NCBI GenBank assembly: GCA_002691605.1
Contig: NZID01000075.1
Location: 1-35,418 of the forward strand
From: Crocinitomicaceae bacterium
Lineage (GTDB): Bacteria > Bacteroidota > Bacteroidia > Flavobacteriales_D > Parvicellaceae
Reading direction: 5' to 3'
DNA length: 35,418 bases
Both the position numbers and the translations under genes were made by a program. Below, piece by piece: positions 1-35,418 of this stretch. The notes under the pieces are model-generated. The model was not told where the DNA came from. It worked only from the letters and a program-made list of their open reading frames with translations, and did no database searches. The first letter of the stretch is position 1. Every line of letters starts with the position of its first letter.

Positions 1-764
1 CATTCTATTATTTCTAGTGGTGCAGGATAATTTCCTTTGGTCAATTTCAATACCGTTTTTTTAGCTTGACTAAATACAATGGACCTTCCTAACGAAGTGC
101 CATCCAATAATTTAACAACTAAACTCTTTTTTAATTTCTTTCTTTTAAAATTATTATCTGCTATATCTAGAACTATTTTTTTTGCTGCTTTGTGTAATTT
201 ACTGTGATGCACTACCTCGTCTACCAATCCTATTTTCTTAGCCTTAAAAGGAAATATATTTTTCCCTGTTAGCATCATATCCAGTGACGCTTGTAGTCCT
301 ACCAATCTTGGCAATCTTTGGGTGCCACCACCTCCAGGAAGTAATCCTAATTTCACTTCTGGAAGTGCTAATTTGGTTTTGGAATCGTTGGAACAAACTC
401 TAGCATTACATGCAAGAGAAAGCTCAACTCCTAAACCATAACAAGTACCGTGAATTGCAGAAACAATTGGCTTTTTAGAATCTTCAATTTTTTGCAATAA
501 TTCGTGCCCTTTTCTACTAAAAGGTTGAAAATCTCCTACTTTATCACCCTTAAAAGATTTAATGTCAGCCCCAGCTATAAAATCCTTTTTACCGCTAATT
601 AATATGGCACCAATTACCTCTTTATTGTTCTCAATTTCATTAAATACTTTTTCAAAATCTCCTATTAAACTTGGAGATACAATATTCATTTTGTCTTTTT
701 GAGAGTCTATCCAAATAGTAGCTATTCCTTTCTTAATTTCTAATCTAAAAAGATCTGTTTTCAT
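1..764 (-). CDS. fadJ: FadJ-type fatty oxidation multienzyme, N-terminal part (cut by window edge)
   Basis: The first 254 codons of a trifunctional-type beta-oxidation alpha subunit are present; the rest lies beyond the left edge. The visible part is the enoyl-CoA hydratase (crotonase) domain. It has the AGADIKSF stretch (about residues 64-71), the oxyanion-hole region HGTCYGLGVE ending in Glu114, and LPEVKLGLLPGGGG (about 134-147) with Glu136. Both acidic residues of the FadB/FadJ hydratase site are therefore in place. The 3-hydroxyacyl-CoA dehydrogenase domain expected next is not in the window. The ATG at 764 overlaps the TGA of the thiolase gene as ATGA, so the two subunits are translationally coupled, as usual for fadI-fadJ. 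It would hydrate enoyl-CoA and oxidise 3-hydroxyacyl-CoA in the cytoplasm. Confidence 0.9.
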   Translation of the reverse strand, partial: MKTDLFRLEIKKGIATIWIDSQKDKMNIVSPSLIGDFEKVFNEIENNKEVIGAILISGKKDFIAGADIKSFKGDKVGDFQPFSRKGHELLQKIEDSKKPIVSAIHGTCYGLGVELSLACNARVCSNDSKTKLALPEVKLGLLPGGGGTQRLPRLVGLQASLDMMLTGKNIFPFKAKKIGLVDEVVHHSKLHKAAKKIVLDIADNNFKRKKLKKSLVVKLLDGTSLGRSIVFSQAKKTVLKLTKGNYPAPLEIIE

Positions 765-2059
765 CCTTCTTCGTATTTTTTAATAACCATAGCATGTCCG
801 TGTGCACCAGCCGCACAAGCAGACAACATAGCATATTGTCCATTTTCTTCAATTAATCTGTTTGCTGCAGTGGTTAAAAGTCTTGCGCCTGTTGCTCCAA
901 AAGGATGTCCAATAGAAAGCGATCCACCCCAATTATTCACTTTATCCATCTCTATTTTTCCAACTGCTTTTTCTCTATTTAATCGAGTTTTGCAAAACTC
1001 TTTATCATTTAAACATTTTAAGTTGGTAAGTACTTGACCTGCAAAAGCTTCGTGAATTTCAAACACATCTATATCTTTCAAATTTAATTTTGTTTTTTTA
1101 AGAACTTTACTCATAGCAAAAGCAGGTCCTAGTAATAATTCATCTTCTAATCGTTGACCTGTAAAACAATAATCTATAATCTCTGCCTTTGGCTTAAAAT
1201 TTAGCTCTTTAGCTTTTGATTCTGTCATAAGCAAACAAACAGCTCCTCCATCACTCAAAAAAGAAGAGTTAGCAGCAGTTAATGTTCCGTGTTTTTTATC
1301 AAAAGCAGGTCTAAGTTTTGCTAATTTTTCAGGTTTTGACCCACTTCTTATTCCATTGTCTTTTTGAATCATTTTAAATTTGGGATCAACTTGAACTGCA
1401 ATAACTTCTTTGTTATGGTAACCGTCTTCCCATGCTTTTTCTGCATTGTCGTGAGATCTAATGGCAAATAAATCTTGATCTTCTCTAGTGATTTGATGCT
1501 TGGCTACCATAATATCACAATCCTCCCCCATGGTTCTTTGAGTAGTATACTCTGAAATAGCAGGAACTTCTGGTAAAAAATCTTTAAATCTGAATCCTAA
1601 AGCATATTTAATCATTTGAGAAGTAGACTTTATCTTGGTTCCCTTCATTAATTTAGTTCTCATATGCTTTTTATAGCCAATTGGAGTTTCGGAGGCGCTA
1701 TCTGCTCCACCTGCAATAACTATTGATGACTGACCGGTTGCAATTTCTCCTATCGCTGTTGCTATGGCTCTGTTAGCTGAAATACAAGCTTGGCTAACTG
1801 TGTGACAAGGAGTTGAATAGGGTATACCTGCAGTAAGTGCAGCTTCGCGTGCTAAATTACTTGTTTTTAAAGTGGAAATTACACATCCCATAACAACGCT
1901 ATCTACTAAATTGGGATTTATTCCAGTTTTATTTAGTAGTCCTTTAATGGCTAATTGACCTAATTCATAAGTCATCGTATTTAAAAAATCGGTTTCTGAC
2001 CTTAAAAAAGGTGTGCGACATCCTTCTACAAGTACAATTTTTTCTTTCATAGCATTCAT
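761..2059 (-). CDS. fadI: Acetyl-CoA C-acyltransferase (3-ketoacyl-CoA thiolase)
   Basis: A 432-residue thiolase, full length for the family. The nucleophile Cys92 sits in SQACISANRA, the catalytic His385 in GHPFGATGAR, and the second active-site Cys415 in SACAAGAHGHAM. It cleaves 3-ketoacyl-CoA with CoA to give acetyl-CoA and a shortened acyl-CoA, as the beta subunit partner of the FadJ gene that follows. The predicted protein begins Met-Asn-Ala-Met, so the start could also be nine bases further in (2050). The gene is divergent from the MarR regulator at 2173. The shared 113-bp region carries two operator-like repeats, so it is probably repressed by that regulator. An FadI-type enzyme is more likely than a biosynthetic acetoacetyl-CoA thiolase because of the coupling to fadJ. 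Confidence 0.93.
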   Translation of the reverse strand: MNAMKEKIVLVEGCRTPFLRSETDFLNTMTYELGQLAIKGLLNKTGINPNLVDSVVMGCVISTLKTSNLAREAALTAGIPYSTPCHTVSQACISANRAIATAIGEIATGQSSIVIAGGADSASETPIGYKKHMRTKLMKGTKIKSTSQMIKYALGFRFKDFLPEVPAISEYTTQRTMGEDCDIMVAKHQITREDQDLFAIRSHDNAEKAWEDGYHNKEVIAVQVDPKFKMIQKDNGIRSGSKPEKLAKLRPAFDKKHGTLTAANSSFLSDGGAVCLLMTESKAKELNFKPKAEIIDYCFTGQRLEDELLLGPAFAMSKVLKKTKLNLKDIDVFEIHEAFAGQVLTNLKCLNDKEFCKTRLNREKAVGKIEMDKVNNWGGSLSIGHPFGATGARLLTTAANRLIEENGQYAMLSACAAGAHGHAMVIKKYEEG

Positions 2060-2085
2060 TATTCTAGAAATTTATAAAAATTCTA

Positions 2086-2097
2086 TCCATGCATTGA
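2086..2097. promoter_or_regulatory. Candidate MarR operator, fadI side
   Basis: TCCATGCATTGA matches 9 of 12 positions of the palindrome ACAATGCATTGT, which is closely approached at 2136-2147 and appears in a lengthened form at 4425-4440. It lies 27 bases upstream of the fadI start. Function is inferred from the recurrence and position only. Confidence 0.4.
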
Positions 2098-2135
2098 TAT
2101 AAATAAACTTTTTTAAGATTAATTTTTTAAAAAAT

Positions 2136-2147
2136 ACAATGCAATGT
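2136..2147. promoter_or_regulatory. Candidate MarR autoregulatory operator
   Basis: ACAATGCAATGT differs at one position from the 12-bp palindrome ACAATGCATTGT. It lies 25 bases upstream of the MarR start and directly before GTACTTTG (2158-2165), which resembles a Bacteroidota -7 box with one base missing. A repressor bound here would cover the marR promoter. The same half-site occurs in the acyl-CoA dehydrogenase/prmC intergenic region. Confidence 0.5.
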
Positions 2148-2172
2148 GAAATAAATATGTACTTTGTGATTA

Positions 2173-2634
2173 ATGAATAACTATGAAAAAATTGCAAGTG
2201 GAGTAGTGGTAAATAGAATTCGTTCTTCTTGGATTGAATTATTTAAATTTTATAACGATCAAGCATCTAAAGAAGGAGGAACTCTATCCATGGCTTTTGT
2301 TTTACTAACCATAAATGAAAAGTATGGAACTCCTGTTACCAAAATAGCTCCAAGAATGAATATGGAACCCAATAGTCTATCAAGGCTACTAAAGTCGTTA
2401 GAAGAAAAGGGATTTATTTCAAAAAGAAAAGATTTATCAGACAAAAGAAAAGTCTATATATGCTTAACTAAAAGTGGTCTCAAATTAAGAGATAAGGCTT
2501 CTGAAAAGCTTTTTGCATTAGAAAAAATTATAAAATCTAAAATTTCAAATACAGAATTAACATCTTTTTTTAATGTTCTAGATTATATTTCAGAGATTTT
2601 AGAGTCAGAAAAGAAAATAAGTTATAAATTATAA
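2173..2634 (+). CDS. MarR-family transcriptional regulator
   Basis: A 153-residue winged-helix protein of typical MarR size. The recognition-helix region is MEPNSLSRLLKSLEEKGF (about residues 64-81), followed by the wing with the DLSDKRK motif (87-93) and a C-terminal dimerisation helix. It is divergent from fadI-fadJ and convergent with the acyl-CoA dehydrogenase gene, overlapping its 3' end by 13 bp. That places it in the middle of a beta-oxidation block. The probable role is repression of these genes, relieved by an acyl-CoA or fatty acid ligand. The ligand is inference; the repeats at 2086-2147 and 4425-4440 are the candidate binding sites. There are no odd features within the protein. 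Confidence 0.88.
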   Translation: MNNYEKIASGVVVNRIRSSWIELFKFYNDQASKEGGTLSMAFVLLTINEKYGTPVTKIAPRMNMEPNSLSRLLKSLEEKGFISKRKDLSDKRKVYICLTKSGLKLRDKASEKLFALEKIIKSKISNTELTSFFNVLDYISEILESEKKISYKL

Positions 2635-4382
2635 CTTTTATTTTTTAGAAAAAATTGAGCAATTTCCCTTCTATATTGAGTGGGATTTATATCGGGTTTT
2701 TGAGTAAATAATCTAATAAGATATTTTAAAAACAAAGGCTTTTGAGGTAAACTATCTAGAATTAAAGTTGAGCTGGCTAATATTTTAACGTTACTCTCAT
2801 AAAATTGGAGTTCAGCTATATTGTATTTCATTTTTGATTCTTCGCTTGATTGTCTTTCAGATTTCAATTTTTCAACTCTTAGATAGGTAGACTCAAGAAC
2901 ATAAATTTCCGCCAAAACGTCGGCTAGGTTCATAATGATTTCTTGCTCGTGTTCTAGTGCTCTTCCATAAGCATCTGTGGCATACTTGCTTAAAATAAAA
3001 AATAAATATTTAAAATTTTCTAAAAATTGATTTTTAGTTTTTTTTCTAATGCCTATTATTTTTTTAAAAATCTCAAAAGGTATTTTTTTGGTGACAGATT
3101 TTATATCAATTTCTTTAGTATGAAAACCTTTCTTCATAAGCTCTCCAAATGAAAGCATTCTATTTATTTCATTTGTTCCCTCATATATTCTTGTTATTCT
3201 TGCATCTCTGTAGCCCATTTCAATTTTAGTTTCAACACTGTAACCCATTCCACCATGAATTTGTAAGGATTCATCTACACAATAGTCCAAAACCTCAGAG
3301 CCATAAACTTTCATTAAAGAACATTCTACTGTGTAATCTCTCAATGCTTTCAATTTAATTTTGTTAGAAGGAACTGCATTTTCTTTTAGTTCTAACTCTT
3401 TTTTATCGATATTTCTTCCAGTTCTATAAATAGCAGATTCTGCAGTGAATATTTTTCTGGCCATTTCTCCAATTTTGAATTGCATGGCAGTGAATTCTCC
3501 GATACTTTTACCAAATTGTTTTCTTTCATTGGCATAACTAACTGCTTTTCTCATCGCAAATTTCGCCCCGCCTAAAGCAGCTGCAGAAAGTTTAATTCTT
3601 CCAGAATTTAAAATATTTAATGCAATTTTAAATCCATCATTTCTATTCCCTAATAAATTTTCTACTGGAACAGGACAATCTTCGAAAAAAACTTGTCTAG
3701 TCGAAGAACCTTTAATTCCTAGTTTTTTTTCTTCCTCACCAAGAGTAATTCCTCCAAATTCCTTTTCTACTATAAAAGCGGACAGTTTATCATCGTCTTC
3801 AATTTTAGCAAAAACAATAAATAAGTCTGCAAATCCTGCATTAGATATCCACATTTTTTGTCCATTTAGTAAATAGCAGTTTTTTTCTTTATTCAATGTG
3901 GCTTTAGTTCTTCCAGAGTTCGCATCTGAACCTGCAGAAGGTTCTGTTAATGCATAGGCAGTTTTAATTTCAGCAGTTGCAATTCTAGGTAAATATTTTT
4001 CTTTTTGGTATTCATTGCCATAATAAACAATGGGTAATGAACCTATAGATACATGAGTTCCAATAGTAGTTGCAAATGAAAAACCGTAGGCAAAAGCTTC
4101 CATATATAGCAGGCCTGTATTAAAATCAAGATCAGAACCCCCAAATTTTTGCTCTATTGCCACTCCACATAATCCTAATTGTGCAGCTTTTTCTAAAATT
4201 TCAATAATTTCAGGTAAATCTTTAGCAGCTTGATGTTCACTTTCTAGAGAGTGTATTTCCTGATCTAAAAAGTCAAAGATCATTTGCTTTAACATTTTTT
4301 GTTCTTCATTCCATTCTTCAGGGACAAATACAGTGTTATAATCAGTTTTTTTAACTATAAAATCTCCGCCTTTATTATTCAT
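2622..4382 (-). CDS. Acyl-CoA dehydrogenase, long form (VLCAD/ACAD9-like)
   Basis: A flavoprotein of about 586 residues that introduces the trans-2 double bond in acyl-CoA, the first step of beta-oxidation. FAD and substrate motifs are visible: YALTEPSAGSDA, WISNAGFADLF, the SGRIKLSAAALGG and NERKQFGKSI helices, QIHGGMGYS and IYEGTNEINR with the catalytic Glu. The extra 150 or so C-terminal residues are those of the longer VLCAD/ACAD9 type. I place the start at 4382 (MNNKGGDF) rather than the upstream ATG at 4418, which would add 12 residues unlike the family and reach towards the palindrome. It is divergent from prmC, with a 16-bp palindrome between the two, and convergent with marR. It probably works with FadIJ under the same regulator. 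Confidence 0.9.
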   Translation of the reverse strand: MNNKGGDFIVKKTDYNTVFVPEEWNEEQKMLKQMIFDFLDQEIHSLESEHQAAKDLPEIIEILEKAAQLGLCGVAIEQKFGGSDLDFNTGLLYMEAFAYGFSFATTIGTHVSIGSLPIVYYGNEYQKEKYLPRIATAEIKTAYALTEPSAGSDANSGRTKATLNKEKNCYLLNGQKMWISNAGFADLFIVFAKIEDDDKLSAFIVEKEFGGITLGEEEKKLGIKGSSTRQVFFEDCPVPVENLLGNRNDGFKIALNILNSGRIKLSAAALGGAKFAMRKAVSYANERKQFGKSIGEFTAMQFKIGEMARKIFTAESAIYRTGRNIDKKELELKENAVPSNKIKLKALRDYTVECSLMKVYGSEVLDYCVDESLQIHGGMGYSVETKIEMGYRDARITRIYEGTNEINRMLSFGELMKKGFHTKEIDIKSVTKKIPFEIFKKIIGIRKKTKNQFLENFKYLFFILSKYATDAYGRALEHEQEIIMNLADVLAEIYVLESTYLRVEKLKSERQSSEESKMKYNIAELQFYESNVKILASSTLILDSLPQKPLFLKYLIRLFTQKPDINPTQYRREIAQFFLKNKSYNL

Positions 4383-4424
4383 GAGTATTTTTACTATAAT
4401 TTTACATGGAATATACATAAAAAC

Positions 4425-4440
4425 ACAATGCGCGCATTGT
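4425..4440. promoter_or_regulatory. 16-bp perfect palindrome, candidate MarR operator
   Basis: ACAATGCGCGCATTGT is a perfect 16-bp inverted repeat, conspicuously GC-rich at its centre in an AT-rich region. It lies 43-58 bases upstream of the acyl-CoA dehydrogenase start, on the complementary strand. Its half-site ACAATGC is the same as at 2136-2142 in front of marR. It probably overlaps the promoter of the dehydrogenase. It could also affect prmC, whose start lies 28 bases away on the other side. Confidence 0.6.
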
Positions 4441-4467
4441 ATTTTTAATTATTTAACATTCTTTATA

Positions 4468-5328
4468 TTGATTGTAGGCGCCATAGAAAGTTATGAAATT
4501 CAGTACTTAAATGAGTTAGATTCAATCTACCCAAGAAGAGAAATTAAAAATATTTTTTTTGAACTTTTACTATATATTAAAAGGTGGAATAAGATCGATT
4601 ATTTATTAAATAAAAATAAAATTTTAGAAAAAAATGAAATTAAATTTTTAAGTGAATCTTTAAGAAAATTGAAAAATCATATTCCACTTCAGCATATTAT
4701 AGGCTATGTTTTATTCTGTGATCTTAAAATTAAAGTTAATGAGCATGTACTCATTCCAAGACCTGAAACAGAAGAACTAGTTCATATTATTTACAATCAA
4801 AATAAACTTGAAACCTCTTTGAATATATTGGATGTGGGTACAGGATCTGGTTGCATTATTATTGCACTCAAAACATTATTAAAAAACACCAATTGTAAAG
4901 GAATTGATATTTCTCAAAAGGCTTTGAATATTGCTATTGAGAATGCCAATTGTAATAATAGTGACATAGATTTTAAAAATCAGGATATTAATGAATACTC
5001 TGTCAGACCAAATTCTTTTGACATAATTGTGAGTAACCCACCTTACGTACCTATCAGAGAGTTGAAAAAAATACGAACAAATGTGATTGATTTTGAACCC
5101 CATATGGCACTTTTTGTAGAGAATAATAATCCTTTAAAATTTTATCATACAATTGCAGAATTTGGAAGAAATTCTTTAGTTAATAAAGGAAAAATTTATT
5201 TTGAAACACATGAAGATTATGCTTTTGAAATTGTAAATTTATTAAAAGATAAAAAGTATAAAAACTGCATAATTCGTCAAGACTTACAAGGAAAAAATAG
5301 ATTTGTAGAGGCTATCAAATATGATTAA
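4468..5328 (+). CDS. prmC: Release factor glutamine methyltransferase PrmC
   Basis: An SAM-dependent methyltransferase that modifies the Gln of the GGQ motif in peptide chain release factors. From the TTG at 4468 the protein has 286 residues, the usual size. The substrate-recognition signature NPPY is at about 190-193 (SNPPYVP), the SAM loop DVGTGSG at 122-128, and the family motif LIPRPETEELV is present. The open frame extends up to an ATG at 4381, but that would add about 29 residues with no family counterpart and place the 16-bp palindrome inside the gene, so I prefer TTG 4468. It overlaps ligA by 8 bp and probably leads the plus-strand run prmC-ligA-DUF6913-aroK. Confidence 0.88.
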   Translation: MIVGAIESYEIQYLNELDSIYPRREIKNIFFELLLYIKRWNKIDYLLNKNKILEKNEIKFLSESLRKLKNHIPLQHIIGYVLFCDLKIKVNEHVLIPRPETEELVHIIYNQNKLETSLNILDVGTGSGCIIIALKTLLKNTNCKGIDISQKALNIAIENANCNNSDIDFKNQDINEYSVRPNSFDIIVSNPPYVPIRELKKIRTNVIDFEPHMALFVENNNPLKFYHTIAEFGRNSLVNKGKIYFETHEDYAFEIVNLLKDKKYKNCIIRQDLQGKNRFVEAIKYD

Positions 5329-6940
5329 TAAAGAAAATAATAGAATTCTAGAACTAAGAAAATTAATTCACCGATATAATTATGAATATTATGTAAATAG
5401 TAGTTCTAGTATTTCAGATTTTGAATTTGATTTACTTTTAAAAGAGTTAGAAGATCTAGAATCTCAATTCCCGGAATTAAATGACCCTAACTCCCCCACA
5501 AAAAGAGTTGGCGGCGACATAACAAAATCCTTCGAAACAGTTAATCACCAATATCCTATGCTTTCTTTAGCTAATAGTTATTCTAAAGAAGATATAATAG
5601 ATTTTGATACTAGAATTAGGAAAATAATAGACGTACCTTTTTCCTATATATGTGAATTGAAATATGATGGAGTAGCAATTAGTCTGGTTTACGAAAATGG
5701 TCAATTATTAAGAGCAGTAACAAGAGGTGACGGAATTCAGGGTGAAGAGGTTTCCAATAATGTAAGAACCATTTCTTCAATTCCCTTAATACTTTCAGGA
5801 AATCCACCAAAAAAATTAGAAGTTAGAGGAGAAATTATGTTTTCTAAAGCAGCATTCTTAAAATTAAATAATCAAAGAAAAAAAGAGGAGCTTCCGTTAT
5901 TTTCCAATCCTCGAAATACTGCTTCTGGAACCTTAAAATTACAAGATTCATCTTTGGTTGCACAAAGGGATTTAGATTGTTTTTTATATGCTGCTTTTCT
6001 AGAAAATTCGGCTATAGAAAAGGTGTTCGATCATTATCAATTTCTTACAGATTTAGGCTTTAAAACACCCTCTAAAGAAAAAAAATATATTCAACAAGTA
6101 AGTGATGTTAATGGAATAATGAATTTCATTAAATTTTGGGATAAAAAACGAGATAATTTACCATTTGAAATTGATGGAATAGTAATTAAGGTAAATGAAA
6201 TTTCTTTACAAAATGAAATTGGAAATACTTCAAAATCACCAAGATGGGCTATTGCTTACAAATACAAAGCAACTCAAGTAACTACACATCTGGAAAATAT
6301 TATTTATCAAGTTGGAAGAACTGGTGCTATTACTCCGGTAGCCGTTTTAAAACCTGTTGAAATTAGTGGTACAATTGTTCGTAGAGCTAGTGTTCATAAT
6401 GCGGATCAAATAGAAAAATTAGACTTAAGACTGAACGATGTAGTTTATGTTGAAAAAGGCGGAGAAATCATTCCTAAAATAACAGCTGTAGACTTATCAA
6501 AAAGAAAAAAAGATAGTATTCCATTTAACTTTATTGAAAGATGTCCTGAATGTGATTCAGAACTTGAAAGAGACCAAGGCGAGGCGCATCATTATTGTTT
6601 AAATAACAATTCATGTCCTCCTCAAATAAAAGGTAAAATCACTCACTTTATTGGAAGAAAAAAAATGAATATTGAGGGCATTGGAGAGGAAACAATAGAA
6701 CAACTTTTTAATGCAGGACTTATTAATAATATTGCCGATTTATATTCACTTAAAAAAGAAAAAATGCTTCCTCTAGAAAGAATGGCAGAAAAATCAGTAG
6801 ATAACATTCTAATTGGGATTGAAAATAGTAAAACCGCCCCGTTTCATAAAATTCTATTTGGCTTAGGTATAAGATATGTTGGAGAGACAGTAGCCAAAAA
6901 ACTAACTTCAGTTTACAGCCATATTAATGATTTAAGATAA
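5321..6940 (+). CDS. ligA: NAD-dependent DNA ligase LigA, ending early at an in-frame TAA
   Basis: This part encodes 539 residues of LigA, the essential replicative DNA ligase. It has domain Ia, the adenylation domain with the nucleotidyltransferase motif KYDG (AMP-accepting Lys114), the OB fold, a four-Cys zinc finger (CPEC...C....C, near 408-430) and the first helix-hairpin-helix motifs. It stops at TAA 6938-6940. Codons after the stop continue in the same frame with clear LigA sequence (ATFEELCLVDEIGEKIAESI), so this is a nonsense codon and not a natural end. The adenylation module is intact. Part of the HhH domain and the BRCT domain are missing from the product. The cause may be a sequencing or assembly error, a strain polymorphism or tolerated truncation. 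It overlaps prmC by 8 bp. Confidence 0.9.
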   Translation: MINKENNRILELRKLIHRYNYEYYVNSSSSISDFEFDLLLKELEDLESQFPELNDPNSPTKRVGGDITKSFETVNHQYPMLSLANSYSKEDIIDFDTRIRKIIDVPFSYICELKYDGVAISLVYENGQLLRAVTRGDGIQGEEVSNNVRTISSIPLILSGNPPKKLEVRGEIMFSKAAFLKLNNQRKKEELPLFSNPRNTASGTLKLQDSSLVAQRDLDCFLYAAFLENSAIEKVFDHYQFLTDLGFKTPSKEKKYIQQVSDVNGIMNFIKFWDKKRDNLPFEIDGIVIKVNEISLQNEIGNTSKSPRWAIAYKYKATQVTTHLENIIYQVGRTGAITPVAVLKPVEISGTIVRRASVHNADQIEKLDLRLNDVVYVEKGGEIIPKITAVDLSKRKKDSIPFNFIERCPECDSELERDQGEAHHYCLNNNSCPPQIKGKITHFIGRKKMNIEGIGEETIEQLFNAGLINNIADLYSLKKEKMLPLERMAEKSVDNILIGIENSKTAPFHKILFGLGIRYVGETVAKKLTSVYSHINDLR

Positions 6941-7384
6941 GCAACTTTTGAAGAACTTTGCTTAGTAGACGAAATCGGAGAAAAAATAGCAGAATCAATA
7001 GTTGCATACTTTAAGGTAGAACAGCATCACCAAATAATTGACCAGTTATTGGACTCAGGCCTTAAAATGGAAAGTCAAGTAATTAAAAAGAAAAATCAAT
7101 CCAATATTTTAGCTAATAAAAAGATCGTTATTTCAGGTACTTTTAAAAATATATCAAGAGAAAACCTGAAAAATCTAATTGAAGAAAAAGGAGGAAAAAA
7201 CACCAGCTCTGTGAGTAAAAGTACAGATATATTAGTAGCTGGAGAAAACATGGGACCTTCAAAGCTAGAGAAAGCAGAAAAATTCAAAGTAGAGATTTTA
7301 AGTGAAGAAGAATTTTTAATTTTAATACAAAACCTTGCAAATGAAGAAGTTTCAAAACAATTCAAACAAGGAAAATTATTTTAG
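6941..7384 (+). pseudogene. ligA: LigA C-terminal remainder (end of HhH plus BRCT) after the premature stop
   Basis: This is the in-frame continuation of ligA. It starts directly after the TAA with the last helix-hairpin-helix segment (VDEIGEKIAESI). A complete BRCT domain follows, recognisable from KKIVISGTFKNISRENLKNL, IEEKGGK, DILVAGENMGPSKLEKA and EILSEEEFL. With the first part it gives about 687 codons, a normal LigA length. Nothing is lost except one sense codon, so a single substitution (for example AAA, GAA or CAA to TAA) explains the break. A TTG at 7049 could start an 111-residue BRCT fragment, but nothing suggests an independent gene. Confidence 0.88.
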
Positions 7385-7424
7385 TCACTTTTTTAAATTT
7401 GGAGTATTCCCTTAAATTAAATTA

Positions 7425-7982
7425 ATGAAAATAACATTCTTAAAATTTAAATTTTTTTTTGGAGCTAAAGTTTTACAAAAAAAACTTAAAAATCAAAGTA
7501 ATAGAATGGTTCAATCTTGTAATATAGAAGATGCCACTTCTATGGGAATGATATGTGTAATAAAGAATATGAATGATTATGAATCCGTAGTTCAAATAAT
7601 TAAATTGATAAAAGGAGAATTTAAAATCCCACATATTAAAATCTTAGCATATTATCCTAACAAAGATGATCCGGATTTTTTAAAAAGTAGATTGGGTCTA
7701 GATTTTTTTACTATTTACGATTTGAACTATTATGCACTCCCCAAAAAAGCAGTGGTTAAAAATTTTATTTCAGAAAGATTTGACATTCTTTTGGATTTAA
7801 CAGAAATAGAAACTATTCCGTTAAGATTAATACTACTCCTCTCAAAATCACCATTTAAAGTGGGTAGTTTTTCTGAAGAAAAAAAACCATTTTATGATTT
7901 AATGATAGAAACTGATCCAAAGGATTATCTTCAATACGTAAAACACGTGATTAATTATCTAAAAATTTTTAACAAAAAATAA
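7425..7982 (+). CDS. DUF6913-like protein of unknown function
   Basis: A 185-residue protein without signal peptide or membrane segment. It resembles the DUF6913 family found beside ligA in many Flavobacteriia; this assignment rests on memory of the family and of gene order. It starts with a basic N-terminus (MKITFLKFKFFFGAKVLQKK), has an alpha/beta-looking middle with FKIPHIKILAYYPNKDD, and a segment RFDILLDLTEIETIPLRLI followed by KVGSF. I see no catalytic motif. It lies 40 bp after ligA and one base before aroK, so it is probably co-transcribed with both. The function is unknown. Confidence 0.65.
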   Translation: MKITFLKFKFFFGAKVLQKKLKNQSNRMVQSCNIEDATSMGMICVIKNMNDYESVVQIIKLIKGEFKIPHIKILAYYPNKDDPDFLKSRLGLDFFTIYDLNYYALPKKAVVKNFISERFDILLDLTEIETIPLRLILLLSKSPFKVGSFSEEKKPFYDLMIETDPKDYLQYVKHVINYLKIFNKK

Positions 7983-7983
7983 A

Positions 7984-8481
7984 TTGGAGATTAACAGTTC
8001 TATAATTCTAATTGGAATGATGGGAAGCGGTAAGTCAACTATCGGTAAAATACTTTCTAAAAAAATCAATATCGAATTTTTAGATACTGATTTATTAATT
8101 GAGCAGCAAGAAAATAAAACTTGTAAAGAAATTTTTTCTGAAAACGGAGAAAGATTTTTTAGGTCTAAAGAATTAAAATTAATTGCTTATTTACAAACCA
8201 AAAAAGCCATAATTGCGACTGGAGGTGGTTTCCCAATTTATCATAACAATATGGATAAGTTATTAAAAATGGGGAGTACTATTTATTTAAAAACAGCTCC
8301 AGAAGAAATTTATAATCGAATTTCTAACCAAGTAAATAGGCCGCTTTTACAAGGATTAGAATTTTTAAAAAAAACTTTGGAGAAAAGAGAATCTATATAT
8401 CAGAAGGCCCACAAAACTTTAATAACGGATGGTAAATCCTTTTCTCAAATAATTGAAGAACTTCTTCAAGCTATTGGTTAA
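7984..8481 (+). CDS. aroK: Shikimate kinase
   Basis: A 165-residue kinase that phosphorylates shikimate at the 3-hydroxyl in aromatic amino acid and chorismate synthesis. It has the P-loop GMMGSGKST (11-19), the shikimate-binding aspartates in FLDTDLLIE (Asp34, Asp36), Arg60 in RFFRSKE, the GGG loop at 80-82 and a lid arginine in NRPLLQG. The start is TTG at 7984: the only ATGs further in fall inside the P-loop, so no ATG start is possible. It begins one base after the stop of the DUF6913-like gene, suggesting translational coupling. Its last 11 bp overlap the convergent S9 peptidase gene. Confidence 0.93.
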   Translation: MEINSSIILIGMMGSGKSTIGKILSKKINIEFLDTDLLIEQQENKTCKEIFSENGERFFRSKELKLIAYLQTKKAIIATGGGFPIYHNNMDKLLKMGSTIYLKTAPEEIYNRISNQVNRPLLQGLEFLKKTLEKRESIYQKAHKTLITDGKSFSQIIEELLQAIG

Positions 8482-10576
8482 TATTTTCAATCATAAAAAG
8501 AAAGGCGTATTCTAGTGCAATTTCTTTTATATATTCAAACCTACCACTTGCCCCTCCATGACCGGCTTTCATATTGGTTTTTAATAATAATAAATGATCG
8601 TCTGTTTTTTTAGTCCTCAATTTTGCAACCCACTTAGCAGGTTCCCAATATTGCACCTGGGAGTCATGAAGTCCGGTTGTGACCAGTAGATGAGGATAAT
8701 TCCTTTTTTTAACATTGTCATAAGGCGAATAGCTTTTCATATAATCATAATACTCTTTGTCATTTGGATTTCCCCATTCGTCATATTCACCTGTAGTTAA
8801 AGGAATGGACTCATCTAACATAGTAGTTACTACATCGACAAATGGAACATGGGCTATTACCCCATTATATAATTCAGGACTTATGTTGATAATAGCACCC
8901 ATCAAAAGACCTCCAGCACTCCCCCCAGCGGCATATAAATTTTCGTTAGTACAATAGTTTTCTTCAATTAAAAATTTACTACAATCTATAAAATCATAAA
9001 ATGTATTTTTCTTTTTAAGTAATTTACCGTTTTCATACCATTTTCTACCCATTTCTTCACCGCCTCTAATATGAGCAATTACAAAAATAAATCCTCTATT
9101 TAATAGGCTTAACCTATTGGTACTAAATGACGGATCTATACTGTAACCATAAGAACCATAAGCATAAAGTAAAGTCGGGTTTTTACCATCTTTTTTTATT
9201 CCTTTTTTATATACAATAGACATAGGAATTTGAGTTCCATCTCTTCCAGTTGCCCAAATTCTTTCTGCCACATAATCATTTTTATTATATCCACCAACAA
9301 CTTCTTTTTCTTTAAGAATGGTACTTTTTTTTGAATTCATATCATATTCAAATATGGTTCCAGGATTTGTCATAGAGTTGTAAGCATATCTTAATATAGA
9401 AGTATCCATAGTCAGATTTGAAGTAGTACCTACTACATAAGCTGGTTCCTTAAATGGAATGAAATGATTGGTTTGATCTTTTAAGTTCATTACATTTAGT
9501 CTAGTCAATCCATTTTCTCTTTCGGAGATCACTAAAAAGTCATTAAAAACATCTAATCCTTCAATTAATACACTATCTCTTCCAGAAATAAATTCTTTCC
9601 AATTTTCTTTATTTGTGCTGTCAATTGGACATCGTTTAATACTAAAGTTTGGATGATCTTGATTACTTACCACATAAAACTGATTATTTTGGTGAAATAT
9701 GCTATATTCTAAACCTCGAATTCTTTTTTGAAAAACTTTTGGAGTTTCGTAGGGAGAATTAGCAGGTATAAGTCTGTATTCATCTGACAAAGTACTTGAA
9801 GAATTTATAATTATGTAATCATTGGTTTTAGACTTGTATGCATAACAGGAAAAAGTTTCATCTTCTTCTTCAAAAATTAAAACATCTTTAGATTGGTCAG
9901 TCCCAATTTGGTGGGCATAAATTTGAAATGGTCTTAGAGTTTGTGGATCTTTTCTTCCATAAAAAATAGTTCTATTATCATTTGCAAATACAATGGAGCC
10001 AGTAGTATTTTTTAAAATTTCGTCAAAAAATTTATTGTATTTTAAGTCTTTTATTTTAATATCATAAATTCTTCTTGATAGAGTATCAAAACTATAAGCC
10101 ATGAAATTATTATTTTCTGAAATGTCATAGTCACCAATATTGTAAAAATCGAAACCTTTGGCAAGTTGATTGACGTTTAATAAAATCTCTTCCTTTTTAT
10201 CAGTTTTTGATTTTCTTAAGTAAATTGGATATTCAGACCCTTGTTCAAATCTTTTCCAATAATGAAAGCCGTTATATAAGTAAGGCACACTTTCGTCATC
10301 TTCTTTTATTCTAGACTTTAATTCAGAAAATAATTTTTTTTGAAATTCTTTGGTAGGTTCCATTTGAACATCAGTATATTTATTTTCTTCCTTTAAATAT
10401 TCTATTACTTTTGGATTTTTTCTGTCATTTAGCCAGTAGTATGGGTCAGTTCTTGAATCGTTATGAGCTGTTAAAATTTTGTTTTGAGCTTTACAAATTG
10501 GAACGTTAATTTTCTTGTTCATATTGGTTTGACAATTGAAAAATAAAAATACTAAAATGAAATATTGGAATTTCAT
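8471..10576 (-). CDS. S9A-family oligopeptidase (protease II / oligopeptidase B-like)
   Basis: A 701-residue serine peptidase with an N-terminal beta-propeller and a C-terminal alpha/beta-hydrolase domain. The catalytic triad is visible: Ser553 in GGSAGG, Asp638 in GLHDSQV and His673 in MKAGHGGASGRF. The last motif is typical of oligopeptidase B. It would cleave short peptides, probably after basic residues. A hydrophobic N-terminus (MKFQYFILVFLFFNC) directs export; Cys15 could be a lipidation site, though Asn at -1 makes a poor lipobox. It starts three bases after the UbiA stop and so appears to be the last gene of the mevalonate operon, with no evident functional link. It is convergent with aroK. 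Confidence 0.9.
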   Translation of the reverse strand: MKFQYFILVFLFFNCQTNMNKKINVPICKAQNKILTAHNDSRTDPYYWLNDRKNPKVIEYLKEENKYTDVQMEPTKEFQKKLFSELKSRIKEDDESVPYLYNGFHYWKRFEQGSEYPIYLRKSKTDKKEEILLNVNQLAKGFDFYNIGDYDISENNNFMAYSFDTLSRRIYDIKIKDLKYNKFFDEILKNTTGSIVFANDNRTIFYGRKDPQTLRPFQIYAHQIGTDQSKDVLIFEEEDETFSCYAYKSKTNDYIIINSSSTLSDEYRLIPANSPYETPKVFQKRIRGLEYSIFHQNNQFYVVSNQDHPNFSIKRCPIDSTNKENWKEFISGRDSVLIEGLDVFNDFLVISERENGLTRLNVMNLKDQTNHFIPFKEPAYVVGTTSNLTMDTSILRYAYNSMTNPGTIFEYDMNSKKSTILKEKEVVGGYNKNDYVAERIWATGRDGTQIPMSIVYKKGIKKDGKNPTLLYAYGSYGYSIDPSFSTNRLSLLNRGFIFVIAHIRGGEEMGRKWYENGKLLKKKNTFYDFIDCSKFLIEENYCTNENLYAAGGSAGGLLMGAIINISPELYNGVIAHVPFVDVVTTMLDESIPLTTGEYDEWGNPNDKEYYDYMKSYSPYDNVKKRNYPHLLVTTGLHDSQVQYWEPAKWVAKLRTKKTDDHLLLLKTNMKAGHGGASGRFEYIKEIALEYAFLFMIENINQ

Positions 10577-10579
10577 AAA

Positions 10580-11479
10580 TCAATATAAAACTATAGAAAA
10601 AATAGCTAGGCCAATCAAAAATTTATAGACAGTATTGATTTTATTAAATTGTGTTTTGGTTTTTGCATGATGTAGCAAATAAATAGCAAAAGAAATTACT
10701 GAAAAAGATAAAATAAAATAGTATGAAAATGATCTATTTAAAACAATTGGCAAAAGACTTAAAATTGCTAATAGAGAGCTAATCATTAAAAAGAAAATTA
10801 TGTATTTTGATTTTTTAATTCCAAAATATATGGGTATGCTTTTTTCACCAACTATTAAATCTCCTTTTAGAGAAATCATTTTTTTTATAATCTCTCTAGT
10901 CAAATCTATAGTGAAAATATAGGTGCTAAATAATGCTAATGTTAAATTAAATTTCAAATTGAATAATGCGATTCCTAAAAAAAAGCTGATAGTTAAAAAG
11001 GAGGCACTTATCTCCCCAAATAAAACTTTTTTTCTGAGTTTGTGAGAATAAATCCATAAGGCAACAATTAAAAAAATAGAAAAGATTAAAATCTTAGTAT
11101 TAATTAGAAAAGTAAGTGTTATTCCAAGAATATTACAAAGTATATATATATTTAAACAACTTCTTTTGCTAACTAATATATTAAAGTAGGTTTTTTCTGG
11201 TTGATTAATCATGTCTTTTTCAAAATCATAAAAAGCATTAATTAAGTAACCTCCCACTATGATTAAATCAATTGCTAGAACATAAAGATGTAAATGAATT
11301 CCTTTTTCTTGTATTAAAAAACTAAAAGAATTTTCATAAATAAATATCTGAATGGCATAAAGGCTTATGGTAATAAGCGATATATTATACCATCTAGCAA
11401 TGGAAAGAATTGCTAAGAATTTAATCAGTAATGACTTATTTTTATTCTTCGATATGGGTCTAGAATCTGTGGATGACAT
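10580..11479 (-). CDS. UbiA-family prenyltransferase (geranylgeranylglycerol-phosphate geranylgeranyltransferase-like)
   Basis: A 299-residue membrane protein with about eight hydrophobic segments. The first prenyl-diphosphate motif NxxxDxxxD is intact in NAFYDFEKD (Asn81, Asp85, Asp89). The second motif region, DLTREIIKKMISLKGD (192-207), aligns with the DxxREIxKDxED.xGD of DGGGP-synthase-like members, but KMIS stands where the family usually has DxED-type acidic residues. Catalysis or specificity may therefore be altered. The gene overlaps the mevalonate kinase-like gene by 20 bp and is the only prenyl-consuming enzyme in the operon. Related Bacteroidota genes are often annotated as archaeal-type ether-lipid prenyltransferases; the true acceptor is unknown. 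Confidence 0.82.
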   Translation of the reverse strand: MSSTDSRPISKNKNKSLLIKFLAILSIARWYNISLITISLYAIQIFIYENSFSFLIQEKGIHLHLYVLAIDLIIVGGYLINAFYDFEKDMINQPEKTYFNILVSKRSCLNIYILCNILGITLTFLINTKILIFSIFLIVALWIYSHKLRKKVLFGEISASFLTISFFLGIALFNLKFNLTLALFSTYIFTIDLTREIIKKMISLKGDLIVGEKSIPIYFGIKKSKYIIFFLMISSLLAILSLLPIVLNRSFSYYFILSFSVISFAIYLLHHAKTKTQFNKINTVYKFLIGLAIFSIVLY

Positions 11480-12407
11480 CTAGTTGATAACTACTCAATT
11501 TGTTTTGGGCTTTTGTAAAATCTTTGGTGAAGCCCAATATGTATCCACCTCCACCAGAACCACAAAGTTTTAAGTAATATGAGTTGCTATCAATTCCCTC
11601 TTTCCATAGTTTTCTATAAAGCTTGGGTATCATAGGTTGAAAATTTTCGTATAATACTTTAGAAAGAGATTTAACATTTTTAAGTAGTGCTTGCCCTTCA
11701 TTTTTTAAGAAGGCTTCAATACTTGCATCGTTGTATTTTTTAAATTTATTTTTAAGCATGTTACGAAAGCCCTCTTCTTTACATTTCTCAAGGAAATGTT
11801 GAACCAGAGGCTGTGTATTTCCAACTTCTCCAGTATTAAGTAAAAAAACTGCTCCTTTTCCTTGGTTAGAGTTAGGTATTCCTACAGTTCCTAATTCATT
11901 TTTAGATTTTATTAAAATTGGTAAATTTAAGTAGCAGATTAAAGGGTCTAATCCTGAACTAGTACCATGATAATAACTTTCTAAACAACTAAATATATTT
12001 TTTAGTTCTATAATCTTTTCGTTTTCTAGGGTTTTATTAGCTGGAATTTTGTTTTCCGAGCAATATTTATCGTATGTGGCTGCAACAATTGCTCCTGAAC
12101 TTCCAATTCCAAAACCTTGAGGAATTGAAGAATCAAAATATAAATGGTTATTCAAGTCGTTTTCAAATGCTTTCAGATTTAATTTACAGGGAAGAGCATT
12201 GTTTTTTTCTAAATCTTTTAAGTGCAATAAAAACTGAGATAGTTGGTGGTTGGATTTAATTGATTTGGAATTTTTTTCGTCAAACAAAAACTGGCCGTTG
12301 TAGTCCGAATAGGGTATAGATAATCCCATAGAATCTTGAATGATTCCATATTCTCCGAATAACAAAATTTTACTGTAATATAAAGATTCTTTAAGCATAG
12401 CTTTCAT
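11460..12407 (-). CDS. GHMP kinase, probable mevalonate kinase
   Basis: A 315-residue GHMP-fold kinase. It has an N-terminal motif KILLFGEYGII (13-23), the ATP-binding loop IPQGFGIGSSGA (95-106), the segment YHGTSSGLDPLICY and a C-terminal glycine-rich motif LCGSGGGGYILGF. By position and motifs it should phosphorylate mevalonate or phosphomevalonate. With the GYDIA kinase of the same operon it would supply both phosphorylations ahead of MvaD. Which kinase does which step cannot be read from the sequence. The start is ATG 12407, with a second in-frame ATG at 12398. Both lie inside the end of mvaD (overlap of 17 or 8 bp), and its own end overlaps the UbiA gene by 20 bp. Confidence 0.85.
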   Translation of the reverse strand: MKAMLKESLYYSKILLFGEYGIIQDSMGLSIPYSDYNGQFLFDEKNSKSIKSNHQLSQFLLHLKDLEKNNALPCKLNLKAFENDLNNHLYFDSSIPQGFGIGSSGAIVAATYDKYCSENKIPANKTLENEKIIELKNIFSCLESYYHGTSSGLDPLICYLNLPILIKSKNELGTVGIPNSNQGKGAVFLLNTGEVGNTQPLVQHFLEKCKEEGFRNMLKNKFKKYNDASIEAFLKNEGQALLKNVKSLSKVLYENFQPMIPKLYRKLWKEGIDSNSYYLKLCGSGGGGYILGFTKDFTKAQNKLSSYQLDVIHRF

Positions 12408-13470
12408 TTAAAATTTTAGCTCCGCTACCAACTTCATCGCAAATATACTGTTGATTTTCGCAAAAAACAATTAAATCTGACTTGATAAAGTTCATAACAG
12501 ATTGTTGATAATCCTTTGGATATAAAAGATGTACATTAGCTCCAGCATCTAAGGTGAAACTCAATGGTATTTTGGAATTTGTCCTAAAATCCCAAATTTT
12601 CTCAATTGTTGACAATGTACCTTCTTTCATTAAAATAAAATAAGGATTGGAAGTCATCATCATTGCGTGTAGGGTTAAGGCCTCACTTTCAGTTAATAAT
12701 ATAAATTTTTCTAAATCTCCACTTTTCAAAATAGCAACAAGTTCTTTAAGGTGTTGATTTGCTTGATGGTATCTTTTTTTAGAAAATGGATGATTATGCA
12801 TTAAATTATGACCGACAGATGAGCTAACTTTTTTAATTCCTTTGTCAATAAGTAAAATAGTATCTTGATAATTTTCAAAAACATGGTGAATAGATTTATA
12901 CTCTAATGCCCATTCGTTACATGAATTTTTAATATCTTGATGAAAGCCCCAAATTGCACAAGGACCATAAAGTGATCTACTAGCACTGCCAGAACCAAGT
13001 CTGCTCAAAAAAGAGGCTTTCAAATATTTGTCAGTATTGGATAAGCCAGTAATTTTTTGTTCTAATTGCGAAATTGCTAGCGAAAGTGCACTAAATCCTG
13101 ATGCAGATGACGCAATTCCACTACTATGAGGAAATGTGTTAATAGTATTTATTTCAATTTTATATTCAAAAATAAAAGGAACCCAGTCCTTAATTCTCAA
13201 AAAGAACGCATCTAATTTAGGTAAGAAGTCGGGGTTTAATTGGCCATTAATTTTAAATGAAAATGAGAACCCTTCACTTTTTACAAACTTAATTGAAGTA
13301 ATGGTGTGGCAATTTTTTAAAGTAAAACTTAGGGAGGGATTGGTAGGAATTTGTACTGGTTTTTTACCCCAATATTTTACTAAAGCTATATTGGATGGAC
13401 TTTGACTAGTTATTTCTCCAGAAATAGGTAATTCTTGTTTTGAATTGTATTTTAAATTAGATGGGTTCAA
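12391..13470 (-). CDS. mvaD: Diphosphomevalonate decarboxylase
   Basis: A 359-residue GHMP-superfamily enzyme that decarboxylates mevalonate diphosphate to isopentenyl diphosphate with ATP. Family signatures are present: NIALVKYWGKK (27-37), the ATP loop FPHSSGIASSASGFSALSLA (about 111-130), the RLGSGSASRSLYG motif and a C-terminal LDAGANVHLLY. The start is TTG at 13470. It overlaps the TGA of the GYDIA kinase as TTGA, and no ATG occurs until the middle of the protein. It is the third gene of the mevalonate operon and overlaps the mevalonate kinase-like gene. The identification is firm because the KYWGK motif is specific to this enzyme within the superfamily. Confidence 0.94.
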   Translation of the reverse strand: MNPSNLKYNSKQELPISGEITSQSPSNIALVKYWGKKPVQIPTNPSLSFTLKNCHTITSIKFVKSEGFSFSFKINGQLNPDFLPKLDAFFLRIKDWVPFIFEYKIEINTINTFPHSSGIASSASGFSALSLAISQLEQKITGLSNTDKYLKASFLSRLGSGSASRSLYGPCAIWGFHQDIKNSCNEWALEYKSIHHVFENYQDTILLIDKGIKKVSSSVGHNLMHNHPFSKKRYHQANQHLKELVAILKSGDLEKFILLTESEALTLHAMMMTSNPYFILMKEGTLSTIEKIWDFRTNSKIPLSFTLDAGANVHLLYPKDYQQSVMNFIKSDLIVFCENQQYICDEVGSGAKILNESYA

Positions 13471-14375
13471 GATGCTATTTTCAAATTAGATGTTTTAACC
13501 ATTTCTTCAAATTCAAAAATGGTTTTAAAGCCTTTCTCAATAAAATAATTTTTATTGTTTCTAGTAGCCATAATAAAATCTCCGCCCCAAGCTCCCAATG
13601 ATTTAATAGATCCTTCAAACTCAGAGAAATACTTTTGCTTAACGGGTGTAATTCCTAGCTGAGAACTAATTATTGACTCGTGAATACTGATTTGATTTTC
13701 AAAATCATCTAAAGAACTGGAATCTATAATATTACAAGTGATTTTGGAAATGTCTTCAATTAATTTTGAATTTTTATTCAATTCATTAAAACGATTAATT
13801 TCAGAGTAGCTTTTTTGTTTTTTATTTAAAAAAATGAATAAAATTTCATTTTTAAAATTAGGACTCCAGTTTACGGGTTTTGAAATAGGTTTATCGTTGA
13901 CTAATTGGTAGGTAATGGGAGAATGATGTAAAGTACATGCAATATCATACCCACTTCCATTGGTAGTTGAAAAATGAATTTCATATGGATTTATTTGATA
14001 AAGCTGTGCGATGTTATTTAATAATGTAGAACTAGATCCTAACCCCCAATTATTTGGGAACTCAAGATGACAAGAAATGGTCCCTTTTATTTTTTTTTTA
14101 GTTATTTGATAACAAGTCTTCAGGATTTTACGAATCCAATTTACAGTATTTGAATCGGAAAATTCCAAAATTTCAAGATTTTCGGAATTAAAAGTGGTCT
14201 CAAACCATACTTCTCCTTTACTATTAAAACTTTGCCAGTTTATAGTAGATTCCGTATGTTCTTCATAAATTAAAGACTGACCAAACTTACATGGTACTGC
14301 AAGGGAAAGGGCCCCATCTAAAACAAGGTACTCTCCAGTGATTAATAATTTTCCGTTAGAATAAAATTTTTTCAA
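13467..14375 (-). CDS. GYDIA-family GHMP kinase, candidate phosphomevalonate kinase
   Basis: A 302-residue GHMP kinase. The N-terminal motif is GKLLITGEYLVLDGA (8-22), the ATP loop NNWGLGSSSTLLN is at 108-120, and GSGYDIA (140-146) is the motif that names the group in Bacteroidota. A C-terminal stretch LGAWGGDFIMA corresponds to the last GHMP motif. It sits between HMG-CoA reductase and mvaD, with which it shares overlapping stop/start TTGA sequences on both sides. The pathway needs two kinases and the operon has two, so one of them should act on phosphomevalonate. I infer this one, without direct evidence. The start is TTG; no upstream ATG fits. Confidence 0.85.
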   Translation of the reverse strand: MKKFYSNGKLLITGEYLVLDGALSLAVPCKFGQSLIYEEHTESTINWQSFNSKGEVWFETTFNSENLEILEFSDSNTVNWIRKILKTCYQITKKKIKGTISCHLEFPNNWGLGSSSTLLNNIAQLYQINPYEIHFSTTNGSGYDIACTLHHSPITYQLVNDKPISKPVNWSPNFKNEILFIFLNKKQKSYSEINRFNELNKNSKLIEDISKITCNIIDSSSLDDFENQISIHESIISSQLGITPVKQKYFSEFEGSIKSLGAWGGDFIMATRNNKNYFIEKGFKTIFEFEEMVKTSNLKIAS

Positions 14376-15724
14376 TTTTTTTTGATAATTGTATTTTCTT
14401 TTTCAACCCCTCTTATCTTATTGAATAAGTTTACAACTGCACGGTGTTCTACTACTTTATCCTTAAAATGATCCTTAATGAGTTCAATTTCAGTCTTATC
14501 AGCTCCTAATTGATTAAGTATGTTTAATAAATGCATTTTCATATGCCCTTTTTGAATTCCGGTAGTAACTAATGATCGTAAAGCACCAAAATTTTGAGCT
14601 AAACCCGCAGCAGCAATTATTTCCATTAGTTTTTCTGCATTTGGATTTCCTAAAAGTTGATGTGAAAATTTCACCATTGGATGCAATGAGGTCAAACCAC
14701 CTACAGTTCCTACGGCAAGGGGTATTTCAATCCAAAATTTAAATTGGCCATTTTTGATTTCTACATTAGTCAAACTTTTATATTGGCCACTTTTAGAAGC
14801 ATAAGTATGACCACAAGCTTCTACAGCTCTAAAATCATTTCCGGTGGCTATGACAACAGCATCAATACCATTAAAAATTCCTTTGTTATGAGTAGTTGCT
14901 CGGTAAGGCTCAATATTGGCTACATGAATAGCTTGTTGAAATTTTTTAGCAAATTCATTACTATCAACTTTTGGATCATCTGATAATTCATCTACTTTAC
15001 AATTAACTTCACACTTTACAATACATTCTGGAGTATAATTACTCAAAATGCACATTATGATAGTAATTTTTTTCTCCTTTTCAGATAAGTTACTTTCTTG
15101 TAATTCTCTTTCTAAAATTTTTGAAAATTTTTCTAATAAACTATTAATGAAATTGGCTCCCATAGCATCACAGGTTTCAAACTTAGCCTGAAGTTGGTAA
15201 TAATTAGGCTCTAAATCAGATCGGTTGATAACATCTATTTCAAGAATTCCACCTCCTCTTTTTTTCATGTTTCTAGTTAGATCTTCTGTTTCTTTAAAAA
15301 ATTTTGATTTAATTGTTTCTACAAAATCTTTCAAAATTTTAAAATCTCCATACCAAGCAAAATGAACATGACCAATTTTAGTTGTTGAAATTACAGTTGA
15401 CTTAAATCCACCTCTTTCCATCCAGAAAGAAGCATTTTTGGAAGCTGCAGCGACCACCGAACTTTCTTCGATGGCCATAGGGATACAGTAGATTTTATCA
15501 TTTATCAAAAAATTTGGAGCAACTCCAAATGGAATATAAAAATTAGTAATAGTATTTTCTATAAATTCGTCGTGAATTTTTTGAACTTTTGAGTCCTCAT
15601 GCCAATAACTTTTTAAAAGATGGATGAATTGTTCATCGCCATCTAAATATTCATTGGTGATCCATTCTATTTTAGCTTCTTTAGAGAACTTGGAGAATCC
15701 TTTGATGGCTTTGTTATTTGACAT
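14372..15724 (-). CDS. mvaA: Hydroxymethylglutaryl-CoA reductase, class II type
   Basis: A 450-residue HMG-CoA reductase that reduces HMG-CoA to mevalonate, the committed step of the pathway. Catalytic elements are visible: the Glu pair 86-87 in IPMAIEESSVVAAAS, the Lys in TTHNKGIFNGID, the Asp in ATGNDFRAVEACGH and His394 in QKGHMKMHLLN. The GHM....H arrangement and the absence of a membrane domain indicate a soluble class II enzyme; the preferred cofactor cannot be told. It is the first gene of a six-gene operon. Upstream are a TATATTTG -7-like box (15753-15760) and an 18-bp palindrome (15736-15753) that together look like a regulated promoter. Confidence 0.93.
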   Translation of the reverse strand: MSNNKAIKGFSKFSKEAKIEWITNEYLDGDEQFIHLLKSYWHEDSKVQKIHDEFIENTITNFYIPFGVAPNFLINDKIYCIPMAIEESSVVAAASKNASFWMERGGFKSTVISTTKIGHVHFAWYGDFKILKDFVETIKSKFFKETEDLTRNMKKRGGGILEIDVINRSDLEPNYYQLQAKFETCDAMGANFINSLLEKFSKILERELQESNLSEKEKKITIIMCILSNYTPECIVKCEVNCKVDELSDDPKVDSNEFAKKFQQAIHVANIEPYRATTHNKGIFNGIDAVVIATGNDFRAVEACGHTYASKSGQYKSLTNVEIKNGQFKFWIEIPLAVGTVGGLTSLHPMVKFSHQLLGNPNAEKLMEIIAAAGLAQNFGALRSLVTTGIQKGHMKMHLLNILNQLGADKTEIELIKDHFKDKVVEHRAVVNLFNKIRGVEKENTIIKKN

Positions 15725-15735
15725 TTGAGCAATAA

Positions 15736-15753
15736 GTTAAACAAGTGTTTAAC
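15736..15753. promoter_or_regulatory. 18-bp palindromic operator candidate of the mevalonate operon
   Basis: On the minus strand GTTAAACACTTGTTTAAC has perfect 8-bp arms around a two-base centre. It lies 12-29 bases upstream of the HMG-CoA reductase start and abuts the downstream edge of a -7-like box. A bound repressor would cover the transcription start. The size and symmetry resemble TetR-family operators; the cognate regulator is not in the window. Confidence 0.55.
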
Positions 15754-15760
15754 AAATATA
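15753..15760 (-). promoter_or_regulatory. -7 promoter box of the mevalonate operon
   Basis: TATATTTG on the minus strand matches the Bacteroidota -7 consensus TAnnTTTG exactly, 28 bases before the HMG-CoA reductase ATG. I could not identify a convincing -33 element at the usual spacing. Confidence 0.45.
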
Positions 15761-15865
15761 TCAAATTATTAAACAAAATGGATTTTACAGGCTAAGAAAT
15801 AAAAATTATTTGTAATAATAAATATCAAGTAAGTTGGTATTGATTTTTTTGATTAAATTAAATTC

Positions 15866-17293
15866 ATGAATAAAAAAACAAATATTGGTGCATTTTCTAC
15901 GCTAATTTCCATCTTTTTCTTTTGGGGATTTGTAGCGGCAAGTAATGACATTCTAATTCCTGTCTTCAAAAAAGCCTTGAATCTTAGTCAAATGGAATCT
16001 CAACTGATTTCATTAGCTTTTTATATTGCCTATACAGTTGGGTCCTTGCTATATTTTGGTATATCATCTTTTATCAAAAAAGACATTTTAAATTTAATTG
16101 GATATAGAAATGGTTTATCTCTTGGTTTGATTATTTCGGCTTTGGGAACTTTATTATTTATTCCTGCTTCCAATAATGAATCTTTTCCATTACTTATTTC
16201 TGGATTATTTATTGTTGGTTTGGGTTTTTCCTTACAACAAATTGCTGCTAATCCATTAGCTATTCAAATGGGAGATCCATCAAAGGGGAATATGAGATTG
16301 AGTTTAGCTGGTGGAATCAATAATGTTGGAACTACTATTGGACCAGTTATAGTCTCGTTTGCTATTTTTGGAAGTCTTTCTTCAGGATCAACTAACCTTA
16401 ATTTACAAGCAGTACAAACCCCTTATTTATTCCTAGGAGCTGCATTTGTTGTAGCTGCTGTTTTTTTTAAGTTTTCATCTGTTCCCGACCGTTTAAATGA
16501 AGAAAAAGAGAGTAGCAGAAATAATATAGTTCAAACGCTAAAATATCCGCAAGTACTTTTAGGAATGATTGCTATTTTTCTATATGTAGGGGTAGAAGTT
16601 TCAACAGCAAGTAATCTTCCAGAATTTATGAAGCAAGAATTGGCAACCCAAGAAAGTGGTGTAGCTCCTTTCGTTTCTTTGTTTTGGGCCAGTTTAATGA
16701 TTGGCAGATGGACATCTGCAGCTGGAGCTTTTAATATCTCCAAAAATTGGAAATCAATATTGGGTTTGGTTCTTCCATTTGTAGCTTTTGGTATATTCTT
16801 TTTTGTTAATTGGATAGCTGGAAATGAAATGGAACAATTTTTTCCTTATACCTCACTTGTAGTGCTATTAATTTTTGCGGATAAATTAAGTAAAGGCAAT
16901 CCCGTAAGCCAAATAATGATTTACTCAGGAATTGGAATTTTAGCTTTAATAATCGGAATTTTTTCTGGTGGTATAATAAGTGTTTTTGCTTTTATAGCAG
17001 TTGGTTTATTTTGCAGTACACTTTGGCCATGTATTTTTACTCTAGGAATTGCAGGCTTAAAAGAAAAAACCAATACGGGCTCAAGCTTATTAATTATGAT
17101 GATAATGGGAGGGGGATTTATTTCTACATTACAAGGGGCGTTAGCTCATGATGACTTATTGGGAATTCAACATTCTTATTGGGTAGGAGTATTATGTTTT
17201 GTGTATCTATTTTTCTTTGCTTTTATAATAAATAAAAAATTAAAAGAACAAGGTGTGGATTTAAATACTTCAACGGATCCCTTAGCACATTAA
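15866..17293 (+). CDS. FucP-like sugar MFS transporter (FHS family)
   Basis: A 475-residue, 12-helix major facilitator of the fucose/glucose/galactose:H+ symporter type. The first helix carries the family signature FFFWGFVAASNDILIPVFK, followed by LAFYIAYTVGSLLYFG, and the middle has LSLAGGINNVGTTIGP. The C-terminal half includes GLFCSTLWPCIFTLGIAGLKEKTNTGSS. It would import a monosaccharide across the inner membrane. Its GH92 neighbour is only 21 bp downstream on the same strand, so mannose released from glycans is a plausible substrate. GlcNAc from the GH20 enzyme is an alternative. No SusC/SusD pair accompanies the cluster. The start ATG 15866 faces the mevalonate operon across a 141-bp divergent region. 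Confidence 0.87.
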   Translation: MNKKTNIGAFSTLISIFFFWGFVAASNDILIPVFKKALNLSQMESQLISLAFYIAYTVGSLLYFGISSFIKKDILNLIGYRNGLSLGLIISALGTLLFIPASNNESFPLLISGLFIVGLGFSLQQIAANPLAIQMGDPSKGNMRLSLAGGINNVGTTIGPVIVSFAIFGSLSSGSTNLNLQAVQTPYLFLGAAFVVAAVFFKFSSVPDRLNEEKESSRNNIVQTLKYPQVLLGMIAIFLYVGVEVSTASNLPEFMKQELATQESGVAPFVSLFWASLMIGRWTSAAGAFNISKNWKSILGLVLPFVAFGIFFFVNWIAGNEMEQFFPYTSLVVLLIFADKLSKGNPVSQIMIYSGIGILALIIGIFSGGIISVFAFIAVGLFCSTLWPCIFTLGIAGLKEKTNTGSSLLIMMIMGGGFISTLQGALAHDDLLGIQHSYWVGVLCFVYLFFFAFIINKKLKEQGVDLNTSTDPLAH

Positions 17294-17314
17294 AATTAAA
17301 TTTATAGTATAAAA

Positions 17315-20209
17315 ATGAAGAATTTTTTTGGACTACTATTTCTAATTTTATTGTGGAGTTGCAGCCAAAATAAAAATAAACCATCTCTATTTGTAAATCC
17401 ATTTATTGGCACTGGAGGACACGGTCATACATTTCCCGGCTCTACTCAACCATTTGGAATGGTTCAACTTAGTCCTGATACTAGAATTGAAGGTTGGGAT
17501 GGCTGCTCAGGATACCATTATTCAGATTCTATAATCTATGGATTCAGTCATACGCACTTGAGTGGTACTGGAATTGGAGATTATTGTGATTTATTACTAA
17601 TGCCTCTACAAGGAGATATTTGTTTTGACAATGGATACAAATCAAAAAATAACTTTAATTACTCCTCAAGTTTTAAAAAACAAAATGAATTTGCTGAACC
17701 AGGTTATTATGAAGTATTATTAGATAAATATGATATAAAATGTAGGTTAACAACTACTAATAGAACTGGTATTCATGAATATTCTTTTAACAATAACAAG
17801 GCTAATCCAAGTGTAGTATTAGATTTAGAGCACAGAGATATTCTATTAGATTGGAATTTAAAAATTAACAATCAGTATTCTATTTCTGGAAAAAGAGTTT
17901 CAAAATCTTGGGCGGACGAGCAACACTTTTATTTTTATTTAGAATTTTCTCACAGTTTTGAATGGCAATTAAATAAAGAAATAAAACCCACTAAAGCATT
18001 TTTAACATTTAAAGATTTAAAAAATCAACCATTAATTGCAAAAGTGGGGATATCTATGGTAAGCGAAGAAAACGCAAAGGAAAATTTAAATACAGAAGCA
18101 AAGCATTGGAATTTTGAAAAATACAAAATAGAGGCTCAGAACTCGTGGGACGAACAGCTCTGTAAAATTGATATTTCAACAAAAAAGGATTCTTTAAAAG
18201 AAATTTTTTATACCTCCATTTATCACACCATGATTGCTCCTAATATTATAAGTGATATTAACGGAGATTTCAGATCTACCGATATGAAAATTCACAACGA
18301 TAGTGTTAATAATTTTACCGTATTCTCACTTTGGGATACCTTTAGGTCTACCCATCCATTATATAATTTAATTGAGCGTAAAAAAACAAGTTTATTTTTA
18401 AATTCTTTTTTAAATCAGTTTAACTACGGTGGTCAGCTACCAATTTGGGAATTATCCGCTAATTATACAGGATGTATGATAGGATATCATGTTGTATCGG
18501 TAATACTTGATGCTTATGTAAAAGAGGTGCCGTACAATAATTATTACAAACTCTATCGGGCAATGTTACACATATCAAACAGAAAAGAATTAGGTATACC
18601 TGAGTACAATGAAAAAGGGTATATATCATCGTTTACTGAGCCAGAGTCTGTTTCCAAAACTTTAGAATATGCATATAATGATTGGTGCATTTATAAAATG
18701 GCTCAAATTTACAATGATTCCAATAACGTATTGAAATATGCTAATCGCGCACAATCTTACAAAAATATATTTAATGAAACTTCAGGATTAATGCAGCCTA
18801 AAACGAATGCTAATTGGAAATCTGGATTTATTGCATCAGAAGTAAATTACAATTATACCGAAGCCAATTCTTGGCAATATAGTTTTTTTGTTCCTCATGA
18901 TATTAAGGGGTTAATTGAACTTCATGGAAGTAAAAAACAATTGGAAGATAAACTAGACGAACTATTTACAGCAAATTCTAAATTGGAGGGAAGAAATCAA
19001 GCTGATATTACTGGTCTCATAGGACAATATGCACATGGAAATGAACCGAGTCACTATATGAGTTTTTTATATAATATGGTAGACCAAACCCAGAAATCCC
19101 AGAAGATGGTTAATACTATCTTAAATACAATGTATTCAACTAACCCCAATGGAGTAGTTGGAAATGAAGATTGCGGTCAAATGTCTTCATGGTATGTACT
19201 AAGTTCTATTGGTCTTTTTGATGTCAATCCTGGGGATCCTTATTATTTAATTCAAACCCCGCTTTTTAAAGAAATAACTTTGAATTTAGAAAATGGAAAT
19301 AAGTTCACTATTTCTACTAATAGTGACGATCCATCATATATTTATATTGAAAGTGTTCAATTAAATGGAGAGAATTTAAACAGAAACTTTTTAGAAATTA
19401 AAGAAATACTTAACGGAGGTATTCTTAAGATAAAAAAATCCAATATTCCAAACAATAATTGGCCCAAAGAAAATTATTATATTACAGCTATTAATAAGCA
19501 ATTGAATATTCTTAAAACTCCAAATATTATCTCTGAATCAAATACTTTTAAAGATTCTATAAAGATTACTATTGATGCTGATAAAAATGCAACTATCTAC
19601 TACAAAACATCGAATTTTTCAGATTTCAAGATTTACCAAGAACCTTTTCATTTAAATCAAACGGATACAGTCTATTCCTATGCTATATTGAATAATAAAT
19701 TAAGCAAAATGGATTGGGCTTATTTTTTAAAATACAATCAAAAAAGAATGGTCCAATTAAATACAAAATATAGTAACCAATATGATGCAGGGGGAAAAAA
19801 TGCATTAGTAGATGGGTTAAAAGGCCCTAACAATTATCTCACAGGGAGATGGCAAGGTTTTTATGGAAATGATTTTGAATGCATCGTAGATTTAGGTCAA
19901 ATTGATAAAGTTCAATTCTTTAATATTGGAGCTATTCAAGATGTTAGATCTTGGATTTGGTTACCTAAGGAAGTGGAATATGAGGTGTCTAATAATGGAA
20001 AAGATTTTAAAAAAATAGGGGCTATAAAACATAATATTTCTAATAACACCTCCGAATCAATTATTCATCAATTTGAACTGAAGCTTAAGAAACCAATTAA
20101 TGCTAAATATGTGAGAATAAAGGCTAAAAACTTTGGAAAATGTCCGTCTTGGCACCTTGGGAGTGGAGGAACCTCTTGGTTATTTTTTGATGAAATAACG
20201 ATTATTTAG
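17315..20209 (+). CDS. GH92 alpha-mannosidase lipoprotein with C-terminal discoidin-like domain
   Basis: A 964-residue predicted lipoprotein (lipobox LLWSC, Cys16). The GH92 N-terminal domain begins with NPFIGTGGHGHTFPGS (about 28-43). The catalytic domain shows FSLWDTFRSTHPLY, HGNEPSH (about 574-580) and the GNEDCGQMSSWY signature (about 615-626). GH92 enzymes are calcium-dependent exo-acting alpha-mannosidases, often on N-glycans. A chitobiase-like beta segment follows (around 745-810), then a discoidin/F5-8C-like module (about 820-962) closely resembling the one at the end of the GH20 protein nearby. It is co-directional with the sugar transporter and convergent with cutC (4-bp gap). There is no acidic surface-export signal directly after the lipid Cys, so a periplasm-facing location is likelier. 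Linkage specificity is unknown. Confidence 0.93.
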   Translation: MKNFFGLLFLILLWSCSQNKNKPSLFVNPFIGTGGHGHTFPGSTQPFGMVQLSPDTRIEGWDGCSGYHYSDSIIYGFSHTHLSGTGIGDYCDLLLMPLQGDICFDNGYKSKNNFNYSSSFKKQNEFAEPGYYEVLLDKYDIKCRLTTTNRTGIHEYSFNNNKANPSVVLDLEHRDILLDWNLKINNQYSISGKRVSKSWADEQHFYFYLEFSHSFEWQLNKEIKPTKAFLTFKDLKNQPLIAKVGISMVSEENAKENLNTEAKHWNFEKYKIEAQNSWDEQLCKIDISTKKDSLKEIFYTSIYHTMIAPNIISDINGDFRSTDMKIHNDSVNNFTVFSLWDTFRSTHPLYNLIERKKTSLFLNSFLNQFNYGGQLPIWELSANYTGCMIGYHVVSVILDAYVKEVPYNNYYKLYRAMLHISNRKELGIPEYNEKGYISSFTEPESVSKTLEYAYNDWCIYKMAQIYNDSNNVLKYANRAQSYKNIFNETSGLMQPKTNANWKSGFIASEVNYNYTEANSWQYSFFVPHDIKGLIELHGSKKQLEDKLDELFTANSKLEGRNQADITGLIGQYAHGNEPSHYMSFLYNMVDQTQKSQKMVNTILNTMYSTNPNGVVGNEDCGQMSSWYVLSSIGLFDVNPGDPYYLIQTPLFKEITLNLENGNKFTISTNSDDPSYIYIESVQLNGENLNRNFLEIKEILNGGILKIKKSNIPNNNWPKENYYITAINKQLNILKTPNIISESNTFKDSIKITIDADKNATIYYKTSNFSDFKIYQEPFHLNQTDTVYSYAILNNKLSKMDWAYFLKYNQKRMVQLNTKYSNQYDAGGKNALVDGLKGPNNYLTGRWQGFYGNDFECIVDLGQIDKVQFFNIGAIQDVRSWIWLPKEVEYEVSNNGKDFKKIGAIKHNISNNTSESIIHQFELKLKKPINAKYVRIKAKNFGKCPSWHLGSGGTSWLFFDEITII

Positions 20210-20213
20210 TAAG

Positions 20214-20879
20214 TTATGTTGCTTTTAATTTTTCCAAAATAAATTTGAATTTTTCGGTTTCAATTTCTCCTGCCTTATCGATACTGAAATGTAATCCATC
20301 AATCCCGATATTTAAAAAGAGTAGACAATTAACTACAGATACTCCACCACCAGCTAATATTTTTACTTTTCTATTTCTAATATTTACTATAGATTTTATA
20401 TTGTTTAGTCCTTTTTCTGCATTGATTCCTCTTCCAGAAGTTAGTACCCAATCAAATCCCATTTCAGAAATCTCTATTATACTTTCAGTTAACTTTTCGC
20501 ATTCATCTATAGCCTTGTGAAAAGTGCATTTCAAACCAAGATTCTTTGCTTTTTCCAATAATTGGCTATTTACTTTAAAATCAATAGTTTTATTTTTCAA
20601 AGCGCCAAATACCACCCCTTCCGCTCCATTTTCTTTTGCAGATTCAATAGATTTAATCATATTAGTAACATCTTTCTTATTATAATTAAATCCATTTGCA
20701 TGTGGACGAATCATAATAAATTTTTCTCCCTTAAAAATATGATTTGCTTTTTTTTGAAATACTAATGAGGGGGTCAATCCATCGAGACTTAAATTTTCAC
20801 ATAATTCTATTCTTGGAATATTAAATTCTTGTGCATGAATTAACCCATTTACCGTAGAGATACAAGCTTCTAATATCAT
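20214..20879 (-). CDS. cutC: CutC-family protein
   Basis: A 221-residue TIM-barrel protein of the CutC family, recognisable from ILEACISTVNGLIHAQ at the N-terminus, RIELCENLSLDGLTPS, IMIRPHANGFNY, EGVVFGAL, TFHKAIDE, LTSGRG and ILAGGGV. The start is ATG 20879, overlapping the TGA of GH20 as ATGA; an upstream ATG at 20909 would add ten residues unlike the family. CutC was named for copper homeostasis in E. coli, but its biochemical role is unsettled. Here it is coupled to glycan hydrolases and no copper genes are near, which points to a role in sugar or amino-sugar metabolism. That role is inference from context. It is cytoplasmic, as no signal peptide is seen. Confidence 0.92.
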   Translation of the reverse strand: MILEACISTVNGLIHAQEFNIPRIELCENLSLDGLTPSLVFQKKANHIFKGEKFIMIRPHANGFNYNKKDVTNMIKSIESAKENGAEGVVFGALKNKTIDFKVNSQLLEKAKNLGLKCTFHKAIDECEKLTESIIEISEMGFDWVLTSGRGINAEKGLNNIKSIVNIRNRKVKILAGGGVSVVNCLLFLNIGIDGLHFSIDKAGEIETEKFKFILEKLKAT

Positions 20880-23107
20880 TTGAGAATAATTTCGTCCGTA
20901 AATAACCAACAGCCAGCACCAGCAGCTTCATGCCATGAAGGAAGTGATTCAAAATTTTTGGCAACTAATTTTATATGTTTTGAAGAAATCTGAATGTTTT
21001 TAAAATGAGCATTTTTAATGAATTTCCCTCTTTTAGAAATTTCATCAAAATTATTTAAAGAATCAATTTTATTCCAATTCTTTCCATTTGAAGAAGAATA
21101 TAAATAAATGGATTTTGGAATAACAATCCAAGAATTTATATACTGATAAAAATTAATAGATACATCGTTTATATAAGTTATGGAATCTAAATCTATTGAA
21201 ATTTCAAAATCTGAACCAAAAAAGCCCTGCCAGTTGCCATCTTTGTAATTTAAATTACCAAGTCTGCCATCAGTTAATGAATTTTCTCCATTTGCTGAAT
21301 AATACTCACTGTAGGGATATCGATATTTATAATTCTTATTTAAAGCCTTATGAATTTCAATTTTTTGATGAACCTCAGGTCCATATTTTTTATCATTTTT
21401 AAAGGCTTGCACATATAAAGTATTTGACTTTTTTATATTGATACTATCGCCGTAGTCTATTTGCTTGAATATTTCATTTCCAAAATGGTAACAGAATTTT
21501 AGATTTTTAATTTTAGAGTTAATTGTTGCATGAGTAGTATTTGTGTGATGATTCAATACAATATTAACTGGATTGGCTTCAATTCCATATTTAACCTTAA
21601 ATCGATCTAATAAATAATATTGGTCTCCTACTCTTTTTTGAAAATTTGAATAACTATCTTTTTCTTTTGACCAAAGCACTTCACTCATAGCTAGCATTCT
21701 TGGAAAGGCTTGTTGATCTAATTTTTCTTCATTAGGAATTCTTTCGCTCCATAAATTACATTCCCCACCTATAATTAATTTTTTTTCAGATGAATCTAAA
21801 TTTTCTCCCATGGGGTTAAAGCTAAATACCTTTTCTAAGTCAATAGAATTTATATCGTAGTCAAAATAGCAATGAGAGGTAGGGGACATGATTGCCTTTT
21901 TGCCCTGTTTTACAGCATTAATGCCGCCCGAAACACCTCTCCAAGATTGAATACTGATAGGAGAATCTATATGACTTTCTAATATTTCGTCCCAACCAAT
22001 AATTTCACGATTTTTTCTTGAAAGAATTTTACTTATTCTCTCAATGAAATAACTTTGAAGTTCATGTTCATTTGCCAAATTGTTCTGCTGCATTCTCATT
22101 TGACATTTTTTACATTTTTCCCATCTTGATTTAGGAGCTTCATCTCCACCAATATGAATTCTTTTACTTGGAAATAAAGGGATTATTTCATCAAATATAT
22201 TTTCTAGAAAAATAAAAACTGAATCATTTCCAGCACAATATATTTCTTTAAAAACACCCCAGGAATTAGCAACCTCAATTGGTTCTTGTTGACAAGACAA
22301 AAAAGGATATGAAGCAATTGCTGCTGTAGAGTGCCCAGGTAATTCAATTTCAGGAATCACTTCTATATTTCTTTTTTGAGCATATTGAACTACCTCTTGA
22401 ATTTCTTCTTTGGTATAAAAACCACCATATTTTCCTAACGAATCTTTTCTGTAAGAGCCAATAGTATTCAATTTTGGATATTGATCTATTTGAATTCTCC
22501 AACCTTGATCTTCTGTCAAATGCCAGTGAAGAACATTCATTTTATAAAAAGCCAATAATTCTATGTATTTTTTAATTGTTTTTACTGAAAAAAAATGCCT
22601 ACAACAGTCTAATAAAAAACCTCTGTGAGAAAATAAATTGGAATCATTAATTTCAAGACAAGGAATTCTCACACCATTATCAATGTTTTTATTGTTTAAA
22701 AAAATCAATTGAGAAAGTGTCTGAAGACCATAAAAAATTCCTTTTAAATTCCCATTTAAAAAAATTTTATTTTTACTTACTTTTAAATGATAATAATCAT
22801 TTTTAGAATTGGTATCCTTACTTAATTTTATAGTAAAGTTAGGATTGAGCTCATTTAGTATTAAAGTTTTATCCTTAGAATAATAGTTTTTAAATTGAGT
22901 ATTAATTATTTTGAAATATTCTTTAAAATCTAAATTATCACTTTTACACTTAAGATAATTAAAAAAATAACCCTCACAGATAATTACTTTATTTGGTAGA
23001 GGAATTATGGAGGTATTAATTATTTTTTTTTCTAGACTAGTTTCGTTACAGCCAGTTATTAAAAATAAAAAAATAAAATGAAGTAGGTTTTTAATCTTTC
23101 CACTCAA
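20876..23107 (-). CDS. GH20 beta-N-acetylhexosaminidase lipoprotein with discoidin-like C-terminus
   Basis: From TTG 23107 the protein has 743 residues, with a lipoprotein signal (KIKNLLHFIFLFLITGC, Cys20). An N-terminal GH20b domain precedes the catalytic barrel, with HWHLTEDQGW (194-203) and the catalytic pair Asp322-Glu323 in HIGGDEAPKSRW. A chitobiase-type region follows, then a C-terminal discoidin-like module (WQGFFGSDFEISIDL to the end). It removes terminal GlcNAc or GalNAc by substrate-assisted catalysis. The open frame extends to an ATG at 23197, but that would put 30 residues before the lipoprotein signal, so I choose the TTG. It overlaps the asparaginase gene by 17 bp upstream and cutC by ATGA downstream, so the three form one transcriptional unit. 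Confidence 0.92.
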   Translation of the reverse strand: MSGKIKNLLHFIFLFLITGCNETSLEKKIINTSIIPLPNKVIICEGYFFNYLKCKSDNLDFKEYFKIINTQFKNYYSKDKTLILNELNPNFTIKLSKDTNSKNDYYHLKVSKNKIFLNGNLKGIFYGLQTLSQLIFLNNKNIDNGVRIPCLEINDSNLFSHRGFLLDCCRHFFSVKTIKKYIELLAFYKMNVLHWHLTEDQGWRIQIDQYPKLNTIGSYRKDSLGKYGGFYTKEEIQEVVQYAQKRNIEVIPEIELPGHSTAAIASYPFLSCQQEPIEVANSWGVFKEIYCAGNDSVFIFLENIFDEIIPLFPSKRIHIGGDEAPKSRWEKCKKCQMRMQQNNLANEHELQSYFIERISKILSRKNREIIGWDEILESHIDSPISIQSWRGVSGGINAVKQGKKAIMSPTSHCYFDYDINSIDLEKVFSFNPMGENLDSSEKKLIIGGECNLWSERIPNEEKLDQQAFPRMLAMSEVLWSKEKDSYSNFQKRVGDQYYLLDRFKVKYGIEANPVNIVLNHHTNTTHATINSKIKNLKFCYHFGNEIFKQIDYGDSINIKKSNTLYVQAFKNDKKYGPEVHQKIEIHKALNKNYKYRYPYSEYYSANGENSLTDGRLGNLNYKDGNWQGFFGSDFEISIDLDSITYINDVSINFYQYINSWIVIPKSIYLYSSSNGKNWNKIDSLNNFDEISKRGKFIKNAHFKNIQISSKHIKLVAKNFESLPSWHEAAGAGCWLFTDEIILK

Positions 23108-24089
23108 TATCGTATTGGCTATCGATAAGTTTAGATCTTTGAATATCCTGATAAGCATAATTAAAACCTGAATATAAGCTATATGAACCAATTTCACCCT
23201 CTTTATTCATAGCAATAAATCCAACTTGCAAATCCTTCAAATTTTTATTTGATTTTTTAATTCTTTCAATAGCTGACTTACATGCTTGCTGAGGGCTTAA
23301 TCCATTTCGCATTAATTCTACTATTGTATGCGAACCACAAATTTTAATAATGGCTTCTCCAAGGCCAGTTGCGCAGGCAGCACCAACTTCATTATCTAAG
23401 TAAACTCCAGCTCCAATAATTGGGGAGTCGCCTACTCTTCCTTCCATTTTATAGGCCCATCCGCTAGTGGTACATCCAGTAGCTAAATTACCTTGGTGAT
23501 CTAATGCAATCATCGCAATAGTATCGTGATTTTCATGGTTGATAGCAGGAAGTTTATAATTATTTTCTATTTTCCATTCTTCCCAACTTTTCTTTGAATT
23601 TTCTGTTAAAAGATTCGTATGCTTAAATCCATTTTTCATAGCAAAATTATAGGCCCCTTCACCACTAAGCATAACATGGGGAGTATCTTCCATTACTTTC
23701 CTTGCAACAGAAATGGGGTTCTCTATATTTTGTAAATAACTTATCGAACCACAATTAAACTCATGATCCATAATGCAGGCATCTAGAGTTACATTTCCGT
23801 TAGCGTCTGGTAAACCCCCAATACCTACACTTGAATTTTCTGGATCAGATTCTATGACATTTAGACCCTTTTCAATAGCATCTAATGCAGAGCCGTTGTT
23901 TTTTAAAACTTTATTTGCAGATTGGTTGGCTTTTAGTCCAGAACTCCAAGTAGAGATAACCTTAGTTTGATTGAGATTTGCAATCGGGAGAATTTCTTTT
24001 ATTTCCGTATTTCCGCTGGCTTTACACCCATCGATAATTAATGCGGTAGTTCCAAGTCCTCCAATTTTTACAAATTCTCTCCTTTTCAT
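23091..24089 (-). CDS. N4-(beta-N-acetylglucosaminyl)-L-asparaginase (aspartylglucosaminidase)
   Basis: A 332-residue Ntn-hydrolase precursor. The self-processing site is ENHDT-IAM with the nucleophile Thr190, followed by TTSGWAYKMEGRVGDSPIIGAG and ATGLGEA. It resembles the Elizabethkingia (Flavobacterium) meningosepticum enzyme closely along its length, as far as I recall that sequence. It splits the amide between GlcNAc and Asn, the last step in N-glycan removal. The N-terminus MKRREFVKIGGLG looks like a Tat signal, and IIDGC (Cys22) could be a lipobox, so it may be exported folded. It is the first gene of the unit asparaginase-GH20-cutC. It lies head-away from panD with a 67-bp gap holding no evident signal. 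Confidence 0.93.
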   Translation of the reverse strand: MKRREFVKIGGLGTTALIIDGCKASGNTEIKEILPIANLNQTKVISTWSSGLKANQSANKVLKNNGSALDAIEKGLNVIESDPENSSVGIGGLPDANGNVTLDACIMDHEFNCGSISYLQNIENPISVARKVMEDTPHVMLSGEGAYNFAMKNGFKHTNLLTENSKKSWEEWKIENNYKLPAINHENHDTIAMIALDHQGNLATGCTTSGWAYKMEGRVGDSPIIGAGVYLDNEVGAACATGLGEAIIKICGSHTIVELMRNGLSPQQACKSAIERIKKSNKNLKDLQVGFIAMNKEGEIGSYSLYSGFNYAYQDIQRSKLIDSQYDIEWKD

Positions 24090-24156
24090 ATTATTAAATT
24101 AATATAGAAATGATTATGAATTAATTTTAAGGAAAAATAAGTAGTTATTGAGTGTC

Positions 24157-24507
24157 CTAAACCACAAGATTATTTTCTTCGTTTGGAAATATAACAGACG
24201 GTTCAAAATTTTTAGCGTCTTCAAAATCCATTAACGCATAGGCAATTATAATTATAATATCGCCTTTTGCAACTCTTCTTGCCGCTGGTCCATTTAATGT
24301 GATTTCTCCACTTTTTCTTTTTCCAGGAATAACGTAAGTTTCCAATCTTTCACCGTTATTAATATTTACTATTTGGACTTTTTCTCCAGCAATTATATTT
24401 GCAGCATCCATTAGATCTCTGTCAATGGTAATGCTTCCAATATAGTTCAAGTCAGCACCCGTGACTTTAACACGATGAATTTTGGATTTTAGAATTTGGA
24501 TTTTCAT
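24157..24507 (-). CDS. panD: Aspartate 1-decarboxylase (pyruvoyl type)
   Basis: A 116-residue PanD proenzyme, normal in length. Self-cleavage is expected at Gly24-Ser25 in NYIGSITID, which makes the pyruvoyl group. Other family motifs are the N-terminal [35 protein letters not shown] and [19 protein letters not shown]. It converts L-aspartate to beta-alanine for pantothenate and CoA synthesis in the cytoplasm. It follows the DUF1571 gene by 43 bp on the same strand and could share its transcript. The key Ser25, Tyr and Lys residues appear intact. Confidence 0.95.
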
Positions 24508-24550
24508 GAAGCAAAAGTAAAATAATTATAATTCACCTATTTTTATTTTA

Positions 24551-25411
24551 CTAAAAATCATATCCATTATATTCTCTAGAGAACTCAATTGCCTTAATAG
24601 TACTATTTAAATTTAATTGAGTATATGTATATTTTTCAAAAAGTCCAATTTCATCAAAAACAATTTGATAAATAGGAAAATAATTTTGTTTATCAATATA
24701 TAAAGTTAATTTTTTAGAATATAAATTAGTTATGGTAATTTGCTGATTTTCTTGTAACTTTTTGGAATCATTAATTTCTGGGTTTAGAAATCGAAGTTTA
24801 GCAACATTTAAATAATTATTTTCGGCTATTTCGTATAATGTTTCCCCTTCTTTACAGCTATACTTTATCAATTTGTAGTCTACATAACTAATAGTGATTT
24901 TATAACATTTTCTTTCATTCCAATTAAATATTCCGTCGTAAGAAATAAAGTCATAAAATGAATCTCCATATTTTTTAATATGAGATTTAAACAGTTGAGA
25001 AAATAAAACAAATCCAGCCTCTTTAATGTTATGGTGTCCATCAGCTTTTAATAAGCTAAAATTAGGGTCTAAGCTTATACTTATATAGGGAAAAAAATTA
25101 GGATTTACTAACGCTTTGTTGTTATTCTCACCTTCCAAATATAGTATTTCAGCTCCTTCTTTTGGAGATTTCATTTTAGCATAAATTTTATAAGGACTAG
25201 CTTGTAACTTGGCAAAGAATTTGCCATCTATAAAAGTTCCGTTTTCACCTCTTTCGCTTCGAAACATTTCAAATGAAATTTGATTATGGGAATCTATTGA
25301 ATCTAACATTTTCAAAACGATTTCTTTTTTCAAGATAGTTTCTTGAGAATAATTATTTGATAAAGGAAAAAGTAATGCTATTAAAAAGTAACCAAACAAA
25401 TTATAATTCAT
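24551..25411 (-). CDS. DUF1571 protein with LysM-like segment
   Basis: From ATG 25411 this is a protein of about 286 residues with a signal peptide (MNYNLFGYFLIALLFPLSNNYSQ). The DUF1571 part contains KMKSPKEGAEILYLEGENNN, ALVNPNFFPYISISLDP and DGHHNIKEAGF. This fold is related to lipoprotein-carrier/LolA-type beta sheets. A LysM-like segment is inserted near residue 200 (YSCKEGETLYEIAENNYL to QENQQITI), suggesting contact with peptidoglycan. A longer reading to 25480 would run into the nitroreductase and destroy the signal peptide, so the shorter start is preferred. It overlaps the nitroreductase by 11 bp. The protein is exported and periplasmic or envelope-bound; its function is unknown. 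Confidence 0.78.
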   Translation of the reverse strand: MNYNLFGYFLIALLFPLSNNYSQETILKKEIVLKMLDSIDSHNQISFEMFRSERGENGTFIDGKFFAKLQASPYKIYAKMKSPKEGAEILYLEGENNNKALVNPNFFPYISISLDPNFSLLKADGHHNIKEAGFVLFSQLFKSHIKKYGDSFYDFISYDGIFNWNERKCYKITISYVDYKLIKYSCKEGETLYEIAENNYLNVAKLRFLNPEINDSKKLQENQQITITNLYSKKLTLYIDKQNYFPIYQIVFDEIGLFEKYTYTQLNLNSTIKAIEFSREYNGYDF

Positions 25412-26186
25412 GAATAAAATATTTGCTGTTGAATCGGACTTGTTTGCCATAAACACCATTTTCTGCTCTTTTTCCTGCACTTATTACCATAGAAATTTCT
25501 GCTGGTTTTTTTAATTCTAATAGTTTTTTAATTCTAGTAGAATCAATTCCTTCCATAGGACAGCTATCATATCCATAAGCTCTAAGAGCAAGCATCAGAT
25601 TTTCACATGCTAATGCAGTAGATTTATGTGCCCAAACAGCCATCCCTCTTTTGCTATAAGGTTCTCTTGGTGTAGGTTTTTTAATTCCTCTTAATTCCAT
25701 GGCTATTTTTTTAAGATATCCTCTGATTGAAAGAAAACCTTGACGATAAGCCAACGGGACTATCTTATCATAATATTTTATAGCTGATCTAGGAGCTTTT
25801 TCACCCATTTCATTAATTTTTTTTAGCATTTTTTTTTGGTTGACTTTCCAATAATCAGGTCTTGCAACTGCGACAACCAATTCTTGTGCTGTTGCAGCTG
25901 CGGGTTGTCCTAAGCAGTATTCTACAAGTTTATTTTTTTTAGCAATCGTTCGGACCCAATAAAACTCCCAAGGCTGTAAATTGGATGAATTAGGAGCTAA
26001 TAAAGCAAGTTCTATACAAGACCTCATATCTTCCTCATTTACTTTCTGCTTGTTGTAAACCCTTACGCTTCTTCTGCTAGTTACTGTTTTGATAAATTCA
26101 TTTTTATCTATTTCAGGCGCCAATTCTATATGTTTATTACGAGATTCAAAAAGTTCGTTTAGTATTGGTTTTTTTTTAGTTGTCAT
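25401..26186 (-). CDS. Nitroreductase-family flavoprotein
   Basis: A 261-residue protein of the FMN-dependent nitroreductase fold. The phosphate-binding start of the family, TSRRSVRVYNKQKV (36-49), is present. It is followed by LALLAPNSSNLQPWEFYWVR, the central YGYDSCPMEGID motif and the C-terminal region ISMVISAGKRAENGVYGKQVRF. It would reduce nitro compounds, quinones or enones with NAD(P)H; the substrate cannot be predicted. Compared with typical 200-220 residue members it has an N-terminal extension and an insert with many basic residues (around 105-165). It is divergent from the rmuC-like gene and overlaps the DUF1571 gene by 11 bp. Confidence 0.85.
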   Translation of the reverse strand: MTTKKKPILNELFESRNKHIELAPEIDKNEFIKTVTSRRSVRVYNKQKVNEEDMRSCIELALLAPNSSNLQPWEFYWVRTIAKKNKLVEYCLGQPAAATAQELVVAVARPDYWKVNQKKMLKKINEMGEKAPRSAIKYYDKIVPLAYRQGFLSIRGYLKKIAMELRGIKKPTPREPYSKRGMAVWAHKSTALACENLMLALRAYGYDSCPMEGIDSTRIKKLLELKKPAEISMVISAGKRAENGVYGKQVRFNSKYFIHEL

Positions 26187-26282
26187 TCATCAAATTTATT
26201 TTTTTTATTGATAGAACTTAAATTCTTTATGTTCTTCTTTCTTATATTTTGTAAATATTAAATTTATAATTAAATAATATTT

Positions 26283-27479
26283 ATGGAAGTTCTTATAATC
26301 ATATTACTTATTACGCTTCTAGGGGCAGTAATTTTTTTTAATACTAGAAAGAAAGAAGACAATAATCCAATAGCATTAAATATAGAAGAAGAAAAATTTA
26401 AAATTACAGACTTAGAAAAAAAAGTAGCTGGTAAAGAAGTGGAGTTGAATACTCTGAAACAGAATATAGAAATTGCCAAAACTAAATTAAGTTCTTTCCA
26501 TCAGATTAAATTAGAAAATGCTCAGCTTCAAGAAAGATTAAAATTAATTGAATGGGAAAGAAATGATTTAAAAAATAAAAACACCAGACTTGTAAAAGAC
26601 GAAGAGACAAGAAATGAAATGCTCAGAAAATCTGTTGCTTCTTCTAATACACTACAGGAAAGTTTAGAAAAAGAAAGGCAGAGAATTATCGATGATAGGC
26701 TTAAAGAACAGGCCGTAAATTTAGCACAGCAAAAACAAACTTGGAGAGAACATGAGAAAGATGTTGAAAATCATATCCAACTTATTTGTCAAAATCATGT
26801 GATTAAATATGTAAGTCAGGAAGATTTCCCTCATTCCAGGAATAAGCCAGATAATGCCATAGAAATAATGGATCAACTTATTATATTCGATGCAAAAAGT
26901 CCTGCAAATGATGACCTAAATAACTTTTCAAAATACATCAAAATACAAACTGAAAGTTTAAAAAAGTATGCTAAACATGATGATGTAAAAAAAGATTTAT
27001 TTTTAGTAATACCCTCTAACACTTTGAGTGTCATTAAGAAGTTTTCTTATAATATTGGAGATTATAATGTATTTATTATTACTAAAGATGCCTTAGAACC
27101 TATTATACTAAGTCTTAAAAAAGTAGAGGAATACGAATTTGCTGAAACACTTAGTCCTGATCAAAGAGATAATGTTTGTAGAATAATTGGAAAATTTGCT
27201 CATACTACCAAAAGAAGGATTCAAATAGATCAGTTTTTTGCTGAAGAATTTTTAGATACATTACAAAAAGCTAAACAGCTTCCATCTGAAATTTTGGAAA
27301 GTGTTATTGCATTTGAAAATGCCGAAAAATTGAATCCGCCTGTAGAAAAGAGAAAAAAACCGATTATAACCAATGATCTAAAAGAAAAGTCTCTTCAGAT
27401 TAAAAAAGAAATTCAAATAAGAGAAATTCCAGAAATACAGGCAAATATTGAATTTATAGATGATGAAAAATCTGATTAA
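26283..27479 (+). CDS. RmuC-like protein (membrane-anchored coiled coil plus nuclease-like domain)
   Basis: A 398-residue protein. One N-terminal transmembrane helix (about 3-20) is followed by a long coiled coil (about 33-165) and a globular domain with DQLIIFDAKSP (Asp203, Lys205) and KKDLFLVIPSN. This layout and the D-x-K strand resemble RmuC, a protein that limits recombination between inverted repeats and has a PD-(D/E)xK-like core. The RmuC assignment is from architecture and a short motif, so a Bacteroidota-specific family is possible. The tail (about 340-398) is charged and probably disordered. It precedes umuDC on the same strand with a 148-bp gap, and DNA maintenance is consistent with that neighbour. 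Confidence 0.62.
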   Translation: MEVLIIILLITLLGAVIFFNTRKKEDNNPIALNIEEEKFKITDLEKKVAGKEVELNTLKQNIEIAKTKLSSFHQIKLENAQLQERLKLIEWERNDLKNKNTRLVKDEETRNEMLRKSVASSNTLQESLEKERQRIIDDRLKEQAVNLAQQKQTWREHEKDVENHIQLICQNHVIKYVSQEDFPHSRNKPDNAIEIMDQLIIFDAKSPANDDLNNFSKYIKIQTESLKKYAKHDDVKKDLFLVIPSNTLSVIKKFSYNIGDYNVFIITKDALEPIILSLKKVEEYEFAETLSPDQRDNVCRIIGKFAHTTKRRIQIDQFFAEEFLDTLQKAKQLPSEILESVIAFENAEKLNPPVEKRKKPIITNDLKEKSLQIKKEIQIREIPEIQANIEFIDDEKSD

Positions 27480-27627
27480 CTCCATTTTAATATTTATACT
27501 TCCACAGTTCACCACCACGTATTCACTGGATACTCATAGACAATTTGTTTATAAAAATGAATCAACTAATTTCTTTTTTTGTGAGGAAAAAATGAAATTG
27601 TAAAAAATTCAAAAATCTGCTATTAAA
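27480..27627. other. Intergenic region before umuD, probable promoter region
   Basis: This 148-bp AT-rich stretch has no open frame of note. I expect the umuDC promoter here. No convincing LexA-type palindrome was seen by eye. Confidence 0.4.
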
Positions 27628-28077
27628 TTGAAAAAATTAAAGCGCATACACACTGGTGAAGAACTAAGCTTTTATTCTATGGATGAAAAAGTACTTGATA
27701 TACCTTTTTATCAATCTAATGTCCCTGCCGGATTTCCATCGCCAGCTGAGGATTTTATGGATTTAGACCTTAACCTTCAAGAATACTTAGTACAGCATCC
27801 ATCTGCGACATTTTGTGTCCGTGTAACAGGCGACTCCATGCAAAATGCTGGAATTTATAGTGGAGATGTAATGGTGGTAGATAGAGCCCTAGAACCTCAA
27901 AATAATACAATAGTCTTAGCAATATTAGATGGAGAATTTACAGTAAAAAGAATTCAAAAAAAAGGCCAGGAGTTGTATCTGAAACCCGAAAATTCTAAAT
28001 TTAAACCGATTCAAATTACTGAAGAAATGAATTTTCAAGTTTGGGGTGTAGTAACCCATATAATACATAAAATATGA
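27628..28077 (+). CDS. umuD: UmuD-like S24 autoprotease, translesion polymerase subunit
   Basis: A 149-residue LexA/UmuD-type protein. The autocleavage site is Ala34-Gly35 in [12 protein letters not shown], the catalytic Ser70 lies in [10 protein letters not shown] and the Lys107 general base in GEFTVKRI. After RecA-stimulated self-cleavage it would form polymerase V with UmuC. No DNA-binding domain is present, which separates it from LexA. The start is TTG 27628: an in-frame stop lies 27 bases upstream and no ATG is available in between. It overlaps umuC by ATGA (28074-28077), so the pair is translationally coupled. Confidence 0.93.
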
Positions 28078-29327
28078 TCGCACTAGTAGATTGTAATAAT
28101 TTCTATGCCTCTTGTGAGCGGGTATTTCAACCTCAGCTCGAAAAGCAACCTATTGTCGTACTCTCTAATAATGATGGCTGTGTAATAGCCAGAAGCAACG
28201 AAGCAAAAGCATTGGGTATTAAAATGGGGGCACCTGCTTTCAAAATGAAAACTATTTTTGATCATTATAAAGTACATGTATTTTCTTCTAATTTCGCTTT
28301 GTATGGAGACTTATCTCGAAGAGTAATGCAAATACTAGATGAAGGTAGTCCAGCCATAGAAATTTATTCTATAGACGAGGCTTTTTTAGATTTAAATGGG
28401 ATAAATAAACTTAATCAGTTTGCTATTAACTTAAGAACGAAAGTAGGCAAGTGGACAGGTATTCCTGTATCCATAGGTATGGCTCCTACTAAAACTCTAG
28501 CTAAAGTAGCCAACAAAATAGCTAAAAAGCACACTCAAAATGGTGTTTTTTTGATGAGAAAAGAAACAACGATTTACCAAGTTTTAAAATATATACCCGT
28601 TAGTGATCTTTGGGGGATAGGCAGGCAATACGGTAAATTTTTATCTAGAAATGGCTTTAATACTGCGTGGGACTTGGTAAATGCTAATGAATCATGGATA
28701 AAAAGTAATATGAGTGTCAACGGATTAAGAATGGTTAAAGAATTAAAAGGCATTCCATGTTATTTTTTAGAACATCAGCCACCAAGAAAAAAAAATATTT
28801 GTACTTCCAGATCATTTGGTATGGATGTGATCCACCTTCAGGAGCTGGGAGAAGCAGTAGCTTCTTACGCTTCAACATGTGCGATGAAATTAAGACAAGA
28901 GAAAAGTTTAACTTCGTCGATTTTGGTATTTATCAAAACCAATCCTTTTAAAAACGCTGACCATCAGTACAATCCTTGTCAAAAAATAATTTTAGATGTT
29001 CCCAGCAATGATAGTATGGAAATTACTAAGCAAGCCTTAACAGCTTTAAAAAATATATACAAGAAAGGTTTTAGTTATAAAAAAGCAGGTGTTATTGTAG
29101 GAGATATTGTTCCTCAAAACTCCCAACAGCTGAGTCTTTTTGATAACAAAGATTCTTTTAAAATAAAAAATATAATGTCTGCCGTAGATCACATCAATCA
29201 AAAAATGGGAAGAAACAAAATTAGATTAGCAGTTCAAGGTTTTGATAGAAAATGGCGATTAAAACAAGAAAAATTATCCCCCTGTTACACAACAAGGTTT
29301 AGCGATGTTTTAGAGGTTAAAGTTTAA
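28074..29327 (+). CDS. umuC: UmuC-like Y-family DNA polymerase
   Basis: A 417-residue Y-family polymerase of the UmuC branch, full length. Motifs include [20 protein letters not shown] with Asp6, [19 protein letters not shown], the catalytic SIDEAFLDL (Asp-Glu near 101-102), the [19 protein letters not shown] helix and the little-finger domain. A QLSLFD motif (about 359-364) matches the beta-clamp-binding consensus. Acting with UmuD', it copies damaged templates with low fidelity. The ATGA overlap with umuD sets the start. It is likely to be damage-inducible, but no operator was identified. Confidence 0.94.
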
Positions 29328-29463
29328 AATTGTTATGAAAATATTCATATTTAGAGAGAGTTCACTCTATAAATTCTATTGTTGAAAATTTTTTTAAAAA
29401 CTTCTTAAATTAATTTCTAATTACTTAAAACTTCTATTTATTTTAGGTTTAAATATTATAATT
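29328..29463. other. AT-rich intergenic region after umuC
   Basis: This 136-bp stretch contains a short imperfect hairpin (AGAGT TC ACTCT near 29360) and then a poly-T/A region. It could hold the end of the umuDC transcript and the promoter of the 55-residue gene. No clear consensus promoter was seen. Confidence 0.3.
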
Positions 29464-29631
29464 ATGGAATCAGGAGAATTAACTACGCAAATAGAATCTT
29501 TAAAAACAAAATTAACCGGAAATATGATGGAAGATATGGAGATTCGAGATCAAATCCATAATTTAGAAATGAAGTTAAAAGGGGTAAAACCAGAAGATTC
29601 TCATTTTGATTGTATAGGATGCGGTTCGTAA
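29464..29631 (+). CDS. Small 55-residue protein with C-terminal CxxC motif
   Basis: A 55-residue open frame from ATG 29464 to TAA 29631. Most of it is predicted helix or coiled coil (about 4-40, many Glu, Lys and Leu at heptad-like spacing: QIESLKTKLTG, EDMEIRDQIHNLEMKLKG). It ends in DSHFDCIGCGS with Cys50 and Cys53, a possible metal or redox site at the extreme C-terminus. I believe similar short proteins with this ending occur in other Bacteroidota, but I cannot verify it here. It has no signal peptide. It stands alone 136 bp after umuC. The function is unknown; the balanced codon use and specific motif argue that it is a real gene. Confidence 0.75.
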   Translation: MESGELTTQIESLKTKLTGNMMEDMEIRDQIHNLEMKLKGVKPEDSHFDCIGCGS

Positions 29632-29654
29632 TTACTCTCAGATTTCATTTAGAA

Positions 29655-29681
29655 TTTCTTAACTAAGTCAACTTTTTCTTA
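29655..29681 (+). repeat. Direct repeat copy A, promoter-like element
   Basis: Its core ACTAAGTCAACT (29662-29673) is repeated at 30039-30050 and less exactly at 30604-30615. The flanks TTTCTTA and TTTTTCTTA are also shared with copy B. It ends in TTACTTTG, near a -7 consensus, 23 bases before the next possible start, so it may be part of a promoter. Confidence 0.5.
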
Positions 29682-29703
29682 CTTTGATGTCCAAATATTA
29701 AAT

Positions 29704-30039
29704 GTGTCTAATAAATATTTAAAAATGGAAAAATTTAATTTTACTGAATCTGATAAAGTGTATTTATGGGAACAAATAGAGAAATGGGATTTCTTTCAGG
29801 ATTCTGATAATTTAGGTGAACTAATAATAGTTACAGTCCCAGAATTTGATATTCCTGAATTAGGAAATTGGCAATTCCAATTGAGTTTAACTAAAGACAA
29901 TGCTAAAGATTTTGAAATTCGAAGTGGATTAAGTAATGAGTAATTATTTTTTCCAAGTTCTGATGAACTAACTGTCGCTGTTTACACTGAAAGCTGGGAT
30001 TTTGTTACAGATTTCACTTCCGCCCCTTTACTTTCTTAA
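29704..30039 (+). pseudogene. Small unknown gene interrupted by an in-frame TAA
   Basis: The frame encodes 79 residues to TAA 29941-29943. It then continues open for 31 more codons to TAA 30037-30039, reading LFFPSSDELTVAVYTESWDF and on, which looks like normal protein. The whole would be about 112 residues, or 105 from the second Met at 29725 (MEKFNFTESDKVYLWEQ). It is acidic and rich in Trp and aromatic residues, with no signal peptide or membrane segment. The family was not recognised. The 79-residue product may be the real one and the extension chance, but 31 codons of sensible composition in an AT-rich region make a premature stop more likely. It follows repeat A and ends inside repeat B. 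Confidence 0.5.
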
Positions 30040-30060
30040 TTAAGTTAACTTTTTTCTATA
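30032..30060 (+). repeat. Direct repeat copy B, promoter-like element
   Basis: It matches copy A over about 27 positions with a few substitutions and two single-base insertions. The core is ATTAAGTTAACT, containing the perfect 10-bp palindrome AAGTTAACTT (30042-30051). It ends in TATATTCA, at the place where copy A has a -7-like box, 25 bases before the 153-residue gene. Confidence 0.5.
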
Positions 30061-30084
30061 TTCATAGTTGACTAAAATTAAAAT

Positions 30085-30546
30085 ATGAAATTATCTGGAT
30101 ACCGTTTAGTTGGACGTCAAAATGCTCCAAAAGGATTTAAAAAACAAAATATCTTGTTAAGTCTTGTCTTAGATTCTAACGATTCTTTTACATTGTTTGG
30201 AAAATATAACTTAAAAGATATTCCATACGAATCAAAACCAAATACAAAAGGAGAAAAATATCATAACTTATATGTTAGCCCAACATTAAATAAATTTATG
30301 CTTGGAGATGATTTAAATAATTTTAAGCAATTTGTATATTTTGATTTTATACACTTTGGAACAGATGTACACTGTGAAAATCCTAAACTTATATTAACTG
30401 ATGAAGAGTTACAAAAAAAATTATATTTAGATTGGAAAAAATTAAAGACAGCAAGTCATCACTCAGAGTGTATCATTGATAACTCTGACTCAAATTGTGA
30501 GTTGTTAGATTTCTTAAAGTTTAAAGTTTGCTCAATCATAAGGTGA
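30085..30546 (+). CDS. Unknown 153-residue protein
   Basis: The open frame starts with ATG 30085 (MKLSGYRLVGRQNAPKGFKKQNI) and ends at TGA 30546. No family was recognised. It is basic and rich in Lys, Asp and aromatic residues, and contains four Cys (in DVHCENP, HSECIID, SNCELL and KVCSII) without obvious metal-site spacing. The N-terminus looks like mixed beta strands (LSLVLDSNDSFTLFGKYNL), with no signal peptide or transmembrane helix. Its own upstream element (repeat B) and a hairpin just after the stop suggest a monocistronic gene. It sits in the low-density stretch between umuDC and mnmE and may be accessory. Confidence 0.65.
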   Translation: MKLSGYRLVGRQNAPKGFKKQNILLSLVLDSNDSFTLFGKYNLKDIPYESKPNTKGEKYHNLYVSPTLNKFMLGDDLNNFKQFVYFDFIHFGTDVHCENPKLILTDEELQKKLYLDWKKLKTASHHSECIIDNSDSNCELLDFLKFKVCSIIR

Positions 30547-30549
30547 AAA

Positions 30550-30570
30550 AAAATGATAAATCATCATTTT
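30550..30570. terminator. Hairpin, possible bidirectional terminator
   Basis: AAAATGAT and ATCATTTT form 8-bp arms around a five-base loop directly after the 153-residue gene, with A residues before and T residues at the end. The stem is AT-only and therefore weak. The position between convergent genes fits a terminator. Confidence 0.4.
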
Positions 30571-30822
30571 CTAAATAATTAATATTCCAATCGAGTATTG
30601 CCCATTAAGTTAAGTAAAGATTTTTAATTAAGCATTCATCTTTTATTTTGCTGTTACTAAGTTTAAAATTTTATACCTCGTTGATTAAAGGTATAAATAA
30701 GGTGCAAATTTGTACCTATTATCGAAAAATAACACAAACTAATTATAAAATAACAGTATCATTATTTAATAGTTATAAATTAAATATTTACAATGTTTTT
30801 GTGGTAGTTTGTTTTGTATTGG
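30571..30822. other. Non-coding region between convergent genes, with degenerate repeat copy C
   Basis: It contains ATTAAGTTAAGT at 30604-30615, which matches the core of repeat B in 11 of 12 positions, then AT-rich sequence. A 65-codon plus-strand frame at 30648-30845 is Ile/Tyr/Val-rich low-complexity sequence running into mnmE and is not credible as a gene. A short imperfect repeat, GGTATAAATAAGGTGCAAATTTGTACC region (about 30690-30716), could fold. Nothing else was recognised. Confidence 0.4.
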
Positions 30823-32184
30823 TTACTTTCCAATACAAAAATTAGCAAAAATATTTCCTAAAAGTTCATCACTAGAAATATCCCCAGTTATGGTTCCAAT
30901 GTGCTGTAAAACCTGTCTAATATCCATTGCAATTAAATCTCCAGGAATATTATTGGATAATCCTTTTTGAACTTTTAAAAGTTCTTTGTAAGCGAGTTCT
31001 AATGCCTCAAAGTGTCTCATATTACTTATTACTACGCTTTCATTTTGTACATTATTTTTAACAAATAACTCATATATAAGACTTTTTATTTCTTTTAAAT
31101 TATTGTTTTTAATCAAAGAAGTGGGAAAGTGGTCTTCAGAAATTTCCTTGTAATTTTTTACCAGATCAATCTTATTGGCAATGACCAGACAAGGAACTTT
31201 ATTCTTAATGTATTTACTCAGATCATTATCTACCTCATTTTTGGATAATAAGGAACTATCATAAATATAAATGACAATAGATGATTGGTTAATTTTATCT
31301 AAAGTTTTTTGAACACCTATTTTTTCAATTTCATCTTTTGTATTTCTAATCCCAGCAGTATCTACCAATCTAAAATCAATACCATTTATCGTAATTATCT
31401 CCTCAATTGTATCTCTAGTAGTTCCTGCTATAGAAGAAACTATAGCTCTGTTTTCATTAAGAATGTTGTTAAGTAAAGTCGATTTACCAGCATTAGGTCT
31501 GCCAGCAATTACGGTAGTGACTCCATTTTTTATGGCATTTCCATATTGGAAAGATTTTTTTAGTTGGACTATATGATTAATTAAATACTGAATTAGTTCA
31601 TTTAAATGTTTTCTATCTGCAAATTCCACATCTTCTTCAGAAAAATCTAATTCAAGTTCAATAAGTGAGGCAAATTCAATAAGCTTATTTCTTAAAGTTT
31701 TAAGTTCAGATGAAATACCTCCTTTTAACTGCTTTATGGCAATTTCGTGAGCAGCTTTGGACTTAGAATTGATTAAATCTGCTATAGCTTCAGTCTGACT
31801 TAGGTCTAATTTACCATTTAAAAATGCTCGTTTAGAAAATTCTCCTGGTAGTGCAAGTCTAGCGCCATTTTTAATTAATAATTGAAGAATTTTTTGTTGT
31901 ATAAATGAAGATCCGTGACAATTTATTTCTACAATGTTTTCTCCTGTAAATGATTGTGGATTTTTAAAAATAGTAATAATAACGTCATCAATTATTTGAT
32001 CATTTTCTATAATTTCCCCATAAATAACTTGATATCCTTTTACCTTATTCAGTGATTTGGAAAATATTTTTTCCGCTATTGAAAAAGCTTCTAATCCAGA
32101 AATTCTAATTATAGATATTCCTCCAACTCCTGGTGGACTTGAAATAGCACAAATAGTATCAAAATTTTTAGAAACTGTATTCAT
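30823..32184 (-). CDS. mnmE: tRNA uridine-5-carboxymethylaminomethyl modification GTPase MnmE
   Basis: A 453-residue protein of normal length. The N-terminal formyl-THF-binding domain (TICAISSPPGVGGISIIRISG) is followed by a helical domain with an inserted G domain. The GTP motifs are G1 GRPNAGKST (228-236), GTTRDT, DTAG and NKID, and the protein ends with the redox CIGK motif (Cys450). With MnmG it installs the cmnm5 group on wobble U34 of certain tRNAs. The start ATG 32184 gives the conserved N-terminus. It is transcribed away from the MORN gene. A perfect TATATTTG box lies only four bases before the ATG, implying a very short or absent leader. Confidence 0.96.
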   Translation of the reverse strand: MNTVSKNFDTICAISSPPGVGGISIIRISGLEAFSIAEKIFSKSLNKVKGYQVIYGEIIENDQIIDDVIITIFKNPQSFTGENIVEINCHGSSFIQQKILQLLIKNGARLALPGEFSKRAFLNGKLDLSQTEAIADLINSKSKAAHEIAIKQLKGGISSELKTLRNKLIEFASLIELELDFSEEDVEFADRKHLNELIQYLINHIVQLKKSFQYGNAIKNGVTTVIAGRPNAGKSTLLNNILNENRAIVSSIAGTTRDTIEEIITINGIDFRLVDTAGIRNTKDEIEKIGVQKTLDKINQSSIVIYIYDSSLLSKNEVDNDLSKYIKNKVPCLVIANKIDLVKNYKEISEDHFPTSLIKNNNLKEIKSLIYELFVKNNVQNESVVISNMRHFEALELAYKELLKVQKGLSNNIPGDLIAMDIRQVLQHIGTITGDISSDELLGNIFANFCIGK

Positions 32185-32188
32185 CTCA

Positions 32189-32196
32189 CAAATATA
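32189..32196 (-). promoter_or_regulatory. -7 promoter box of mnmE
   Basis: TATATTTG on the minus strand matches TAnnTTTG exactly and ends four bases before the mnmE ATG, so transcription would begin at or almost at the start codon. Confidence 0.4.
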
Positions 32197-32243
32197 TGTT
32201 GCTTTTTATCGTATTTAATTAGATAAACCACTAATTTTAAAAT

Positions 32244-33308
32244 ATGAAATATAGATTACTATTTCTCATTTCTTTATCTTTTTTAAAGATCAATGCCCAA
32301 GGCGAACCAAAATTCACCATAAAAGGAGCTAAAAAAGTTGAAGACCAAGGTTATGTTTCTAAAAGAAAAGCTCTAGATTGTAATAAAGATTTGGAATGGT
32401 ACCAAGGAAGTCCAGTGGTGTATCATAAAAAATCTGGGAAACCTTTCACAGGTACATGTGTTGCCTATTATGACAATAGAAAGCTTGAAAGAAAAACCAA
32501 TTTTATTTTGGGTAAAGAAAATGGAGAATGTTTTACCTATTACAAAAATGGTAATGTTAAAGTAAAATCTATTTATGTAGAGGGAATTGAAAATGGTACT
32601 TGGGGTTACTGGTACGAAAATGGTCAAGTTGCTTGGGGAAACACGTATGAAATGGGTGAAAAGCAAGGGGAATGGCTTTATTTTTTTGAAAATGGAAAGC
32701 CTTCTAAAACTTTAAATTATGATCACGGTGTCTTAGATGGTTCTCAATCTTATTATTATAAAAGTGGTAAGCCAAAAAAAATCATCAACTATAAAAATGG
32801 AGAATTCAATGGGAGTTACACTACCTATTATGAAGATAGTATAGTTAAAATGTCAAAATTTTTTAAAAACGGTATTATAGATGGTGATGAACTATATTAC
32901 CATGATAATGGAAAATTAGCTTTCGAAAAACACTGGAACGAGGGTATAGAAAAAGGAAAGTGGGATTACTTTTATTCAAATGGACAAATCAAAAAAACTG
33001 GACAATGGAAAGACGGTCTCAAGGACGGAAAATGGGAACATTATTTAGAAAATGGAAATAAAACAGATTTTGTATTATTTAGTAAGGGTAGAGTATGGAT
33101 GGTTTTAGAGTTTGATAGATTTGGTGTTGTTAAAAGTCATGATGAGGAAATCAAGTTTAACGAGATGCTCAAAAATAAATCATCAATAGAAGCTAGTGAA
33201 ACCAGAAAAGGCAGAAGAAAATTAAAAAAACAAAAAGCTAAAGAGAAAAAAAAGCAAAATAAAATTAAAAAACAAAAGGGTGACAAAAAGAAAAGTGAGT
33301 CAAAATAG
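32244..33308 (+). CDS. Exported MORN-repeat (YwqK-like) protein with Lys-rich tail
   Basis: A 354-residue protein with a signal peptide (MKYRLLFLISLSFLKINAQG). From about residue 65 to 280 it is an array of roughly nine MORN-type repeats of 23-24 residues, each around a Y/W-Y-x-N/S-G-x core such as YYKNGNVKVKSIYVEGIENG and YWYENGQVAWGNTYEMGEKQG. Such proteins are common in Bacteroidota and often named YwqK-like antitoxin after a domain, but there is no partner toxin here and that label should not be taken as function. The C-terminus (about 320-354) is almost only Lys, Arg, Gln and Glu and is probably disordered. The queE start lies inside the end of the gene. Confidence 0.85.
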   Translation: MKYRLLFLISLSFLKINAQGEPKFTIKGAKKVEDQGYVSKRKALDCNKDLEWYQGSPVVYHKKSGKPFTGTCVAYYDNRKLERKTNFILGKENGECFTYYKNGNVKVKSIYVEGIENGTWGYWYENGQVAWGNTYEMGEKQGEWLYFFENGKPSKTLNYDHGVLDGSQSYYYKSGKPKKIINYKNGEFNGSYTTYYEDSIVKMSKFFKNGIIDGDELYYHDNGKLAFEKHWNEGIEKGKWDYFYSNGQIKKTGQWKDGLKDGKWEHYLENGNKTDFVLFSKGRVWMVLEFDRFGVVKSHDEEIKFNEMLKNKSSIEASETRKGRRKLKKQKAKEKKKQNKIKKQKGDKKKSESK

Positions 33309-33912
33309 CTCTTCAAAATTTCCATTAATGGAACTTTTTCATACTTTACAAGGGGAAGGTTTTCACACTGGTAAATCTGCTGTATTTATTAGATTAGCAG
33401 GTTGTGATGTCGGTTGTATTTGGTGTGATGTCAAGGAAAGCTGGGATGCAAATGAACATCCTGAAGTTTCAGAAAATTATATCGTAGATCAGGTACTAAG
33501 TTACAATACGAAATTTGCGGTAATAACAGGTGGAGAACCTACATTATACAACCTTACTAGTTTAGTAAATAAGTTAAAGCAAAATAACGTATATACTGCT
33601 ATTGAAACAGCTGGAACGAATCATTTTTCGGATAATTTAGATTGGATATGTTTCAGTCCTAAAAAGTTTAAAAATCCTAAAGAATCCATTTATAAACTAG
33701 CAGATGAATTAAAAGTCGTTATATACCATCCAAGTGATTTAGAATGGGCACTAGAACATCAAAAAAAAATATCAAATAAAGAATGTCAATTATATATTCA
33801 ACCTGAATGGTCTAAAATGGACACTCGCATGCCTTTAATTATAAATTTTTTAAAAGAAAATCCCAAATGGAGACTTTCAGTTCAAACTCATAAATTTTTA
33901 AATATTCCCTAA
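33280..33912 (+). CDS. queE: 7-carboxy-7-deazaguanine synthase
   Basis: A 210-residue radical-SAM enzyme that makes 7-carboxy-7-deazaguanine from carboxytetrahydropterin in queuosine synthesis. The iron-sulfur motif is GCDVGCIWCDVKESWD, with CxxxCxxC at Cys42, Cys46 and Cys49. LMELFHTLQGEGFHTG precedes it, and ITGGEPTLYNL and AIETAGTNH follow. The start is uncertain: GTG 33280, GTG 33295 or ATG 33328 are in frame. The last begins right at the conserved LMELF region, so one of the GTGs is likelier. The overlap with the MORN gene (29 or 14 bp) implies coupling. Other queuosine genes are not in the window. Confidence 0.92.
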   Translation: MTKRKVSQNSSSKFPLMELFHTLQGEGFHTGKSAVFIRLAGCDVGCIWCDVKESWDANEHPEVSENYIVDQVLSYNTKFAVITGGEPTLYNLTSLVNKLKQNNVYTAIETAGTNHFSDNLDWICFSPKKFKNPKESIYKLADELKVVIYHPSDLEWALEHQKKISNKECQLYIQPEWSKMDTRMPLIINFLKENPKWRLSVQTHKFLNIP

Positions 33913-33913
33913 A

Positions 33914-35418
33914 ATGCTCCGATTTTATTTGTCAGTTATAGGTCTATTGATGCATTTTATAGTTTTTAGCCAAAGTGCTTTATATTCTACTAGTAATAAA
34001 AAAGCTATTAAACTTTATGAAAAAGCAATAGTTTGTTTTAATGACATTGATCCTATTACAGGTTTGCCAAACTTAGAAGGTGCAGAGAACTATTTAGTAA
34101 AATCACTCCAAAAAGACTCTACATTTTGGGAAGTTTACAGTTTGTTATCTAACGTTAAAGTAGAGGGCGGAGATATTAAAAGTGCTATTTTTTATAGAAA
34201 AAGAATGATGCAGGTAAATCCTGTAATTCCTTTAGTTGAGTATTATTATTTATCGAGCATGCAAATGGCAACTGGAGAATATAAAGGATGTTTAGAAAAT
34301 GCTTTAAAATACAAACAATCTCCTTTAGCAGATAAAAGATATTTACCAAAAATCGAGAAAATGATCCAAAATAGTTTATTTGCTATGGAGGCTATCAAAC
34401 ACCCTGTTAATTTTGAACCTATTAATCTTGGAGAAGCAATCAACACCGAGTTGAATGAATATTTTCCATCAGTCACTGCAGATGATTCTACCTTGTTATT
34501 TACTCGAAGAGTAGATGATATACTAGCCCCTATGGGAAGACAAGAAGATATTTTTGTTTCTAGAAAAATAAATGGAAATCAATGGGGTTATAGTGAATTA
34601 ATTAGCGATATGATTAATACTAAATACAATGAAGGGGCACCTACTTTTAGCACAGATGGTCAATATATCATTTTTGTGGGTTGTGAAATAGGAGAAAAAG
34701 ATGCCAATGGTTTTTATCAGTATGGTGGGGGCAGAAAAGGATATGGTAGTTGTGATTTGTTTTATTCTCAAAGTGATGGTAAAAGGTGGTCTAAACCGGT
34801 AAATCTAGGTCCTAAAATTAACTCTAGACACTGGGAGACTCAACCCTCTTTTTCTTCTGACGGAAAAACACTCTACTTCATAAGAGGATTAACCTATAAT
34901 AGACAAAGAAGAAATCCCAACAATCAAGATATTTATGTAACTTCTATAATGAAAGATGGGGAATGGTCAAAACCTAAAAAATTAGCCGCTAATATTAACA
35001 CTCCATTTCGAGAAGAATCTGTACAAATTCATCCTGATGGAAAAACACTTTATTTCGCGAGTAATGGACATCCAGGAATGGGTGGATTAGATATTTTTAT
35101 GTCAAGAAAAAATGACGACGAAACTTGGTCTGATCCAGTAAATTTAGGATACCCATTAAATACATTTGTTGATGAAAATTCAATTCTTATTTCTTCAGAT
35201 GGGGACTTAGCTTATTTTTCTTCTAATAGAGAAGGGGGGTATGGAAATTTAGATCTCTATAGTTTTAAAATAGATGACCAGTTCAAACCATTACCGATCC
35301 AATTTCTTAAAGGTAGGGTAATTGATGCAGAAACTAAAGTACATCTGTTAGCTAATTTTCAACTTTCTAATTTAGAGAGTGGAAAGATTATTTCTCAAAT
35401 GCAATCCAAGGTGGGTAA
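33914..35418 (+). CDS. PorE/OmpA-family-like envelope protein with TPR and PD40 propeller (cut by window edge)
   Basis: An open frame from ATG 33914, one base after the queE stop, runs to the right edge (501 codons, no stop). The N-terminus has a signal peptide (MLRFYLSVIGLLMHFIVFSQ), then TPR-like helices (about 30-150). A WD40/PD40 propeller follows (about 180-450), with repeated blades such as NEGAPTFSTDGQYIIF, WETQPSFSSDGKTLYF, REESVQIHPDGKTLYFAS and DENSILISSDGDLAYFSSNREGG. The last visible part, FLKGRVIDAETKVHLLANFQL, looks like a carboxypeptidase-regulatory-like domain. This order resembles PorE of the type IX secretion system, in which an OmpA domain comes last. Paralogues are many in Bacteroidota, so PorE itself is uncertain. 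Confidence 0.8.
   Translation, partial: MLRFYLSVIGLLMHFIVFSQSALYSTSNKKAIKLYEKAIVCFNDIDPITGLPNLEGAENYLVKSLQKDSTFWEVYSLLSNVKVEGGDIKSAIFYRKRMMQVNPVIPLVEYYYLSSMQMATGEYKGCLENALKYKQSPLADKRYLPKIEKMIQNSLFAMEAIKHPVNFEPINLGEAINTELNEYFPSVTADDSTLLFTRRVDDILAPMGRQEDIFVSRKINGNQWGYSELISDMINTKYNEGAPTFSTDGQYIIFVGCEIGEKDANGFYQYGGGRKGYGSCDLFYSQSDGKRWSKPVNLGPKINSRHWETQPSFSSDGKTLYFIRGLTYNRQRRNPNNQDIYVTSIMKDGEWSKPKKLAANINTPFREESVQIHPDGKTLYFASNGHPGMGGLDIFMSRKNDDETWSDPVNLGYPLNTFVDENSILISSDGDLAYFSSNREGGYGNLDLYSFKIDDQFKPLPIQFLKGRVIDAETKVHLLANFQLSNLESGKIISQMQSKVG

Follow-up and report, generated by a model that had tools for sequence, protein, structure and literature searches.

The NAD+-dependent DNA ligase LigA is essential in bacteria, and the ATP-dependent ligases that bacteria carry are additional to this essential NAD type (reviewed in PMC5052709). 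Bacterial LigA, as represented by the profiles TIGR00575 and NF005932 and by the E. coli enzyme (PDB 2OWO), contains adenylation, OB, zinc-finger, HhH and BRCT domains in a usual order, and the ligA gene studied here has the same domains in that order. It is, however, interrupted by an in-frame TAA codon near the equivalent of residue 540 of E. coli LigA. The gene lies in a stretch of 35,418 nucleotides (the window) from the draft genome of a Crocinitomicaceae bacterium, an uncultured member of the Flavobacteriales, and we regard an assembly error or a rare strain variant, rather than new biology, as the most likely origin of the stop.

The ligA frame and its stop codon

The initial annotation had placed this TAA inside the ligA gene, with LigA sequence in the same frame on both sides. 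Translation and the NCBIfam LigA profiles confirm this, since 539 residues before the stop and 147 residues after it occupy consecutive profile positions. The features of the region are as follows.

4381..5328, + strand: prmC, release-factor glutamine methyltransferase, the upstream gene (TIGR03534 above cut-off; translation)
5321..6937, + strand: ligA codons 1–539, with adenylation, OB, zinc-finger and most of the HhH domain (PF01653, PF03120, PF03119, first half of PF12826; TIGR00575)
6938..6940, + strand: in-frame TAA of ligA (sequence and translation; a sense codon in every aligned relative)
6941..7384, + strand: remainder of ligA up to the TAG at 7382–7384, with the second half of PF12826 (HHH_2) and PF00533 (BRCT); dN like that of intact relatives

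The residues before and after the TAA share one frame, so that no insertion or deletion is present at the stop. With TIGR00575 and NF005932 the part before the stop ends at profile positions 524 and 532, respectively, and the part after it picks up at 527 and 536; because consecutive stretches of the LigA models are matched, the two halves are one gene. Already codons 1–539 alone place the gene in the LigA family, scoring 652.3 bits with TIGR00575 (cut-off 444.45) and 652.8 bits with NF005932 (cut-off 369). The alignment to E. coli LigA is in register until residue 533. All five domains are found over the two halves, with the end of the HhH domain and the BRCT domain encoded only past the stop. 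The stop splits the Pfam HHH_2 match (profile positions 2–29 before, 32–64 after) and the BRCT match lies entirely downstream, which bears out the earlier statement that the product would miss part of the HhH domain and the BRCT domain. The next in-frame start codons, TTG at 7049 and ATG at 7067, both lie beyond the end of the HhH domain, and reinitiation there would therefore not restore it.

The upstream prmC gene overlaps ligA by 8 bases, is intact with an NPPY motif in its translation, and itself ends with TAA. No second copy of an NAD ligase was found in a search of the genome assembly, and ligA is here an ordinary single-copy chromosomal gene. When the genes of the window were compared by inspection with two relatives of the genus, only ligA had an interior stop in a sense-strand match; the remaining stops reported for the window were antisense shadows or lay in extensions upstream of start codons. 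Elsewhere in the window are glycoside hydrolases of family 92 (17315–20209) and family 20 (20876–23197), whose C-terminal F5/8 type C domains resemble each other, and two stretches (29328–30084 and 30547–30822) without a listed open reading frame of 80 codons. No Rfam match was obtained anywhere in the window.

ligA in related genomes and constraint past the stop

The comparison with related genomes that had been proposed as a check was carried out. Six genomes of the genus have a matching ligA, open in all of them for 690–691 codons, and four others, which are 63–85% complete, gave no ligA match. In 97 aligned relatives we find 13 different residues at the position of the stop and no stop codon; this set was picked as long open frames, with some genomes included twice, and alone could not reveal a broken copy. 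The genome searches for ligA do not require an open frame. One of them covered 299 genomes and is reported as its listed matches, without a rate; among these, broken ligA frames occur only in scattered other drafts of the order. In G277 the frame shifts at a run of A around residue 527 (G277:C5 near 5890, L157) and G046 has several frame breaks, in both cases in contig interiors, while in G222 the frame changes within a stretch containing N's. No relative has ligA split at the position of this stop. A search of viral contigs found no match. In one other family (G080, G085, G087, G093, G143 and G254) the LigA frames have 820–880 codons and match the query no further than about residue 480, which implies an insertion or an altered HhH region.

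The ratio of dN after the stop to dN before it is 1.48–1.75 for pairs including the window sequence and 1.33–2.08 for intact pairs at comparable distance. The excess of dN past the stop on the window branch, estimated from one trio, is 0.023 with a 95% confidence interval from −0.033 to 0.075. The relaxed constraint expected of a pseudogene after its lesion is thus not seen, although a very recent lesion would escape this test. Judged by these substitution rates, the codons past the stop are constrained like those of intact relatives, with no sign of decay. The stop is at most recent, its age being bounded only roughly with synonymous sites near saturation.

Assembly quality and a second stray stop

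The draft genome consists of 92 contigs and is 85.62% complete. In the sampled contigs N's make up roughly 0.2–1.7% and are arranged in blocks, and they fall on codon positions 3, 1 and 2 in 596, 168 and 109 cases, respectively. Being mostly at third codon positions, the N's point to masked strain differences and not to random gaps, and mark the assembly as a consensus of mixed strains. Merging of contigs in the manner of Minimus2 (as in PMC5507172) was considered as the source of the N blocks and set aside as only a guess. The contig begins with an N-free part, which is the window; its first N follows at 35419, just past the window end.

A second stray TAA occurs in the same assembly inside a gene for a 3-hydroxyacyl-CoA dehydrogenase (G000:C20 9744–9746, minus strand; L132). 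It separates two Pfam parts which are both intact, and is also located in an N-free stretch flanked by N blocks. The dehydrogenase is uninterrupted in nine relatives of the genus, with open frames near 300 codons in at least eight of them. Thus we find both a mixed-strain consensus, from the codon positions of the N's, and a further isolated lesion, as expected for errors of the consensus. About 5.6% of random substitutions in these genes yield a stop, most often TAA, and two stray stops in the approximately 586 kb of sampled stretches that were surveyed therefore require wrong or minority bases at no more than a low rate.

These two stops are a lower bound, as the coding-score scan is insensitive: a first run over 248 kb detected both ligA and the dehydrogenase, and a rerun over 586 kb with pooled training missed the dehydrogenase. 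The rerun instead pointed to two different candidates in the same genome, one in G001 and one in G004, none of which was judged by eye to be a broken gene. Most of the homology-based internal stops in the survey, which were examined in part, looked like antisense shadows. A free-standing BRCT open reading frame of 82 residues (G000:C74 7537–7782, L148) was considered as a second BRCT place and rejected, being a separate open reading frame whose TAA results from a match running past its own end.

Explanations of the stop and comparison with known ligases

The sense codons in the usable relatives, the constraint past the stop, the mixed-strain consensus and the second stray stop together favour a sequencing error or a strain variant, both of which the initial annotation had listed among its possibilities. 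We assign a probability of about 0.8 to the reading that the stop is an error of the draft consensus or a minority variant, in an ordinary ligA, and that the population makes full-length LigA. The assembly would then have, in its consensus of a mixed population, a single base that is wrong or comes from a minority strain, the cells of the species would produce the full-length enzyme, and most reads of the population, we infer, would show a sense codon. Against an error speaks that the base is called unambiguously, in an N-free stretch and outside any homopolymer, and that both stray stops are TAA; the latter point is weakened because TAA is the likeliest product of random change in these genes. 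The unambiguous call would fit a genuine nonsense mutation of very recent date, either fixed in the species or common there, with the cells tolerating a less active LigA that stops after residue 539. Loss of the BRCT domain alone is indeed tolerated, as nick sealing proceeds without it in vitro and, in E. coli, also in vivo (PMC10504179), but the truncated product would also lose half of HHH_2, the HhH domain clamps the DNA (PMC5052709), a larger C-terminal truncation of LigA is adenylated yet abolishes ligation (PMC1684257), and decay past the stop is absent. We therefore regard such a mutation as unlikely. That the stop is fixed and LigA functions with 539 residues, lacking the HhH end and BRCT, or by readthrough or in two pieces, seems to us decidedly improbable; a fixed stop would be informative about the extent of the HhH domain that LigA requires in vivo.

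Readthrough by a suppressor tRNA or by weak termination, yielding some full-length LigA, would agree with the persisting constraint and with the dehydrogenase as a second gene with a similar TAA and a preserved frame. However, TAA terminates 14 of the 28 open reading frames counted in the window, including prmC, which also rules out a reassigned TAA code; the enzyme that modifies release factors is encoded by an intact prmC, so that nothing there suggests weak termination; and no suppressor tRNA was found in the sampled stretches, a weak point as these are part of the genome. Readthrough is accordingly very improbable. The search for another ligase elsewhere in the genome did find an ATP-dependent enzyme on a different contig (G000:C55, L032:1102–2772, minus strand), a frame of 556 codons above the TIGR04120 cut-off. 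Hence the second ligase suggested earlier exists, but it does not explain the stop, because the genus carries such ligases beside intact ligA: five further genomes of the genus have PF01068 ligases, and of these G003, G004, G006 and G007 also have an intact ligA, whereas in G008 ligA was not found. Since the enzyme is of the TIGR04120 type, encoded between helicase-like and metallo-beta-lactamase-like open reading frames, and ligA is constrained over its entire length, we give the least credence of all to the idea that it replaced LigA and left ligA free to decay. The C55 ligase is of the auxiliary type and no replacement for LigA.

The preferred reading of a consensus error or minority variant calls for caution when an essential gene of a draft consensus genome has a lone in-frame stop: the reads and other genes of that assembly should be inspected before biology is inferred. 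As to known ligases, in BRCT-less LigA (Deinococcus radiodurans and E. coli constructs; PMC10504179) a C-terminal truncation removes the BRCT domain as it would here, but the truncation here would additionally remove half of HHH_2. LigA sequence distributed over two reading frames, as in the present gene, is found in two-chain NAD+ ligases (PDB 9HU3) and, as mentioned in PMC1684257, in the split ligase of bacteriophage T5; in 9HU3 the zinc/HhH region forms a separate chain, and the division lies well before the stop seen here.
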